64,000 nucleotides of DNA from a virus. Of the stretch, positions 1-64,000 are shown in pieces (within the stretch, counting starts at the first letter, position 1; each line of letters begins with the position of its first letter). Below the pieces are notes generated by a model. It had not been told where the DNA came from and searched no databases. It saw nothing but the letters and a program-made list of their open reading frames with translations. The position numbers were made by a program, and so were the translations under genes. The stretch spans positions 44,752 to 108,751 of the IMG/VR virus record IMGVR_UViG_3300032053_000002. One strand, given 5' to 3'.

Positions 1-473
1 ATTAGTTTTTTCCAGGGGCAATAAATATTATAAGTTATTCCAAAACCTTTAGTAGTATAATCCAATTTGAAAGTTCTGTATTTGGGTGACTTATGCGCGT
101 CATTATAATGCAAATCAACGATGTATTTTTTTAGTTCATTCCACTTGACTAAATACACAATAGTTGGGCATTCTTTGTCTTCTCCATCATAATAACCATA
201 AACCAATGCATTACACCATATTAACTTACTCCACCATCCGTGATTATTTGTTTCCAAATCCTGTTCAACCTCGATAACCATATCAGAATGCAGATAACTG
301 GACGATTTTTCGTCTATATATATTTTTGTTCCATCGGTTCTAAATAACTTCTTATCACCATATTTTTCTTGTTCTTCTTTTGAAGTGATGTGTTCAACGC
401 GATGTCCCAACCCCTTATATATAACACCATCACAAAATAGGGAAAACTTCTTTTCTAAATCAAAAGTATTCAT
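1..473 (-). CDS. Hypothetical protein, 3' end cut by window edge
   Basis: An open frame of 157 codons starts at ATG 473 and runs off the left edge without a stop. The visible part is mixed alpha/beta and acidic, with a Trp/Tyr-rich middle (HGWWSKL, VYGYYDGE). I do not recognise the family. It lies 13 nt downstream of the next gene and is probably co-transcribed with it. Confidence 0.7.
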   Translation of the reverse strand, partial: MNTFDLEKKFSLFCDGVIYKGLGHRVEHITSKEEQEKYGDKKLFRTDGTKIYIDEKSSSYLHSDMVIEVEQDLETNNHGWWSKLIWCNALVYGYYDGEDKECPTIVYLVKWNELKKYIVDLHYNDAHKSPKYRTFKLDYTTKGFGITYNIYCPWKKL

Positions 474-486
474 AACACCTATTATA

Positions 487-1476
487 TTATTTATTTGAAG
501 ATTTTTTCTTCAGGTATATTTTCACATACCCATCAGCAACCGCATTCGTATCTCCGCCTCGACTGAACACGGGATTGAACTTCAGGGTGTTTGATAAAAA
601 ACGTTTATCTTCAAAGTTGGAAATAAAAACTAATCTATTATCTTCATCGGGCAGAATAATCGACGCTATACCTTTATTTTTCACATAGATTCTAAGTAGT
701 TCAATACCCAAATATTCTTTACAATATTCGACATCATGCATATTTCCCGCCATATGAGTCGCCCAACGTAACCTGATATTATCTGTAAAATCAGTACATA
801 TTTTTTCCGGATATAGGTCATCAAAAAATCCTTTAAATTTTGTTTTAACTTCATCTGTCGTCATTCCAGCAAAACAGTCGTCGTGTTCGTTCTTTTTTGA
901 AGATAATGGATTCAACCCACCAAACCATTTTTCTAAAGCGTTATCACCGACACGATGTTTATTACCTTCTTTAATAACCGGACTAAAGCACGCGCCACTA
1001 CCACTTTTAACTTCACCTTTCTTTATTTTTATTTCATTATTATCATCTAAATCTCTAATCAATAAATCATCAACGGAAGAAAATATTGTATTGGAAAATA
1101 GAAGTATCAAAGCCAACTCTCCGGCTCCCCTACCTTTACCTTTAACTTGAAATAATCTTTTTATGACATGATTAAAGGTTTTATTTGCTTTCAATGATTC
1201 AGGAATCAACTCAAAAATAGTAGTATCTGAATTTTCAGTTGGAAATGGTGGCAAATCACCATTCGACGTTAGGCAGTCAATCATTTCCATACCGTCGTGA
1301 TTATATCGTTCATGACCATACAATCCGGATTCAAGAAGAGTTTGCCTAAACTCATTAAGGATAACTATTTCCTTTGGTGACAAAAATCTTTTCTTAATAA
1401 GTTCATCAACTTTTTTCTCGAATTCTGATAAAAAATTCGCTGGATTTTTTACTTCTTTGTTATTATCTTTTTCCAT
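487..1476 (-). CDS. Hypothetical protein, possible PD-(D/E)XK nuclease-like core
   Basis: A 329-residue protein starting at ATG. The only suggestive element is around residues 110-165: GKGRGAGELALILLF, then acidic DLLIRDLDDN, then GEVKSGSGA, which resembles the E...D...ExK layout of restriction-type nucleases. This is inference from spacing only. The basic C-terminus ends KKKSSNK. A sigma70-like promoter lies just upstream at 1511-1539, so it probably heads this unit. Confidence 0.6.
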   Translation of the reverse strand: MEKDNNKEVKNPANFLSEFEKKVDELIKKRFLSPKEIVILNEFRQTLLESGLYGHERYNHDGMEMIDCLTSNGDLPPFPTENSDTTIFELIPESLKANKTFNHVIKRLFQVKGKGRGAGELALILLFSNTIFSSVDDLLIRDLDDNNEIKIKKGEVKSGSGACFSPVIKEGNKHRVGDNALEKWFGGLNPLSSKKNEHDDCFAGMTTDEVKTKFKGFFDDLYPEKICTDFTDNIRLRWATHMAGNMHDVEYCKEYLGIELLRIYVKNKGIASIILPDEDNRLVFISNFEDKRFLSNTLKFNPVFSRGGDTNAVADGYVKIYLKKKSSNK

Positions 1477-1510
1477 TTATTACTTAAACCTTTGTTTATC
1501 TTATACTATA

Positions 1511-1539
1511 AAGATAATCATATTCGGCTTACCTGTCAA
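1511..1539 (-). promoter_or_regulatory. Sigma70-like promoter candidate
   Basis: On the minus strand TTGACA (1534-1539) is followed after 17 nt by TATCTT (1511-1516); a TATAGT lies a few bases further. It precedes the gene ending at 487. The -10 is weaker than in the other family members. Confidence 0.45.
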
Positions 1540-1600
1540 ATTATATTTTATTTATTTTTAAAGTTTGTGAAAAATTTCACAAGGCGGCAATCTGTAACTA

Positions 1601-2188
1601 TTAAACGATTTCCCATCCCTGTTCCAGATAGGCTTCTGCCTTTTTGTATTTGATTTGTTCTATAACCTGATCTGTAACATTATTCTTTATATTCACTTTC
1701 TCGTTCCGACCATATTTGAACGGATTTTTAATCGTCTTGAAAAAGTCTATCATAAGTTTACCATCCAGATGTGCTATCTCATGCTGCACGCATATACACT
1801 CTAACAACCCGCTATCGTTCATAGAAAATTCGTTTTCGCCAGTGATTGGACAAAATATCATCTTACTCAGCCAGTTATCGGCTTCAACCGTGATTAAAGT
1901 ATGTCTTATTGTTCTCGCCGTTTTTCCGGGGAAACTCAAACAACCTTCTGAATATACAATCTCGCCTTCGGCTTCAATGATGCGCGGATTGACCAGATAA
2001 AACGGCTTGTCCTTAACTTTTATGGCGACAACTCGTTTCAGAATACCAATCTGCGGTGCAGACAGTCCAATACCGTCTTCGTGCTCAGACAATACCTGTA
2101 ACAACTTTTCGCCGATTTCTCGCCCCTCTTCTGGAGTGGCCGGTTCGCTGATTTGCCTTAAAAACTTTTCGTCTTTAATTATTTGCAT
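1601..2188 (-). CDS. def: Peptide deformylase
   Basis: Peptide deformylase removes the formyl group from the N-terminal methionine of new proteins. All three family motifs are present: GIGLSAPQ (about residues 39-46), EGCLSFP (81-87, metal-binding Cys) and QHEIAHLDG (135-143, HExxH). I chose the ATG at 2188 because GAGAAGG lies 5 nt upstream; an in-frame ATG at 2218 lies inside the preceding gene. The product is 195 aa, about the normal family length. It fits the translation-oriented content of the window. Confidence 0.93.
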   Translation of the reverse strand: MQIIKDEKFLRQISEPATPEEGREIGEKLLQVLSEHEDGIGLSAPQIGILKRVVAIKVKDKPFYLVNPRIIEAEGEIVYSEGCLSFPGKTARTIRHTLITVEADNWLSKMIFCPITGENEFSMNDSGLLECICVQHEIAHLDGKLMIDFFKTIKNPFKYGRNEKVNIKNNVTDQVIEQIKYKKAEAYLEQGWEIV

Positions 2189-2411
2189 TTGCCTTCTCGA
2201 TTGTTTTCCAGTACGCATCTACTGCGACTCTCGTGGTTTGTCCTAAACAACTTTTCATAATATCACATTTTGGATGACCCATATCAAAAGAACTCTGCGC
2301 ACATTTTCTATGCACGGGGCACAGCCTAAATATCCAATACTTTGAAGTGAACCACTTGTCTTTGAATAAATACCATTTATTGCTCCACCAATACCATTTA
2401 AATATTTTCAT
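2175..2411 (-). CDS. Small Cys/Trp-rich protein
   Basis: A 78-residue protein with an aromatic N-terminus (KWYWWSNKWYLFKDKWF) and a Cys/His cluster (CPVHRKC, GHPKC, SCLG) that could bind a metal. It begins right after the upstream gene and overlaps the deformylase start by 14 nt, as in a compact operon. Function unknown. Confidence 0.6.
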   Translation of the reverse strand: MKIFKWYWWSNKWYLFKDKWFTSKYWIFRLCPVHRKCAQSSFDMGHPKCDIMKSCLGQTTRVAVDAYWKTIEKANANN

Positions 2412-2412
2412 T

Positions 2413-2712
2413 TTATCCCCACCATTTTATTTCTTTTAATGGAATATCCCCAACGCTCCCATGATGAAACACCTTTTCCAGAAGATATTGCGGAATCGCG
2501 ATATACAATAACATCAACGCAAGCATGATTAGTGTAGCAAGTATAACAACCGGAAAGATCACGAACTTCATTTCCAGTGATTGCCCCCAGTTCGCTAACA
2601 TAAAATCCGCCCAATGAAAAACTCTATCTAAAAGCGGAAACGATTTAACGAAAAGATAAAGTTGAAAATAAAAAACTAAAAAACGTATAAAGTATCCGAT
2701 TGCTTTTATCAT
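2413..2712 (-). CDS. Small membrane protein
   Basis: A 99-residue protein with two hydrophobic segments (about residues 5-25 and 48-72), so probably an inner-membrane protein. Its ATG overlaps the TGA of the ClpP-like gene (ATGA), which implies translational coupling. No family recognised. Confidence 0.65.
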   Translation of the reverse strand: MIKAIGYFIRFLVFYFQLYLFVKSFPLLDRVFHWADFMLANWGQSLEMKFVIFPVVILATLIMLALMLLYIAIPQYLLEKVFHHGSVGDIPLKEIKWWG

Positions 2713-3335
2713 ATGATTTCGTCCACCATTTTATATTTCAAGCAGGTTTCTGCATCGAAGAACAGATCATGCAACAGGATTTCATCCAGTTTATCGGCAG
2801 GTATTTCAGTATACTCCGCATACACTTGTTTGATAAGTGTCATAAAGCGTTCCAGATTCTGCATCTCATCTTTATGCTCGGAGAACTTGCCCCAAAAAAC
2901 AGATTGTAACTCATGAATGAGCATGAAAGAGTGACGCGAAATCTGACGTTTCTTACCGACTACCGACAAGAATGTCGCCGCGGATGCACACACACCATCC
3001 ACGATGGTAATCACGGGCGACTGACATTTCAATATGTTGTCCATTGCGGAAAATCCAGAAAAAATACTCCCGCCATAACTATTGATATGCAAAAATATTG
3101 GATCTAAAGTTTCACGACCATGAATTTGCTTATCACTTATGTTCGTGTTATCGATCTCTTTCAATTCCTTATTCAATTTGAGAACCTCTGCGCGGTCTAT
3201 ATCGGAGTAGAAAAAAATTCGGTTGTTGACAACTTCAAGAATATCCGGCTCTTTGATGAAAATTTCATCTTTCGGTGGCTGAACAGGTTGATCATTTTTT
3301 CCGTTTCGTATATCCCATGCACACATATCACACAC
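2709..3335 (-). CDS. clpP: ClpP-like serine protease (S14 family)
   Basis: A 208-residue ClpP-fold protease. The catalytic serine sits in DGVCASAATFL (S118), the histidine in MLIHELQS (H141), and a C-terminal Asp (about D192 in HDLFFDAETC) completes the triad. The preceding HINSYGGSIFSG matches the oxyanion-loop strand of ClpP. No Clp ATPase is seen here, so it either works alone or with a host or distant phage ATPase. It ends in an ATGA overlap with the membrane protein. Confidence 0.9.
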   Translation of the reverse strand: MCDMCAWDIRNGKNDQPVQPPKDEIFIKEPDILEVVNNRIFFYSDIDRAEVLKLNKELKEIDNTNISDKQIHGRETLDPIFLHINSYGGSIFSGFSAMDNILKCQSPVITIVDGVCASAATFLSVVGKKRQISRHSFMLIHELQSVFWGKFSEHKDEMQNLERFMTLIKQVYAEYTEIPADKLDEILLHDLFFDAETCLKYKMVDEII

Positions 3336-3345
3336 TCCTTTTTAT

Positions 3346-3873
3346 TTACGCGAAAAACTTATTTTTAATTTTTTTGTCGCCACTCTTTTTTACGTCTTTT
3401 TCCGCAATCTCGAACTTTTCCTTTTTCCTATCCTCGCGCTTTTTCTTTTTTTCGAGTTGTTCCTTTTTCTTTTCATAGCGTTTGGCGAGTTTTTGTTCGT
3501 GTTCCATTTTCTTTTGTTGACGCTGAAATGAAGAAAGTTTCTTTTTCTCTTCGATAACTGTTGGTGGTAACGTTCCCTTTAACTCCGGTTGTTCTACACC
3601 CTTGTGATAAACATTCAGTTCTGCGTCTACGTATACCTTCATAAATCGCCATCCACGCGGCTTTCGCGGAGCTGTGTCTTCGGTCTCTTCTTTCGGCTTG
3701 AGCTGATGCGGTATCTCTACCATTTTCTGGCAACACAACCAGCAAATCGCACCTTCGGAATCCGAATCTACTGAAACTTCGTTGACGTTGCAGGTCGAAC
3801 AAACGACGAACTTGCGATTTGATTTTCTAACTTGAAAGTCCACATCTTTACTACTCATCTTTTTGCGCTTCAT
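3346..3873 (-). CDS. Zinc-finger protein with long basic coiled-coil tail
   Basis: A 175-residue protein. The N-terminal part has CSTC...CWLCC, a treble-clef-like Cys arrangement (about residues 25-48). The C-terminal 70 residues are almost entirely Lys/Glu/Gln/Arg and likely helical. The ATG at 3873 has AGGAGAA 4 nt upstream; an internal ATG at 3858 does not. Nucleic-acid binding is plausible but unproven. Confidence 0.65.
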   Translation of the reverse strand: MKRKKMSSKDVDFQVRKSNRKFVVCSTCNVNEVSVDSDSEGAICWLCCQKMVEIPHQLKPKEETEDTAPRKPRGWRFMKVYVDAELNVYHKGVEQPELKGTLPPTVIEEKKKLSSFQRQQKKMEHEQKLAKRYEKKKEQLEKKKKREDRKKEKFEIAEKDVKKSGDKKIKNKFFA

Positions 3874-4189
3874 TTGGTTCTCCTATGTTTGGTGAAAACA
3901 TTAAATTCTTCGCCGTTGGCGACTTTGATAATATCGCATCCAATTTTTTGAATAGTGAATCCATCTCCCCTTTGATATTTTTGAAGTCTACTTTAAAAAC
4001 TTCTCCATCTTTCTTTTTCTTGAAATCGTCGGTAATCTCAAACACGTCCACCACAGTATCTTCAAAGTTTTTGCTTATATTATCTTCAATGACGTGCCTC
4101 TCAACTTCAGACCTATTATCTGCGAAAAGATAAGTGATAATCTTTCCATCAGTATCTTTAAACGACTTCTCCACCTGATAAAATTTCAT
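3851..4189 (-). CDS. Hypothetical protein
   Basis: A 112-residue acidic protein, mostly strands in the first 60 residues (KFYQVEKSF, KIITYLFAD) and a Lys/Asp-rich helix after. It ends TAG immediately followed by TAA. This tandem stop matters because the phage carries an amber-suppressor tRNA: suppression here would add one residue only. Family not recognised. Confidence 0.65.
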   Translation of the reverse strand: MKFYQVEKSFKDTDGKIITYLFADNRSEVERHVIEDNISKNFEDTVVDVFEITDDFKKKKDGEVFKVDFKNIKGEMDSLFKKLDAILSKSPTAKNLMFSPNIGEPNEAQKDE

Positions 4190-4191
4190 TT

Positions 4192-4779
4192 TTATTCTCT
4201 CCGTTTAATTACTATGATTTTTCTATACGCCACGTGTATTATCTTTTCAATACTATACTTCTGAGATATGGTATTCTGTAATTCTTCCAATCCAATGCCA
4301 AAGCAATCTATTTTATTAAACGGCTTCGCGTTCTCTTCTGCCCAAGAAATGAAACACCGTCCGTTCTTTGTTAAACACTACATCCACGAATCGAGCGCTT
4401 TATTAAAGTCGTAACAGTGGTCTATACTATTTGTATAAATAAAATCAGTCGCGTCTATCCATTCCGGTTTCGTATCGTGAAAATCGTGAACAATCATATT
4501 TGGTATTGTCGCCGCGGTTTCAGATATATCCGTGCCTATTATATTATCACTGTTCAACGATTCTCTAAACTTTCGCACTTCATATCCATTTCTGGCTCCA
4601 TGACATATTCCAAAATTAATTTTTAATCCAAGTTCCTTAATATACTGAGAAATTTGGGTTATTTCTTCATCGTTTATCCATACCGCACCTAATTTTCTTT
4701 TGTTCTGACTTGTTTGCAGTTGAACATATTCTTGATAATTATCTGATTTAATATATTTAGTCATAATTATATGTGACAA
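4192..4779 (-). CDS. SAM methyltransferase-like protein interrupted by in-frame TAG
   Basis: Codons 1-133 (4779 down to 4381) encode the first part of a Rossmann-type methyltransferase: GICHGARNGYEV resembles motif I and IGTDIS the acidic loop. Codon 134 is TAG (4378-4380). The same frame then continues for 61 codons (CLTKNGRCFISWAEEN ... IIHVAYRKIIVIKR) to TAA at 4192, which looks like the expected end of the fold. Either the gene is broken by one nonsense mutation, or TAG is read through; the window contains a CTA-anticodon tRNA (29879-29951). The start overlaps the upstream stop by 13 nt. Confidence 0.65.
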
Positions 4780-5717
4780 TCTATTATTGACATCATTATC
4801 TCAGGTGTTTTTTCCAATGGCTCCAGAAAGGTTGAGTAATAATTCTCTACAAAATTTCTATACTCTTCGTCGCCTTCAGTAGAGCAACCGAACCATCCCA
4901 TATCCCCAGGAGCATTCCATTCACCATCATCAGTAATTACCGCGTAAGTCGAAAACATATTCGTTAATTTAATAAAATTCTCTTTAGTTAAATATCGATC
5001 TAAATAATATTTCGGACTATAATATGTTTTTGCGTGATGTTTCGATATTTTCTTTTTTCGTTCTTCTTCCGGTAGAGATAAAAATTCTTCTGAAGTAAAC
5101 GGCACTACGTATTGCTCCCACAATTTTTCTTGTTCTTTGATTGACCTTTGATTTGGTTTCGCAGAATTTTTCCAATCGATTAAAATAAACGGCGCGTAAT
5201 CGACATATCCCTGTTTCGGAGGCGGGGTTTGAATTCCGAGGTGCCCCGTTCCGGAAAACTCATATAAATACCGATATTTTTTAGGCACTTTGGAAATTGG
5301 TTTTAACTTTAATTCTCCGCTCCATCTCCCACCAACCGAATACCAATCCCACTTGGCGTCTTCATTCGTATATCTTCCCCAGTTGCCATCATCATTTTGA
5401 GAATATCCACTCCAGTCGTTCATCAATTTTTCGTAATTGTTTGTTTTTAGATATTCCAGATATTTTACAAAATAATCTTTTTTCTCTATACTTCCATCTT
5501 TATTAAGCGTTTTTATTTTCCGCCGTTTGCCATCACGGTCATAAAAAACATTTTTTAGAATATAATTTCGAATATCGTCCTTCTTACATTCCATTATAAA
5601 AGACGCGCGTGGGTCGTCCTTTATTTCTTCTTGCGACAATGTACACTCTAATTCATGATAAGGATATAGCTTATTCTCAACATCGTCGCCGATAACTAAA
5701 ACCGAAAAATGCGACAT
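4767..5717 (-). CDS. Conserved phage/bacterial protein of unknown function (MSHFSVLVIGDD type)
   Basis: A 316-residue protein. I recognise the opening (MSHFSVLVIGDD, then YPYHELECT) as a family common in phages and bacteria with no known function. Other typical blocks are DWYSVGGRWSG (about 130) and the C-terminal FSTYAVITDDGEWNAPGDMGWFG. It overlaps the WGR gene by one base. Confidence 0.8.
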   Translation of the reverse strand: MSHFSVLVIGDDVENKLYPYHELECTLSQEEIKDDPRASFIMECKKDDIRNYILKNVFYDRDGKRRKIKTLNKDGSIEKKDYFVKYLEYLKTNNYEKLMNDWSGYSQNDDGNWGRYTNEDAKWDWYSVGGRWSGELKLKPISKVPKKYRYLYEFSGTGHLGIQTPPPKQGYVDYAPFILIDWKNSAKPNQRSIKEQEKLWEQYVVPFTSEEFLSLPEEERKKKISKHHAKTYYSPKYYLDRYLTKENFIKLTNMFSTYAVITDDGEWNAPGDMGWFGCSTEGDEEYRNFVENYYSTFLEPLEKTPEIMMSIIDCHI

Positions 5718-6232
5718 TATTGTTTTCCCCCGTATTTATTCCATAATTTATTTAATTTTTCAATCGACTCTTTTGATAATTTACATTTGTCTATAAAATC
5801 ATCGTATATATCAACAAACTCGTCTACGTCGGCTTTCCACGATACCTCTATTGAACTATCCCGTATCACTCTTCGCAATTTTTCCAACCTCTTTTTGATT
5901 TTTTGGTATTTGTCTACGTCTATTTTGTTCGCATCTCGTTTGACTTTCAGTACAGAAGTGTCGCGATATGAATATCCTTTATAAAGTTTTTTACGTTTCA
6001 ATTCCACCCATTTATCAATCGGATATACTTTACGAGAAGGATTTTTGCAATCTATTCTTCCCCATTCCGCAACTAAATGTTTAGCATCAAGTTGCGATAT
6101 TCTATAAAATTTGAAATGATTATCGTTGGTGTTTTCTAAATATACGGTTTCTCTCATTTGATCCTCGGATTCCAAATCTTTTATTATTTCATCTAGCGCG
6201 GTTAACGCTTTTTTATACGAATTCTTTATCAT
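5717..6232 (-). CDS. WGR-domain protein
   Basis: Residues about 28-92 form a WGR domain: ETVYLENTNDNHFKFYRI, then VAEWGRID (signature W-G-R) and a closing KKLYKGYSYRD. WGR domains in PARPs and some bacterial proteins bind nucleic acid. The remaining 80 residues are helical and charged with no known domain. It is first in a unit driven by the promoter at 6238-6266. Confidence 0.85.
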   Translation of the reverse strand: MIKNSYKKALTALDEIIKDLESEDQMRETVYLENTNDNHFKFYRISQLDAKHLVAEWGRIDCKNPSRKVYPIDKWVELKRKKLYKGYSYRDTSVLKVKRDANKIDVDKYQKIKKRLEKLRRVIRDSSIEVSWKADVDEFVDIYDDFIDKCKLSKESIEKLNKLWNKYGGKQ

Positions 6233-6237
6233 ATCTG

Positions 6238-6266
6238 AATATACAAAATAAAACCATACCAGTCAA
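6238..6266 (-). promoter_or_regulatory. Sigma70-like promoter (class A)
   Basis: TTGACT (6261-6266), 17-nt spacer, TATATT (6238-6243), just upstream of the WGR gene start. The upstream flank ATAACGG is shared with other class A sites. Confidence 0.8.
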
Positions 6267-6269
6267 CCG

Positions 6270-6563
6270 TTATATTTTTCTCTTTTTATTCGCCATTGGA
6301 ATTTGTTCCAATTCTCGATTTCTTATCCATTTAACGTAATTTCGGACTTTTTCGTTTTTCAATAGTTTAGAAATTGAGTTATATTCTCTTTCTAATTGTT
6401 TGTTCGGAATCAACTTATGTACCATGTCTTTACACGATAAACATACCAGAACAACGTCCGATTTCGAGCCTCCGCGACTCTTTGGGGTAAGGTGATGTTT
6501 GGTTAGAGTATTCACCGTTCTCTTACAGAGTTCACACGTTTTTAAAGAATCCGAGAATTGCAT
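6270..6563 (-). CDS. Small HNH nuclease-like protein
   Basis: A 97-residue protein with the HNH layout: CELCKR (zinc Cys pair), LTKHHLTPKSRGGSKSD (HH...GG), then VLVCLSCKDMVH (second Cys pair and terminal His). Stand-alone HNH proteins of this size in phages can be homing or packaging nucleases; the context does not decide. Confidence 0.8.
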   Translation of the reverse strand: MQFSDSLKTCELCKRTVNTLTKHHLTPKSRGGSKSDVVLVCLSCKDMVHKLIPNKQLEREYNSISKLLKNEKVRNYVKWIRNRELEQIPMANKKRKI

Positions 6564-6571
6564 GAATATAA

Positions 6572-6877
6572 CTATTCTTTCGGTTTAATAGATTTTAAAA
6601 CACGGTCAATATCGTCGCTCACTTCTTTTTTAAGTCGTTTCAGAGTTTTATTTACAATTTTGACATACATTAAATAAAAGATGTTGGAAAAAAACAAAAT
6701 GAATATAAATATAAAAATCACGACAAGTGATGGCGAAAAAAATGCAAAATACAAAAATAATAATAAAGAAATAAGTATTGATAAAACTTCATTGATATTA
6801 AAAATAATATCCAGACGTTTCTCCCATTTTTCTATTAGGTTGTTATTCAACCGTATTTTGTCGTTTAATAAATTCAT
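6572..6877 (-). CDS. Small membrane protein
   Basis: Starts at ATG 6877 (MNLLNDKIRL); the frame stays open to a TTG at 6898. A charged N-terminal helix is followed by a hairpin of two hydrophobic segments (about residues 30-72) and a basic C-terminus. It overlaps the end of the homing endonuclease and stops with TAG. Function unknown. Confidence 0.55.
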   Translation of the reverse strand: MNLLNDKIRLNNNLIEKWEKRLDIIFNINEVLSILISLLLFLYFAFFSPSLVVIFIFIFILFFSNIFYLMYVKIVNKTLKRLKKEVSDDIDRVLKSIKPKE

Positions 6878-7625
6878 ATTTTTTAATATCTTCTTCAAAC
6901 CACACTTTTAATTCATAACCACGTCGCTTCACGGCATCCCATTTCAGTTTATCATTTTCTCTTTCATAACCTTTTGTCTCGATATAATAAAAATTTTCAT
7001 CGTTATCAAGAACTTTAAAATCTAAAAGATAAAAATGCTCTTTTCCATCAACTCCAATATATTTTATTCGATCATTTGTATATTCCCAATCTTTTATATC
7101 TCCGTCCCGTTTCCACCTATCAAGTATTTTACAAGTTCTTAGTTCATACGTTCCTTGTACTTTTATTTTTCCATGCGTTGTTTCTACTTCCACCCATCTA
7201 GTTATTCCGCCAAAAACCGGTTTTCCATTTTCATACGATTTTTTTACCGCAAGAGATAAATTTTTTCTCGTTTCATTGCTCACAAAATGTCCCATTAAGG
7301 CTTCGCGTATTTTTACTAATGTTTCTTCAGAATAAACATTCGTTCTTCCCCTATTCCACGGAACTTGCCCTCTATGATTATCACTTATTTTTTTTAATCT
7401 TTCGTCCGTTTCTTTAGTCAGTCCTTTATTCCACGGAATTCTACCTTTATTCCACGAAATTCTACCCTTATTTCTTTCCATTAATGTATTACTAACTTTT
7501 TCGTTTATTTCTTGCCGCATCTCTTTCGTTGAATAACCTCGAGCGCATTTTTTTGAGCAAAATGTTCCATCCGAATATTTACTATACTTTACAACTTCAT
7601 TTATATTACAATATTTACATTTCAT
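6843..7625 (-). CDS. Homing endonuclease-like protein with NUMOD3-type repeats and a C-terminal nuclease domain
   Basis: A 260-residue protein from ATG 7625. Residues 1-40 contain a Cys cluster (CKYCN...FCSKKCARGYSTKE). Next come repeated NxGxxxWNKG motifs (RISWNKGRIPWNKG, VPWNRG), typical of NUMOD3 DNA-binding repeats. The C-terminal 100 residues (YLLDFKVLDNDENFYYIETKGY, then DKLKWDAVKRRGYELKVW) look like a PD-(D/E)XK/Vsr-type nuclease core. The first 45 residues closely resemble those of the HNH protein at 39153. It sits directly downstream of a truncated tRNA-like sequence. Confidence 0.85.
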   Translation of the reverse strand: MKCKYCNINEVVKYSKYSDGTFCSKKCARGYSTKEMRQEINEKVSNTLMERNKGRISWNKGRIPWNKGLTKETDERLKKISDNHRGQVPWNRGRTNVYSEETLVKIREALMGHFVSNETRKNLSLAVKKSYENGKPVFGGITRWVEVETTHGKIKVQGTYELRTCKILDRWKRDGDIKDWEYTNDRIKYIGVDGKEHFYLLDFKVLDNDENFYYIETKGYERENDKLKWDAVKRRGYELKVWFEEDIKKYEFIKRQNTVE

Positions 7626-7650
7626 TTTATTTGTAATTTCCCACTTATTT

Positions 7651-7701
7651 TGCACTCTCGGCAGGATTTGAACCCGCCCTATTCCGTTGCTCTACGAGAG
7701 C
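7651..7701 (-). other. Truncated tRNA-like element (acceptor plus T-arm only)
   Basis: 51 nt. A 7-bp acceptor stem (GCTCTCG with CGAGAGT) and a normal T-arm (GCGGG-TTCAAAT-CCTGC) are intact, but only 17 nt join them. That linker (TAGAGCAACGGAATAGG) resembles the 3' half of a D-arm plus the 5' half of an anticodon stem. It is most likely a tRNA with two internal deletions, next to a homing endonuclease; a functional armless minihelix cannot be excluded. Confidence 0.55.
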
Positions 7702-7928
7702 ATTATTCCTTCTATAATATCATGGCTTATTTCGCGAAGATTTTCAAACTCTCTCCAGCCTTCCCATTTCTTTTCCAATATCCGAAATTCTTCTTCGGTT
7801 TCGGCTAATGATATTTCGTGTATAAATTCGTGTAAGTTATTCTTATCAAACAACTTATTTACATTTATCGCAGTATTTATCTTTTTTATTTTTCGCAACA
7901 AATTGTTTCCCACACTTTTTACAATCAT
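7692..7928 (-). CDS. Hypothetical small protein
   Basis: A 78-codon frame from ATG 7928. The C-terminal 50 residues (NNLHEFIHEISLAETEEEFRILEKKWEGWREF) look like a real helical protein; the first 25 overlap the upstream zinc protein, so a later TTG start near 7848 is possible. It stops (TAG) inside the tRNA-like element. Confidence 0.45.
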   Translation of the reverse strand: MIVKSVGNNLLRKIKKINTAINVNKLFDKNNLHEFIHEISLAETEEEFRILEKKWEGWREFENLREISHDIIEGIMLS

Positions 7929-8043
7929 TTATATGTCCGATAATATGAGGTTTAACATTGGGATTGCATATCGAGCACTGCATCCAATCCAATGAACCGG
8001 TATGCACGTGCCCGAAATGCGCATTTATTGAATCCTTGTTCAT
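7855..8043 (-). CDS. Small zinc-ribbon protein
   Basis: A 62-residue protein with CSIC, CKKCGKQF and CDKC pairs plus several His (HFGHVH), so likely a metal-binding ribbon. ATG 8043 has AAAGGAA at good spacing. Function unknown. Confidence 0.65.
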   Translation of the reverse strand: MNKDSINAHFGHVHTGSLDWMQCSICNPNVKPHIIGHINDCKKCGKQFVAKNKKDKYCDKCK

Positions 8044-8063
8044 ATTTTATTCCTTTTAATTAG

Positions 8064-8144
8064 TATCCACGGCAGGATTTGAACCTGCGTTTTCAGCTCC
8101 GTACTACGGCTAATGCGTTCGTAGCGCATCCCGGCTACGTGGAC
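8064..8144 (-). tRNA. tRNA-Arg (anticodon ACG), D-arm missing
   Basis: Acceptor GTCCACG/CGTGGAT (G1-T72 wobble), anticodon arm ATGCG-CTACGAA-CGCAT, T-arm GCAGG-TTCAAAT-CCTGC. Only about 8 nt separate acceptor and anticodon stems, so no normal D-arm fits, while 24 nt follow the anticodon stem. The same layout recurs at 32672, 38249 and 35168. Confidence 0.85.
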
Positions 8145-8150
8145 ATATAT

Positions 8151-8360
8151 TTATTCTTTTACTTCCAACTCCGCTGCCGCTTCGGCTTTCACTTTCTTCT
8201 TCGGTTTATATTCAATTTCATTTCCACCGCTCAGTATTTCGCCGCACTTTGGGCAGGTTAGCCAAAAAAACAGTTCACCCTCTTCCTTTTTAGGAACAAC
8301 CGACTTAAATTGATAATTCCTATCACAAGTCTCGCAATAAAAACCTCGTTTACTAGCCAT
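8151..8360 (-). CDS. Small zinc-ribbon protein
   Basis: A 69-residue protein from ATG 8360 (GTGGAGAA upstream). Two Cys pairs (YCETCDRNY and LTCPKCGEIL) about 25 residues apart make a zinc ribbon; the tail is Lys/Ala/Glu-rich. It follows the promoter at 8388-8416. Confidence 0.7.
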   Translation of the reverse strand: MASKRGFYCETCDRNYQFKSVVPKKEEGELFFWLTCPKCGEILSGGNEIEYKPKKKVKAEAAAELEVKE

Positions 8361-8387
8361 TATATTCTCCACTTTTTATATGTACCG

Positions 8388-8416
8388 AATATACAAAAAA
8401 ATAGAATCATAGTCAA
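8388..8416 (-). promoter_or_regulatory. Sigma70-like promoter (class A)
   Basis: TTGACT (8411-8416), 17-nt spacer, TATATT (8388-8393), upstream of the zinc-ribbon gene and tRNA-Arg. Confidence 0.8.
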
Positions 8417-8419
8417 GTA

Positions 8420-8824
8420 TTATTTTGAAAATAATTCCGTTTGTATTCGCAAAACTTCATGTATCAAGTTCATTTTCGTAAATGACGGGCAATCTCTGGC
8501 ATGACACTCCGGAAAATTAAACGTTTTCTCCGCCGGATTCAAAATCGCGTCCGATGCTACTTTCCATCTGCTATCGAGTCGGCATACCTTTTCCGTAGAA
8601 ATGAGCGATACGATATTAAACAATTCTTCTGAGCCAAATTTTGATTTATCGAATATATGCACTATAACACTGCCCATATCAGGAATACCATGAGCGGATA
8701 CAATCCTATCATCTATACGATAAATCGACATCAATATTTCTATTTTCTGAGATCTTGTTTTTACTTCTTCTTCCGACACCTTTAACTTCTCCACATCGAG
8801 TTTACTACCTATAAATATATTCAA
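8420..8824 (-). CDS. Hypothetical protein
   Basis: A 134-residue soluble protein with no motif I recognise. Three Cys occur near the C-terminus (VCRLDSRW, ECHARDC). It follows the carboxypeptidase-like gene directly, with no gap. Confidence 0.65.
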   Translation of the reverse strand: MNIFIGSKLDVEKLKVSEEEVKTRSQKIEILMSIYRIDDRIVSAHGIPDMGSVIVHIFDKSKFGSEELFNIVSLISTEKVCRLDSRWKVASDAILNPAEKTFNFPECHARDCPSFTKMNLIHEVLRIQTELFSK

Positions 8825-9454
8825 TTATTTATTTTCCTCTATAATCATTTTTAAAAAGAAACGAACAAACTTTTTATTCATCGATACTCGTCTTTTAATT
8901 GGATTATATTTATATGTTTCCGTTGAGTATGCGTTTAAACTTCCGAATCTTCTGGCAAAAAAATCGCTCGAATCTCGATATTCTTTAGTTAGTGGCTGAT
9001 ATATGATTCCGACTTTATGTTGTCTGCAAAATTCTCTGAGATTGGATTCAACTGCTTCATTTTTGTTATCTAAACTCGACCATATAAAATCGTTAGCAGT
9101 ATCTTCGGCAATATGCTCATGCATATCTAAAAATATTTCCGGTTTATATTCTTTTATTATATCTTGTAATTCTTTCATAAATTTTAATTTTGTTCTCGCC
9201 CGATACTCACGATTTAAATTGAAATTTTCCTGAAGACCGTCGCGGGTTTTAATACCTGAATAAAATCTGTTTTCATCGGCGAATCCCTGTTTATTTAAAC
9301 AGGATATTATCCACACATCATTTTTTAATTTCTTAGTCAAAATGGATTCTATCGCTATAACCGGTGCTTTCTCGTCTCCATGAGAACCCGCTACAATAAA
9401 TAATCTTGGTTCTCCAAACTGATGTATTGTTACGCCGTTAGATAACCTCAGCAT
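8825..9454 (-). CDS. M14-type zinc carboxypeptidase / AstE-like enzyme
   Basis: A 209-residue protein with the metal ligands and active-site pattern of the M14/succinylglutamate desuccinylase group: AGSHGDE (HxxE, about H25 and E28), an Arg in NLNREYR, the third ligand in LDMHEHI (about H112), and a C-terminal catalytic-type Glu in YSTETYKYNP. The substrate is unknown; peptidoglycan peptide or small-molecule amide cleavage are both possible. Confidence 0.8.
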   Translation of the reverse strand: MLRLSNGVTIHQFGEPRLFIVAGSHGDEKAPVIAIESILTKKLKNDVWIISCLNKQGFADENRFYSGIKTRDGLQENFNLNREYRARTKLKFMKELQDIIKEYKPEIFLDMHEHIAEDTANDFIWSSLDNKNEAVESNLREFCRQHKVGIIYQPLTKEYRDSSDFFARRFGSLNAYSTETYKYNPIKRRVSMNKKFVRFFLKMIIEENK

Positions 9455-9463
9455 ATATTTTCC

Positions 9464-9607
9464 TTAACAGTTAGTTTTATATTTTTTTACTTTCCCCGAC
9501 CACCGCCGTACACATATCAGACACGTATTATTTATTTTTATTATTTTCCTAATCAGAAAACGTTTGTACACTTTTGAATTAGTTGTGTTTTTTATTGTTT
9601 CTTTCAT
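9464..9607 (-). CDS. Small basic protein
   Basis: A 47-codon frame from ATG 9607 to TAA 9464 filling the gap between two genes. The product is Lys/Arg-rich with one CLICVRRW block. A weak AAAGGG lies 14 nt upstream of the start. Confidence 0.4.
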   Translation of the reverse strand: MKETIKNTTNSKVYKRFLIRKIIKINNTCLICVRRWSGKVKKYKTNC

Positions 9608-9644
9608 CTTAATTTATTCGCCCTTTCCGAATTCTATAAACATA

Positions 9645-10118
9645 TTATTTCTTTAATATTTTAGTCGCCAGTTCTACCAGCTTTTCATTAAACCCATCCA
9701 ACATATTCGTATGTAAAACATTATCAGGAAAAAACGGCCAAATATCGTCAACATCGTCGTCTAATATCAGAAATGATTTCACGTTTTCCTTATTGTTTTC
9801 CAACCATTGTGATATTTCTTTCCCGCGAATATCTTCCCGAGTCTTTGGAGTGAGCCCAATAACTTCCCAATTAACATTCTTTTTTTCAAATAGTTGTTGA
9901 AAATAGTCAATCGTCTTCCCGTATCGCCAACTTGAAGATATTACGATTTTGGAATCAGTCAAAGAGATAAGTTTATTTAACGCGATAATACAATCATCGT
10001 CCAGAGATTGTAAATCCCTTTCATCACTGGATAACTTTTTATCCCGTAAATTTTCAATGCTCTTTCTAGTAACGAGAACCCCGTCTAGATCAAGAAAAAT
10101 AATGTTAAACTTTTCCAT
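9645..10118 (-). CDS. HAD-superfamily phosphatase of the RNA-repair type
   Basis: A 157-residue HAD protein: motif I FLDLDGVL (D10, D12), motif II VISSSWR (about 60-65) and motif IV-like LILDDDVDD (about 118-125). The compact form with SSSWR resembles the HAD domain found in multidomain RNA-repair proteins, where it removes end phosphates; that role is inference. The window also has RNA ligase and kinase genes. First gene after the promoter at 10124-10152. Confidence 0.8.
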   Translation of the reverse strand: MEKFNIIFLDLDGVLVTRKSIENLRDKKLSSDERDLQSLDDDCIIALNKLISLTDSKIVISSSWRYGKTIDYFQQLFEKKNVNWEVIGLTPKTREDIRGKEISQWLENNKENVKSFLILDDDVDDIWPFFPDNVLHTNMLDGFNEKLVELATKILKK

Positions 10119-10123
10119 ATACT

Positions 10124-10152
10124 AATATACCACCCCAGAAATTAACAGTCAA
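10124..10152 (-). promoter_or_regulatory. Sigma70-like promoter (class A)
   Basis: TTGACT (10147-10152), 17-nt spacer, TATATT (10124-10129), a few bases upstream of the HAD gene. Confidence 0.8.
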
Positions 10153-10179
10153 CCGAATCTTTAAAGATTGTGAAACCTT

Positions 10180-12168
10180 TCACGAGCGACGACTCTTATT
10201 TTTTAACCACTGAAATACCCTGTCCACGTTGATTGATTTTTCAAAAATTTCTTCTTTATGCCCGATTACAGAATAAACATATTCGTCAATTGTATTTTCG
10301 CCCAAAAGATAATAGATATTTACAGGATTTTGTTGACCTATCCTATGCAACCTATCTTCCGCTTGTGACAATAACGCCGGTGTCCACGGTAATTCAACAA
10401 ACGCAATCTTATCGCAAATTCTCTGTAATCCATCGATACCTATTCCGGCCGATTGCAGCGAACCGATGAAAATCTTTATATCTTTTTCAGCTATGAATCG
10501 GTTTATAGTGTCGCTAACTTCATTCGCCATCCCGCCATACAACATCACCGAACAATTTCTGTATTTATTAAAAAGATTTTCTATTATGTCGCGATGATGA
10601 GCGAAAATAACCAACTTATCAACTTGCTCCAAAGTATCGTCAACCCATTCGAATATCGCGTCCATTTTGTACGTCGCCGTGGCCTGTCGTAAGTATTCTA
10701 TTTTAACCATTTTTTCTGCGTATTCACTGCGAGTTGTTAGTTTTTCTTCAATCAACTCTTCTACTTCAATTTCAGATAGATTTTGTTTCTTTAACTTTTC
10801 TTCATACCAGTTTATAGAGTCATCTTCTACTTCTTTATATTTTTTGTAATCAGATAAAGGCAAATAAACTACCTGTTTTATCTTGTCTGGTAATTCCTTT
10901 AACACGTCTTTTTTCATTCGCCGAATCATACAGGATTTTCTTAGTTCGGTCTGCAACTCTTCTTCATTCGCGGAAGTGTATATCGTTCCGAAACCATTAA
11001 ATTGCGGCGGTGCATATCTGCGAATAAATCGTCTTTTCCCACCGAAGTGAGAATCCAAAACACCCAACAATTCCAACTGCGGCGCCAATTCTATTGTTCT
11101 ATTCAGGATAGGCGTTCCCGTTGTTAAAATGCGATATGAAACATTTTCAAAATATTTTAATATTGCTATTGTGCGCTGGGAGTTAGATGTTTTCAAATAA
11201 TGCGACTCATCTGCTATCAAACACTTCGGTTTTCTTATCATAAGTCTGTCGCCAACTTTGGAAATCATATTGTAACTAACCACGTAAATATCAGAGTTCG
11301 GAAAAACGCTGCTGTTGTCTATCTTTGATGCCGTCCGATGTGGAATCCAACTTTCTATTTCTCTCAACCAATTTCTCACAATCATGGCCGGAACAACAAT
11401 TACTGCGGGGTATAATTGGTGATATTCAATAATCGCCAATGCTTGAATTGTTTTTCCGAGACCCATTTCATCCGCGATTAAAATTCCGTTCCGATGTTTA
11501 GAATATTCGACGGCGACTTTCTGAAACGGATATAATCTCTCAAACATTCCTTTGAATTCATCTGATTCGTTTATAGATTCCATAGTTGACAGTATAAATA
11601 ATTTTTTTTGTTGACCTACCTCTATTTTAGCTTTATTTATCGCCTTCTCCATTTTCTTTTCGTCTATGTTATAACCGATCTCTTTAATTAGCGGATTGTT
11701 CAGCAGTTCTTCGAAAATGTTTTCATCACGTATTACAGTAAACCATAGCGGATCAGAATTCTGGCGATATTCGAATTGTAAGTCCAAATCTTCTTTGAAA
11801 AATTTAATTAACGGCTCGAACTTGTTTCGCGGAAGCCATGGTAAACGAATCTCTAATACGTTGTTATCGCCCATAATTTTTATTTCTATCGCCTGAAAAA
11901 CCGGTCGACTTTCGCCTCCGCTTTTTTCTTTTTGGTATTCTTCCAACGAATAATATTTTATTCCCAGACTTCTGAAATAATCATTGTACTTTATCAAAGA
12001 ATCGTTTAGTAATTTTATTATTTCGTAATCCTTTATTTTTCCGCGAAGTAAATGACTAAACAACATCAAATCCGGAGGAGAAATACCTGTTATTTTTCCT
12101 TTAGCGGCATAATCCAGGAGCAACTTTACGAATTTTACGATGTAGTGATTCTCAAAATTATTTGCCAA
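10180..12168 (-). CDS. SNF2-family DNA helicase/translocase
   Basis: A 662-residue protein with an N-terminal region of unknown fold (about 1-210) and a full SNF2 ATPase: Walker A DEMGLGKT (233-240), motif II DESH (near 317), motif III TTGTPILNR, and C-terminal motifs V/VI (SAGIGIDGLQ, QAEDRLHRIGQ). The layout resembles SMARCAL1-like annealing helicases. Translation most likely starts at TTG 12168, with GGAG about 9 nt upstream, overlapping the Nudix stop by 11 nt. Confidence 0.93.
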   Translation of the reverse strand: MANNFENHYIVKFVKLLLDYAAKGKITGISPPDLMLFSHLLRGKIKDYEIIKLLNDSLIKYNDYFRSLGIKYYSLEEYQKEKSGGESRPVFQAIEIKIMGDNNVLEIRLPWLPRNKFEPLIKFFKEDLDLQFEYRQNSDPLWFTVIRDENIFEELLNNPLIKEIGYNIDEKKMEKAINKAKIEVGQQKKLFILSTMESINESDEFKGMFERLYPFQKVAVEYSKHRNGILIADEMGLGKTIQALAIIEYHQLYPAVIVVPAMIVRNWLREIESWIPHRTASKIDNSSVFPNSDIYVVSYNMISKVGDRLMIRKPKCLIADESHYLKTSNSQRTIAILKYFENVSYRILTTGTPILNRTIELAPQLELLGVLDSHFGGKRRFIRRYAPPQFNGFGTIYTSANEEELQTELRKSCMIRRMKKDVLKELPDKIKQVVYLPLSDYKKYKEVEDDSINWYEEKLKKQNLSEIEVEELIEEKLTTRSEYAEKMVKIEYLRQATATYKMDAIFEWVDDTLEQVDKLVIFAHHRDIIENLFNKYRNCSVMLYGGMANEVSDTINRFIAEKDIKIFIGSLQSAGIGIDGLQRICDKIAFVELPWTPALLSQAEDRLHRIGQQNPVNIYYLLGENTIDEYVYSVIGHKEEIFEKSINVDRVFQWLKNKSRRS

Positions 12169-12589
12169 ATGCTTGCTCCAGTATAGGAAGATGCCTATAA
12201 AACATTTTTTTCTCGGCTTCTTCTTTGCTCAAAAACCCCGCCCAATCAACCTCTTCTTTTTGCAACAAATCACTCACAACAACCGGATATACAAATTCCG
12301 CGATTCGCGGATTAGTTATTTCAACTATGAAACAGAAAACTTTTTTATACACCTTTCCTTTTTTATCGGTATATTCTATAATAATTGGAACATCGGACTT
12401 TATCATACCCCTTGAAAATCGCACACCGATTTCTTCTTCCGTTTCGCGAATAGCGGCATCTATCACATCTTCACCGTTCTCTATTTCGCCTTTAGGAATC
12501 GAGTACGTCCCATTCCAGGATGCATTAGTCGGGTGGCATAACAAAATCTTATTATCGTAAATTATCGCGAGCCCGGCAGATTTTTTCAT
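12158..12589 (-). CDS. Nudix hydrolase
   Basis: A 143-residue protein with a clear Nudix box at residues 34-55 (GEIENGEDVIDAAIRETEEEIG; the metal-binding REtEEEIG part is intact). Members hydrolyse nucleoside diphosphates linked to other groups; the substrate is not predictable here. Its ATG overlaps the Thg1-like stop. Confidence 0.92.
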   Translation of the reverse strand: MKKSAGLAIIYDNKILLCHPTNASWNGTYSIPKGEIENGEDVIDAAIRETEEEIGVRFSRGMIKSDVPIIIEYTDKKGKVYKKVFCFIVEITNPRIAEFVYPVVVSDLLQKEEVDWAGFLSKEEAEKKMFYRHLPILEQAFGK

Positions 12590-13356
12590 TCCACTAACTC
12601 TCCGTCTTTTTTATAGATTATATTTTTTAGATAGTCGCGATTGTCGGCGAAAAACGGAACGTCATTATCAAGTACCCACTTTGACCTGAGAACTTTTTGC
12701 CCATCTTCGGTAACAATCTCATACATATATTTTTTTACGGTGAATCCCCACTTCTGAGCACTGGGTAATTCTTCCCACTTTTCACCTTTACCTTTTAATT
12801 CACACATTTCTCTTAACTCGTCAGAATTTTTATTCAGTAATACTTTTTGACTAAACATAGAATGCGCAAGAGATTGGATAGAATTTCTCTTTGCGTCAAA
12901 TTGTCGCCAGATGAAAATGTTTTCCACTTCGTTTAGCGGAACATTAAATACCCGACAATCAAAGTATGCCAGTGAGTTGGGAAGCGCAATCACACTGTTG
13001 AAATTGGCAGTAAAAATAGATGCGATTACAGAAGAAACCTTTTGAATATTTCCGCCAAACCACACCTGAGACTTTTCTCCACCCCAGACTCCACCACCCA
13101 TTAAAAATGTCGCTTCATCTGATTGACTATATGCCATAGCGACAGACCCAATTTCTTTACAAGTTTCAACCGCCGCGATTCCCATTGCAGTAGACAACGC
13201 CCAATCAAACGGCCGTTTGAACTCATTTTTTCCAACCCAGGTATGAAACGCTTTACCATCCACTCGAACAAAAATCGGAAGGTTCACGTCTAAATAGATT
13301 CTACTTTTTTCTTCGTACGCTTTTAGACGGTTTCCCATCTCGTCTTTTTTCTTCAT
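12586..13356 (-). CDS. Thg1-like 3'-5' RNA polymerase (tRNA 5'-end repair)
   Basis: A 256-residue member of the tRNA-His guanylyltransferase family: RVDGKAFHTW (31-40, metal-binding Asp33) and AYSQSDEATFL (75-85, Asp80), plus RNSIQSLAH. Bacterial and phage Thg1-like proteins repair truncated tRNA 5' ends by templated 3'-5' synthesis. The phage tRNA-His (33317) already encodes its G-1, so repair is more likely than G-1 addition (inference). ATG 13356 has AGAGGAA at good spacing. Confidence 0.92.
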   Translation of the reverse strand: MKKKDEMGNRLKAYEEKSRIYLDVNLPIFVRVDGKAFHTWVGKNEFKRPFDWALSTAMGIAAVETCKEIGSVAMAYSQSDEATFLMGGGVWGGEKSQVWFGGNIQKVSSVIASIFTANFNSVIALPNSLAYFDCRVFNVPLNEVENIFIWRQFDAKRNSIQSLAHSMFSQKVLLNKNSDELREMCELKGKGEKWEELPSAQKWGFTVKKYMYEIVTEDGQKVLRSKWVLDNDVPFFADNRDYLKNIIYKKDGELVE

Positions 13357-13558
13357 CAGAAATTTCCTCTTTTTTTGGATTATAGTTTATTTCTTTTATA
13401 TCATATTCGGAACAGGCTTTATCCGCAATTTTATATAACCTATTCCACTCTTCTTCAGTTTCAGTAGAAACACTATTCTTCTGTTTTTCTTTTCGATATT
13501 TTTCGCAAATTTTCGCGAACGCTGACAGACTATCCATTAGTTCCGAATGTTTAGTCAT
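13301..13558 (-). CDS. Hypothetical helical protein
   Basis: An 85-residue charged, mostly helical protein starting at ATG 13558, 5 nt after the zinc-ribbon stop. It ends KSVRRKK at a TAG stop inside the Thg1-like gene (56-nt overlap). No family recognised. Confidence 0.6.
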   Translation of the reverse strand: MTKHSELMDSLSAFAKICEKYRKEKQKNSVSTETEEEWNRLYKIADKACSEYDIKEINYNPKKEEISDEEKRRDGKPSKSVRRKK

Positions 13559-13562
13559 ATGA

Positions 13563-13745
13563 TTAGTATTTCTCGTTAAATACTTCGTCTTGACATTTCT
13601 GGCATAACCCACTTATCCGAAATTCTTTTTTCGGCAGTTCGTCGAGAAAATCATTCTCGTTTACTGGTTTTTTGCAAAATGGGCAAATACCAATATCCTT
13701 CAGTCCGGACTCGATAGGAAACAACACTTCAACAGGTTTAGACAT
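13563..13745 (-). CDS. Small zinc-ribbon protein
   Basis: A 60-residue protein with CPFCKK and CQKCQ pairs about 28 residues apart. A Shine-Dalgarno (AAGGAATTAAG) precedes ATG 13745. It is first in the unit that includes the Thg1-like, Nudix and SNF2 genes. Confidence 0.75.
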   Translation of the reverse strand: MSKPVEVLFPIESGLKDIGICPFCKKPVNENDFLDELPKKEFRISGLCQKCQDEVFNEKY

Positions 13746-13775
13746 TTCTTAATTCCTTATAATAACACATAATTA

Positions 13776-13804
13776 AATATACGAAAATAAAGTACATAAG
13801 TCAA
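13776..13804 (-). promoter_or_regulatory. Sigma70-like promoter (class A)
   Basis: TTGACT (13799-13804), 17-nt spacer, TATATT (13776-13781). It drives the zinc-ribbon/Thg1-like/Nudix/SNF2 unit. Confidence 0.85.
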
Positions 13805-13830
13805 CCGTTATTTTTAACACAAAAGGCGAC

Positions 13831-14436
13831 CTATTTATAAAGTTTTATTCTGATTACTTTATATCCCAAACTTTCTAAGTATTTTTGTTTTTCTATGTCT
13901 CGTTTTTTATAACTACCATCGAAATTAAAATGATGTTTTTCATCTATTTCTATTATTACTTTCTTTTCTTCATCAACCCCATCCGGCCAATAACCACCAA
14001 TACACTTTTCTCCACCATTTTCGGCATGCTGAAAATCACAACCGTGTCGTTTTCCATATTCGTCTATAAGTTTGCACGCGTTTTTATTATAATTAGGCAT
14101 TATTTGCCCGTATTTTTCTTTTATTTCTTTTATTCTTCTTATTCTACGAGATTTATTTAATTCACTTTGTTTTTTGTTCGCATATTCTTTTCCGTGTTTT
14201 TCTAACCACACATCATATACAGATCGACCATACATAGGATTTTTTTTACCTAATCTTCCCTTACTATTCTTTTCTCTAGATTCTAAACTTTTAGACGGAT
14301 GTTTATCTCCTTTAGCAATCATAGTTTTACTTATTTTTTCTCTAACTTCCAGACGTTTGGCCGGATTGTTATCTCCAAACATCTCTGGTCGTTTCTTACC
14401 AATCCAATATCCAATTCTTCTTTTTTTAATTTTCAT
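13831..14436 (-). CDS. Homing endonuclease-like protein (NUMOD3 repeats plus Vsr-like domain)
   Basis: A 201-residue protein. Residues 1-75 are repeated short basic motifs (GYWIGKKRPEMFGDNNPAK, GRLGKKNPMYG) typical of NUMOD3 DNA-binding repeats. The C-terminal part has GCDFQHAENGGEKCIGGYWPDGVD, then VIIEIDEKHHFN and a terminal LESLGYKVIRI, matching the Vsr/DUF559-type nuclease core. Ends TAG. Probably a mobile free-standing endonuclease. Confidence 0.82.
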   Translation of the reverse strand: MKIKKRRIGYWIGKKRPEMFGDNNPAKRLEVREKISKTMIAKGDKHPSKSLESREKNSKGRLGKKNPMYGRSVYDVWLEKHGKEYANKKQSELNKSRRIRRIKEIKEKYGQIMPNYNKNACKLIDEYGKRHGCDFQHAENGGEKCIGGYWPDGVDEEKKVIIEIDEKHHFNFDGSYKKRDIEKQKYLESLGYKVIRIKLYK

Positions 14437-14476
14437 TTTTTATCAACTTATCAAAGTTTTATTGTATTATATATGA

Positions 14477-14503
14477 AAATGGGTGATTAAAAATCACCCA
14501 TTT
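14477..14503 (-). terminator. Palindromic terminator hairpin
   Basis: A perfect 12-bp inverted repeat (AAATGGGTGATT, 3-nt loop) followed on the minus strand by TTTT. It ends the short transcript expected from the class B promoter at 14545-14573 and could also act on the plus strand. Confidence 0.65.
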
Positions 14504-14544
14504 AATGTAACTCGGAGGCATATAACGTAACCTATCTATCTATA

Positions 14545-14573
14545 ATTATACAATTTTATTAAAAATAAGTTCC
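14545..14573 (-). promoter_or_regulatory. Class B promoter (GGAACTT-N16-TATAAT)
   Basis: GGAACTT (14567-14573), 16-nt spacer, TATAAT (14545-14550). Only about 60 nt separate it from the terminator hairpin, so it may make a short RNA as well as feed the homing endonuclease gene. Confidence 0.65.
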
Positions 14574-14578
14574 ATTTT

Positions 14579-15385
14579 TTAGAATTTTTTTCCACAAGAT
14601 GGGCAATATGTTTCGTTTTTTCTGCGTCTCCGACCACAATCAGAACAATATTCCCGAACATCCTGAATAGTGGCTGGTTTCTGAGAAACTGGGAGTATTT
14701 GGAATTGAATGGAATATGCACAATAAGTATCGAAATCCAGATAAACACTATTAAATTCCTGATCAGATACAGACCCCTGTTCCACTCTTCCGGTTTCTAT
14801 TTCTGTTTTATCCATATAATCAATGGACGCAACACCAACACCAGAAGTGAGAGTTGTATTATTATAACAAGTGGTAGTAATGGAACTTGATAGACCGTCA
14901 TTCAGATTAGTATTTCCGGCGGTTGTATACCATGTATATTTAGGCCAGCAAGGATAATCGTCCCGTCTTTTTCTTCGTCCGCCACCGATGTAGATTGGGT
15001 TTATCGTTATCGATGATCGAATTTCTTTCTTTCTATAAAAAGAAATTTCCACCTTTCCATTGTTTCTAATAGCATTTGTTCTATCAGAATCTACGGAATA
15101 CGTTTCAAACTTGAAACGTCTTTTGTTTCCCTGATTGAGATCCGGGGTGTCTAAGTACACTCGTTCTCCAGGTCGTAAGACTAATCCCGCATCAGAAACC
15201 AACTCATCATTCAACTTAATTTTAGCGAGCCATGTTTCATTTGTTGGATTATCAAATTCTAATTGAAATTCCGTGTTGTTTTCCATAAAAAGTTTATTTC
15301 CCGGATAAACCTTAACACGATTTCTGTTTAATACGATGTGCGCATTTGGATAATTGCCGGATTCGGCATAAGATACATTAGTCAT
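14579..15385 (-). CDS. Beta-rich protein with C-terminal zinc ribbon
   Basis: A 268-residue protein from ATG 15385 (AAGGAGAT upstream). Residues 1-150 are strand-rich (HIVLNRNRVKVYPGNKLFM, EFQLEFDNPTNETWLAKIKL). A Thr/Ser/Asn-rich middle follows. The C-terminus is a clean zinc ribbon (YCSDCGRRRRKNETYCPSCG). Family not recognised; it neighbours TerC but shows no Ter-protein signature I can defend. Confidence 0.7.
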   Translation of the reverse strand: MTNVSYAESGNYPNAHIVLNRNRVKVYPGNKLFMENNTEFQLEFDNPTNETWLAKIKLNDELVSDAGLVLRPGERVYLDTPDLNQGNKRRFKFETYSVDSDRTNAIRNNGKVEISFYRKKEIRSSITINPIYIGGGRRKRRDDYPCWPKYTWYTTAGNTNLNDGLSSSITTTCYNNTTLTSGVGVASIDYMDKTEIETGRVEQGSVSDQEFNSVYLDFDTYCAYSIQFQILPVSQKPATIQDVREYCSDCGRRRRKNETYCPSCGKKF

Positions 15386-15503
15386 AGTAAATCTCCTTAT
15401 TATAGTTTGTTTGACTAAAACGTCCACCTTTTGATTCACGACTATTTTATAAATCGCTCCAAAGTCTTGACGGCTCTCAACCGATGAACTGACATTTATA
15501 TAT

Positions 15504-15532
15504 GTTATACTTTTTAGTGTATAAAAAGTTCC
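15504..15532 (-). promoter_or_regulatory. Class B promoter
   Basis: GGAACTT (15526-15532), 16-nt spacer, TATAAC (15504-15509). The leader to the start of the zinc-ribbon protein is about 115 nt; the gap 15386-15550 holds nothing else recognisable. Confidence 0.65.
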
Positions 15533-15550
15533 AATAGTAAATAGTAAAAA

Positions 15551-16462
15551 TTATATTTTTTTAGATTCTCTTTTCACAATAGACACTATAATAGAAATGA
15601 TTAAAATAAAAAGAATAAACAACAAGGTAATGATTATCGGAATCTTATACACCCAAATGAACATCATCTTTATTCCAATGAATATTAGAATGACAGAAAG
15701 ACCTACATATAAATAATCAAAAAGTCTCATAAATCCAGACAACGCAAAATAAAGAGCTCGAAGACCGAGTATAGCAAATATGTTGGATGTATATACTATA
15801 AAAGGATTCAATGTTATCGCTAAAACGGCCGGTATGGAATCTATCGCGAACACAATATCACTAGTTTCTATCACTATTAAAACTATAAGTAAAGGAGTCG
15901 CCATAATTTTGCCACTTCTCTTAATAAAAAAACTTTCTCGCTCATATTGCGGAGTGATTGAAATAAATTTTCTAGCAAATTTAACGATCGGGTTTCTTTC
16001 TACTTTAATACCCCTTTCTTTATTAGTCAATGTCTTAATCCCTGTTAATATAAGAAATCCGCCAAAAATATAGATTATCCATTGAAACTTGTTTATCAAA
16101 GTTATTCCCAATACAATAAAAATCGCTCTCATTATTAGTGCGCCGATAATACCCCAAAAGAGAACTTTGTGTTGATGACGAGTTTCAACCCTGAAATATG
16201 AAAAGATTATTAAAAAGACAAAAAGATTGTCGGCACTCAAAGATTTTTCTAAAAGATACGCAGTTAAAAATTCTAATGCGGCATCACTTCCAAACGAGAA
16301 ATAAATTATTATATTAAACATCAACGCCAAACTTATCCAAACAAGAGTCCAGACAATAGCTTCTTTTAGTTTTATTTCGTGGGATTTTTTATTAAAGATG
16401 CCCAAATCAATAAAGAGCATTAGAAAAACAAAAGCATTAAATAATATCCAATATAAGTACAT
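15551..16462 (-). CDS. terC: TerC/Alx-family integral membrane protein
   Basis: A 303-residue protein with about nine hydrophobic segments and both TerC signatures: EKSLSADNLFVFL (about 72-84) and ETSDIVFAIDSIPAVLA (about 200-216), carrying acidic intramembrane residues. Family members are linked to tellurite resistance and manganese export. No other certain ter gene is seen nearby, so the role in infection is unknown. Confidence 0.9.
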   Translation of the reverse strand: MYLYWILFNAFVFLMLFIDLGIFNKKSHEIKLKEAIVWTLVWISLALMFNIIIYFSFGSDAALEFLTAYLLEKSLSADNLFVFLIIFSYFRVETRHQHKVLFWGIIGALIMRAIFIVLGITLINKFQWIIYIFGGFLILTGIKTLTNKERGIKVERNPIVKFARKFISITPQYERESFFIKRSGKIMATPLLIVLIVIETSDIVFAIDSIPAVLAITLNPFIVYTSNIFAILGLRALYFALSGFMRLFDYLYVGLSVILIFIGIKMMFIWVYKIPIIITLLFILFILIISIIVSIVKRESKKI

Positions 16463-16764
16463 TATAATAGCAATTTTTCTTCATTAAAGTCATCAAAAAC
16501 TATATTTCCTGCGCTGAATTGCATCTTCCCATTCTTAAAGTATTTTATCCAATTATTATCAATGGTTTCGCCTTCAGCATACAAAATAAAAAGGTTCGCT
16601 GAATATTTTTTAGATAATTCTCGTAAATCTTTCTCGTGAGTTTCCCACAGTGATGGATTACCCTTTAATGCATATCTGGCTTCACTATTATTTTCTAATA
16701 GGTAGTCCATTATTTTCTGATCGAACGGTTCAATCTCCACTAAAAAAACGCAATATTTTCCCAT
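16462..16764 (-). CDS. Hypothetical protein
   Basis: A 100-residue soluble alpha/beta protein (KYCVFLVEIEPFD, NLFILYAEGETID). It shares one base with TerC and lies 2 nt after the large membrane protein. Function unknown. Confidence 0.65.
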   Translation of the reverse strand: MGKYCVFLVEIEPFDQKIMDYLLENNSEARYALKGNPSLWETHEKDLRELSKKYSANLFILYAEGETIDNNWIKYFKNGKMQFSAGNIVFDDFNEEKLLL

Positions 16765-16766
16765 AC

Positions 16767-24006: not shown

Positions 24007-25185
24007 TCATAGTTTAAATATGGCTTTCTTATCGTCCAGCATCCCAAATACGACCGCTATAACTGATTGTTTTTTATCCACGATATAATAATAAACATCT
24101 ATCGGATTTTGAAATGTCCTGGATTCACAATTTTTATACAAAACATCTTTTCCATTTTTAAAAATTTCATCATACCTAAGCAATCTTCTCATATTTTCAT
24201 CATACGATACATTAAAGTGATTTTTCGCCTTCGTTTTCATCGGGCGACCAATAATGTCTGCGCGTTTCAACCCGGTCACTTTTTCAAACGCCTCATTCGC
24301 GTCTAATATGATATAATCAACTATATTTCCGTCCTTATCGTATATTAATTTTTTATAAACGATTGGATTGAGCGACCTATTAAATAATGTGCGATATTTT
24401 GTTTCTTCCTGTTTTAATTTTCCCGCATAATACTTTTTATCAGAAATATCTTGAATTAACGCAAGAAAATAAGTAGGCTTCCCACTATCGCCTTTAATGA
24501 GAGTGGTTAAAACACTTACCCAGATATAAAATCCGTCTTTTTTCTTGTATCTTTTTTGAACCTCAATATAATCTCTATTGCCAGATAATAATTCTTTAGA
24601 GATATAATTAACCGTCGCCTCATCTCTTTTATATGTTATATCGTGGGGCGACAATCCTAACAAATCATTTTTTGAATACCCCAGTAATTTACAAAACGAT
24701 TCATTGACATCAACATAAATACTGTTTAAATCAATAAACGCGATTCCTATTCCAGGATTATTAAATAACTTATCAAATTTATATCTTTCAACTTTTTGAC
24801 CTTCGCGAGTCATTATTTTTTCTGAAATGTCCGAGCCCATCAATACTAGATAATTTTTATCGTTCTTTATAATAATAGAAAAGGAAAAGTTTAGTAACAA
24901 GATATTACCATCTTTATTCACCATAAATATATTTTTCTTTTCTTTATTTTCAGATGAATTAAACATAGTTTTTAAAGACAAGAAAGTTTTTCCAACATCT
25001 TCAGAATAAATAAAATTAGTAAAGTCTTTCCCAACTATCGGCTCGGAATAACCTATAAACTTAATTGCGTTATCATTCACCAGTTCTATATTATAATTTT
25101 CATTCAACACAAAAATTATTAGGTCAGACCCATGAAAAATGCTACTATGTATATCTAGTGCATCTATTTTGTCCATGTTATTCAA
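24007..25185 (-). CDS. Triple PAS-domain protein without output domain
   Basis: A 392-residue protein built from three PAS/PAC units (about 18-120, 133-258, 268-388). PAS2 is typical: GIAFIDLNSIYVDVNESFCKLLGYSKNDLLG, PAC YFLALIQDISDKK. There is no kinase, cyclase or DNA-binding domain and no transmembrane segment, so it would be a sensor or adaptor acting through a partner. Unusual for a phage; the window also has a lone receiver domain and an HD-GYP protein. Confidence 0.88.
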   Translation of the reverse strand: MNNMDKIDALDIHSSIFHGSDLIIFVLNENYNIELVNDNAIKFIGYSEPIVGKDFTNFIYSEDVGKTFLSLKTMFNSSENKEKKNIFMVNKDGNILLLNFSFSIIIKNDKNYLVLMGSDISEKIMTREGQKVERYKFDKLFNNPGIGIAFIDLNSIYVDVNESFCKLLGYSKNDLLGLSPHDITYKRDEATVNYISKELLSGNRDYIEVQKRYKKKDGFYIWVSVLTTLIKGDSGKPTYFLALIQDISDKKYYAGKLKQEETKYRTLFNRSLNPIVYKKLIYDKDGNIVDYIILDANEAFEKVTGLKRADIIGRPMKTKAKNHFNVSYDENMRRLLRYDEIFKNGKDVLYKNCESRTFQNPIDVYYYIVDKKQSVIAVVFGMLDDKKAIFKL

Positions 25186-25211
25186 TTGATTTCCTTGTTT
25201 ATCAATAAATA

Positions 25212-25421
25212 TTATTTATTTTTTATTCTTTTAGTTGCCTGGATCAATGATGCCAGTCCGTTTGTTATACTATTGGACGATTGAATAATAATTTGCCGCA
25301 TTGAAGTTTGCACATTGTCTAAACTACTCAATATCGTTCTCAACGAAGATATTATTATTCCGAGCCCAATAAATAAAACAGTAAAAATTAAAACTAACAA
25401 AATATTAGTAATAGTAAACAT
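25212..25421 (-). CDS. Small single-pass membrane protein
   Basis: A 69-residue protein with an N-terminal hydrophobic helix (about 5-28) and an amphipathic Ser/Gln-rich helix after it. It might be holin- or spanin-like, but nothing specific supports this. Confidence 0.55.
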   Translation of the reverse strand: MFTITNILLVLIFTVLFIGLGIIISSLRTILSSLDNVQTSMRQIIIQSSNSITNGLASLIQATKRIKNK

Positions 25422-25438
25422 ACTTTCTCCTTAGTCAG

Positions 25439-25510
25439 TGGTATCGGCAGGGATTGAACCTGCGCGTGTCGGCATGTCGCGCCGATGCCTTTCCACTTGG
25501 CTACGATACC
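25439..25510 (-). tRNA. tRNA-Val (anticodon GAC), C33
   Basis: Acceptor GGTATCG/CGATACC, anticodon arm TCGGC-GCGACAT-GCCGA, T-arm GCAGG-TTCAATC-CCTGC, A73. Position 33 is C rather than the near-universal U. Its 5' end overlaps the last codons of the next gene. Confidence 0.85.
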
Positions 25511-25953
25511 TTCTTTTTAGTTTTCTTTTTAATTTCGAATATCTTGTCGCCTTTCGCGGCGAGAAGTGCGGAAGAGCTTATCACTCTACCGGATTTCATT
25601 ATTAAAATAGTCACTCCAGAATGCGGACTTATCACCTTGCTACTTAACGATTCTCTTGCCCAATCCCATATATTATTTTGCTCTCTTTTTCCATAGTAAT
25701 ACGTTTGAAGTGTCCACGAATCTTTTTTTACAACATATCGAACCCGTATCCACCCTCTTTTCATCAAATCAAACATAATCTCTTCTCTCGCCTTGCCCTC
25801 TTGCCCCATTCGATCTCCATGTTCACCAAACTTTTTAGTGATATAATCTCTTGTTAGTCCGAACACAGACGGTTTTTCTAAAATGGTGGTTATATGATTT
25901 ATTTTAACTGGTAGTATTTTACCATTAGGTGCAATCCATTGAGCATCAGCCAT
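25501..25953 (-). CDS. Conserved phage protein of unknown function
   Basis: A 150-residue protein starting MADAQWIAPNGKILPV, with KFGEHGDRMGQEGKAREEIMFDLMKRGWIRVRY: I recognise this pattern from many phages, without known function. ATG 25953 has AAGGAGAA. Its TAG stop lies inside tRNA-Val, a 10-nt overlap. Confidence 0.75.
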   Translation of the reverse strand: MADAQWIAPNGKILPVKINHITTILEKPSVFGLTRDYITKKFGEHGDRMGQEGKAREEIMFDLMKRGWIRVRYVVKKDSWTLQTYYYGKREQNNIWDWARESLSSKVISPHSGVTILIMKSGRVISSSALLAAKGDKIFEIKKKTKKKVS

Positions 25954-25968
25954 AAAATCATTCTCCTT

Positions 25969-26550
25969 TTAAACTTTTTCTCGCTCTCGTTTCATCATTT
26001 GTTCTATAACTGCATGCATCCAACATTGTGCGGTATATTCAATATATTCAAATACAAAAGGTTTCCCCTTTATCATAGAATACGCATTAGCTATTTTTTG
26101 CGGATGAAACTTTCCCACGTTCTTCATGACGCCATTCATATATACCGTATAAATATCGCCACTTGTTTCAGGACCGGAATACAAAATGGCTTCCTGATTA
26201 TATTTTTTTCCCAATTTTTTCGCCTTACTTAAATCAATGCCGATAACAAACAATGATGGCTCGATTACTTGTTCTTTGGACTTTTCATCTTTCCAATACC
26301 CCGTTAGCCGAACGAACCCCAGCTGCATTGAACGAATAGTATTTTTTAATTTACTAAACAATTCAATGTTTTCTTGTTCGGGCATTTTAACTCCTTCGGC
26401 ATCATATTCTTTCCACGAGGTCAATATTGCGAATCCAATTTTGGTCGAATCTTTATAATGTTGATACAGTCTATTTAAAGACGCCTCGTTTACTTTTTTG
26501 AAGTTCCCGTTTAGTTTATATTTTACAATATCAGAAAAAGATACACTCAC
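25969..26550 (-). CDS. DUF3293-like protein, paralogue A
   Basis: A 193-residue protein sharing an ordered set of motifs with the two tandem genes at 49160 and 49740: SLNRLYQHYKDS, GFAILTSWKEYD, MQLGFVRLTGYW, then EPSLFVIGIDLSKAKKLGKKYNQEAILYSG. The layout recalls DUF3293 (F-A-I-I-T/S-A, N-x-x-R). Function unknown. Confidence 0.7.
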   Translation of the reverse strand: MSVSFSDIVKYKLNGNFKKVNEASLNRLYQHYKDSTKIGFAILTSWKEYDAEGVKMPEQENIELFSKLKNTIRSMQLGFVRLTGYWKDEKSKEQVIEPSLFVIGIDLSKAKKLGKKYNQEAILYSGPETSGDIYTVYMNGVMKNVGKFHPQKIANAYSMIKGKPFVFEYIEYTAQCWMHAVIEQMMKREREKV

Positions 26551-26562
26551 TTTTTCTCTCTC

Positions 26563-26991
26563 CTACGTCAATTCTTTATGTGGCGGGTCTGGTAATTTCC
26601 AAAAATCCGTTTTTGATAAGTATTTGTGGTTTAATTCTTTTCCAAACATCCACACCATCGCCAAGTCAAAGAAAAATACGGCTAACCAAATCGGATGCCC
26701 CATCATCGGATAAAGAACGGATGCGTTTCCAACCGCATACACTATAGCAAATAAAAGTAATCCAACACAACTATTTTTGAAAAAATGCCACCCATCGCGA
26801 AATATCGGAAGAATCCATAGATGTTTAGCAACTTCTTGTTCGTATTCGCCTTCATACCACCTTAAAAACTTTCCTTTGAGAATAACTCGCCAGACATTTT
26901 TATCATAACTCCAAACATACGAATCTTCCTGACCGTTAAAACACCCGGCGATAAATACGAGTATAGTTAGTTTAAGTAATTCGTTTATCAT
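26563..26991 (-). CDS. Membrane protein
   Basis: A 142-residue protein with an N-terminal hydrophobic stretch and two more in the second half (about 72-88 and 100-118). No signature. Its start is adjacent to the lipoprotein stop. Confidence 0.6.
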   Translation of the reverse strand: MINELLKLTILVFIAGCFNGQEDSYVWSYDKNVWRVILKGKFLRWYEGEYEQEVAKHLWILPIFRDGWHFFKNSCVGLLLFAIVYAVGNASVLYPMMGHPIWLAVFFFDLAMVWMFGKELNHKYLSKTDFWKLPDPPHKELT

Positions 26992-26992
26992 T

Positions 26993-27454
26993 TCATTTCT
27001 CGATTGTTATTTTCTTATCTATCATTCTTATATCCCAACTTCCGATACTTCCTTCCAATAAGAGAGACCCCGCTCGAAATTCATCGGACAGCTTTTCGCC
27101 CACTTTGACAGAATTATAAAATCGTTCGCTAACTTCTATCGGTAATTTAATTTTATTCATTTCGTCCTTTATCATCGCATTCACATCCAAAAAATGCGAC
27201 TGACCTATTTCCAGCATAACAATATAGTGAACTTTTCTACCTTCCGCTATACTCTTATAAATATCATATTTTTCGTTTAATACTGATATTTTTAATTCCA
27301 AAGTATCTATTTGGTCTGATAAAAGTTGCGTTTCTTTAATTAAAGTGCGTTCTTCAAATTTTAATTTATTTATCGCCAGTTGCACTTCGTCCGGTGTCCT
27401 CGAACACGAAAACAACAATGCGGCGACAAAAAATATAATAAAAACATTTTTCAT
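26993..27454 (-). CDS. Lipoprotein with coiled coil, paralogue of 35251
   Basis: A 153-residue protein with signal peptide and lipobox LFSC (about 14-17), a coiled coil (about 35-65) and a C-terminal domain starting VHYIVMLEI and containing IEVSERFYNSVKVGEKLSDEF. The C-terminal domain closely resembles that at 35251 (IHYIVVLKI, IEVSENFYNSHKLGERI). Membrane-anchored, exact role unknown. Confidence 0.75.
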   Translation of the reverse strand: MKNVFIIFFVAALLFSCSRTPDEVQLAINKLKFEERTLIKETQLLSDQIDTLELKISVLNEKYDIYKSIAEGRKVHYIVMLEIGQSHFLDVNAMIKDEMNKIKLPIEVSERFYNSVKVGEKLSDEFRAGSLLLEGSIGSWDIRMIDKKITIEK

Positions 27455-27455
27455 T

Positions 27456-27971
27456 TCATTTTCCTTTCATATTTAACATAGTCAAATCATTTATTAGTTT
27501 ATCCAGATTCAACGGAATATAATCACAACACTCAACACTGACGTTAAAGTATTGATTACTATTCATCGTCTTGCTATGAATGTGCCCATGAAGATTTACG
27601 TAAGGCATATGGTCGTTAAGGTATACCGGTTCATGCGACAGAATAACAAATCCACCTATTATTATCGGATACTTTGATGCTTCCTCGAATCCGATTTCTC
27701 GCCAGACACTCGGGCGAAAACGTCTATCGTGATTTCCGAGTATCATATATTTTTTACCATTCAACTGATTACATAGTTCCGTTAGTTGTTCTTTTTTTCC
27801 GAACCCGAAATCACCGAGAAAAAATATCTTATCATCTTTTCCGACAACGCCGTTCCAACTTTTAATCATTCGGTCATTCATTTCGCTAACGTCAGAAAAC
27901 GGGCGAGACTCATACTTGATAATATTTGCGTGGTTGAAATGCGTATCGGCTATGATGTATCGTTTATTCAT
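27456..27971 (-). CDS. Calcineurin-like metallophosphoesterase
   Basis: A 171-residue phosphoesterase with all family motifs: DTHFNH, FLGDFG (GDxG), ILGNHDRR (GNHD), LSHEP and LHGHIHS (GHxH). Small phage members of this type act on phosphoesters of unknown identity. Confidence 0.9.
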   Translation of the reverse strand: MNKRYIIADTHFNHANIIKYESRPFSDVSEMNDRMIKSWNGVVGKDDKIFFLGDFGFGKKEQLTELCNQLNGKKYMILGNHDRRFRPSVWREIGFEEASKYPIIIGGFVILSHEPVYLNDHMPYVNLHGHIHSKTMNSNQYFNVSVECCDYIPLNLDKLINDLTMLNMKGK

Positions 27972-28189
27972 TAAAAATACGTTACCCTAATAATCGCGAA
28001 AAATATAAGAAGAAACAAATATAGAAATATGGCGAAAATCCTATTTTTCAACTCGTGGTTTTGTTGAACACCCGCTGCCCACAATGGATGCGCTCCAAAT
28101 AATCGTTTCAGTCTAAAATAATCTAATATACATAAAATAAAAAATGAAGCCATTAAAAAAGACAAAAAATCAAGAATATACTTCCACAT
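27971..28189 (-). CDS. Small membrane protein
   Basis: 72 residues with two hydrophobic helices (about 5-24 and 50-68) separated by a polar loop with Arg/Lys. Shares one base with the phosphoesterase. Function unknown. Confidence 0.6.
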   Translation of the reverse strand: MWKYILDFLSFLMASFFILCILDYFRLKRLFGAHPLWAAGVQQNHELKNRIFAIFLYLFLLIFFAIIRVTYF

Positions 28190-28248
28190 AACATTTGTTC
28201 CTTTTATTATATTTTAATTGGCTGAAGCGACGTGATACTTCCATTTTT

Positions 28249-28473
28249 TTATTCTTTCATCCATTCTCTTATTTTATTTTCAATCCATTCTTCTTTAGTA
28301 TTAAATTCGCAGTTACGAACCGTTGTTCGTTTATCTTCTTCATTGGCATAATATTCATACTTTTCAGCGACTTCTCTAATAGTAGACGTTTCCATAAGAG
28401 TATCGACTATTTCACTTTTATACACTTCTTCCGCAGCACAACGAAGCGCGTTCATATATGGCTCGAATATATC
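28249..28473 (-). CDS. Hypothetical small helical protein
   Basis: A 74-codon frame from ATG 28473; the frame is open upstream through tRNA-Gln, so the start is uncertain and no ribosome site is evident. Acidic, helical, with one Cys in each half. Unknown. Confidence 0.45.
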   Translation of the reverse strand, partial: DIFEPYMNALRCAAEEVYKSEIVDTLMETSTIREVAEKYEYYANEEDKRTTVRNCEFNTKEEWIENKIREWMKE

Positions 28474-28533
28474 CATTTTTTTTAATATTGTTTTCCAAAC
28501 TTTTTTATTGTGATTGCCGTATTTATTAAATCG

Positions 28534-28608
28534 CTGGCGGAGCAGGATTTGAACCTGCGAAATAACCGATTCAGAGTCGGTCGCGTTAGGCCTCTTCGCC
28601 ATCCGCCA
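28534..28608 (-). tRNA. tRNA-Gln (anticodon CTG)
   Basis: Acceptor TGGCGGA/TCCGCCA with T1-A72 and G73 (glutamine identity), anticodon arm ACCGA-CTCTGAA-TCGGT, T-arm GCAGG-TTCAAAT-CCTGC. Confidence 0.95.
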
Positions 28609-28610
28609 AT

Positions 28611-28635
28611 AAAAGGGCTCTCACGAAGAGAGCCC
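28611..28635 (-). terminator. Rho-independent terminator
   Basis: A GGGCTCTC/GAGAGCCC hairpin (8 bp) plus TTTT on the minus strand, between a 57-aa gene and tRNA-Gln. Confidence 0.88.
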
Positions 28636-28646
28636 GTTCGTTAAAT

Positions 28647-28820
28647 TTACTCTTGGAGTAAATTTTCCTTCATCCATGCCTTCACCTGTTTCTTACTCGG
28701 CATATGAATATCATTACCGGTACGAGTCATCAGGCCGTCGGTTTTTAAACCAACCGCATCGGATAGAACCTTTGCGATTTGCAACCGGCTGGGCATCGAG
28801 ATTTTGGATTTCTTGGACAT
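28647..28820 (-). CDS. Small basic protein
   Basis: A 57-residue protein (MSKKSKISMPSRLQIAKVL...) with a very strong ribosome site (AAGGAGGA, 5 nt spacing), its own promoter upstream and a terminator right after the stop: a self-contained unit. Probably DNA- or RNA-binding by composition; family unknown. Confidence 0.7.
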   Translation of the reverse strand: MSKKSKISMPSRLQIAKVLSDAVGLKTDGLMTRTGNDIHMPSKKQVKAWMKENLLQE

Positions 28821-28875
28821 ATAGTCCTCCTTCTTGTTTGGTTTATGGTTTATTAAAGTTAATTAGTATGATATA

Positions 28876-28904
28876 AATATAATAAATAGTTTTTCATTTG
28901 TCAA
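28876..28904 (-). promoter_or_regulatory. Sigma70-like promoter (class A)
   Basis: TTGACA (28899-28904), 17-nt spacer, TATATT (28876-28881), for the 57-aa gene. Confidence 0.85.
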
Positions 28905-28907
28905 CTG

Positions 28908-29549
28908 TTATTTTGTAGATGGGTTCGGATAAGTCATGTCGCCACTTCTTAATTTTCCCATCAGGTCGTCTCGCATTGAAGTATAGTTTCGGGTATCAAA
29001 ATCTTCTGGGTTTATATTTTTAAATTCCAAATATAAATTGTTACACGATTTAAAATCAACGACTTTTTGGTTATTCTTTAATTGCAAACCAAACTCCAAT
29101 ATTCTCAATGCGTGAAATATTCCCTTCTTTGCGTTATCTTTAAATCCATTCTTACTTTGTTCGTCGGCGATATGCCAACTCGCTGATGCCTTTTGAATAA
29201 TTTTTTTAATCATGTCTTTTTCATTCCACTTAGTTATTTTAAATGGCCACTTTTTTAGTACCACTTCCGACGAATCTAAAGAAAGACATTCTAATGCGCC
29301 GATTTCGTAATTGTTTATCGCATCAATAAATCCTGAACGAGAATATATTACGGCTTGAATACTTTTATCTTTATTTGAAACCGCGTTATTTCTAAATGCA
29401 CCGTTTGGTAAAATGGATTTCTTAAAAACCACTATGTAGTCATAATCTGATTTTTCAGTATCAAGTCCATAAACACGACTACCATAAGGAAAAATCGCAA
29501 CCACTTCTTCAGTAATATTAAGTTCTTTTAAGATATATTCTGCCGTCAT
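28908..29549 (-). CDS. Nucleotidyltransferase-fold protein
   Basis: A 213-residue protein from ATG 29549 with the polymerase-beta-type motif FPYGSRVYGLDTEKSDYDYIVV (GSR, then DxD). The rest is helical. Similar enzymes add nucleotides to RNA, proteins or antibiotics; the substrate cannot be told. It lies directly after tRNA-Ala. A tRNA-related role is only a guess. Confidence 0.8.
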   Translation of the reverse strand: MTAEYILKELNITEEVVAIFPYGSRVYGLDTEKSDYDYIVVFKKSILPNGAFRNNAVSNKDKSIQAVIYSRSGFIDAINNYEIGALECLSLDSSEVVLKKWPFKITKWNEKDMIKKIIQKASASWHIADEQSKNGFKDNAKKGIFHALRILEFGLQLKNNQKVVDFKSCNNLYLEFKNINPEDFDTRNYTSMRDDLMGKLRSGDMTYPNPSTK

Positions 29550-29565
29550 AACTTTTTTCTTTGTT

Positions 29566-29832
29566 TTATCTTGTGGACTGAATCGGATTTGAACCGATAA
29601 TTCCGAGTTGCGAACCCAGTGTTTTCCCAATTAAAACTACCAGCCCTTTTACATAAAATAAAATATAATCCAACACGTTACATTTTGTAACAGTATGAAA
29701 TTGACCAGTATACCAGATTGAATTGTCGCATTTTTTTATTTTGTCGTTTCCAACTTTTATGGCGACAACGGTAATACCAAATTCATTTTTGAACTTACAA
29801 AACTTGTTTTCTTTTAAATCGTTAAAGTGCAT
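29566..29832 (-). CDS. Possible small protein running through tRNA-Ala
   Basis: An 88-codon frame from ATG 29832. Residues 1-60 (FNDLKENKFCKFKNEFGITVVAIKV...) look protein-like; the last 28 codons are tRNA sequence. Transcription from the promoter at 29838-29866 would start at or next to the ATG, so it would be leaderless. Doubtful. Confidence 0.3.
   Translation of the reverse strand: MHFNDLKENKFCKFKNEFGITVVAIKVGNDKIKKCDNSIWYTGQFHTVTKCNVLDYILFYVKGLVVLIGKTLGSQLGIIGSNPIQSTR
29574..29646 (-). tRNA. tRNA-Ala (anticodon CGC)
   Basis: Acceptor GGGCTGG/TCAGTCC with the alanine identity pair G3-T70, anticodon arm CTGGG-TTCGCAA-CTCGG, T-arm ATCGG-TTCAAAT-CCGAT, A73. Confidence 0.92.
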
Positions 29833-29837
29833 AATAT

Positions 29838-29866
29838 AATATATGAAAATAAACTCCCAAAGTCAA
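29838..29866 (-). promoter_or_regulatory. Sigma70-like promoter (class A)
   Basis: TTGACT (29861-29866), 17-nt spacer, TATATT (29838-29843). Drives tRNA-Ala and the nucleotidyltransferase gene. Confidence 0.8.
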
Positions 29867-29878
29867 CTGTTATTTTTG

Positions 29879-29951
29879 TCCGCTCGGTCGGATTTGAACC
29901 GACGTGCAGGAATTTAGAGTTCCTTGCTGCTCCGAACTCAGCTACGAGCGG
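29879..29951 (-). tRNA. Amber-suppressor tRNA (anticodon CTA)
   Basis: Acceptor CCGCTCG/CGAGCGG, anticodon arm AGGAA-CTCTAAA-TTCCT, T-arm GTCGG-TTCAAAT-CCGAC, A73. The loop is canonical (T33, A37, A38) and the anticodon CTA reads the stop codon UAG. The amino acid cannot be read from sequence. Many genes here end in TAG, so suppression would lengthen them unless controlled. Confidence 0.9.
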
Positions 29952-29960
29952 AATTATAAA

Positions 29961-30281
29961 TCACTTTTCGTATTCAAGTAATTTATTGTCGAGCCATTCG
30001 CGAAGTTTTGGATTATCTCTAAAGTATTTTTTACCGTCTTCTTCATAAAATTCGTACTCTTTCAAATTTTCTATCGGGCACATTTCCAAAAACTCGTGTG
30101 GTTTTACAGTTCCGTACGGTGGTCCTGTATCATAGTGAAATTCTACGAATAAATATTCATTTCCAAATTTTTCACGAACTCCGACAAATCCATTTTTATT
30201 TTTATTAAATACGCCATAATTAAAATTTCGTGCGTGTATTTTATAAAATCCGCCATGAATACATTCAGTAAGTGGTATCAT
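29961..30281 (-). CDS. Conserved phage protein of unknown function
   Basis: A 106-residue protein with the pattern CIHGGFYKIHARNFNYGVFN...FVGVREKFG...FVEFHYDTGPPYGTV, which I recognise as a common phage hypothetical. Its start overlaps the methyltransferase stop (ATGA). Confidence 0.75.
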   Translation of the reverse strand: MIPLTECIHGGFYKIHARNFNYGVFNKNKNGFVGVREKFGNEYLFVEFHYDTGPPYGTVKPHEFLEMCPIENLKEYEFYEEDGKKYFRDNPKLREWLDNKLLEYEK

Positions 30282-30931
30282 AAATGTTTTTCCTTTTTAA
30301 AAAATGATATACAATCAGTACCATCCCAAATTCCGTCGCCTTCAAATTTAATCTTTGTTTGCGACACCATAATCATTTCATTCGATTCAACCATTTCCTT
30401 GAATTTATCAGGTGTCATGTTCGCCCTACCACCTAAATTTTTAAATGGATATTCATTACCGCCATAAAACCACGAGTGATGAATGTACGCATAACCACCC
30501 GGTTTCAATACCCGATAAATTTCTTTAATATATTCTTCCGTAACGTTTTTATGAAAATGAACAAAACTGTCATATGAAAAAACCAAATCCTGTGAATTGT
30601 TTTTGACGCCGGTCAGTGATTTACCATCATTAACTAAATACTCCGAAACATGGTGACCGAGTTTCTCTCTAGTTTTTTCAATACAATGCGGGTTTAAATC
30701 AATAACAATCAGTTCCGATGCCAGTATTGATAAAAATTGCGTCATTCTACCAAAACCCGGAGCAATTTCTAAAATTTTCTTATTTCTAAACTCTTTTATA
30801 GTATCAAAGATATAAGTATTCCACAGATTTTCAGTAGTACCAAACGATTTTGACCATTCGTGCCCATCGTTTATCCACATACGGTCTTCATTCCATGCGC
30901 GTTGTTCCTCGATATTATAAAATTTTTCCAT
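30278..30931 (-). CDS. Class I SAM methyltransferase
   Basis: A 217-residue methyltransferase: motif I ILEIAPGFGRMTQFL (about 54-68), acidic motif II LIVIDLNPH, motif IV DLVFSYDSFVHF, and EIYRVLKPGGYAYIHHS, as in small-molecule/lipid methyltransferases. ATG 30931 overlaps the preceding TGA (TGATG). Substrate unknown. Confidence 0.88.
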   Translation of the reverse strand: MEKFYNIEEQRAWNEDRMWINDGHEWSKSFGTTENLWNTYIFDTIKEFRNKKILEIAPGFGRMTQFLSILASELIVIDLNPHCIEKTREKLGHHVSEYLVNDGKSLTGVKNNSQDLVFSYDSFVHFHKNVTEEYIKEIYRVLKPGGYAYIHHSWFYGGNEYPFKNLGGRANMTPDKFKEMVESNEMIMVSQTKIKFEGDGIWDGTDCISFFKKEKHL

Positions 30932-31218
30932 CACCGCTTTTTTCTTTTCCTTAAAGATTCTCTAAACATGGTAATTATTACATTCATAAAGAATTTTTTA
31001 ATCTCAATCGGAATACCCATATTAAATATACTGTTAAATACATTAGTTCTATAAGAGTTGATTAAAACAGAATACGCATATTTATCGGCTATCTTGCTTA
31101 ACCCTTCCAAAACTTTTCTAACCTCTTGAAGTTTTGATTCTACAAGAGAAGATGTTTTTACATCACCAATTTCTACCTGACGTTTAAGCAGATTGTTTAG
31201 AATCTCTATCGCCTTCAT
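30931..31218 (-). CDS. Hypothetical helical protein
   Basis: 95 residues, amphipathic helices with a very basic C-terminus (ESLRKRKKR). No recognised family. Confidence 0.6.
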   Translation of the reverse strand: MKAIEILNNLLKRQVEIGDVKTSSLVESKLQEVRKVLEGLSKIADKYAYSVLINSYRTNVFNSIFNMGIPIEIKKFFMNVIITMFRESLRKRKKR

Positions 31219-31546
31219 CTTGCCCCATAATCATAAGTTTACGAAGATTTTTATTATACCCACTCGTATAAATCGCTATAGCCGTTAACTCGTTATTTAA
31301 ATCTGCTTCGTGGTACTCGGAAATCGGAATTTTCTTTCGTTCGTGGCGACCCCAATTATCATAATCCAATAATCCTGATATTTCCATTATTTCGTGATAA
31401 TCTTCAACCGCCAAAAAAATCAAATATCCGTTTTTCCATTCATTGTTCGGATAATCCATAACGAATTTAGCAACAGCGTGAGCACCCTGAACCGCCTGAT
31501 ACGCCGACCCCAAATCATTCCGCGTTATTACATACAGTCGCTTCAT
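31184..31546 (-). CDS. Peptidyl-tRNA hydrolase 2-like protein
   Basis: A 120-residue protein from ATG 31546 (AGGAGGT upstream). VITRNDLGSAYQAVQGAHAVAKFV, NGYLIFLAV and EADLNNELTAIAIY match the PTH2 layout (QAxQxxHA, DL..E.TAIA). PTH2 releases peptides from stalled peptidyl-tRNA, which fits the tRNA-rich setting. The C-terminal 15 residues are an acidic extension. Confidence 0.78.
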   Translation of the reverse strand: MKRLYVITRNDLGSAYQAVQGAHAVAKFVMDYPNNEWKNGYLIFLAVEDYHEIMEISGLLDYDNWGRHERKKIPISEYHEADLNNELTAIAIYTSGYNKNLRKLMIMGQDEGDRDSKQSA

Positions 31547-31898
31547 CGCGTACCTCCTGTATAACGGGATATGCTTTAGAAAGTTCTCTAACGTAATCCC
31601 AATCCGGTTCATTACCATCTTTTACTTTGCTTTCGATTTTATTGTATCGTTCAATCGCCTCATCTGTCAAATACCCATTTTCGTCATGAGTAATATTTAC
31701 TTTTTTGGCGAGACAATACGTGATATGTTGATGGCGAAATTCATATTTAGATTTTTCTAATTCACGAAAAACTTTCCAATTATCAGTAATCTTTCCTTCT
31801 CGTTGATTTTGTTTATATAGTTTTTTTAATTCGCGAATTAAATTAGATAACCCTTTTAAATAAAACTTTGTTGATAATATTTTTTCTCTACGTTCCAT
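31515..31898 (-). CDS. Hypothetical protein
   Basis: 127 residues, basic helical N-terminal half, acidic C-terminal half. ATG 31898 has AAGGAGAA. Overlaps the PTH2-like start by 32 nt. Family unknown. Confidence 0.6.
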   Translation of the reverse strand: MERREKILSTKFYLKGLSNLIRELKKLYKQNQREGKITDNWKVFRELEKSKYEFRHQHITYCLAKKVNITHDENGYLTDEAIERYNKIESKVKDGNEPDWDYVRELSKAYPVIQEVRDEATVCNNAE

Positions 31899-31932
31899 TT
31901 TAGTTCTCCTTATGTCGATATTTTAATAGTTT

Positions 31933-31959
31933 ATCGACACGTATTTGCATCGTGTCGAT
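31933..31959. repeat. Perfect inverted repeat, possible operator
   Basis: ATCGACACG, 9-nt spacer, CGTGTCGAT, about 35 nt upstream of the ATG at 31898. No T-run follows, so an operator or processing hairpin is more likely than a terminator. Confidence 0.5.
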
Positions 31960-32091
31960 GGCGTCTACATATAAAGAGAACTTTATGGCGGTTTAAATAT
32001 CTACCGAAATCCCTATGTCATTTTCTTTTCCTTTAATTTAACAGTGTTACGTTTACATCGCTTTATATAAATAGTTTTTATTTTAAATTTT

Positions 32092-32433
32092 TTAGCCATC
32101 TAATCCATTGCCAGAAGGCATATTGGCATATTGGTTTTTAGCGTTTTCCTTTTCAATCATTTTAATCATTTGTTCACTGGATATTCTCGCGAAATGCTCT
32201 TTCTTGACCTTTTCCCACTCTTTATCAAGTTTAAGTTTTAATTGATATAACTCAGTTACTTCAAAACTAATCGTTCTTCCGCATTTTGGGCAAGTATATT
32301 TATAGTCGCCAGGTTCATAATTTTCATAATCGCCTGGTGGATAGTGTTCTGGATGAAAACACTCTGGAGTTTTAAACCACCGTTTCCATCGTTTTACTTT
32401 TCGTAATCCAACTCGTTTTTTAAAGAAACTCAT
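32092..32433 (-). CDS. Zinc-ribbon protein
   Basis: 113 residues: basic N-terminus (FFKKRVGLRKVKRWKRWF), repeated PPGDYENYEPGDYKY, one CPKCGRT pair (a second Cys lies earlier, PECFH), then a charged helix. Downstream of a class B promoter. Confidence 0.6.
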   Translation of the reverse strand: MSFFKKRVGLRKVKRWKRWFKTPECFHPEHYPPGDYENYEPGDYKYTCPKCGRTISFEVTELYQLKLKLDKEWEKVKKEHFARISSEQMIKMIEKENAKNQYANMPSGNGLDG

Positions 32434-32459
32434 TTTAAATCTTTTCCTCTGCTATATAG

Positions 32460-32488
32460 TATAAACGAACACAACACTAAAAAGTTCC
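32460..32488 (-). promoter_or_regulatory. Class B promoter
   Basis: GGAACTT (32482-32488), 16-nt spacer, TTTATA (32460-32465); a TATACT lies 2 nt further. Confidence 0.55.
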
Positions 32489-32493
32489 ATTTG

Positions 32494-32568
32494 TCGGGGA
32501 AGCCAGGCTCGAACTGGCACGTTCCCGGTTCCGAGCCGGGGTTCTGATACCATTTGAACTATTCCCCG
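32494..32568 (-). tRNA. tRNA-Pro (anticodon CGG)
   Basis: Acceptor CGGGGAA/TTCCCCG, D-stem GTTC/GAAC, anticodon arm CCCGG-CTCGGAA-CCGGG, T-arm GCCAG-TTCGAGC-CTGGC, A73. Confidence 0.95.
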
Positions 32569-32576
32569 ATAATAAC

Positions 32577-32668
32577 GGAACGGATGCAAACCCGTGCTGG
32601 TCTCATATACCTATGGAGATGCGCCTTTTATTTGCATCATTTCTTTAGGCTGTTGGCATTTACGTTCC
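32577..32668 (-). ncRNA. Structured RNA between tRNA-Pro and tRNA-Arg
   Basis: 92 nt: outer stem GGAACG/CGTTCC and a nested 8-bp stem GATGCAAA/TTTGCATC enclosing a TCTC/GAGA hairpin. Not a tRNA and without Y-RNA motifs. Confidence 0.55.
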
Positions 32669-32671
32669 TCG

Positions 32672-32751
32672 TACCCACGACAGGATTTGAACCTGTGTTT
32701 TCAGCTCCAACTACGGATAAGAGTTTAGAAGACTCCCTCGGCTACGTGGGC
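32672..32751 (-). tRNA. tRNA-Arg (anticodon TCT), D-arm missing
   Basis: Acceptor GCCCACG/CGTGGGT, anticodon arm GGAGT-CTTCTAA-ACTCT, T-arm ACAGG-TTCAAAT-CCTGT, A73. A 24-nt stretch after the anticodon stem replaces the D-arm; A9-G10-C11 can pair with GCT in it. Confidence 0.85.
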
Positions 32752-32907
32752 ATTTTTCTTATTGAATACCTGGAAACTATTTCTCTTTGTTTGTTTTCAA
32801 ACTCGATCAATATACTATTTTCGCCCCACTGGCGACAATCCTACATTTTCTTTTGTATAATGTCACCCGTTTCTCATTATTTTTCCAAGTATAAATATAT
32901 TCATATT

Positions 32908-33189
32908 TCATAAGATATAATAGGGATAACATTTGCACGGTTTTAATTTATTTATTTTTCCTCTTTTCATACAAATCGGGCATGGTATGTAATCATATAT
33001 CAATTTACTCAATACCAATTTTTTTCGATATTTTTCTGTCCATGTATTACTTTTATTAACAAATTCTTTATGTAGAAATTGCGGTTCATAATAAAAAGAA
33101 TAAAATAATACACAACATAATGGTATATCAGAATGAATCCCGCATTTTATATTATGCGACATCAATCTTATAAATTTAATATGCATCAT
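32908..33189 (-). CDS. Small Cys-rich protein
   Basis: About 93 residues from ATG 33189/33186, directly after tRNA-Leu and without a clear ribosome site. A C-terminal CPICMKRGKINKLKPCKC suggests metal binding. The gap 32752-32907 shows nothing else. Confidence 0.5.
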   Translation of the reverse strand: MMHIKFIRLMSHNIKCGIHSDIPLCCVLFYSFYYEPQFLHKEFVNKSNTWTEKYRKKLVLSKLIYDYIPCPICMKRGKINKLKPCKCYPYYIL

Positions 33190-33191
33190 AG

Positions 33192-33265
33192 TAGCACGGG
33201 TGGGACTCGAACCCACAACATTCAGATTTTGAATCTGACGGCTCTACCAATTGGTCTACCGTGCC
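33192..33265 (-). tRNA. tRNA, anticodon CAA (Leu) on a short-variable-loop scaffold
   Basis: Acceptor GGCACGG/CCGTGCT, anticodon arm TCAGA-TTCAAAA-TCTGA, T-arm GTGGG-TTCGAGT-CCCAC, A73. The anticodon is leucine's, yet the variable loop has 5 nt instead of a leucine-type long arm, and the D-stem pairs poorly. Confidence 0.85.
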
Positions 33266-33316
33266 ATTAGGTTATATCCTTAGCAAATATAAAATATCTT
33301 AGGGTATACCCTTTCG

Positions 33317-33389
33317 GGTGGGCGATGGGATTTGAACCCATACTCCGCGGGTCACAACCGCGTAATGCTACCATTACAACACGCTCACC
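33317..33389 (-). tRNA. tRNA-His (anticodon GTG)
   Basis: Anticodon arm CGCGG-TTGTGAC-CCGCG, T-arm ATGGG-TTCAAAT-CCCAT. G-1 is encoded opposite C73, as in bacterial tRNA-His; the acceptor has one A-C mismatch (GTGAGCG/CGCCCAC). Confidence 0.93.
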
Positions 33390-33399
33390 ATATAAATAA

Positions 33400-33461
33400 A
33401 ACGAACAAGTAATCGAACAGGATGTATTTTCAAATGATAACCCTATTTCGTTCGGCTCGTT
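33400..33461 (-). ncRNA. Short Y-RNA-like RNA
   Basis: 62 nt: end helix AACGAGC/GTTCGTT (7 bp), then CCGA, inner helix AATAGG/CCTGTT, GGGTTATC in the loop, and GATTACTTG on the 3' strand. Same signature as 21401-21459. Between tRNA-His and tRNA-Pro. Confidence 0.75.
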
Positions 33462-33465
33462 CTAT

Positions 33466-33546
33466 TGGTCGGGATGGTCGGATTTGAACCGACGAAATCT
33501 CCTGCTCCCAAAGCAGGCGCGATAAACCAGGCTACGCTACATCCCG
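33466..33546 (-). tRNA. tRNA-Pro (anticodon TGG), CCA encoded
   Basis: Acceptor CGGGATG/CATCCCG, anticodon arm CCTGC-TTTGGGA-GCAGG, T-arm GTCGG-TTCAAAT-CCGAC, A73 followed by CCA. Confidence 0.95.
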
Positions 33547-33550
33547 TTTT

Positions 33551-33799
33551 TTATAACTCGTAACTTTTTTCAATCTTGTATAACTTTTTATCTACACCGG
33601 CTAACCTATATGAAGAATACAATAAAATTCCTGGAAAGTGTTTTTTGAAAACCGTAAGTAAATTGTTATAATCTCCAGTTTTCATTTCTTCTCGTATTTT
33701 TGTCGCCAGTTCTTTTGAAGTCAACTTACCGACCATTCCAAGAATATAGAACGCGTTTCCTTTCGGCCCGCCAATATCTAAACGTAACGTTTTTTGCAT
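33551..33799 (-). CDS. Conserved small phage protein
   Basis: 82 residues beginning RLDIGGPKGNAFYILGMVGKL, a pattern I have seen in phage hypotheticals. GAGGG precedes ATG 33799. Function unknown. Confidence 0.7.
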   Translation of the reverse strand: MQKTLRLDIGGPKGNAFYILGMVGKLTSKELATKIREEMKTGDYNNLLTVFKKHFPGILLYSSYRLAGVDKKLYKIEKSYEL

Positions 33800-33835
33800 T
33801 TCACATCCCTCTTTCCAACTTTAAAATTTCGTTTG

Positions 33836-33907
33836 TCCGCGTGGATGGAATCGAACCATCAACCCCCTGCTTATAAGACAGATGCGCTACCATTGCGCCA
33901 CACGCGG
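33836..33907 (-). tRNA. tRNA-Ile (anticodon TAT)
   Basis: Acceptor CCGCGTG/CACGCGG, anticodon arm TCTGT-CTTATAA-GCAGG, T-arm GATGG-TTCGATT-CCATC, A73. Reads AUA, common in AT-rich phages. Confidence 0.93.
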
Positions 33908-33919
33908 TATAAAAAACTA

Positions 33920-34028
33920 TGCCGACGACGGGAGTGGAATTCCCGCTTACGTGTTCGCCTCGTCCCTGATTGGGACGATAACCCTGACAATTCGCGTAAG
34001 CCTCAAATCTCCACTGTCAGGACCGGCA
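33920..34028 (-). ncRNA. Pseudoknotted structured RNA
   Basis: 109 nt closed by TGCCG/CGGCA. GCTTACG/CGTAAGC (7 bp) and GTGGA/TCCAC nest, while CCTGACA/TGTCAGG (7 bp) crosses them, giving a pseudoknot; GTCCC/GGGAC forms a hairpin. Matches no RNA family I know. Sits between tRNA-Ile and a small gene. Confidence 0.65.
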
Positions 34029-34052
34029 TGTGTCGTTAAATATAAATATACT

Positions 34053-34259
34053 TTAAAAAACCTTTTTAAGTTCCTCAACATCAATGGCTCTGCACGTCAG
34101 AATTCCATTATACAACTTCTCAATCTCTTTTGTTCGTTCTTCGGATAAACACGTCGTGCCATCACATTTCTCATCGTTCATTACATCAATCAGAGCGTTT
34201 TCCAATCTATCGATGTACTCGATGTAAAGTTTTACCTCTTCTTCTTTGGTGATTTTCAT
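34053..34259 (-). CDS. Small helical protein
   Basis: 68 residues from ATG 34259 (AAGGAAAG upstream); acidic helices with two Cys (EKCDG, ILTCR). Preceded by a class A promoter. Confidence 0.6.
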   Translation of the reverse strand: MKITKEEEVKLYIEYIDRLENALIDVMNDEKCDGTTCLSEERTKEIEKLYNGILTCRAIDVEELKKVF

Positions 34260-34286
34260 TTTACTTTCCTTCTTTTGTCTATAATC

Positions 34287-34315
34287 AATATACAAAACAA
34301 AAGCATAACAGTCAA
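34287..34315 (-). promoter_or_regulatory. Sigma70-like promoter (class A)
   Basis: TTGACT (34310-34315), 17-nt spacer, TATATT (34287-34292). Confidence 0.8.
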
Positions 34316-34328
34316 GTATTATTTTTTG

Positions 34329-34399
34329 CAGCGTCTAATGGAATCGAACCAATGCCACCGAGTTCAAAGCCCGGCGTTCTACCGTTAAACTAAGACGCT
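34329..34399 (-). tRNA. tRNA-Gln (anticodon TTG)
   Basis: Acceptor AGCGTCT/AGACGCT, anticodon arm CCGGG-CTTTGAA-CTCGG, T-arm ATTGG-TTCGATT-CCATT, G73. Confidence 0.95.
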
Positions 34400-34435
34400 A
34401 TTTCTTTTTTTTCATTACGGCGAATCCACTATTTT

Positions 34436-34603
34436 TTATTCTTTTTCTTTAATGGAAAAATATCGCACATTATACATCGGAACAACCGTGATTTCTTTTC
34501 CGTTATAAAATTCAACACGATTACCGGAATCAAAGAATGCGAAATCGTCGACATCAAAAGTGAAAGGCGTACTGTTCTCAAAAACTATTGAAACACGATA
34601 CAT
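34436..34603 (-). CDS. Small protein
   Basis: 55 residues (MYRVSIVFENSTPFTFDVDD...) with AAAGGAGAA upstream; strand-rich, probably a small beta fold. Unknown family. Confidence 0.6.
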   Translation of the reverse strand: MYRVSIVFENSTPFTFDVDDFAFFDSGNRVEFYNGKEITVVPMYNVRYFSIKEKE

Positions 34604-34606
34604 TTT

Positions 34607-34762
34607 TTATTCTCCTTTTTCTAATTTTATTTTTTCTTTTCTGCGAGTCCATCGTTTCCAGTATCTTTTCCAGAAACCAGGAATTTTTTCTGTATAAAAT
34701 CGTCCATCCCCGTTATAATCCCATTTTATATGTTTTCGCCGAACTAATTTTTGTTTTCCCAT
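34607..34762 (-). CDS. Small basic protein
   Basis: 51 residues, very Lys/Arg/Trp-rich (FWKRYWKRWTRRKEK). It begins just after tRNA-Val with no clear ribosome site, ends 3 nt before the next ATG. Nucleic-acid binding plausible. Confidence 0.5.
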   Translation of the reverse strand: MGKQKLVRRKHIKWDYNGDGRFYTEKIPGFWKRYWKRWTRRKEKIKLEKGE

Positions 34763-34764
34763 AG

Positions 34765-34842
34765 TAGCGCCAGAGGGATTTGAACCCCCGAAAATGTCAG
34801 GGTGTAGACCTGATGCCTTAGACCGAACTTGGCGATGGCGCT
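34765..34842 (-). tRNA. tRNA-Val (anticodon TAC), C33
   Basis: Acceptor AGCGCCA/TGGCGCT, anticodon arm TCAGG-TCTACAC-CCTGA, A73. As in the other valine tRNA (25439), position 33 is C instead of U. Confidence 0.87.
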
Positions 34843-34849
34843 ATTTCAG

Positions 34850-34922
34850 TGGCGACAATTGGAGTTGAACCAACATCTGAACGCTTATGAAACGTCCGCT
34901 CTACCAGTTAAGCTATGTCGCC
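34850..34922 (-). tRNA. tRNA-Met/Ile2 (anticodon CAT)
   Basis: Acceptor GGCGACA/TGTCGCC, anticodon arm GACGT-TTCATAA-GCGTT, T-arm GTTGG-TTCAACT-CCAAT, A73. Confidence 0.93.
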
Positions 34923-34927
34923 ATTAT

Positions 34928-35083
34928 TTATCCTTTTTTTAATATTTTTAAATTTCTTTTCTCCCAACAATCTTTGCACAGCCATTTCCACTTCTCGTCT
35001 ATCATTCGCCAAAATATTCTGGCGACAAGAAATCCTTTTACACCGCACTCATCACATTTATTTTTATAGTCACTGTTACTCAT
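34928..35083 (-). CDS. Small zinc-finger protein
   Basis: 51 residues with CDECG and CKDCW pairs. The ATG (35083) begins at the A of the CCA end of tRNA-Lys, so gene and tRNA abut with no room for a ribosome site. Confidence 0.55.
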   Translation of the reverse strand: MSNSDYKNKCDECGVKGFLVARIFWRMIDEKWKWLCKDCWEKRNLKILKKG

Positions 35084-35158
35084 GGTGGAAGTGAAGGGAA
35101 TCGAACCCCCAACCTTTTGCTTAAGAGGCAATTGCGCTACCAATTGCGCCACACTTCC
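35083..35158 (-). tRNA. tRNA-Lys (anticodon CTT), CCA encoded
   Basis: Acceptor GGAAGTG/CACTTCC, anticodon loop CTCTTAA on stem ATTGC/GCAAA (first pair mismatched), T-loop TTCGATT, A73-CCA. Confidence 0.93.
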
Positions 35159-35167
35159 GTTTTTTAG

Positions 35168-35244
35168 TGGGCAAGATGAGATTTGAACTCACATTTTCAA
35201 CCGTTACCTGAATCCCGCGTATCAGACGGGTGGGATACTTGCCC
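35168..35244 (-). tRNA. tRNA-Ile (anticodon GAT), D-arm missing
   Basis: Acceptor GGGCAAG/CTTGCCC, anticodon arm CCCGT-CTGATAC-GCGGG, T-arm GTGAG-TTCAAAT-CTCAT, A73. Only TATCCCA lies before the anticodon stem and 21 nt after it, the same layout as the three arginine tRNAs. Confidence 0.85.
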
Positions 35245-35250
35245 GTATTT

Positions 35251-35562
35251 TTAATTGTCCATCACAACTTTTTTACTTTTTATTATAACTACCCATTCAG
35301 TGCGTCCAGTTCCGGCAATATTAGGAGTGGTTTTGGATTCATTATTAATACGTTCTCCCAATTTATGAGAATTGTAAAAGTTTTCGCTAACTTCAATCGT
35401 TAATTCGATGTCGTCACTAACAAAACTGAGTTCACAGTTGTGTTCAACTACAATTTTTAGTACAACAATATAATGAATCTTGATATTACGTTCTCCTGAA
35501 AATACATTAACGCACAACAAAAATATCGTTGCGGCTATTAAAAATATAAAACCGGCTTTCAT
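35251..35562 (-). CDS. Exported protein, paralogue of lipoprotein 26993
   Basis: 103 residues with a signal-like hydrophobic N-terminus (FIFLIAATIFLLCVNVFSG) and the domain IHYIVVLKI...TIEVSENFYNSHKLGERINNES shared with 26993-27454. It lacks the coiled coil; a lipobox-like Cys is less clear. Confidence 0.7.
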   Translation of the reverse strand: MKAGFIFLIAATIFLLCVNVFSGERNIKIHYIVVLKIVVEHNCELSFVSDDIELTIEVSENFYNSHKLGERINNESKTTPNIAGTGRTEWVVIIKSKKVVMDN

Positions 35563-35612
35563 TTTTTATATCCCCTTGTTTTTATTTACTTAATTTGTTC
35601 GCCCCTGGTAGC

Positions 35613-35639
35613 TGGATGTATTCTATTAGAATTCACCCA
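35613..35639 (-). other. Long hairpin
   Basis: An 11-of-12-bp stem (TGGGTGAATTCT, AAT loop) in the gap upstream of the exported-protein gene. It may be a processing or attenuation site; no T-run. Confidence 0.4.
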
Positions 35640-35653
35640 CATCTCTAACATTG

Positions 35654-35730
35654 TGGGAGCGACAGGAATCGAACCTGCGTTTGTACGGATTAAAAGTCCG
35701 TTGCGAAAGCCAACAATTTGCTACGCTCCC
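35654..35730 (-). tRNA. tRNA-Lys (anticodon TTT)
   Basis: Acceptor GGGAGCG/CGCTCCC, anticodon arm ACGGA-CTTTTAA-TCCGT, T-arm GCAGG-TTCGATT-CCTGT, A73; D-loop slightly enlarged. Confidence 0.95.
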
Positions 35731-35739
35731 GTTTTTTTA

Positions 35740-35937
35740 TTACTGTGGGAAAATTATCATCCCTCCCCCAATAATTTCATTTTCATCCTGACATTTACAT
35801 TCAACTCTAAACCATCCCCACTTATTACGCGCCATCCAATATCGACCTTTTTTATCTTTATACAGATTAACTGGTTTATTCTCTACCAAATCCATAAACA
35901 TAAATTTAATTTTTGTCATTGGCCTGCTACCTAACAT
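35740..35937 (-). CDS. Small protein
   Basis: 65 residues (GRYWMARNKWGWFRVECKC...) with AAGGAGAT before ATG 35937. Trp-rich beta-type sequence; unknown. Confidence 0.6.
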   Translation of the reverse strand: MLGSRPMTKIKFMFMDLVENKPVNLYKDKKGRYWMARNKWGWFRVECKCQDENEIIGGGMIIFPQ

Positions 35938-35956
35938 AATATCTCCTTTTCATTTT

Positions 35957-36064
35957 TTACAGATGTCTCAAAAAATCTGGATCGTCTTTGTTGTCCCAAT
36001 AAACCCAAGCCATTCCCACGGCGACAACCAATACAATAATAATCGCAATTACATCAAATAACAT
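35957..36064 (-). CDS. Tiny membrane protein
   Basis: 35 residues: one hydrophobic helix (IAIIIVLVVAVGMAWVYW) plus a charged tail; GGGAGAAA precedes ATG 36064. Confidence 0.6.
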   Translation of the reverse strand: MLFDVIAIIIVLVVAVGMAWVYWDNKDDPDFLRHL

Positions 36065-36087
36065 AAATTTCTCCCATATGTGTTTAG

Positions 36088-36170
36088 TGGAAGCAGTAAG
36101 ATTCGAACTTACTCACTCGTAGAGAACGGATTTACAGTCCGCCACGACTCACCATCTTCGCCGTGCTTCC
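36088..36170 (-). tRNA. tRNA-Tyr (anticodon GTA)
   Basis: Acceptor GGAAGCA/TGCTTCC, anticodon arm GCGGA-CTGTAAA-TCCGT, long class II variable arm, T-arm GTAAG-TTCGAAT-CTTAC, A73. Confidence 0.95.
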
Positions 36171-36176
36171 AATTAT

Positions 36177-36341
36177 TTATTCGCCATAATCTTCTGACTT
36201 GATTTTATATCCGCGACAAGCGCGTCTTTCTCTTTCTTTTCTTTTACTGTTTATCTTGCGAACTCTGAAACGACCATCAAAGAACCGATCTCTTTTTTCC
36301 AGTTCGTGAAGAATTCTTTTGTTTAATTCCGCGATTTTCAT
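36177..36341 (-). CDS. Small basic protein
   Basis: 54 residues (MKIAELNKRILHELEKRDRFF...) rich in Lys/Arg/Glu; abuts the next gene. Unknown. Confidence 0.55.
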   Translation of the reverse strand: MKIAELNKRILHELEKRDRFFDGRFRVRKINSKRKERERRACRGYKIKSEDYGE

Positions 36342-36343
36342 CT

Positions 36344-36559
36344 TTATTGTTCCCACTTCAGTTGCGTTCCTTTATAAACTTTAGCATCTTTTGGCACACA
36401 CTTCGTGCACCAAATCATTTTACGTTCTTCATCGGTACAATTAAACCCTCTATCTGGGCGAAACTCAAACGAAACCTCGCCGATTTTAATTCTTTTACCG
36501 CATTTAATACAGTTTGGTTTGTCTTCTTTAAACTCGATAATATACTTTGTAACTTTCAT
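36344..36559 (-). CDS. Zinc-finger protein
   Basis: 71 residues with CIKCGKR and CTKC pairs 35 residues apart; AAAGGAA before ATG 36559. Preceded by a class A promoter. Confidence 0.7.
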   Translation of the reverse strand: MKVTKYIIEFKEDKPNCIKCGKRIKIGEVSFEFRPDRGFNCTDEERKMIWCTKCVPKDAKVYKGTQLKWEQ

Positions 36560-36590
36560 AACGTTCCTTTCACTTTTTTATCAGTATACT

Positions 36591-36619
36591 AATATACGTC
36601 AAGAAAACGAATTTGTCAA
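36591..36619 (-). promoter_or_regulatory. Sigma70-like promoter (class A)
   Basis: TTGACA (36614-36619), 17-nt spacer, TATATT (36591-36596). Confidence 0.8.
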
Positions 36620-36630
36620 CCGATTTTTTG

Positions 36631-36702
<72 letters not shown>

Positions 36703-36705
36703 GTG

Positions 36706-36778
36706 CGGAACCGACGGGATTCGAACCCGCATCGGCCAGATCGACAGTCTGGTGCCCTACCAATTAGACCACAGCTCC
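36706..36778 (-). tRNA. tRNA-Asp (anticodon GTC)
   Basis: Acceptor GGAGCTG/CGGTTCC, anticodon arm CCAGA-CTGTCGA-TCTGG, T-loop TTCGAAT, G73. Confidence 0.95.
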
Positions 36779-36781
36779 AAT

Positions 36782-36852
36782 AAGGGATGTTTACGTTTTC
36801 TACTCGCCGCTCACCTTGTCATGACTTAGGTACGTTTAGGCAGCCATCCCTT
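36782..36852 (-). ncRNA. Structured RNA between two tRNA-Asp genes
   Basis: 71 nt closed by AAGGGATG/CATCCCTT (8 bp) with an inner ACCT/AGGT hairpin around TCATGA. Not tRNA-like. Confidence 0.5.
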
Positions 36853-36930
36853 TGGCGGTGACGACGGGATTCGAACCCGCAACCCTCTGCGTGACAGGCA
36901 GGCGTTCTGACCGGTTGGAACTACATCACC
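36853..36930 (-). tRNA. tRNA-Asp (anticodon GTC), second gene, CCA encoded
   Basis: Acceptor GGTGATG/CGTCACC, anticodon loop CTGTCAC, T-arm GCGGG-TTCGAAT-CCCGT, G73-CCA. Clearly different in sequence from the other tRNA-Asp. Confidence 0.93.
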
Positions 36931-36953
36931 ATTTCGTTGATGTCAACGATTTG

Positions 36954-37028
36954 CTTCTTCAATGAGGCTCGAACTCACATTTTCTGCTCTTCTGAGAGCA
37001 GATGTCCTTCCTACTAGACGATGAAGAA
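36954..37028 (-). tRNA. tRNA with 8-nt anticodon loop, Gln-like ends
   Basis: Acceptor TTCTTCA/TGAAGAA with T1-A72 and G73 as in tRNA-Gln, D-arm GTCT/GGAC, T-arm GTGAG-TTCGAGC-CTCAT. The anticodon arm is CTGCT-CTCAGAAG-AGCAG, an 8-nt loop (or an 8-bp hairpin with CAGA loop), so the anticodon is ambiguous. It could be a frameshift-type suppressor or a decaying gene. Confidence 0.65.
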
Positions 37029-37112
37029 AACGAAAAAACAAAATCGTCGACTATTTTATTCTTTCGCCGTGGATAAAACCGATTTGATCAAACCGGCATT
37101 GCCCCACATTTG

Positions 37113-37198
37113 CAGATGCGGCAGGACTTGAACCCGCACAAAGCATTTTCTGTCTTCGGTTTTGGAGACCGACGTTTTACCAGTTAAACTACGCATCT
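37113..37198 (-). tRNA. tRNA-Trp (anticodon CCA), long variable region
   Basis: Acceptor AGATGCG/CGCATCT, anticodon arm TCGGT-CTCCAAA-ACCGA, T-arm GCGGG-TTCAAGT-CCTGC, G73. The variable region is about 18 nt, unusual for tryptophan. The 84 nt before it contain a CCGGTTT/AAATCGG hairpin. Confidence 0.92.
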
Positions 37199-37205
37199 AT
37201 TTTTG

Positions 37206-37333
37206 TTGGACAGGCAGGATTCGAACCCACACCCACCCGCTTATCATGCGATAACATTTTCTCTGGCGACCCGTTATCGGATAATTTTTGAAAAAACGTG
37301 TTTTAGGTGCTCTTCCAGTTGAGCTACTGTCCA
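37206..37333 (-). tRNA. tRNA with about 55-nt insertion
   Basis: Acceptor TGGACAG/CTGTCCA, D-arm GCTC-AACTGGAA-GAGC and T-loop TTCGAAT are normal, but 79 nt instead of about 23 lie between D- and T-arms. The insert holds CGATAAC/GTTATCG. It may be an intron or an extreme variable arm; the anticodon cannot be assigned. Confidence 0.6.
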
Positions 37334-37339
37334 ATTTTG

Positions 37340-37411
37340 TGCTCCCGTAGGGACTTGAACCCTAAACTCGCGGCTTAAAAGGCCGGTGCGATACCATTTC
37401 GCCACGGAAGC
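37340..37411 (-). tRNA. tRNA-Lys (anticodon TTT), second gene
   Basis: Acceptor GCTTCCG/CGGGAGC, anticodon loop CTTTTAA on CCGGC/GCCGC (first pair mismatched), T-arm TAGGG-TTCAAGT-CCCTA, A73. Confidence 0.93.
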
Positions 37412-37423
37412 ATATTATTTTAG

Positions 37424-37495
37424 TGGAGACGACCGGAATCGAACCGGCCCAGTCTGCTTGCAAGGCAGTCTCGCCCCCTTGGCACATGCGTCCCC
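37424..37495 (-). tRNA. tRNA-Ala (anticodon TGC)
   Basis: Acceptor GGGGACG/CGTCTCC with G3-T70, anticodon loop CTTGCAA, T-arm GCCGG-TTCGATT-CCGGT, A73. Confidence 0.94.
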
Positions 37496-37499
37496 AAAT

Positions 37500-37640
37500 T
37501 TATTCTTCCTTATCGTCACACAAAAATATCGGAAGTTTTTCAGCAATTTCTTTTTCAGTTGGTTCTCGTTTAAGTTTTTTTCTTAAATCTTCCGTAACCA
37601 TTTCAACCAACTTATTCATTTTTTCGCCAGATAGTTTCAT
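37500..37640 (-). CDS. Small helical protein
   Basis: 46 residues (MKLSGEKMNKLVEMVTEDL...) with GGGAGA before ATG 37640, lying between tRNA-fMet and tRNA-Ala. Unknown. Confidence 0.6.
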   Translation of the reverse strand: MKLSGEKMNKLVEMVTEDLRKKLKREPTEKEIAEKLPIFLCDDKEE

Positions 37641-37664
37641 AAAATCTCCCTTTTATATTTTCAG

Positions 37665-37738
37665 TAGCAGGGGCCGGATTCGAACCGGCGAATGACGTGG
37701 CTTATGAAACCACCGAGATACCGCTTCTCTACCCTGCG
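37665..37738 (-). tRNA. Initiator tRNA-fMet (anticodon CAT)
   Basis: Acceptor CGCAGGG/CCCTGCT leaves the 1-72 pair mismatched (C-T), the hallmark of initiators. Anticodon arm GTGGT-TTCATAA-GCCAC lacks the usual three G-C pairs. A73. Confidence 0.88.
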
Positions 37739-37741
37739 ATG

Positions 37742-37812
37742 AGCGCTATATCGGAATTGAACCGACGTCTCTTGGTTGGAAGCCAAGTATAATACCTTTA
37801 TACCAATAGCGC
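37742..37812 (-). tRNA. tRNA-Gly (anticodon TCC)
   Basis: Acceptor GCGCTAT/ATAGCGC, anticodon arm CTTGG-CTTCCAA-CCAAG, T-arm GTCGG-TTCAATT-CCGAT, T73. Confidence 0.95.
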
Positions 37813-37814
37813 AT

Positions 37815-37843
37815 TTACATTATTACGATTTTTACATAGTCAA
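37815..37843 (-). promoter_or_regulatory. Possible promoter inside the tRNA array
   Basis: TTGACT (37838-37843) with a weak -10 (ATGTAA at 17 nt, TAATAA slightly closer), upstream of tRNA-Gly. Confidence 0.45.
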
Positions 37844-37863
37844 CTATATAAAAATCTTTTTTG

Positions 37864-37936
37864 TGGACTCCCTGGGGGTCGAACCCAGCTCTTCGGATTT
37901 TCAGTCCGCCGCAGCTACCGAGTTTGCTTGAAGTCC
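37864..37936 (-). tRNA. tRNA-Phe (anticodon GAA)
   Basis: Acceptor GGACTTC/GGAGTCC, anticodon loop CTGAAAA, T-loop TTCGACC, A73. Confidence 0.93.
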
Positions 37937-38001
37937 ATTCATTATAAAATCAATGTTTCAAATCGTTCTAATTTCTTTCCTTTCTTTTTACAGATTATTT
38001 G

Positions 38002-38073
38002 AGCTCCCGTCCGGCCTTGAACCGAAGTCTGATGATTACGAATCAACTGTTTTGCCAACTAAACTACGGAAGC
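38002..38073 (-). tRNA. tRNA-Thr (anticodon CGT)
   Basis: Acceptor GCTTCCG/CGGGAGC, anticodon loop TTCGTAA (stem has one T-T mismatch), T-arm TTCGG-TTCAAGG-CCGGA, T73. Confidence 0.92.
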
Positions 38074-38085
38074 ATTTCTTTTTTG

Positions 38086-38158
38086 CTCCAGCGGTGAGAC
38101 TCGAACTCACAACCTCGTGCTTAACAGGCACTTGCTCCGCCAATTGAGCTACGCTGGA
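38086..38158 (-). tRNA. tRNA-Asn (anticodon GTT)
   Basis: Acceptor TCCAGCG/CGCTGGA, anticodon loop CTGTTAA, T-arm GTGAG-TTCGAGT-CTCAC, G73. Confidence 0.95.
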
Positions 38159-38162
38159 ATTA

Positions 38163-38238
38163 TGGAGTCGGTGGAGGGACTCGAACCCCCGAATAGTGGG
38201 TTTGCAGCCCACCGCGATAGCCACTACGCCACACCGAC
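38163..38238 (-). tRNA. tRNA-Cys (anticodon GCA), CCA encoded
   Basis: Acceptor GTCGGTG/CACCGAC, anticodon arm GTGGG-CTGCAAA-CCCAC, T-loop TTCGAGT, T73-CCA. Confidence 0.95.
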
Positions 38239-38248
38239 ATTTTCTTTG

Positions 38249-38328
38249 CGCCCACGACAGGACTCGAACCCGCATTTCCAACTCCACTTACGGATAGTGC
38301 GTTCGAAGCGCACCTCGGTTACGTGGGC
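38249..38328 (-). tRNA. tRNA-Arg (anticodon TCG), D-arm missing
   Basis: Acceptor GCCCACG/CGTGGGC, anticodon arm GTGCG-CTTCGAA-CGCAC, T-arm GCGGG-TTCGAGT-CCTGT, G73. Same layout as 8064 and 32672; here A10 pairs with T where the others have G10-C (covariation). Confidence 0.87.
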
Positions 38329-38335
38329 AAATTTG

Positions 38336-38408
38336 TAGAGCCAGGGGGAATCGAACCCGTCCATTTCTGGGTTGAAGGCCCAGTTGCCTACCGTTAGCAG
38401 ATGGCTCC
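38336..38408 (-). tRNA. tRNA-Glu (anticodon TTC), C33 and weak T-stem
   Basis: Acceptor GGAGCCA/TGGCTCT, anticodon arm CTGGG-CCTTCAA-CCCAG (C at position 33), A73. The T-stem has only three good pairs. Confidence 0.85.
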
Positions 38409-38417
38409 ATTATGAAA

Positions 38418-38488
38418 TAAAAACAACCCCGTAGCCTCACACTTCCTACTTCCAAGAGCCACGCTCCCTACACACCAAAGTTGTTTTC
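38418..38488 (-). ncRNA. Structured leader RNA of tRNA segment
   Basis: Just downstream of the promoter at 38511-38539. AAAACAAC/GTTGTTTT (8 bp) closes about 55 nt of purine-rich sequence (GGAAGTAGGAAGTGTGAGG), followed by T-rich sequence. It could be a leader processed off the tRNAs or an attenuator. Confidence 0.5.
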
Positions 38489-38510
38489 CTTATGTCAAAG
38501 AACTCCCTAT

Positions 38511-38539
38511 AATATACAAAAGTAATCTCTACTTGTCAA
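38511..38539 (-). promoter_or_regulatory. Sigma70-like promoter (class A) within the tRNA array
   Basis: TTGACA (38534-38539), 17-nt spacer, TATATT (38511-38516). Upstream of tRNA-Glu and the array that follows. Confidence 0.85.
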
Positions 38540-38577
38540 CTGTTTTTTTCATCTTGACATCACAATTTGTGATTTCG

Positions 38578-38650
38578 AGCTGGAGAACGGGATTGAACCG
38601 TCGGCTTCCTGCTTACCAAGCAGGTACTCTACCATCTGAGTTACTCCAGC
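38578..38650 (-). tRNA. tRNA-Thr (anticodon GGT)
   Basis: Acceptor GCTGGAG/CTCCAGC, anticodon arm CCTGC-TTGGTAA-GCAGG, T-arm GACGG-TTCAATC-CCGTT, T73. Confidence 0.95.
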
Positions 38651-38658
38651 AAATTCAG

Positions 38659-38730
38659 TCTGGGCGACTGGGTTCGAACCAGCGCGTTCCCGGTTCCAAG
38701 CCGGGGTTCTTCCATCTGAACTACGCCCAG
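38659..38730 (-). tRNA. tRNA-Pro (anticodon TGG), second gene
   Basis: Acceptor CTGGGCG/CGCCCAG, anticodon arm CCCGG-CTTGGAA-CCGGG, T-arm GCTGG-TTCGAAC-CCAGT, A73. Confidence 0.95.
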
Positions 38731-38735
38731 TTATA

Positions 38736-38819
38736 AATGAGCAAATGTTTGACAACGACTTTTATTCGGTTGTAGCCGAATTCTCTTTTGTAGGGATAAC
38801 CGTTATCGTTCGGCTCATT
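38736..38819 (-). ncRNA. Y-RNA-like RNA with extra hairpin
   Basis: 84 nt: end helix AATGAGC/GCTCATT (7 bp), CCGA, inner helix GATAAC/GTTGTC, then GGTTATC and an ATTCGG/CCGAAT hairpin; the 3' strand has CATTTG in place of ACTTG. CCGA-N8-GGTTATC is conserved with the other copies. Confidence 0.72.
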
Positions 38820-38821
38820 TG

Positions 38822-38903
38822 AGCTGGTGGAGGGATTCGAACCCCCGTGGGAAAGTCCTGCGGTTTACAAAACCGCTGCAATCGGCCTCTATGCGACACC
38901 AGC
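38822..38903 (-). tRNA. tRNA-Thr (anticodon TGT), long variable arm
   Basis: Acceptor GCTGGTG/CACCAGC, anticodon arm GCGGT-TTTGTAA-ACCGC, variable region about 14 nt (unusual for threonine), T-loop TTCGAAT, T73. Confidence 0.92.
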
Positions 38904-38911
38904 ATTTTTTG

Positions 38912-38986
38912 TAGAGTCGACGGGACTTGAACCCGTTATTTTCGCCTTGAGAGGGCGATGTCCTGAACCTATTAGACGACGACTCC
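38912..38986 (-). tRNA. tRNA-Glu (anticodon CTC)
   Basis: Acceptor GGAGTCG/CGACTCT, anticodon arm TCGCC-CTCTCAA-GGCGA, T-arm ACGGG-TTCAAGT-CCCGT, A73. Confidence 0.95.
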
Positions 38987-38994
38987 ATTTTTTG

Positions 38995-39079
38995 TACTGG
39001 TGAAAGGATTTGAACCTTCACGGATATTTCACCACTGCGTTCTAAGCGCAGCGCGACTACCAGGTTTCGCCACACCAGC
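38995..39079 (-). tRNA. tRNA-Leu (anticodon TAG)
   Basis: Acceptor GCTGGTG/CACCAGT, anticodon arm CTGCG-CTTAGAA-CGCAG, long class II variable arm, T-loop TTCAAAT, A73. It reads CUA; it is not a suppressor. Confidence 0.95.
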
Positions 39080-39087
39080 ATATTTTG

Positions 39088-39162
39088 TGGCGAGTTTCGG
39101 ATTTGAACCGAAAAACTTGTGATTTTAAGTCACAAAGGTATGCCAATTCCCTTCAACTCGCC
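39088..39162 (-). tRNA. tRNA, anticodon TAA (Leu) on a short-variable-loop scaffold
   Basis: Acceptor GGCGAGT/ACTCGCC, anticodon arm TGTGA-CTTAAAA-TCACA, T-arm TTCGG-TTCAAAT-CCGAA, A73. Leucine anticodon but a 5-nt variable loop. Its 5' end overlaps the HNH gene's stop. Confidence 0.88.
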
Positions 39163-39842
39163 ATCTCACTTAATAATTTTCTAGCTCTTTGGTAATTTCC
39201 ACCATACGGAGCAATACCCAACCTTTTCAATGCCTGTCTTATACAATCAGTTTCCTTTAATGCGATCCTAAATTCAGCATCACTTACAATTCCGGTTCGC
39301 GAATTACCTTTAATATTTCTCCCACGATAGTTTTTTGTAAAACTATGGCAATTTGGGCAAACCATTCTTAAATTTTCTCTTTTATTATTCTGCCGGTTTC
39401 CATCAACATGATCCAATTCTAATTTTATATAATTTCCTTGCCATTCCGTTGTTTTACAAATTACACACGAATTTTTTTGTTCTTCTAATATTCTTATTCT
39501 TTTTCTATTTTTTCCCAATTTGTTAAACGAAATTAAAAACACGTCTTGTATCATTTCTTCTTTAGATTTTTTTCTATAATATCTTCTTCCATCTTTAACA
39601 ACATATTTCGATTTTATGCGATCTTCATCGGAAAAGATATGCCTTCTCGAATCATATCCTTTTTTAAATCCTCTATTGTGCCACGCGGGTCGACCCAACA
39701 AAGATTTTCGTACTTTTTCATTTATCTCCTGTCGTTTTTCTTTTGTCGAAAAAGACCGAGCACATTTCTTTGAACAAAATTCTCCGGATGAATACTTGCT
39801 ATAAACCATCGCGTCATTTGTATTGCAATTTTTACATTTCAT
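39153..39842 (-). CDS. HNH homing endonuclease
   Basis: A 229-residue protein from ATG 39842. Residues 1-45 (Cys cluster CKNCN...FCSKKCARSFSTKEKRQEINEKV) nearly repeat those of the endonuclease at 6843. The middle carries an HNH nuclease: NSCVICKTT, LELDHVDGNRQNNKRENLRMVCPNCHS. The C-terminus (SDAEFRIALKETDCIRQALKRLGIAPYGGNY) is a DNA-binding HTH-like module. The stop lies inside tRNA-Leu, the likely homing neighbourhood. Confidence 0.9.
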   Translation of the reverse strand: MKCKNCNTNDAMVYSKYSSGEFCSKKCARSFSTKEKRQEINEKVRKSLLGRPAWHNRGFKKGYDSRRHIFSDEDRIKSKYVVKDGRRYYRKKSKEEMIQDVFLISFNKLGKNRKRIRILEEQKNSCVICKTTEWQGNYIKLELDHVDGNRQNNKRENLRMVCPNCHSFTKNYRGRNIKGNSRTGIVSDAEFRIALKETDCIRQALKRLGIAPYGGNYQRARKLLSEMAS

Positions 39843-39941
39843 AATTCGAACCCTCACATTATTTAATCAACCCTATATATAAATAGTGAAGATTCAAATT
39901 TTTTATTATCACACTTATTTGCGTACCGCGCCAAAACCACA

Positions 39942-40199
39942 TTAAAAAACGTTCACGTTATTCTTCCTTAAAAAGTATTCAATCTCGGCTTTCAACCCCG
40001 GTTCGTCGTCAACAAAAAACCCCGCGAGTTCTTCCAGAAAAACAACCTGGTCTTTCAGTGACTCCGCTAACAACGTTACCAAACGTTCGGCCGGGTCTAA
40101 CCGTCGACGCCTTCCGTCTTTCAGTTTACGATGATACGACTTTTTTGCCTGATTAAAAACGGCCTGTATAAACATGGCCCGTTTGTCAACCGTTTCCAT
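39942..40199 (-). CDS. Hypothetical protein
   Basis: 85 residues, helical, Arg-rich centre (KDGRRRRLDPAERL). Its DNA is visibly more GC-rich than its neighbours, which may mark recent gain. Own promoter at 40227-40255. Confidence 0.65.
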   Translation of the reverse strand: METVDKRAMFIQAVFNQAKKSYHRKLKDGRRRRLDPAERLVTLLAESLKDQVVFLEELAGFFVDDEPGLKAEIEYFLRKNNVNVF

Positions 40200-40226
40200 A
40201 TATATCTCCTTTTTTAAGTATACTCA

Positions 40227-40255
40227 AATATAACACAATAGAGCACCACTGTCAA
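40227..40255 (-). promoter_or_regulatory. Sigma70-like promoter (class A)
   Basis: TTGACA (40250-40255), 17-nt spacer, TATATT (40227-40232). Confidence 0.85.
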
Positions 40256-40275
40256 CTGTTTTTTTTAAATAAACT

Positions 40276-40308
40276 AAAAACCCCGCAGTTGCTATGCACC
40301 CGCGGGGT
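40276..40308 (-). terminator. Rho-independent terminator
   Basis: An ACCCCGC/GCGGGGT hairpin followed by TTTT on the minus strand, after the 60-aa membrane-protein gene. Confidence 0.85.
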
Positions 40309-40327
40309 CAATTCTAATCTATTCCTT

Positions 40328-40510
40328 TTACTTTCGCTTAAATCTTCGTACTAACCCGATAGCGATAAGGATTAGAGAACCAACCCCGAGAAAAATCGCG
40401 GGTTTAATCGGTTCTTGCCAATAAAAGGCTAATCCGAGTGTCAGTGCAAATAACAACACTACGAACCATCTCATATTTCTCGTTAAAAAATCGTCCAATT
40501 TATTTATCAT
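40328..40510 (-). CDS. Small membrane protein
   Basis: 60 residues, two hydrophobic helices (about 14-30 and 36-53) and a basic end (RRFKRK). Last gene before the terminator. Confidence 0.65.
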   Translation of the reverse strand: MINKLDDFLTRNMRWFVVLLFALTLGLAFYWQEPIKPAIFLGVGSLILIAIGLVRRFKRK

Positions 40511-40517
40511 ATTTCAT

Positions 40518-40751
40518 TTACCCACAACAAGATGTTTTTGCTTCGTATTCAGATGCTAATTTATCCATCTTATCCATTTTAAATTTAACTTTTAATATTT
40601 GATGAACTGGATAATATTCCATTTCACCATTGACTACATTTCGCCAACCAGTAGTTATAATTCTATGAGCGTGTTCTCTCGCCTTCGCAACATCAACAAC
40701 ATCATAATGAAATACTCGCCCATCTTCCATATAAACATATATTGTTACCAT
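40518..40751 (-). CDS. Small conserved-looking phage protein
   Basis: 77 residues from ATG 40751 (AAGGAGAA upstream): VTIYVYMEDGRVFHYDV, YYPVHQILKVKF, CCG end. Strand-rich; unknown function. Confidence 0.65.
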   Translation of the reverse strand: MVTIYVYMEDGRVFHYDVVDVAKAREHAHRIITTGWRNVVNGEMEYYPVHQILKVKFKMDKMDKLASEYEAKTSCCG

Positions 40752-40796
40752 TTTCAATTCTCCTTATAAATATAAACAAATTATTTTTATATATAT

Positions 40797-40825
40797 ATTT
40801 TACTATACTAATTAAAAAAAGTTCC
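40797..40825 (-). promoter_or_regulatory. Class B promoter
   Basis: GGAACTT (40819-40825), 16-nt spacer, TAAAAT (40797-40802). Confidence 0.6.
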
Positions 40826-40834
40826 AAAAATTAT

Positions 40835-41101
40835 TCAAATTTTTTCCGTCCAACGTTTAATTCTATCAGGATCGTTCTTTGGTTGCTCTTCTTCAAAGTC
40901 CATCCAATGTCTGATTTTACTAAAATCGTCTTTAGTCCACTCTTCAGTATCAGGATAGCAACAGAATATATGCATATATTCTTTTCCACCGTGTAATCCC
41001 GGATGTATATTTGAAATTTGTTCCTTTTCTTCTTTGGAAAAAATTATCATTACCGGTTCTTCCTTTCCATCGTAAATTTTGTCGCCAACTTTTACTTTCA
41101 T
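40835..41101 (-). CDS. Hypothetical protein
   Basis: 88 residues (KVKVGDKIYDGKEEPVMIIFSKEEKEQISN...) resembling phage hypotheticals; an acidic C-terminal half. Unknown. Confidence 0.65.
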   Translation of the reverse strand: MKVKVGDKIYDGKEEPVMIIFSKEEKEQISNIHPGLHGGKEYMHIFCCYPDTEEWTKDDFSKIRHWMDFEEEQPKNDPDRIKRWTEKI

Positions 41102-41104
41102 AAT

Positions 41105-41275
41105 TTAACCTTTATTCTCTTCATCAATTTCATAACATAACCTAAAAACAACCACGTTCTTGCGGCAATCATAAAAATACTCATAATTTTTTACCGGTTT
41201 TGCATAATCTTTAATAAACCATTTAATTATAGTATCCATCGGTATTTCCTGATATTCTATTCGTCGTCTTTCCAT
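41105..41275 (-). CDS. Small protein
   Basis: 56 residues from ATG 41275 (MERRRIEYQEIPMDTIIKWF...). It starts 2 nt after the upstream stop. Unknown. Confidence 0.55.
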   Translation of the reverse strand: MERRRIEYQEIPMDTIIKWFIKDYAKPVKNYEYFYDCRKNVVVFRLCYEIDEENKG

Positions 41276-41276
41276 T

Positions 41277-41462
41277 TTATTTTGCCAACTCAACTAACTT
41301 ATCCCAATCGCCCGTAAAAAACTCTTTTACTCTTTCATATTTTACTTCGTCGGTTTCTTTATACTCACTAACTGCGCAATCATTTTTATTAACGAATTCC
41401 ACAAGTTCTTTAAGTTTATCATCTGGAACGTACATTATTAGCCGATAATATTTTTTACTCAT
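41277..41462 (-). CDS. Small protein
   Basis: 61 residues, alpha/beta (KYYRLIMYVPDDKLKELVEFV). AAGGAGAA lies before ATG 41462. Unknown. Confidence 0.6.
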   Translation of the reverse strand: MSKKYYRLIMYVPDDKLKELVEFVNKNDCAVSEYKETDEVKYERVKEFFTGDWDKLVELAK

Positions 41463-41475
41463 TTTGTTTCTCCTT

Positions 41476-42186
41476 TTAATATTTTCTAAATGTATTACAT
41501 CTTCTACATATACTATGCGTTCTTTTACCAGAAGTAAGATCTTTATACGTCTGATTCATCTCGTCACTGTTTAATATTTCCATGAAAGATTGTTTATTTA
41601 AGTCGCCAAAAACGACTTCGTATTTATATTCATAACAACATAATCCGACTTCACCTTTGCAATTTATTATTACTTCAGTATATGGCGAATAACACGGTAA
41701 AGTGCAAGGCCATTTTTCCCCATTAACTATTGCTATTCGGTCATCCAACTTTATTCTTTGTACGACATATCCTGAATCTGCATGCAAACCGATTAATCTA
41801 TTATGTTCTTCCGAATCAAGATACGAAGACACTTCAATTCGGTTAACATTGAACAATCCTTTTAATTCGTCTAAAATAACCTGATTCAAATAATATCCAT
41901 TAGTTATTATAAGTATTTCATTTTTACTTCCTAATACCTTTCTCACATAATCTAAAATATAATATAGTCGCGGGTCGATAAGTGGCTCATTATAAACATT
42001 CAAAATTATACCACCACTATAATAGTAACTTCCCAACTCGTCCAAAACCTTTTTTATAATTTTCAGTGATAAAATTGTTTTGTCTTTCATCTTATAATTC
42101 GCAGGGCACTTTGGATGTATCGCCGCATAATTACATATATCAGACAACTCAAACGCTACATACTTTATTCTTTCCAACTCATTCAT
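41476..42186 (-). CDS. Radical SAM/SPASM-like protein with atypical cluster motif
   Basis: A 236-residue protein. The start (YVAFELSDICNYAAIHPKCP) resembles the FeS site of radical SAM enzymes but the first two Cys are spaced unlike CxxxCxxC. A TIM-barrel-like core follows (IILNVYNEPLIDPRL, LIITNGYYL). The C-terminus has a SPASM-like Cys set (GEVGLCCYEY, SICRRCN). It precedes the glycosylation genes in order; a sugar or peptide modification role is inferred. Confidence 0.72.
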   Translation of the reverse strand: MNELERIKYVAFELSDICNYAAIHPKCPANYKMKDKTILSLKIIKKVLDELGSYYYSGGIILNVYNEPLIDPRLYYILDYVRKVLGSKNEILIITNGYYLNQVILDELKGLFNVNRIEVSSYLDSEEHNRLIGLHADSGYVVQRIKLDDRIAIVNGEKWPCTLPCYSPYTEVIINCKGEVGLCCYEYKYEVVFGDLNKQSFMEILNSDEMNQTYKDLTSGKRTHSICRRCNTFRKY

Positions 42187-42193
42187 TTCTGGC

Positions 42194-43903
42194 TCACAGT
42201 TTTTTTTCTTCGTCTAAAATTTCATTTATTTTTTCTATCGCCATTTCAGAAGTAATAGTCTTACTACACTCAAATTGTCGCGAAGTTCCTTTCAATCTGG
42301 GGCACCAATTCCAATCACCTTTATCAAATTCCAATTCGGGATCAACAAAACATCCGTTACAAACGTGCAGATTATGCACATAATAATTATTTCCTGTAAA
42401 CTCATACCACGGTTGAGAAAATCCAGAAATCATAACTACTTTTTTGCCTAACGCCCACGCCAGCCATGCGAGACCCGAAGGTAATCCTATAAAAAATTCG
42501 CTGGCCATTATGATTCCGGCGATAACCAATATGGAATCATTTTTTATAACTTTTATTCCATCTACATCACAACCTTCTTTCGCAACAGATATCATTTTCA
42601 GATTCTTTCTTTGCAAATATGCCGCAACATCTTTCCACCCATCTAAATTATTCCAGTATTTCGCTTGCGCGGTTGAGTGTTTGGACATTGAAACAAATTT
42701 TTCCTTGGCGACATACTTACTAAAAGATATTCTCGGTCGTATTTCATAAAAAGGAATTCCCAACATATCACTGGCAACTTGTTGTAAAGGAATTATTCTG
42801 TAATCTTTTTTATTCTTATCATAATTTCCTATAAATATTCCAATCGTATACATCGCGTATAATCCATCCACTGCCGCACCCGGTGTCACAAATTCTATTT
42901 CGGGATAATTCTTCTGGAACAACGCATTCCAAAAAGTTGAACATATCATTTTACACCCGTGTTTTCTACGAAATTCTTCTATGTATGGAAACCATGCTAA
43001 ATTATCTCCGAGAGATTTACTGTCTATATGAACATACACCCTTTTATTTTTTGCGTTATAGTGATGAACATGAAATAATGCACCATCTCTATAAATATTT
43101 ACTGTATAGTTAGTAAACCATCTTCTGTTTGCTCTAACCCAATGATTAACAGACGTTTCACAACTAAATACCGAATTTCCGTTATCTTCATCCCAAAATT
43201 CTATTTTATATTTATGATTATTTTTTTCGCCTAATATTTCAACGAACGGTTGCTCGACAAAATGAACATTTATCGTTTCTTTACTTGCCTTCCACATCCA
43301 TGTATATTTATCAATTACTATTTGACTTCCGAGCAATTCATTAACGGCGTTAGTTACGCCATCAAACACATTATAATCATCCCCGGCCATAATTCCATCA
43401 GGTTTTAATTTTGGAAGCCACGCCATAATATCCTGTTTAACACTTTCATATAAATGGTCGCCATCAATAAAAATAAAATCCAAACTACCGTCTTCATATT
43501 TATTTGATACTTCAACAGAATCGCCTATAATTGGATTTACCGCATTCAATAAATTATATTTGGTCATGTTCTCAATAAATTTATTATAAACGTTCCCTCC
43601 ATACTCTTTAGCTATATTCAGATGAATTTGTTCACTCGGCGAGCCCTTAAAGGTATCTATCGTATCAAACTTTATATTTTTTTTACTATTTTTAATTTCT
43701 ATCGCCATGAAAGAAGTCGAGCGACCCATCCACGCGCCTATCTCAACAAAGTGAGAATCATTTTTAGCGTTTCTAACAATATCAGCAAACAATCTCTGAT
43801 CCGACTCACAAAACCACCCATCTATGTTCTCAAAGACGTGAGGCAACTTCGAGGCGACGTTCCTTCTCACCGATTCGTAATTTCTTATCAGTACATCTTT
43901 CAT
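42194..43903 (-). CDS. Methyltransferase / autotransporter-type heptosyltransferase fusion
   Basis: 569 residues. Part 1 (about 1-205): class I methyltransferase (HFVEIGAWMGRSTSFMA, DFIFIDGDHLYESVKQD). Part 2 (about 215-569): strands, then DNLAWFPYIEEFRRKHGC and a GT-B end (EFFIGLPSGLAWLAWALGKKVVMISGF) with CNGC...CPR...C, which matches the bacterial autotransporter heptosyltransferase family and its iron-binding Cys set. These enzymes glycosylate surface proteins; a phage may modify its own or host surface. Confidence 0.83.
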   Translation of the reverse strand: MKDVLIRNYESVRRNVASKLPHVFENIDGWFCESDQRLFADIVRNAKNDSHFVEIGAWMGRSTSFMAIEIKNSKKNIKFDTIDTFKGSPSEQIHLNIAKEYGGNVYNKFIENMTKYNLLNAVNPIIGDSVEVSNKYEDGSLDFIFIDGDHLYESVKQDIMAWLPKLKPDGIMAGDDYNVFDGVTNAVNELLGSQIVIDKYTWMWKASKETINVHFVEQPFVEILGEKNNHKYKIEFWDEDNGNSVFSCETSVNHWVRANRRWFTNYTVNIYRDGALFHVHHYNAKNKRVYVHIDSKSLGDNLAWFPYIEEFRRKHGCKMICSTFWNALFQKNYPEIEFVTPGAAVDGLYAMYTIGIFIGNYDKNKKDYRIIPLQQVASDMLGIPFYEIRPRISFSKYVAKEKFVSMSKHSTAQAKYWNNLDGWKDVAAYLQRKNLKMISVAKEGCDVDGIKVIKNDSILVIAGIIMASEFFIGLPSGLAWLAWALGKKVVMISGFSQPWYEFTGNNYYVHNLHVCNGCFVDPELEFDKGDWNWCPRLKGTSRQFECSKTITSEMAIEKINEILDEEKKL

Positions 43904-43909
43904 ATAAAC

Positions 43910-44200
43910 TTATTCTATTACCTCAGTATATCCTAACACTTCGCGAGCTCGTTTACCGGGTTTTCTTCCTAATGCTATTGTTTCAGAAAAATCACGTATA
44001 AAGTCGCCGCATGGTGGATCCGGAAAAAATCCAATAGCAAAATATGTTTCGGGATCGGCGTAAAATAAAAGCGTCTCTATCAGCCGCTCATTTTCTTTTA
44101 TAATCTCTTCTTGTTGCGCCATAGTTAATCTAATATCTCCCAACCCCAAATGATGTTTATCGTCAAATCTTAATTTTTCAAAATATTCAGATATATTCAT
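43910..44200 (-). CDS. Hypothetical phage protein
   Basis: 96 residues with DPETYFAIGFFPDPPCGDF, a string I associate with phage hypotheticals. The ATG overlaps the preceding TGA (TGATG). Confidence 0.65.
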   Translation of the reverse strand: MNISEYFEKLRFDDKHHLGLGDIRLTMAQQEEIIKENERLIETLLFYADPETYFAIGFFPDPPCGDFIRDFSETIALGRKPGKRAREVLGYTEVIE

Positions 44201-44532
44201 CACTTCTCCTTTAAGGCTTGTTTAATTAAATCTCTTAATCCATTAATGGGCATCCCACCTGAATATTCATAACCAAATTTATCTAACATAGATTCAATTT
44301 TATCTGAAGATGCTTTTAATATTTCTTTTAGAAACTCGTTCTCCGCTTCCAGTTTATCTTTCATATCTAAATATTTATCCGCTTGTTCTCGTTGCATTTG
44401 AATTAATTCAAGTTTTTCCGCTTTCAGTTTGGCAATGACCGGATCAACGTCTGCAACTTTATACATACTGCCAGTTTGCCCGGGCAATAAATTATATGGT
44501 TCGGGTGCTAAACAATATCTCTGTATCTTCAT
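44200..44532 (-). CDS. Coiled-coil protein
   Basis: 110 residues: short N-terminus, then a long coiled coil (VDPVIAKLKAEKLELIQMQREQ...). GGAGG just upstream of ATG 44532. Unknown. Confidence 0.65.
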   Translation of the reverse strand: MKIQRYCLAPEPYNLLPGQTGSMYKVADVDPVIAKLKAEKLELIQMQREQADKYLDMKDKLEAENEFLKEILKASSDKIESMLDKFGYEYSGGMPINGLRDLIKQALKEK

Positions 44533-44543
44533 CACTCCTCCAA

Positions 44544-44657
44544 TTAAATATGTAAATCTTGAGTATCGTCATTATCATTTTTAGCGGATTCAGATACTAA
44601 CAATACACAACAAATTAAAAATACTATAACCATTATTTGTATGGCAAAACTTTCCAT
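44544..44657 (-). CDS. Tiny membrane protein
   Basis: 37 residues, one hydrophobic helix (IMVIVFLICCVLLV) and an acidic tail; GGGAGAAAG before ATG 44657. Confidence 0.6.
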   Translation of the reverse strand: MESFAIQIMVIVFLICCVLLVSESAKNDNDDTQDLHI

Positions 44658-44705
44658 ATCACTTTCTCCCATATTTAAGCATAGACACTCCGTCTATGTT
44701 AATGT

Positions 44706-44909
44706 CTATCTTATTTCTTTAGTATCAATTTTAGCGTGTATTGTCGCCATACCTAATTCGCCAAGTTTTTCGCAAATACAAGTTGGGCATAGTAGCCCGG
44801 CTTCTTTGTGTTTGGACGGCGTAATACGACGCCACAATTTATCTTGAATCATCAGATCTATGATATATTTTTTTCCGCATCTTTGACAGATGCAACCATT
44901 ATCATCCAT
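44706..44909 (-). CDS. Zinc-finger protein
   Basis: 67 residues with CICQRCG and CPTCIC sets. Start ATG 44909 overlaps the stop of the glycosyltransferase gene (TAATG), suggesting coupling. Confidence 0.65.
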   Translation of the reverse strand: MDDNGCICQRCGKKYIIDLMIQDKLWRRITPSKHKEAGLLCPTCICEKLGELGMATIHAKIDTKEIR

Positions 44910-47548
44910 TATTTCCACGTATAATACTCCTTTTCTTTTCTATCTATTAAAGATGTTCCGTCGGCCTGTATTGCCATCGGCTCACTCAATATAGCCATTC
45001 GTTTTTTATATTTCCAAAACATATCTAAATACCACAGATCGGCCGCGTGCCACTTTTCTTTTTGTAATATGTTTATCAGAAATTCTCTGTCCGATTTCTT
45101 AAACATAATACATTGCACGCAAATTATTTTATTTGTTTCATACATAAAGTCTATTCCATCAAAATCTTTTATTTTAGGCGACTCCAAATATCCGGTTTCC
45201 ATATTTTGTTTGTCGCCGAACGAAAAATAAGTTATATCGTTTTTTTCCATCGCTTCACCGACTCTATAAAGCATTTTCACAAAATCTTCTATCGGAACCG
45301 TTATCTTGCAGTCGGCTTCCGCTACAATAAAAAAATCTACGTCGTCTGCGAACTCTCCCAAAATACCGTATTTATGCGCGAGAAAACACCCATAATGTGC
45401 AGGAGATAACCGTGCGTCTCCAAAGGATTCGGTTACTCTTTCTGGATATGCACAATTTTCCGTCGGGGGTTTTTTCGTATACGGTTCGTTATTATGTATG
45501 ACATATTCTATACCGAAATCTTTTAACTTGCTTAGTTGCTCAATAGATTCTTTTTCTCGCGGAGTCTCTGGATTAGTAACCAGATGCACAACTTTTATTT
45601 TCTTTTTCGTCGCTCTCTTGGCGATAATTATTCCAAAATCGTCATTTTCAATGTCCGCTAATTCAACCGTAGATTGTTTGTATACCGCATATGTAAAATC
45701 GTTCTGGGTCAGTCTATTTAATATAACTTTCAATTTATTTTTATCAGGTGTATAATGATATTCCAGTAAAATGTTATCTATATTTTTTAGCATATCACTC
45801 GTTATAGTTTCAAATATATCATATTCCGACCCCTCAACGTCCATTTTCAGCACATCTATTTTTTCTATGCCATATTTTTCAAGCAAACTTTTTAAGGTCA
45901 CTGTTTTCACCGTTTCTTTAACGAACCTTTTATCACTTAAATAACGGTCATGGTCTTCTATTCCCAGTGAACTCCACCCCGACAATTCACCAACAAAAAA
46001 ATCATGAGTCCCGTCCTCTTTATAAATTGCGGCATTCTCTACAATAATATTGTTATATTTACTAAATGTTTTTTTCATATTATTCGCGTTTTTCTCAAAT
46101 GGCTCAACCGCGATAACTTTACCCGCTCCTCGCGACAGAGAATATAATGTGAACGACCCGACATGCGCACCCAAATCAATCACCGTTCCATTTTCTTTAA
46201 AAGGCAAATCTTTATAAACGTTCCTATAAAAAAACTCAAAATAACTAAAGAATGAATCGTCCATCGGGTCTGATTCAATTTCCATATTAACCATCGGGGG
46301 TTCATTTCTCAATCTCACTTCGTGCGAATGAATCAACGCGCCATTCTTGTAAAACTCGAGCAAAAACCCGTTAAACCGAGGATAATTATAAAAAGTAATA
46401 TCTTTAGCCGGAATCGGCACTATCCAATAGCGACAACCGTCTTTCAAACTTAATTCGCAATTATACATAGGCAATTTCGTATCAATGTCCCTCGCGCCAA
46501 CTCTCACATTGCAAGAATCCCCGCGATAAGTAAAGTTTATTCTATTGCTATCATTTTCATATACGACATCTGTAATTTTCATCTTGCCTGATTGCGCAGA
46601 TTTACCTAATAATTGTATTACTTTTTCCGCGTCACTCTCTTCACTTCCGATTAAAAAATCAATAGTTTCAACAGAATCGTATCGATGATTATACGATTCC
46701 ATATTAAACATCAGGACTTTTAATTTCCATCCGAGCGCTTCTTTAACAACAAGCGGATTGCATTCCGCTTTTTCATTTGTCGCATACGATGGAAAAATGA
46801 GTAAATCACAGGACGAATAAAAATTATCAATATCATTTCTTTCGCCCCAAATGATACAATTGCGCGGTTTACCTCGCATCAATGGCTTCCAGTACGATTC
46901 AAAATTAACCGCTTGATTTCCGACAAAATGAAATTCGTATTGAGGCAACAATCTTGCTAAGCCGAATACATACCCTTGATTTTTAAGCGAAGTAAATAAT
47001 CCTACAACCAATATATGTTTTTTTTCTGCTCTTAATCCTATTTTCGCCAACGCCTTTTTTCTATCGGGTCTTTCTTTATACTCTATCGGATAATCGAGCA
47101 CTTCTTTTGGAATATCTATCCGTTCGTATTGCTCTAACTGATAATCACTAACAAATAAAAATTTATCCGGAAAAAACACTTTATTTTTCGGGTCAAAATC
47201 AACGGTGTGAGAAGTTTCAAAAATAACGTACGGTCTATCTTCCCGATATATTTTTCTGGCGACGCCTTCACTCATAAATATTTCTGGAATTTCTTCTATG
47301 TGAATTATATCCGGTGATATTTTATTTATAATATCAAATATTTCGGATTTATTTTCGCCAAGAGAATAAAACTTATTACCAAGCAACTTTTGTATTTTAT
47401 CACGTTGAACCACATACGCTGCCGCTATAAATGCATACTCTATCACATATAAATCATGGGTGGTATTTAATAACTCTATTTTTTTAAGAAGAAATTGTGG
47501 CTGACCGCCGGTAGACAAGTGTGGCGATATGTATAAAACTTTTTTCAT
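44909..47548 (-). CDS. Three-domain glycosyltransferase / FkbM methyltransferase
   Basis: 879 residues. (1) About 1-310: GT-B glycosyltransferase (VLYISPHLSTGGQPQFLL, ILVVGLFTSLKNQGY, LLIFPSYATNEKAECNPLVVKEAL). (2) About 340-440: beta-rich linker like that in 42194. (3) About 455-640: FkbM-type methyltransferase (GTVIDLGAHVGSFTLY, VIAVEPFEKNANN, LKMDVEGSEYDIFE). (4) About 655-879: GT25-like domain (LSPAHYGCFLAHKYGI, FFIVAEADCKI). Likely makes and caps a glycan in one polypeptide (inference). Confidence 0.82.
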   Translation of the reverse strand: MKKVLYISPHLSTGGQPQFLLKKIELLNTTHDLYVIEYAFIAAAYVVQRDKIQKLLGNKFYSLGENKSEIFDIINKISPDIIHIEEIPEIFMSEGVARKIYREDRPYVIFETSHTVDFDPKNKVFFPDKFLFVSDYQLEQYERIDIPKEVLDYPIEYKERPDRKKALAKIGLRAEKKHILVVGLFTSLKNQGYVFGLARLLPQYEFHFVGNQAVNFESYWKPLMRGKPRNCIIWGERNDIDNFYSSCDLLIFPSYATNEKAECNPLVVKEALGWKLKVLMFNMESYNHRYDSVETIDFLIGSEESDAEKVIQLLGKSAQSGKMKITDVVYENDSNRINFTYRGDSCNVRVGARDIDTKLPMYNCELSLKDGCRYWIVPIPAKDITFYNYPRFNGFLLEFYKNGALIHSHEVRLRNEPPMVNMEIESDPMDDSFFSYFEFFYRNVYKDLPFKENGTVIDLGAHVGSFTLYSLSRGAGKVIAVEPFEKNANNMKKTFSKYNNIIVENAAIYKEDGTHDFFVGELSGWSSLGIEDHDRYLSDKRFVKETVKTVTLKSLLEKYGIEKIDVLKMDVEGSEYDIFETITSDMLKNIDNILLEYHYTPDKNKLKVILNRLTQNDFTYAVYKQSTVELADIENDDFGIIIAKRATKKKIKVVHLVTNPETPREKESIEQLSKLKDFGIEYVIHNNEPYTKKPPTENCAYPERVTESFGDARLSPAHYGCFLAHKYGILGEFADDVDFFIVAEADCKITVPIEDFVKMLYRVGEAMEKNDITYFSFGDKQNMETGYLESPKIKDFDGIDFMYETNKIICVQCIMFKKSDREFLINILQKEKWHAADLWYLDMFWKYKKRMAILSEPMAIQADGTSLIDRKEKEYYTWK

Positions 47549-47560
47549 TTTCTCCGATTA

Positions 47561-47761
47561 TTACGTTATTGTGTTTCTTATTAAAAAGTAATCATTAAAA
47601 GATATTTTCGGATTTTCTTGTGGCCGGTCTTCTATCTTATACGGTCGCATATCAATTATAATCACATCCCAAAAGAATCCGACTAAAAATCCCGCTATGA
47701 ATCCAACCATTAGTACCAAAAGAATTATGATAACCATTCTAAAAAATTCTCTACTCATCAT
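47561..47761 (-). CDS. Small membrane protein
   Basis: About 66 residues from ATG 47761/47758, inside the end of the upstream gene (GATTGGAAG before it). One long hydrophobic helix (VIIILLVLMVGFIAGFLVGFFW). Confidence 0.6.
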   Translation of the reverse strand: MMSREFFRMVIIILLVLMVGFIAGFLVGFFWDVIIIDMRPYKIEDRPQENPKISFNDYFLIRNTIT

Positions 47762-48035
47762 CTTCCAATCTATTTTCTTGCGAACTATCAAATAAAAACT
47801 CGTCATAATCCGATAAGTTTGAAAATTTTAGTTTGGATAGGGATGATATTAAAAACGGATTGTTAGTAACTCTGGCTTCGTTGTATACTCTTGCAGAATG
47901 GAACATATCTGCCATCTCTGGATATTCTTTAACTATTTCTTCTTCAAATGGACAACTCAAACAACATTTTATATTGTCTCGTTTGAGATTGGTTTTACAG
48001 AGTTTAATATGATTTTTTAAAAGGTCTATATTCAC
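47751..48035 (-). CDS. Hypothetical protein with Cys cluster
   Basis: 94 residues, GTG start at 48035 (GGGG upstream). CKTN...CCLSCPF suggests metal binding. Ends TAG. Confidence 0.6.
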   Translation of the reverse strand: MNIDLLKNHIKLCKTNLKRDNIKCCLSCPFEEEIVKEYPEMADMFHSARVYNEARVTNNPFLISSLSKLKFSNLSDYDEFLFDSSQENRLEDDE

Positions 48036-48049
48036 TTATACCCCATAAA

Positions 48050-48421
48050 TTATTTAACTCCGTGCCAAATTAGCAGTCCTGTTACTCCCGCCGCCACACC
48101 CGCTAAAACATATAGATACGGGCTACTATCCCACGACCGATACCTTTCACTCCAGCCACTTTCATATCCCATACGATAATATTTTTTCATCAACTTGTTT
48201 AATTCATTTTCTTTATCAGCGATTTTCGCGTCAACATTTTTTATTGACCACTCGAATCCGTCTATTGTGACAATTATAACATCTATATTATAGTATTGTT
48301 TGTCTATATTATAAAACATCGTATCTGTTTTTGTCGTGTCCATCTCCGTAGTCACAGACTCTTGAGCATGTATAACGCTGACAATAAGAAATAAAAATAA
48401 AAGTATTAAAAATTTATTCAT
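48050..48421 (-). CDS. Exported membrane-anchored protein
   Basis: 123 residues: signal peptide (FLILLFLFLIVSVIHA, cleavage before QES likely), a central coiled coil, and a C-terminal hydrophobic helix (YLYVLAGVAAGVTGLLIW). Could be a spanin component; not proven. Confidence 0.65.
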   Translation of the reverse strand: MNKFLILLFLFLIVSVIHAQESVTTEMDTTKTDTMFYNIDKQYYNIDVIIVTIDGFEWSIKNVDAKIADKENELNKLMKKYYRMGYESGWSERYRSWDSSPYLYVLAGVAAGVTGLLIWHGVK

Positions 48422-48603
48422 TAAGGTTCTCCAAGTTTAAGTTTTCCTTTTTCCGCCAACCTTTTTAGTTTACGTTCCAATTTTTGTTTTCGCCGTAATT
48501 TGTTTTTTTCACGGCGACATTCGTGTTTATACCTTTCGCATTTAACTTTGTTACGACCCCACTTACGGTGTTTTTTACCGCCTTTGGCTTTTGTTGTTCC
48601 CAT
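48421..48603 (-). CDS. Small very basic protein
   Basis: 60 residues, about 45% Lys/Arg (KGGKKHRKWGRNKVKC...). Nucleic-acid binding by composition. Confidence 0.65.
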   Translation of the reverse strand: MGTTKAKGGKKHRKWGRNKVKCERYKHECRREKNKLRRKQKLERKLKRLAEKGKLKLGEP

Positions 48604-48870
48604 GGCGCATCTCCTTAGTTAGTTTCTTAATGCGTCATGGTTCTCTCCTTTTTTTAAGTTAAATGATTGATTGTTAAAAAATGACCGCACTTAGTCTCGT
48701 GTTCGCACGGTCGTGCCCAGTAAAACATTTTCAACCAAACCTGGACATATCCAGCACTAAATTGCTTAAAATTCGCCGTCCGGCATTCCCTACCACGGCC
48801 CCACACTCCCACAAAAATTAAGTATTCACCGAGCCTGGAATCGAGCTCTCGCTTCGCACTCGTATGGTTG
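48604..48870 (-). other. Gene-free stretch with hairpins and a tRNA-like relic
   Basis: 267 nt without a gene. It holds a CTGGA/TCCAG hairpin, a GCCG/CGGC hairpin and, near 48826-48850, a T-loop-like CTCGATTCC flanked by GAGC/GCTC with no matching acceptor strand, perhaps a tRNA remnant. A terminator is listed separately. Confidence 0.45.
48675..48712 (-). terminator. Probable terminator
   Basis: GACCG/CGGTC stem with inner GTG/CAC pairing, followed by TTTTTT on the minus strand. Confidence 0.55.
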
Positions 48871-48942
48871 AGCGGGTAATCGGTCTTGAACCGACGTCTC
48901 AGGCTTGGGAAGCCCGTATTCTACCAACTGAAATATACCCGC
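48871..48942 (-). tRNA. tRNA-Gly (anticodon CCC)
   Basis: Acceptor GCGGGTA/TACCCGC, anticodon arm CGGGC-TTCCCAA-GCCTG, T-arm GTCGG-TTCAAGA-CCGAT, T73. Confidence 0.95.
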
Positions 48943-48948
48943 AAAAAT

Positions 48949-49030
48949 AAAAGGCGACTTATGACTTGTCATGTCAAGGATTAACTTTCGAAATATACAT
49001 GACTATATTTCGGAATCCCAGTCGCCTTTT
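48949..49030 (-). ncRNA. Structured RNA between two tRNA-Gly genes
   Basis: 82 nt closed by a perfect 11-bp stem (AAAAGGCGACT/AGTCGCCTTTT) that is followed by a T-rich run. Inside, GGATT/AATCC encloses a perfect 9-bp CGAAATATA/TATATTTCG hairpin and a further small hairpin follows. GGCGACT/AGTCGC also closes the RNA at 22242. Confidence 0.6.
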
Positions 49031-49069
49031 GAACTCGGTCTTCCGTAGAAGATACCGCAGTTCCTATTG

Positions 49070-49141
49070 AGCGGGATACGGAATTCGAATCCGTTCCTCG
49101 TGATTGGCACTCACGAATGCCACCAAAAACACCTATCCCGC
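49070..49141 (-). tRNA. tRNA-Gly (anticodon GCC)
   Basis: Acceptor GCGGGAT/ATCCCGC, anticodon arm CGTGA-GTGCCAA-TCACG, T-arm ACGGA-TTCGAAT-TCCGT, T73. Confidence 0.94.
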
Positions 49142-49159
49142 ATTTCTACCTATAAATAT

Positions 49160-49747
49160 TTACAAAATTTTTATCCACTCTGAAACAAGATCCCGTTCTT
49201 TTTGGTAAATATAACTTGTTGGAAAATCCAGTATTAGTCTTTCAGCAACAAACGCGAATTTTGCGTCCTTCTTGGAACGTTTTATCAGTGAAGAGAACGC
49301 GGCTTTAACTGTCGTTGGATTAAAAGTTAAAGTGCTCTTATCACGTTTGAAATTCATAAGACGTTTTCCCACACCAACATCGTTTCTCGCGCCAACCAGA
49401 GAAAATTCACTCGCATCTTTCCAGATAACAGATTGTTGGCTATATTTCTGCGCCAGTTTTATGGCGTCACGTTCTTTAATTTCAGGAATGAAATAACTTT
49501 TCTCTTCAGCAAATTTTTCTCCGTCATCCGTCTTATATGAATATCCGCTATTCATTTCTATAAAACCATATCCGAGTTTTCGTATATCTTTCGCCAACGT
49601 CTTATGATTCTTCTCATCGTTTTCATCGTCTAAATATGCCGATATGATAGCAAAAGACGTGTTTGGATTGTTGATGTGCTGCCAAACTCTTGATAACGAA
49701 TTCTCTATAAATAAATTTTTCAGTAATAAACTTTTACTTTTATTCAT
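49160..49747 (-). CDS. DUF3293-like protein, paralogue B
   Basis: 195 residues. Shares with 49740 and 25969: ENSLSRVWQHINNPNTSFAIISAY, KLGYGFIEMNSGY, EKSYFIPEI, AIKLAQKYSQQSVIWKD. Tandem to paralogue C with an 8-nt overlap, so a local duplication. Function unknown. Confidence 0.75.
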   Translation of the reverse strand: MNKSKSLLLKNLFIENSLSRVWQHINNPNTSFAIISAYLDDENDEKNHKTLAKDIRKLGYGFIEMNSGYSYKTDDGEKFAEEKSYFIPEIKERDAIKLAQKYSQQSVIWKDASEFSLVGARNDVGVGKRLMNFKRDKSTLTFNPTTVKAAFSSLIKRSKKDAKFAFVAERLILDFPTSYIYQKERDLVSEWIKIL

Positions 49748-50321
49748 TTATTTCCTCATAAACGGTATACCACTTCAACGGTTCGTCCCGGTGATATGCC
49801 ATTCTATTAAAAGATGGCGACTCTCTTTCTTGCAATCTAAATAGAAATTTTCTACCACGATGCGACCCCTTTAATAAAGAAGAAAAAAAGTCCTTTAATA
49901 TTTTAACATTAAAATCGTAATTGGATTTTCCAGATGATTTAATAAATCTTTTTAAAATCTCGCCTATTCCGGAATTCATATTAGTTCCTATTTCAATAAA
50001 TTCATCTTTATCTTTATACAAAACCGAATATTGATCATACTTCTTTCCTAACTCCACCGCTTGATTTCTACTGATACCGGGAATAAATAAAGAAGATTCT
50101 TCTGTAAATCCCGATTCTTCCTGATAACCACCTTTCAGTTCTATAAATCCTAATCCCATTTTTCTAACCGCTTTTTTTAATTCCAAATATCTTTCTGCAT
50201 TTTCTTTATCTGAAAATTCTATTCGGGACGCCGAGATAACTCCGAAAGACGAGTCGGCATCTTCTATGTGCTGAAATATCCTTGATAATGAACTTTCTTT
50301 AATTAAACTTTTCATCTTCAT
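49740..50321 (-). CDS. DUF3293-like protein, paralogue C
   Basis: 193 residues: ESSLSRIFQHIEDADSSFGVISASR, KMGLGFIELKGGYQEE, ESSLFIPGISRNQAVELGKKYDQYSVLYKD. Driven by the class B promoter at 50327-50355. Same family as 49160 and 25969. Confidence 0.75.
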   Translation of the reverse strand: MKMKSLIKESSLSRIFQHIEDADSSFGVISASRIEFSDKENAERYLELKKAVRKMGLGFIELKGGYQEESGFTEESSLFIPGISRNQAVELGKKYDQYSVLYKDKDEFIEIGTNMNSGIGEILKRFIKSSGKSNYDFNVKILKDFFSSLLKGSHRGRKFLFRLQERESPSFNRMAYHRDEPLKWYTVYEEINE

Positions 50322-50326
50322 ATTCT

Positions 50327-50355
50327 ATTAAACCTCGCCAATTGAAATAAGTTCC
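50327..50355 (-). promoter_or_regulatory. Class B promoter
   Basis: GGAACTT (50349-50355), 16-nt spacer, TTTAAT (50327-50332). Confidence 0.6.
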
Positions 50356-50359
50356 AAAA

Positions 50360-50731
50360 TTAAATTTTGTCAATATCAAATTCCTTTATATGTTCCCATT
50401 TCGGATGCGCAAACTTTCCATTTTCAATCTCAAAGTAAACTCGGTCGTAATCTTCCACGAGTGGATAATGCACCGTCCCTCTTTCAGGATAATGTTCTAT
50501 CCAGATAAAGTTTTCCGGAATAATTTCCACTTGATAACGCAACTTATTGAAAATTTCTGTTGCCAGATATTCGGCGAAATTCGTAATAGACGTTCCTGGA
50601 TTATAGGGAAGTTCAGTTGCGATAACAATCACTCGATTAGTTTTTTCATCTAACATGGCTTCAATGTGACACTTACTTTCACATAGTCCGAATCCGCGAT
50701 ACGAATATACATCATCATATAATTTTTTCAT
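50360..50731 (-). CDS. Hypothetical protein
   Basis: 123 residues, alpha/beta, with a conserved-looking IWIEHYPERG segment. Unknown family. Confidence 0.65.
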   Translation of the reverse strand: MKKLYDDVYSYRGFGLCESKCHIEAMLDEKTNRVIVIATELPYNPGTSITNFAEYLATEIFNKLRYQVEIIPENFIWIEHYPERGTVHYPLVEDYDRVYFEIENGKFAHPKWEHIKEFDIDKI

Positions 50732-50749
50732 ATATCCTCCAATACAAAA

Positions 50750-50929
50750 TTATTTATTCCAATCCTTATCTTCAATCACTTTTATAATAAGGCTTATAGC
50801 AAAACCAAATAATAAAAATGTGAAGAGTGGTATTAATACAAATAATAGTATTTGGTATATATAACATAAACCAGCTAATACAAATAAAAACAAAGTTATA
50901 CCATATCCAATAATATAAGCACGTTTCAT
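50750..50929 (-). CDS. Small membrane protein
   Basis: 59 residues, two adjacent hydrophobic helices spanning residues 5-50; AGGAGAT before ATG 50929. Confidence 0.65.
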   Translation of the reverse strand: MKRAYIIGYGITLFLFVLAGLCYIYQILLFVLIPLFTFLLFGFAISLIIKVIEDKDWNK

Positions 50930-50940
50930 TTTATCTCCTC

Positions 50941-51360
50941 CTATTTAAAAATTTCTTTATGAATACAAACTACATTATTTTCGTTTGTTTTTTCATCATA
51001 TTGACTAACATATACGCTATATGATTGATATTCTATTCTTATACTCATAACCGCGTCGCGAATCATATGACTCTTAATTATTTTAGTAAACCAATCCACC
51101 AATTCCTGTTCATTATCATAATCTCTTAGGTCGCCCCAGAAATTTACAGTATACGCTGCAAGATGATGATCTTCCGGATTTTCCCATATATTTACTTGAA
51201 TAGACCCTTCGCTACCACATGGAACATTGCATTCTTTCCACTCTATTTCGTCATCAGTAAAACCACAAGTCTTAAATTTTGAATTCAAATCCGTATAATC
51301 ACTCATTACTTTCAAATGATCAATTCTTATTGAACCATTAACATGCGTCCATTGACTCAT
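50941..51360 (-). CDS. Conserved phage/bacterial protein (MSQWTHVNGSIRID type)
   Basis: 139 residues beginning MSQWTHVNGSIRID, with CNVPCGSEGSIQVNIWENPE and FWGDLRDYDNEQELVDWF: a recognisable phage family of unknown function. Ends TAG. Confidence 0.78.
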   Translation of the reverse strand: MSQWTHVNGSIRIDHLKVMSDYTDLNSKFKTCGFTDDEIEWKECNVPCGSEGSIQVNIWENPEDHHLAAYTVNFWGDLRDYDNEQELVDWFTKIIKSHMIRDAVMSIRIEYQSYSVYVSQYDEKTNENNVVCIHKEIFK

Positions 51361-52364
51361 ATTATTACCACCTTATTAAATTCGTTGTATAAAGACCGTT
51401 TACCCTTTTCAAACAATTTGTATTTTTTGCGAACAACTCCATCAGGAACATTGGAACGGTCTATACCTTTTTCAATGTCGTCTTTGATACGTCTAATAGC
51501 AACTTCAGGGTCTACTTCAAACACAACCGCTATTTTTCTGCAATCATTAAAATCAGACATAAATTCTATTCTTAACCACTTATCAACACTGGTCGCGTCT
51601 AAATAGGTTTTTCCGTATTTTAGCAAATCAACTTTCATTCGCACTTTAGTCTCTTCCCAAACGTCATCGTTTGCGGCTTGATTGGAAATATTGCCAGTAA
51701 ACTCACGGCGAATTTCATCCGGGCAAACAATATATTTTTTATCTATGTTTTTCAAATAACGAGATTTTCCAGATCCTGGAATACCAACCATAACATAAAC
51801 TTTTTTACTGGAATGTCGTTGTTTAAAATGAACAAACATTTCTTTAATTTTATTTTTCTTCAAATCGAAATTGGTAGCAAAAGTCGCCCACGCCGCTCTA
51901 GATTGTCCTTTATCCATCTGAACAAATCGTCTTAAATCTTCATCTTGAATTTTATCATAATCAGAAACATTTTTTATAGAGTGATTCATATGTTCTGCAA
52001 TTACTTTTACGGTAACATCATAATACTTAATATAATCTTTGTATTCTTCAATAAATTCTACAGACTTTTTCGCGTGACCGTACGAATAAATCTTTTTTTC
52101 GCCAACGGTGGTTTTCCACGCTTTTCCGACATCATGTAAAAAAGCCGCTTCGATTAGGTTATCGTACCCAAACATTTTAGTTACGTAAACCATATTAAAG
52201 GTATGCAACAGTGCATCAAACTCAGGATGATAATAGGTGGATTGCGGAATACCATCCAACGCATTCACAACTTTGGAAGTTATGAAGTATTGGCGCATTT
52301 CGTATTTCCACGCATCAAAATCAGAGTAATTTGCGTTGTATAGTATGTCGTAAAAAGTTTTCAT
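51357..52364 (-). CDS. HD-domain / polynucleotide kinase fusion
   Basis: 335 residues. N-terminal HD hydrolase (LLHTFNM, FLHDVGKAW about 75-83, AEHMNHS). C-terminal P-loop kinase: VMVGIPGSGKSRYL (Walker A 194-201), CPDEIRREFTG, LDATSV, like RNA/DNA 5' kinases. With the RNA ligase one gene away from it (HD-GYP between), it may reseal broken tRNA; the HD part could remove 2',3' phosphates (inference). Confidence 0.85.
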   Translation of the reverse strand: MKTFYDILYNANYSDFDAWKYEMRQYFITSKVVNALDGIPQSTYYHPEFDALLHTFNMVYVTKMFGYDNLIEAAFLHDVGKAWKTTVGEKKIYSYGHAKKSVEFIEEYKDYIKYYDVTVKVIAEHMNHSIKNVSDYDKIQDEDLRRFVQMDKGQSRAAWATFATNFDLKKNKIKEMFVHFKQRHSSKKVYVMVGIPGSGKSRYLKNIDKKYIVCPDEIRREFTGNISNQAANDDVWEETKVRMKVDLLKYGKTYLDATSVDKWLRIEFMSDFNDCRKIAVVFEVDPEVAIRRIKDDIEKGIDRSNVPDGVVRKKYKLFEKGKRSLYNEFNKVVII

Positions 52365-52366
52365 AT

Positions 52367-52537
52367 TTAAATCGATTTTAAAACTTTAAGCCTGTTTTTT
52401 AATCCGCCAACCGTAGTCGCAACCAAATACGTCTTGATATAACTGCGATATCTGGGAGTATTCCACTTAGACATTGAAGTTTTTTTAATCATTAAATCGA
52501 CAACTTTTGTCGCCAAATACAATTTCTCATTTTTCAT
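52367..52537 (-). CDS. Small basic protein
   Basis: 56 residues (MKNEKLYLATKVVDLMIKKT...RLKVLKSI) with AAAAGGAAA upstream. Directly before the HD/kinase gene; promoter at 52567-52595. Confidence 0.6.
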   Translation of the reverse strand: MKNEKLYLATKVVDLMIKKTSMSKWNTPRYRSYIKTYLVATTVGGLKNRLKVLKSI

Positions 52538-52566
52538 CTTTCCAATTTCCTTTTAAATTATACTAT

Positions 52567-52595
52567 AATATAATCAATAATAACACATCAGTCAA
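52567..52595 (-). promoter_or_regulatory. Sigma70-like promoter (class A)
   Basis: TTGACT (52590-52595), 17-nt spacer, TATATT (52567-52572). Confidence 0.85.
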
Positions 52596-52654
52596 CTAAA
52601 ATCTATTATTTCTTTTAAAATAATGAAGATTGTAACCTACTATTTTTTATCAAG

Positions 52655-53254
52655 TTAAACTATTCGTTCTAATAATTTCTTTTCTTCCAATACTCTATGC
52701 AATATCTGAATAATAAACAACTCGAATTTTTTACCCGCGTTAGAATATAAATACATTATAGCTTCAATAGGCGTTTTTGCTTTTCGATAAGGTCTTTCAA
52801 CAATCATTGCATCATATACGTCCGCAACCGCCAATACTTGAGATAACCCGTTGAATTTATCTCCACTTAACCCATCCGGATAGCCAGACCCATCCAGTCT
52901 TTCATGATGCTGAAGCGCGATTTCGGCTTCATCTAAATAATTTAATGATTTTAATATTGTATGACTATATTTCGGGTGTTTTCTCATTTCTTCAAACTCG
53001 ACATCTGTTAGTTTTTCGCTCTTAAAAATAATGTGATTCGGAACTTTAATTTTGCCAACGTCATGATAATATGCGGCGCGAACTAATTTATGAGTTATAT
53101 CTTTTTCGAATTTTAATTTCCCCGCCATATCATTTACCAGACGCCCAACTCGCAACGAATGCTGCATAGTGTATTCTGAATCCTCTACTGCCTTCAAGAG
53201 ACTCATGGCGGTTAAAAGACTTTCGTAATCCCGAATATATTTTACATCTATCAT
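52655..53254 (-). CDS. HD-GYP domain phosphodiesterase
   Basis: A 199-residue stand-alone HD-GYP domain: QHSLRVG, YYHDVGKI (H64-D65), HPKYSHTI, HHERLDGSGYPDG (116-128) and ERPYR (153-157) are all present. HD-GYP enzymes degrade cyclic di-GMP or cGAMP. In a phage this could alter host signalling or counter cyclic-nucleotide defence (inference). Confidence 0.9.
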   Translation of the reverse strand: MIDVKYIRDYESLLTAMSLLKAVEDSEYTMQHSLRVGRLVNDMAGKLKFEKDITHKLVRAAYYHDVGKIKVPNHIIFKSEKLTDVEFEEMRKHPKYSHTILKSLNYLDEAEIALQHHERLDGSGYPDGLSGDKFNGLSQVLAVADVYDAMIVERPYRKAKTPIEAIMYLYSNAGKKFELFIIQILHRVLEEKKLLERIV

Positions 53255-53266
53255 CCATTTTCTCGC

Positions 53267-54442
53267 CTATTTTTTCATCAATAAAAACTTAACCTTTTTA
53301 GAACCCATCTCACCAAGAACCGACTTCGGGTCTAATTCAAAGTTATCTACCATTCTAAAAATTATTCCGGTTAAAGATTTATTAACATTTTCTAAAACCG
53401 CGAATGCTAACTCTTTACGAGACATGGTTTTGGACATTCCTCGGTAAATCTCTCCTTCTTTCAATAAATAGTCAACCAAATTAGAATATTTTTCCTTTAA
53501 TGATTTATATTCTTCGCGGACTTTGTCAGGAAGTTTATTTAAGTATACCTCAAATTCTTTCATTTCATTATTCATTAAAACATTTATTAAATTATTAGTT
53601 ATTCCTTCGCCAGTTGCGACATGATGTAACTGAATGTATTTCGGAGATTTAATTTTAACTCTTCCGATAACTTCATCTTCTTCAAACTGAGATACAACAA
53701 ATCCTTCAAAGTCGTTCCCGTTCAGATTTTCTTTATCTGCAATATTAGACAATTCCATTATATCATTTACGTCTTTTAAATCGAAAAGTTTAGGAAATCT
53801 AATAGGCAAGCCATTAAAAACACTTTCCATCTTTTTTCGAATAGATTTATAGAATATGTTGAAATCTTTAGAAGTTTCATTTTCTTTTAATCCAATAAAT
53901 ACCAATTCTTTTTTAGAATAATCAACAACTATTCGAGCCGACGAGTGAACCAACTCAAACATATAAGTTTTGTCTTGCTCAAATTGAGAAGTTAAGATAT
54001 TAAAATCTTCTCTGGAAATAATATCAAAAAATAACTCTTCAAATGGAATTTTATCAGTAGTAGTCGCGTCTTTAGCATCAATAGTTCCATTGGTTGCAAT
54101 TCGCCATTTTTCATCATAAAAATAAACTTTAATAATTGAACCATCCACTTTTTCTATAATATAGGATTTTTCTAAATCTATGTTAAATGCATGAGATTCT
54201 CCGTAATTCCAGAATTTGAAAAATGGATTACATACTATTTTCCAGGTACCATTTTCTAAAATTATTCCGCGAGATTCGCGAACGATTGAATTGGAAAAAT
54301 CAGAATTAAATTGATTATATTTAAATAAAACAAGATTGTTTTTTGCAGAAATAATAAGATTAAAGGGGTCTTTTTTTAAGTCCTCTATGGCTCTATTTTC
54401 CAAGAATTTTTGTAGAGATAACATTGTAATATTTTCTTTCAT
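53267..54442 (-). CDS. T4 Rnl1-like RNA ligase
   Basis: 391 residues. Nucleotidyltransferase motif I KVDGS with the AMP-accepting Lys at 98 (T4 Rnl1 uses K99), upstream RESRGIILE, motif IV DFEGFVV, motif V RVKIKSPKY. The C-terminal extension has Rnl1-like size. T4 Rnl1 repairs tRNA cut by host anticodon nuclease. Preceded by promoter 54449-54477. Confidence 0.92.
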   Translation of the reverse strand: MKENITMLSLQKFLENRAIEDLKKDPFNLIISAKNNLVLFKYNQFNSDFSNSIVRESRGIILENGTWKIVCNPFFKFWNYGESHAFNIDLEKSYIIEKVDGSIIKVYFYDEKWRIATNGTIDAKDATTTDKIPFEELFFDIISREDFNILTSQFEQDKTYMFELVHSSARIVVDYSKKELVFIGLKENETSKDFNIFYKSIRKKMESVFNGLPIRFPKLFDLKDVNDIMELSNIADKENLNGNDFEGFVVSQFEEDEVIGRVKIKSPKYIQLHHVATGEGITNNLINVLMNNEMKEFEVYLNKLPDKVREEYKSLKEKYSNLVDYLLKEGEIYRGMSKTMSRKELAFAVLENVNKSLTGIIFRMVDNFELDPKSVLGEMGSKKVKFLLMKK

Positions 54443-54448
54443 AAAGTA

Positions 54449-54477
54449 AATATACTCATATTATACATCACAGTCAA
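54449..54477 (-). promoter_or_regulatory. Sigma70-like promoter (class A)
   Basis: TTGACT (54472-54477), 17-nt spacer, TATATT (54449-54454), just before the RNA ligase ATG. Confidence 0.85.
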
Positions 54478-54580
54478 CCGATTTCTTTGTATTCCGTATG
54501 CTATTCAAGAATTTTATGTTTTCTATACTTAACTCGTTGTATAACAACGGGTTAAACCTTATTCTTTCAAGTTCGTTCAA
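54461..54580 (-). CDS. Possible 39-aa ORF in the gap before RNA ligase
   Basis: A protein-like frame (NELERIRFNPLLYNELSIENI...) from TTG 54580 to TAA 54461, overlapping the promoter. No ribosome site; might be a relic of a longer C-terminus of the upstream gene. Confidence 0.25.
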   Translation of the reverse strand: MNELERIRFNPLLYNELSIENIKFLNSIRNTKKSVDCDV

Positions 54581-54594
54581 TTCTGTTTTTCTGA

Positions 54595-55152
54595 CTAAAA
54601 TTTTTCACTTTTATATTTATTCAATAAAGTTAAGTCCGAAACCATCTTTCGTTTCCAACCCGGATTACGCAACGCTGCGGCCGGATGGTAAGTGCCCATA
54701 AAATCGTACCTTCCTCGATTAAAAATTTTTCCATGATGAATGTCGTGAATATATCCTTTCATCATTATTCCAGAAGATATTCGCCCGATCCCAACTATTA
54801 TACTGGGATTGGCGAAAGTTGTTATTTGGTCTATTAGATAACGCCCACAAATATTTAACTCGTCGGGTTCGGGATCTCTATTATTCGGTGGGCGGCATTT
54901 CACTATATTGGTAATATAAACATCTCTTTTCAAAGATAGTCCTATTTCACGTAAAATGGTTCTAAGTAGTTGCCCTGACCTACCGATGAACGGCAATCCT
55001 ATGCTATCCTCGTCCGCTCCAGGTGCTTCTCCGATAAGCATAATGGGAGCTGTTACGCTCCCATCCGCTACGACAACCTGTGTTCGGGTTTGACATAGTT
55101 TGCATTTTTGGCAACCGAGTAACTCGGTTACCCAGTTTTCGTAAGATTGCAT
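54595..55152 (-). CDS. Family 4-type uracil-DNA glycosylase (FeS)
   Basis: 185 residues: Cys cluster CQKCKLCQTR, catalytic-region GEAPGADED and LPFIGRSGQLL, ITNIVKCRPPNNRDP, NICGRYL and GTYHPAAALRNP. These are the hallmarks of 4Fe-4S uracil glycosylases. DNA repair or exclusion of uracil. Ends TAG. Confidence 0.92.
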   Translation of the reverse strand: MQSYENWVTELLGCQKCKLCQTRTQVVVADGSVTAPIMLIGEAPGADEDSIGLPFIGRSGQLLRTILREIGLSLKRDVYITNIVKCRPPNNRDPEPDELNICGRYLIDQITTFANPSIIVGIGRISSGIMMKGYIHDIHHGKIFNRGRYDFMGTYHPAAALRNPGWKRKMVSDLTLLNKYKSEKF

Positions 55153-55171
55153 ATTAAAAATTACATTCTAT

Positions 55172-55729
55172 CTAGAATTGATAAGTCAAACTAAGCATTA
55201 CTGGGATAACGGTTTGTTCATTGCCCCCACTTATACCTATCTCTTCCTCGTAGGATTCTAATATACTCTTTGACCGATCCGTATATATGGGATAACCGAC
55301 CCATCCGTTAAATGCTATCTTTTGAGATAGAAAATATCTTATTCCAACGTGAATTTCATAATAAGTAATACTTCCTGTCCAACTCTCATCGCTATACGCA
55401 GATGTTGTTCCAACTCGTTCACTTAATATCCCGGCCCCAATTCCCAATAGCCATTTAGTTCGTGAAATAGATACATAGTCACCGAGAAAAATATTCCAAC
55501 CGAACCATCCACCACCGCTTGTCGGTTTGTTTATCAAGTCTTCGTTATTTTCCCAATCAAATGCATGATATTCAAGAAAGAATTCGCCACTGCCTTGTGT
55601 TATTGTTAAAACGGGGCCGAGAACACTACACCCAACATTATAACTAGTTTCTTCTTTGCCAAATTCGTCTTGAGCATAAATCATAGAAAACAACATAAAA
55701 ACAAAAAACATAACAATTAATTTTTTCAT
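55172..55729 (-). CDS. Small outer-membrane beta-barrel-like protein
   Basis: 185 residues from ATG 55729 (AGGAGTG upstream). Signal peptide (LIVMFFVFMLFSMIYAQ), alternating aromatic/polar strands, and a terminal VIPVMLSLTYQF ending in Phe, the signal used by the outer-membrane barrel machinery. Probably inserted in the host outer membrane, perhaps to change receptors. The TAG stop right after Phe argues TAG is a true stop here. Confidence 0.75.
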   Translation of the reverse strand: MKKLIVMFFVFMLFSMIYAQDEFGKEETSYNVGCSVLGPVLTITQGSGEFFLEYHAFDWENNEDLINKPTSGGGWFGWNIFLGDYVSISRTKWLLGIGAGILSERVGTTSAYSDESWTGSITYYEIHVGIRYFLSQKIAFNGWVGYPIYTDRSKSILESYEEEIGISGGNEQTVIPVMLSLTYQF

Positions 55730-55751
55730 AACACACTCCTTTTTTATCAAC

Positions 55752-55874
55752 TTAAACTGATATACCTATTTTTAAAGCATTAGGTATAGTTCCGAGCAAA
55801 TAATCTATTTCTAACATCATATTAGTTTTTTTGTTAATTTTTATCTTTTTCTTTCTTTTCTTAACTTTTTTCAT
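55752..55874 (-). CDS. Tiny basic protein
   Basis: 40 residues, Lys-rich N-terminus (KKVKKRKKKIKINKK) then a short hydrophobic end; GAGGTG close to ATG 55874. Confidence 0.5.
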   Translation of the reverse strand: MKKVKKRKKKIKINKKTNMMLEIDYLLGTIPNALKIGISV

Positions 55875-55884
55875 TTACACCTCA

Positions 55885-56253
55885 TTATTCTTCATATACT
55901 CCGGTATTTTTAACAACGACATGCAATTCACTGTTATATGGGACTTTCACATTACCAGATACGTAAAACGCCGTTGTTTCATATTCTGCACTTTCAATAG
56001 AAAATGAATGCCATTGATCATCTGCCATCGTAATTTTTCTGGTTTGACCATAGTATGTATTTCCTTTGAAAGTTCCATCGATATAAGTATATATATCAAG
56101 TTGTTCGCTAGCATCAAAATAACTGACTACCGCATTCCTGATATATAATACACCGGGATTTTTCTTCGCAGGTGGATTTGATTCGGTTGGTGTTTCGCAA
56201 CTGATGCCTATTAATCCAATCAACAATAAAATAAAAATTAAAAACTTTTTCAT
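55885..56253 (-). CDS. Lipoprotein
   Basis: 122 residues: signal peptide with lipobox GISC (Cys19), Pro/Ser linker (ETPTESNPPAKK), then a beta-sandwich-like domain. Probably periplasm-facing in a Gram-negative host. Confidence 0.75.
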   Translation of the reverse strand: MKKFLIFILLLIGLIGISCETPTESNPPAKKNPGVLYIRNAVVSYFDASEQLDIYTYIDGTFKGNTYYGQTRKITMADDQWHSFSIESAEYETTAFYVSGNVKVPYNSELHVVVKNTGVYEE

Positions 56254-56265
56254 TTTGTTGTTCTC

Positions 56266-56739
56266 CTATCGTAAATTGATTTCTTTTAATGATTCGCAAC
56301 TATCCGTTTTAATAACGGATTTTTTAATCGATGATAAGGTATCTGCTTTTATATTTTCTCCCATCATACTATACGAAGTACCTAACTCGACGCCATATCC
56401 GTCTAAATATAACCCGTAATAACTATCTTCACCATCTTTCATAAATTCACCCGGATTTGCGGATAACTTATATGTCCCATAGTAATAATATAATTCATCG
56501 TACCCAGAATAATAATTATATTTCCACGCCGTCATATTATAACTATAAGTCCCGGGGGAACATTTATATTTCTGACCGTACGAAAAATATGAAGGTATAC
56601 CAGAATTATTATCCCAATACGACTCTACTTCAGATGTCCAATAGATAGCTAAGTAGACATCACCATCGTCACCGGTGCAACTAATCATCGTAAACATTAT
56701 TGACGACAGTATAAATAAAAAAATAATTAAACGTTTCAT
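56266..56739 (-). CDS. Lipoprotein, Tyr-rich
   Basis: 157 residues: signal peptide with lipobox MISC (Cys21), then a Tyr/Gly/Ser-rich beta domain (GYDELYYYYGTYKL). Part of the envelope cluster with 55172 and 55885. Ends TAG. Confidence 0.72.
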   Translation of the reverse strand: MKRLIIFLFILSSIMFTMISCTGDDGDVYLAIYWTSEVESYWDNNSGIPSYFSYGQKYKCSPGTYSYNMTAWKYNYYSGYDELYYYYGTYKLSANPGEFMKDGEDSYYGLYLDGYGVELGTSYSMMGENIKADTLSSIKKSVIKTDSCESLKEINLR

Positions 56740-56758
56740 GACTTTTTTCTCCTATTAT

Positions 56759-57088
56759 TTAAAAAATTACACTGAACCAACCGGTTATTTTTAATAATTT
56801 TACGGTTGCATATAGTGTTGCACCAACTCCCCATGTTATTACGGAAATAATCCCCACAACATACTCGTTTAAAAAAGCCGTCCCACACATTAAAAAAAGT
56901 ATAGTCAAACTACTTATAAAAGTATATGCGCATATGTTTCTCAGAGAGTTACAAATCTCTGAAGGCCCATCTTCAAGACGCAATTTACTTCCATAATACA
57001 TCCATAATGCAAAAACAAATAAGCTGAACATTATTAAAAATCCATAACATACCATTGATACGCAAAGTAAAAATTCTGGATTATTCAT
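56759..57088 (-). CDS. Membrane protein
   Basis: 109 residues with three or four hydrophobic helices and several Cys in them. No signature. Confidence 0.65.
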   Translation of the reverse strand: MNNPEFLLCVSMVCYGFLIMFSLFVFALWMYYGSKLRLEDGPSEICNSLRNICAYTFISSLTILFLMCGTAFLNEYVVGIISVITWGVGATLYATVKLLKITGWFSVIF

Positions 57089-57103
57089 TTTTTATTTCCT
57101 TTT

Positions 57104-57475
57104 CTATAAAATTGTTATAACCTCTATACCACACGATTTACATTCTAAGACTTTAATATCGGAATGAATAATCGGCGTAAATCTATTGATTTCCGATTTA
57201 CATATGGGGCAAAAACACATATATTGGTGGCTACCTTCTTCCAATATAGCCATTTTAGCGTTTGGATGTTCGTGTTTAATTTGTTCAAGTTCATCTTCTC
57301 CGAAATTCTCTTTATTAACTAATTCATAGCAGTGACCGCAATAAACGTGTCCATTATATCTTCTTGATGCTACATTGTCGCAATTTATTACGAAGCATTT
57401 CCCGAAAATTTTTAATGCCGCATTTTTCACAGAAAGTTTCTTAAAAAATTCTTTCAAAGCGTTTTTAATACTCAT
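57104..57475 (-). CDS. Multi-zinc-finger protein
   Basis: 123 residues with four Cys pairs: C..NC near 30, CGHC, CPIC and CKSCG. Shares one base with the next gene. Confidence 0.7.
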   Translation of the reverse strand: MSIKNALKEFFKKLSVKNAALKIFGKCFVINCDNVASRRYNGHVYCGHCYELVNKENFGEDELEQIKHEHPNAKMAILEEGSHQYMCFCPICKSEINRFTPIIHSDIKVLECKSCGIEVITIL

Positions 57476-57792
57476 TATTTAACTTCTTCTTTCTTTACTT
57501 TCATTTCTCGCTTGAATTTTTTCTTTTCTTTTATTGGATCTTCGCCTTTCTTTACCTTGAATTTCTTTTCTTCTTCGGCAACAGCTTCCTCGGCCTGTTT
57601 TGGTTTGTTTGAGTGTTCGATAACAGCTTTTAGCCGAGTTCTTTCCTTTTGCGCACCAACTCCCACACCCAACATTTCGTCCAACCGTTTTAGTTGGTCT
57701 TGCGGGGTTCGTTTATCTCGTTGTTCCTGACGAACCTTTGCGTCTTCTTTGCGAGTTTTGACATTTTTTACGCTTTTGTTTCTACCTTTCAT
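57475..57792 (-). CDS. Conserved small phage protein, highly charged
   Basis: 105 residues; RTPQDQLKRLDEMLGVGVGAQKERTRLKAVI is a pattern common in phage hypotheticals. The C-terminal half is Lys/Glu repeats. Confidence 0.7.
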   Translation of the reverse strand: MKGRNKSVKNVKTRKEDAKVRQEQRDKRTPQDQLKRLDEMLGVGVGAQKERTRLKAVIEHSNKPKQAEEAVAEEEKKFKVKKGEDPIKEKKKFKREMKVKKEEVK

Positions 57793-57805
57793 GGCGAATT
57801 CCTTT

Positions 57806-58204
57806 CTAATTATCTTGTGTACGTATAGTTTTTTTCGGACGAAACGCCCGTGGCAATAGTTTTAATAATCTAAATATAAACGTTTCGCGGTTCTTTATTT
57901 TTTCATCCAAGTACTGTTGCGCCGCTTCGTCGGTAGAAAAAGTTTGATTGTACGCAATCCAAAAATATAACATATACCACGTTTTTCGTTCAACCAAATA
58001 AACTTTATCGTATTCATCATATGATATTCGATAACGATAAAAATCACCGTCGGAATCTGCCCACCGCAATGCGACCTGTATAATAAGCGCAAACACATAT
58101 AAAATTAAAATTGTTGCGGTCAATTCAAGTGGAGCAACCATAATAAAACACCCCAACAGTATTAAAAGAATTAATTTAAATAGTGAAGACTTCTTAAATA
58201 ACAT
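57806..58204 (-). CDS. Membrane protein
   Basis: 132 residues: two N-terminal hydrophobic helices (about 8-45), then a cytoplasmic-type domain (YLVERKTWYMLYFWIAYNQTFSTDEAAQQYLDE). Follows a class B promoter. Confidence 0.65.
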   Translation of the reverse strand: MLFKKSSLFKLILLILLGCFIMVAPLELTATILILYVFALIIQVALRWADSDGDFYRYRISYDEYDKVYLVERKTWYMLYFWIAYNQTFSTDEAAQQYLDEKIKNRETFIFRLLKLLPRAFRPKKTIRTQDN

Positions 58205-58246
58205 ATTTCCTCCGAGTTTATATTATACCCCCCGCACCCATAGTGT

Positions 58247-58275
58247 TTTTAACTATCGAAGCGAGAAAAAGTTCC
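58247..58275 (-). promoter_or_regulatory. Class B promoter
   Basis: GGAACTT (58269-58275), 16-nt spacer, TTAAAA (58247-58252); leader similar to 20900-20965. Confidence 0.55.
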
Positions 58276-58284
58276 CGATTATTT

Positions 58285-58746
58285 TTAATTCATTGAAATA
58301 CACGTGCTATTTTTTTGTATATTGGAAATAGTATCGTTTTCGTCTTCTTCAAATCGTTTCCTAGCTGCCAACAATATCCAAATGACTACTACGGCTACAC
58401 AAACACTTAGCATATATAAAGATGCGATAATAAAATGCCCAGTGGCTGCCATAAAACCAATCAACACGCAATCCAATATAAATAAAATGTTTCTTTTAAC
58501 CGATTTTTCTTTTAAGTTACGAAAGTTTTTATAACTCATCATCTTTTCTTTATCATCAAGCATTCCCATTTCATACATTGGAATTAGCAATATAGCTAAT
58601 ATAACAAACAAAACTAATTGAACCATGATTAAAAAAATAGTGAGATTCGCAGCGTATATCGCATATTCACTTTTGGAAAGTATTCCGTATACAACTAAAA
58701 ACGGAAAAATGATAAAATCCATAAACCAAACAAATAATCTAATCAT
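58285..58746 (-). CDS. Membrane protein
   Basis: 153 residues with four hydrophobic helices (about 5-22, 30-55, 85-105, 108-128). Unknown. Confidence 0.65.
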   Translation of the reverse strand: MIRLFVWFMDFIIFPFLVVYGILSKSEYAIYAANLTIFLIMVQLVLFVILAILLIPMYEMGMLDDKEKMMSYKNFRNLKEKSVKRNILFILDCVLIGFMAATGHFIIASLYMLSVCVAVVVIWILLAARKRFEEDENDTISNIQKNSTCISMN

Positions 58747-58748
58747 TT

Positions 58749-58904
58749 TTATTTCTCCTTTATAGTTATAGTAGGCATATCAATAGAAAACAATATCGCC
58801 AATATGATAAATCCCCAACCGTAAATACATATACCTATTATGGTAATAGTTATCATATATAAAAATCTAAACGGTCGTATTGTCCAATATCTACTTATTT
58901 GCAT
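58749..58904 (-). CDS. Small membrane protein
   Basis: 51 residues: basic start (RYWTIRPFRFLYM), one long hydrophobic helix; overlaps the end of the upstream gene by 14 nt. AAGGAGAAA near its end serves the next gene. Confidence 0.6.
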   Translation of the reverse strand: MQISRYWTIRPFRFLYMITITIIGICIYGWGFIILAILFSIDMPTITIKEK

Positions 58905-59127
58905 TTTTATTTTCCTTTATTTTTAATTTGTTTCGCGTCCGTCTATCTTGTCTTTTTTGAGATTCGTGGTTTTCAAGCGCGATAAGCATCTCTTGAAGAT
59001 TTTTTCTATCTTCTAAAGAAGTCATATCACATCTTGATAAATAATTAATGAAATCTTGGGCGACAAGAAACCCTCTTTTACAATAGACGTTATAAACATT
59101 TTTTCTTAATATATGATATTCTAACAT
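58891..59127 (-). CDS. Hypothetical protein
   Basis: 78 residues, basic, helical C-terminal half. CKRGFLVAQDF resembles a segment of the zinc protein at 34928 (VKGFLVARIF). Preceded by promoter 59133-59161. Confidence 0.6.
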   Translation of the reverse strand: MLEYHILRKNVYNVYCKRGFLVAQDFINYLSRCDMTSLEDRKNLQEMLIALENHESQKRQDRRTRNKLKIKENKNANK

Positions 59128-59132
59128 AACTA

Positions 59133-59161
59133 AATATACGAAAATAAAACCCCAATGTCAA
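59133..59161 (-). promoter_or_regulatory. Sigma70-like promoter (class A)
   Basis: TTGACA (59156-59161), 17-nt spacer, TATATT (59133-59138). Confidence 0.85.
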
Positions 59162-59175
59162 CTGATTTTTTATAG

Positions 59176-59259
59176 TGGTCGATGTGGGAGTTGAACCCAC
59201 ACGAACTTTCGCTCACGAGCTCCTTAGGCTCGCGCGTCTGCCAATTCCGCCAATCGACC
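59176..59259 (-). tRNA. tRNA-Leu (anticodon AAG)
   Basis: Acceptor GGTCGAT/ATCGACC, anticodon arm CGAGC-CTAAGGA-GCTCG, long class II arm, T-arm GTGGG-TTCAACT-CCCAC, A73. A34 in a bacterial-type leucine tRNA is unusual. Confidence 0.92.
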
Positions 59260-59508
59260 TCACTCCAATTTTTTATATTCACTGCATTCGACTAATACTT
59301 TATATCCGCAATCTTTCCACTTTTTACAGTGTTTGCATAAAGACGCATCATATCGAGTTTCAAATTCTTCGGCATTATGTTCAATCCAATCTCCCACATA
59401 ACCAAGTTCAAACGGGTCGCGTTTTATTCTTAGGCCTTCATACCATTTATCGACATCAATTCGATGCAGTTGCATCTCCATAAATTTTCTGAACGGAGTG
59501 ACTTTCAT
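59260..59508 (-). CDS. Zinc-binding phage protein
   Basis: 82 residues; W..HNAEEFETRYDASLCKHCKKWKDCGYKVLVEC resembles a small phage family with a CxxC...C...C site. The stop abuts tRNA-Leu. Confidence 0.7.
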   Translation of the reverse strand: MKVTPFRKFMEMQLHRIDVDKWYEGLRIKRDPFELGYVGDWIEHNAEEFETRYDASLCKHCKKWKDCGYKVLVECSEYKKLE

Positions 59509-59513
59509 GACTT

Positions 59514-59873
59514 CTACCTAGATACTTGCTCCAAAACAAATTCAATATCTTCCGCCGTAAATGGTTTATGTAGAAAAAATACATTTATGTCGTTGGAAAG
59601 TTCGGCTAGCGGATATCCGCTCATCAAAACAATTTTAATATCCGAAGACAGTGCTCTAATTTTTTCATATGCTTCTATACCGGATGTTTCCGGCATAATC
59701 ATATCTAAAAACACAACACTTAAATTTTCAATATTGTCTTTTACTTTTTGAACGCCTGCATCACCGCCGTCCGCAGTAATAATTTCAAAATCCAATTCAA
59801 ATGAATTTAATGTATCTCTGAAATAATCTATTAAATTTTCATCGTCGTCAACAATCAATATTAATTTTCCCAT
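59514..59873 (-). CDS. Stand-alone response-regulator receiver domain
   Basis: 119 residues: D9-D10, phospho-acceptor D57 (VVFLDMIMP), S85 (LMSGYP) and K103 (HKPF) are all in place. There is no output domain and no histidine kinase in the window, so it would take phosphate from host kinases. Confidence 0.92.
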   Translation of the reverse strand: MGKLILIVDDDENLIDYFRDTLNSFELDFEIITADGGDAGVQKVKDNIENLSVVFLDMIMPETSGIEAYEKIRALSSDIKIVLMSGYPLAELSNDINVFFLHKPFTAEDIEFVLEQVSR

Positions 59874-59945
59874 TTTTCATTCTCCAAATCTAAATACCGC
59901 ATAACCCTATATTATGATAATAAATATAAAAATAATATAATTATC

Positions 59946-60443
59946 TTATTTGCAAAATCTATTTGCGGCATACGTGGCCGCGAAAGCATTAGGTTTGATC
60001 TGAACGTTGAATCCGCGGCCTCTCAGATATCCGATTGCAGAATCCTTGATCATGTTGGATGCAAATTTTTCGTTTTCATTTGCATCAACATGCGCTTCAA
60101 ATTCTGTAACATTAAATCCGTTGTCGCGAAGATACTCAGATACTTCCGCAAGTTTTTCTACTTCTTTCCAAAGTCTAGTGAAAATTCCGCCGCGGCTCTC
60201 ATCATATTTTCTTTCTTTTTCTCTAGTATGAATAACATGAACTCCGCGACCGATTCCATCAGTTACTCTGCGAATGCCAACGGCAACAGAATAAATAGTA
60301 TGGATTCTATTTACCTGAGAATCGCAACCGACATAAATTTCGTATTGCGCAGTATTGTCCTTTTCCATATACTCACGAATATATTTCGCCAAATCAGAAA
60401 TTTTCTTTCCGCTCTGAGTATAAAAAAGTCTGGTCTTGTTCAT
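59946..60443 (-). CDS. YkuK-type RNase H-like protein
   Basis: 165 residues. YEIYVGCDSQ, EAHVDANENEKFASNMIKDSAIGYLRGRGF and QIKPNAFAATYAANRFCK match the YkuK family (RNase H fold, acidic residues in VGCDSQ and HVD). Activity not established. Confidence 0.88.
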   Translation of the reverse strand: MNKTRLFYTQSGKKISDLAKYIREYMEKDNTAQYEIYVGCDSQVNRIHTIYSVAVGIRRVTDGIGRGVHVIHTREKERKYDESRGGIFTRLWKEVEKLAEVSEYLRDNGFNVTEFEAHVDANENEKFASNMIKDSAIGYLRGRGFNVQIKPNAFAATYAANRFCK

Positions 60444-60475
60444 GTTGTTTTTCCTCTTTTAATTAAATATAACCT

Positions 60476-60715
60476 TTATTCTTCTTTTTTAATATTATGT
60501 CTAAAAAATCTCATTTCGGCGACAAATAATTCTAATAATTCTATTATTTTCGCCACTCCGAAACTAATTGCTCCGAAGAAAAAATATATCATGGACATCG
60601 ATGCTACTTCGCGCATATATGTCCCTCTCGTTACAAATTCTACCACCACTCCAGTAAAATAAATCAACCCGAGAAACACACAGGTCGCGGCGAGCAAATT
60701 AATAAAAATTTTCAT
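60476..60715 (-). CDS. Small membrane protein
   Basis: 79 residues, two hydrophobic helices (about 5-28 and 40-62), basic end. Unknown. Confidence 0.6.
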   Translation of the reverse strand: MKIFINLLAATCVFLGLIYFTGVVVEFVTRGTYMREVASMSMIYFFFGAISFGVAKIIELLELFVAEMRFFRHNIKKEE

Positions 60716-60724
60716 CTATCCCCC

Positions 60725-61195
60725 CTATTTGATAAACTTGTTTTTGTTTTGTTCTTCGATTCGAAATCCTTCACGTATCTCCATCAGCATTTTTCCTAGC
60801 ATATTATATCCGAGACCTTTCTTATTTCTCCCCCAGTAAAAATCTTTTTCGCTTAATTCTATTATTTCCGCGGTTCCCGTTGATAATAATAAATTTCTAA
60901 AACATGGAATACGAAATTTTGTTTTTAACGCCTCGAGCATTATGAAATCTTTTTTTTCGTTCCAGTTTTTTCTTATATACGGCCGTAATTCTTCTTTCCA
61001 CGCAGCTTCCTTAGCGAGTATAGCCGTCAGCTTCATCCGTATGTATTCTTCCCACTCCGTTCCAGCAAACTTTTGTGATTGATAGAAATTTTCTACGGAT
61101 GAATAATTCTTACCATTTATCTCTAATGAAACGGGATAAAAGTTACTGAATTCGCCGTACGGATCTTTTAATTTGCTAAAGTATATCGTTTCCAT
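60725..61195 (-). CDS. NADAR-family protein
   Basis: 156 residues: GEFSNFYPVSLEINGKNYSSVENFYQSQKF at the start, FWGRNKKGLGYNMLGKMLMEIR-like end (YWGRNKKG). This is the NADAR/YbiA fold. Some members remove ADP-ribose from guanine in DNA or RNA, which would counter DarT-type defence (inference). Confidence 0.92.
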   Translation of the reverse strand: METIYFSKLKDPYGEFSNFYPVSLEINGKNYSSVENFYQSQKFAGTEWEEYIRMKLTAILAKEAAWKEELRPYIRKNWNEKKDFIMLEALKTKFRIPCFRNLLLSTGTAEIIELSEKDFYWGRNKKGLGYNMLGKMLMEIREGFRIEEQNKNKFIK

Positions 61196-61908
61196 TTTTT
61201 AAGTATAATTTGCTCTCTTATATTAACTTGATTCCACGGAATATCATTTCCGATATTTTCATCAATTTCATATGTGATGCGAGCCAGTGGCGGTAAACAA
61301 ACAAATAGCGTTCCATTGATATATTCCGCAATAGATTCGTGCCAGTGCCCAAATATCCAAATTTTTGGTTTATGTATTCCAAACATCGCATCCATCGCCA
61401 TTGTTGTACGAGTACTGTGCACGTTCAGCAATCTAAAAAGTTGCGCAGAAACATTTTTCGGGCATTCGTGGCAAATCACTATTTCAGGTTTAACTTTTTC
61501 ATATAAATTAATCGCTTTCGCCAATTCTTCATGCGACAATTCTTCCTGTGGCCACCAATCTATTCCAATCGTTCTAAAATCTCTGTCTATTGAATATGCG
61601 CCTCTGACCGTAAAAAATTTAAACCACGCATTTTCATGAGTTATGGGTTCTTTAAAATCAGAACCGACATACCAGTTAATATAACCATAATCTTTGAGCG
61701 CGTATTCTCTCCGTATCCCGTGATAATCTTCATGGTTTCCCAGAACAATTTTATGTCTATGCGGATCTATATTAAAGTCCACCAATTTTTTCCACTCGGT
61801 CGCAAATCCGAAATCACCCACTTGAATAGAATATTGCGCGTCTTTTATTATATTCAGATATTGTTCAAAACAACCGTGAACATCTCCGATAATGGTAATT
61901 TTTGTCAA
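61168..61908 (-). CDS. Metallophosphoesterase
   Basis: 246 residues: IIGDVHGCF, VGDFGF, VLGNHEDYH, ICHECP and FGHWHES are the five calcineurin-like motifs. Distinct from the smaller enzyme at 27456. Substrate unknown. Confidence 0.9.
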   Translation of the reverse strand: MTKITIIGDVHGCFEQYLNIIKDAQYSIQVGDFGFATEWKKLVDFNIDPHRHKIVLGNHEDYHGIRREYALKDYGYINWYVGSDFKEPITHENAWFKFFTVRGAYSIDRDFRTIGIDWWPQEELSHEELAKAINLYEKVKPEIVICHECPKNVSAQLFRLLNVHSTRTTMAMDAMFGIHKPKIWIFGHWHESIAEYINGTLFVCLPPLARITYEIDENIGNDIPWNQVNIREQIILKKWKRYTLAN

Positions 61909-61909
61909 C

Positions 61910-64000: not shown

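What the first reader, a model, noticed from the sequence alone, without database searches (positions are those of the whole stretch)
33400..38819. A family of short Y-like RNAs scattered among the tRNAs
Three RNAs (21401-21459, 33400-33461, 38736-38819) share an end helix, then CCGA, 8-9 nt, then (G)GGTTATC, and two have GATTACTTG on the 3' strand. The helices differ in sequence but pair each time. CCGA-N8-GGTTATC also matches animal Y4 RNA as I recall it. One Ro60 with at least four Y-like RNAs would be unusual.
Basis: partly seen in the sequence, partly recalled or inferred. Interest (0 to 1): 0.86.

Follow-up and report, generated by a model that had tools for sequence, protein, structure and literature searches.

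The report
Short Y RNAs among phage tRNAs
A large phage that carries a Ro60 gene also encodes several small Y-type RNAs, some wedged between its tRNA genes, built like animal Y RNAs and probably bound by the phage's own Ro60 protein, though binding has not been tested.

Summary
A covariance model built from 37 short Y-like RNAs of other Ro60 loci, none from this window, finds the three elements at 21400-21460, 33399-33462 and 38735-38820 (E 3e-8 to 1e-6). Each has paired ends, one bulged C, GA, an inner helix, a loop opening with UUAUC, and ACUUG or a variant on the 3' strand: the plan described for nematode stem-bulge RNAs (PMC4450293) and seen in human Y4 (PMC5763536). The phage's one Ro60 keeps the Y-contact histidine. 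A tRNA-like Y RNA (21241-21389), a weaker short one (21556-21617) and a possible large one (22371-22618) lie upstream of Ro60: four to six Y RNAs. Several per Ro60 is not unusual: 32 of 50 hand-picked Ro60 records hold two or more. What looks new is the short form, without a tRNA-like domain, lying tightly between tRNA genes far from Ro60, also in phage Phosso, and its match to the nematode family in Rfam (7 of 20, one at threshold). Not shown: expression, Ro60 binding, function. The 2014 survey of bacterial and phage Y RNAs could not be read, so priority is uncertain.

The parts
33399..33462 (-). short Y RNA (64 nt): end helix, bulged C, GA, inner helix, UUAUC loop, GAUUACUUG 3' strand; 3 nt after tRNA-Pro and 10 nt before tRNA-His in transcription order
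   Evidence: R1 43.8 bits, E 1.2e-7, model built without it; gaps
38735..38820 (-). short Y RNA (86 nt) with an extra hairpin in the loop; abuts tRNA-Thr (0 nt) and lies 4 nt before tRNA-Pro
   Evidence: R1 39.0 bits, E 1.4e-6; gaps
21400..21460 (-). short Y RNA (61 nt), 7 nt after tRNA-Met, about 1.1 kb upstream of Ro60
   Evidence: R1 46.2 bits, E 3.3e-8
21241..21389 (-). tRNA-like (YrlA-type) Y RNA: Ro stem at the two ends, T-loop region 21333-21345, D arm 21288-21305
   Evidence: R2 43.7 bits, E 2.6e-8, full length, model built without it; RF02553 22.3 bits, below its threshold of 69; coordinates
21556..21617 (-). probable short Y RNA, 13 nt before tRNA-Met
   Evidence: R1 24.6 bits, E 0.0025, not listed in the whole-record search; similar element upstream of Ro60 in the nearest relative L029 3200-3288, 17.2 bits; its own fold is not better than shuffles, z -0.3
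22371..22618 (-). possible large Y RNA: paired ends TTTTTAGGGT-C-GA...GGTTATC and CCTTATCCTAAAAG with about 200 nt inserted
   Evidence: ends conserved and paired in L029 while the insert differs; coordinates; R1 does not support it
18580..20268 (-). Ro60 gene (562 aa), TROVE plus Ro60 vWA domain
   Evidence: PF05731 4e-36, PF25045 4e-59; 1YVP 2e-108, K170/R174/H187 equivalents kept
33466..33546 (-). tRNA-Pro directly upstream of the 33399-33462 element
   Evidence: ARAGORN
38821..38903 (-). tRNA-Thr directly upstream of the 38735-38820 element
   Evidence: ARAGORN

Best explanation
They are Y RNAs of the phage's own Ro60. Shown by sequence: each element has the Ro60-site anatomy (paired ends, one bulged C, GA opposite ACUUG or a variant), an inner helix and a loop opening with UUAUC; homologues cluster beside Ro60 genes; this phage has one Ro60. 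Inferred: two of the short ones are transcribed with the tRNA array and cut out when the flanking tRNAs are processed (tRNA punctuation), since 0-10 nt separate them from their neighbours. Inferred: they bind the outer face of Ro60 and block the surface that overlaps its misfolded-RNA site, acting as gates or stabilisers. Only the tRNA-like one at 21241-21389 carries the kind of domain that in Deinococcus tethers Ro60 to PNPase; no PNPase was found in the record, so a host enzyme would be used. The RNP most likely serves quality control or repair of tRNAs and other RNAs during infection (this last step perhaps 40% likely).
For: Independent model R1 (37 outside sequences) finds all three at E 3e-8 to 1e-6, and they are the only matches at E<=10 in the search of the whole 292.7-kb record. 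17 of 17 pairs show compensatory changes over 104 hits; the pair beside the bulged C occurs as CG, UA, GC and AU; bulged C 103/104, G 104/104, UUA 104/104/103. 106 of 106 viral-side and 62 of 62 cellular hits lie on the Ro60 strand. In 12 whole cellular genomes (about 75 Mb) all 21 hits fall in the Ro60 locus. Ro60 H187, reported essential for Y contact (PMC4030889, passages), is kept as H196. 15 of 47 hits in tRNA-bearing loci abut a tRNA within 20 nt, random mean 2.1 and maximum 6 in 300 draws. A Thg1-like protein, an RNA ligase and an HD/AAA protein lie in the same window. No PNPase domain in the record.
Against: No expression, processing or binding data. R1 was trained on loci chosen for having Ro60, so hits there are partly by construction. 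The 33399-33462 element folds only weakly better than shuffles (z -1.6). RF00019, RF01656 and RF02553 do not match the three short elements at E<=10. Two of the three lie 13-18 kb from Ro60. Six of 50 Ro60 records, including that of L029 whose Ro60 is nearest, give no R1 hit at E<=0.01. One R1 hit lies in a genome with no TROVE match at 1e-10.
Confidence: 0.88

Rival explanations
1. Degenerate or remodelled tRNAs left in a decaying tRNA array.
For: They sit in tRNA slots with 0-10 nt spacers.
Against: ARAGORN calls none of the three; RF00005 does not match them at E<=10; they show no T or D arm; the Ro60-site pattern is conserved in 104 sequences with compensatory changes; homologues lie beside Ro60 in many loci without any tRNA.
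Confidence: 0.02
2. Structural spacers or processing hairpins of the tRNA operon that do not bind Ro60.
For: Tight packing between tRNAs here, in phage Phosso and in two other large viral records.
Against: The same RNA occurs beside Ro60 in cellular genomes; the invariant bases are those of the Ro60 site; R1 finds 0 hits in four large phages fetched as negative controls.
Confidence: 0.05
3. They are Y RNAs, but the main job of the RNP is not RNA quality control: it is a decoy or sink for host nucleases that cut tRNAs.
For: [quoted passage not shown] RNA-repair-like genes lie in the window.
Against: The three short RNAs have no tRNA-like domain to act as bait; no nuclease was tied to them.
Confidence: 0.15
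4. Chance resemblance.
For: CCGA and GGTTATC are short words; GATTACTTG alone is at chance level.
Against: 0.14 expected against 3 seen; model E-values 3e-8 to 1e-6.
Confidence: 0.005

Closest known systems
Nematode stem-bulge RNAs (Rfam RF01656 ceN72-3_ceN74-2)
   Same: Lower stem with one bulged C, nine-pair upper stem with GC clamps, UUAUC at the 5' end of the loop (passages of PMC4450293). RF01656 is the only Rfam family matching 20 phage short Y RNAs at E<=1, in 7 of 20, one at its gathering score.
   Different: Nematode RNAs have putative Pol III promoters, and sbRNAs other than CeY were not identified in Ro60 (ROP-1) precipitates (passages of PMC4726728); the window's own three do not match RF01656.
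Vertebrate Y RNAs (RF00019)
   Same: Human Y4 begins GGCTGGTCCGATGGTAGTGGGTTATC, that is CCGA-N8-GGTTATC (PMC5763536, passage); Ro60 site with a bulged C (PMC4726728, passages).
   Different: RF00019 does not match at E<=10; most of the phage RNAs are shorter (lengths of vertebrate Y RNAs recalled).
Bacterial YrlA (RF02553)
   Same: The element at 21241-21389 has the Ro stem, T arm and D arm order of the tRNA-like Y RNAs of other Ro60 loci.
   Different: The three short ones have no tRNA-like domain; the RF02553 score of 21241-21389 is 22.3 against a threshold of 69.
Salmonella rsr-yrlBA operon and Deinococcus RYPER
   Same: One Ro60 with more than one Y RNA (yrlB and yrlA; passages of PMC7790460).
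   Different: There the Y RNA genes are in one operon with rsr; here two Y RNAs sit in a distant tRNA array.

Membership tests
Y RNA (Ro60-bound) | Ro60 protein encoded by the same genome | tested here: met
   TROVE plus vWA_Ro60 at 18580-20268, one copy in the record
Y RNA (Ro60-bound) | End helix of about seven pairs with a single bulged C and a bulge on the opposite strand | tested here: met
   R1 alignments of all three: 8 pairs, bulged C, GA opposite ACUUG or AUUUG
Y RNA (Ro60-bound) | Helices kept by compensatory change | tested here: met
   17 of 17 pairs over 104 sequences, slid controls far lower (alignment fitted to the model, so it leans to it); the unfitted alignment of 37 gives 14 of 17
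Y RNA (Ro60-bound) | Direct binding by Ro60, lost when the bulged C is removed | not testable with these tools
   needs protein and RNA
Nematode sbRNA RF01656 | Covariance model score at or above 38 bits | tested here: not met
   no match of the window's elements at E<=10; a relative, L209, reaches 38.1
Vertebrate Y_RNA RF00019 | Covariance model match | tested here: not met
   no match at E<=10
YrlA (the three short elements) | tRNA-like domain between the two strands of the Ro stem | tested here: not met
   absent in the three short elements (61, 64, 86 nt)
YrlA (element 21241-21389) | tRNA-like domain between the two strands of the Ro stem | tested here: met
   R2 E 2.6e-8 full length, T arm and D arm
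YrlA (element 21241-21389) | RF02553 score at or above 69 bits | tested here: not met
   22.3 bits
tRNA | ARAGORN or RF00005 match | tested here: not met

The most novel reading that the evidence does not exclude
The short phage Y RNAs are the same RNA lineage as animal Y and nematode stem-bulge RNAs, so the lower stem, nine-pair upper stem and UUAUC loop predate animals and UUAUC serves Ro60 RNPs rather than DNA replication alone; and large phages feed one Ro60 with an interchangeable set of Y RNAs, some of which are excised from tRNA arrays by tRNA punctuation.
Probability: 0.35. Interest if true: 0.8.

Novelty: new variant of a known kind. Interest (0 to 1): 0.6.

Why it matters
[quoted passage not shown] Here the animal plan, UUAUC included, recurs beside Ro60 in phages and bacteria. 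That gives a simple system for asking what UUAUC does and how one Ro60 uses several Y RNAs. Their place between tRNA genes also suggests a way to make Y RNAs without promoters of their own.

Tried and rejected
Collection scan for CCGA-GGTTATC-GATTACTTG in viral contigs: 5 hits, none with a convincing end helix on inspection, taken as chance. Element at 17626: inside a coding frame, rejected. Element 33919-34030: long rod (z -3.3) with a Y-like inner part, but neither R1, R2, ARAGORN nor Rfam supports it; left out of the count. Large candidate 22371-22618: kept only as possible, because the best R1 match there (22533-22616) has 9.8 bits, E 1.7. Listeria phage P100, used as stand-in for phage CKA15 whose authors suspected Y RNAs near an Rsr homologue (PMC12282133, passages): R1 finds nothing, so that idea gets no support from this model. 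Co-occurrence test in 121 genomes of one phylum: TROVE in 4, R1 in 2, one genome in both; too few to use. The cellular decoy control of the first scanner was weak (true 55 of 96; seven decoys from 3 of 22 to 17 of 33); the viral one was clear (81 of 193 against 10 of 124 to 22 of 104). Plasmid search for Ro60 served only to fetch one Bosea locus. Literature searches for phage or bacterial Y RNAs. The 2014 survey of bacterial Y RNAs and the reviews by Sim and Wolin are not held (the DOI was recalled and may be wrong). I recall from the 2014 abstract, unread here, that likely Y RNAs lie near Ro60 in more than 250 bacterial and phage species and that at least one per species is tRNA-like, which implies that others are not. 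So I do not claim that short phage Y RNAs are unreported.

One search used 79 hits picked, leaving out weaker hits and duplicate contigs. The 37 rows of A2 are 34 of the 61 scanner finds and three more; the window's three, coding hits and tRNA-containing ones were left out. The 16 rows of A3 are 13 of the 15 and three. The 20 RNAs were picked from the better R1 hits.
Full report
WHAT IS THERE. The window is bases 44752-108751 of a 292,723-base virus record. It holds 40 ARAGORN tRNA genes, most in an array at 32-39 kb on the - strand. A Ro60 gene lies at 18580-20268 on the - strand, with TROVE and Ro60 vWA domains; it is the only TROVE gene in the record. CCGA-N6..12-GGTTATC occurs three times against 0.14 expected and nowhere else in the record.

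INDEPENDENT TEST. I collected Ro60 loci: 80 of 399 viral contigs found, 80 of 123 cellular ones, ten annotated phage or plasmid records and one further viral contig. A simple scanner (CGA-N6..9-GGTTA followed by a downstream strand that pairs with the bases before the bulged C) passed 81 of 193 viral cores, against 10 of 124 to 22 of 104 for seven permuted cores; the contrast was weaker in cellular loci. Thirty-seven short RNAs without a tRNA-like domain, none from the window, were aligned and made into model R1. Without filters the ranking is the same. In the search of the whole record only the three are listed at E<=10.

COVARIATION. On the unfitted alignment of 37, 14 of 17 pairs change on both sides, and the end helix is paired in 99.3% of cells, which the scanner had selected for. 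On 104 hits aligned to R1, 17 of 17 pairs do so, and sliding the partners by one to three columns drops the score from 0.646 to 0.246 or less; that alignment leans to the model and includes its 37 members. The pair next to the bulged C occurs as CG 77, UA 23, GC 2 and AU 1. The bulged C is kept in 103 of 104, the G after it in 104, UUA in 104, 104 and 103, and the C of UUAUC in 101.

LINK TO Ro60. All 106 R1 hits at E<=0.1 in 91 viral-side loci and all 62 in 80 cellular loci lie on the Ro60 strand; by my count of the table, 60 of the 91 loci have one. Many of these loci supplied the model, so this is partly by construction, but the scanner had looked at both strands. In 12 whole cellular genomes of about 75 Mb, 21 hits at E<=0.01 occur in 11 genomes, and all 21 fall inside the roughly 10-kb Ro60 locus. 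Four large phages fetched as negative controls gave 0 hits, against 2 each in three Ro60 phages; three of the four are from genera absent from the Ro60 list, and for the Vibrio one I did not verify absence. The phage Ro60 aligns with frog Ro60 (1YVP, E 2e-108). By counting along that alignment, K170, R174 and H187 correspond to K179, R183 and H196, so all three are kept; H187 is reported as essential for Y contact in PMC4030889 (passages), and the other two are recalled.

MORE Y RNAs IN THIS PHAGE. A second model, R2, from 16 tRNA-containing Y RNAs of other loci finds a full-length match at 21241-21389, E 2.6e-8, with T arm and D arm between the two strands of the Ro stem. R2 also matches plain tRNAs in part, so only full-length matches with a Ro stem count. 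The 21556-21617 element resembles one upstream of Ro60 in L029, the nearest relative by Ro60 (64% identity; 17.2 bits). A further 250-nt stretch, 22371-22618, has paired Y-like ends conserved in L029 around a divergent insert. That makes four well supported and up to six in all.

AMONG THE tRNAs. The element at 33399-33462 lies 3 and 10 nt from its neighbours, and 38735-38820 lies 0 and 4 nt. In phage Phosso two short Y RNAs, not annotated, fill gaps between tRNA-Gly and tRNA-Asp and between tRNA-Arg and tRNA-Leu, about 130 kb from its Ro60. Two other large viral records have such RNAs beside tRNAs too. Over 47 hits in loci with tRNAs, 15 abut a tRNA within 20 nt and 6 do so on both sides; random placement gives 2.1 on average and at most 6. 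Four of the 15 are from this window. I infer, but have not shown, that tRNA processing frees them.

COMPARISON WITH THE KNOWN. PMC4450293 (passages) describes nematode stem-bulge RNAs as a lower stem with a bulged cytosine, a nine-pair upper stem with GC clamps, and UUAUC at the 5' end of the loop. That is the plan found here. When 20 phage short Y RNAs were compared with all 4227 Rfam families, the only family at E<=1 was that nematode family, RF01656, in 7 of 20, one at its threshold. The window's own three match neither RF01656, RF00019 nor RF02553 at E<=10. So they share the plan of Y RNAs and probably work like them, but by Rfam's models they are not members of the animal families.

HOW IT PROBABLY WORKS. 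From published work on Deinococcus and vertebrates (passages of PMC4726728, PMC8394870, PMC4030889), Y RNAs bind the outer face of Ro60, overlap its misfolded-RNA site, and in bacteria tether Ro60 to PNPase through the tRNA-like domain. The short RNAs lack that domain, so I expect them to gate or stabilise Ro60, while the one at 21241-21389 could recruit host PNPase; none was found in the record. A Thg1-like protein (12586-13356), an RNA ligase (53267-54442) and an HD/AAA protein (51357-52364) in the window fit a tRNA-repair setting. Function remains inference.

VERDICT. Several Y RNAs per Ro60 is common: of 50 hand-picked Ro60 records, 44 have at least one short one, and by my count of the table 32 have two or more and 9 have three or more. 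The novelty lies in the short, animal-like form placed between phage tRNAs; its priority cannot be settled without the 2014 survey.

Noticed in passing
window 33919-34030 (-): Long hairpin (z -3.3) with a Y-like inner part (GCTTACG-C-GA-N8-GGGTTATC) inside an outer helix; no model, ARAGORN or Rfam support.
   Followed up: partly
window 21681-22018 (-): Sub-threshold manA RNA (RF01745, 34.3 bits, threshold 55.2) next to the Y RNA cluster (as L016 142-479).
   Followed up: no
window 12586-13356 (-), 53267-54442 (-), 51357-52364 (-): Thg1-like protein, T4-type RNA ligase and HD/AAA protein: a possible tRNA-repair set.
   Followed up: no
L229 9621-9722 (-): Canonical Y RNA in a genome with no TROVE match at 1e-10 and no Ro60 in the surrounding 19.5 kb.
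   Followed up: partly
L080 11946-12086; L116 near 4276: Y RNAs that seem to enclose a whole tRNA, with D arm, anticodon arm and T arm in normal order, inside the Ro stem.
   Followed up: no
L026 5968-6389: tmRNA in Gordonia phage Sixama beside its six scanner-found Y RNAs, not in the annotation shown.
   Followed up: no
L205 13262-13591: tmRNA call in the unnamed viral contig G001 that carries the nearest Ro60.
   Followed up: no
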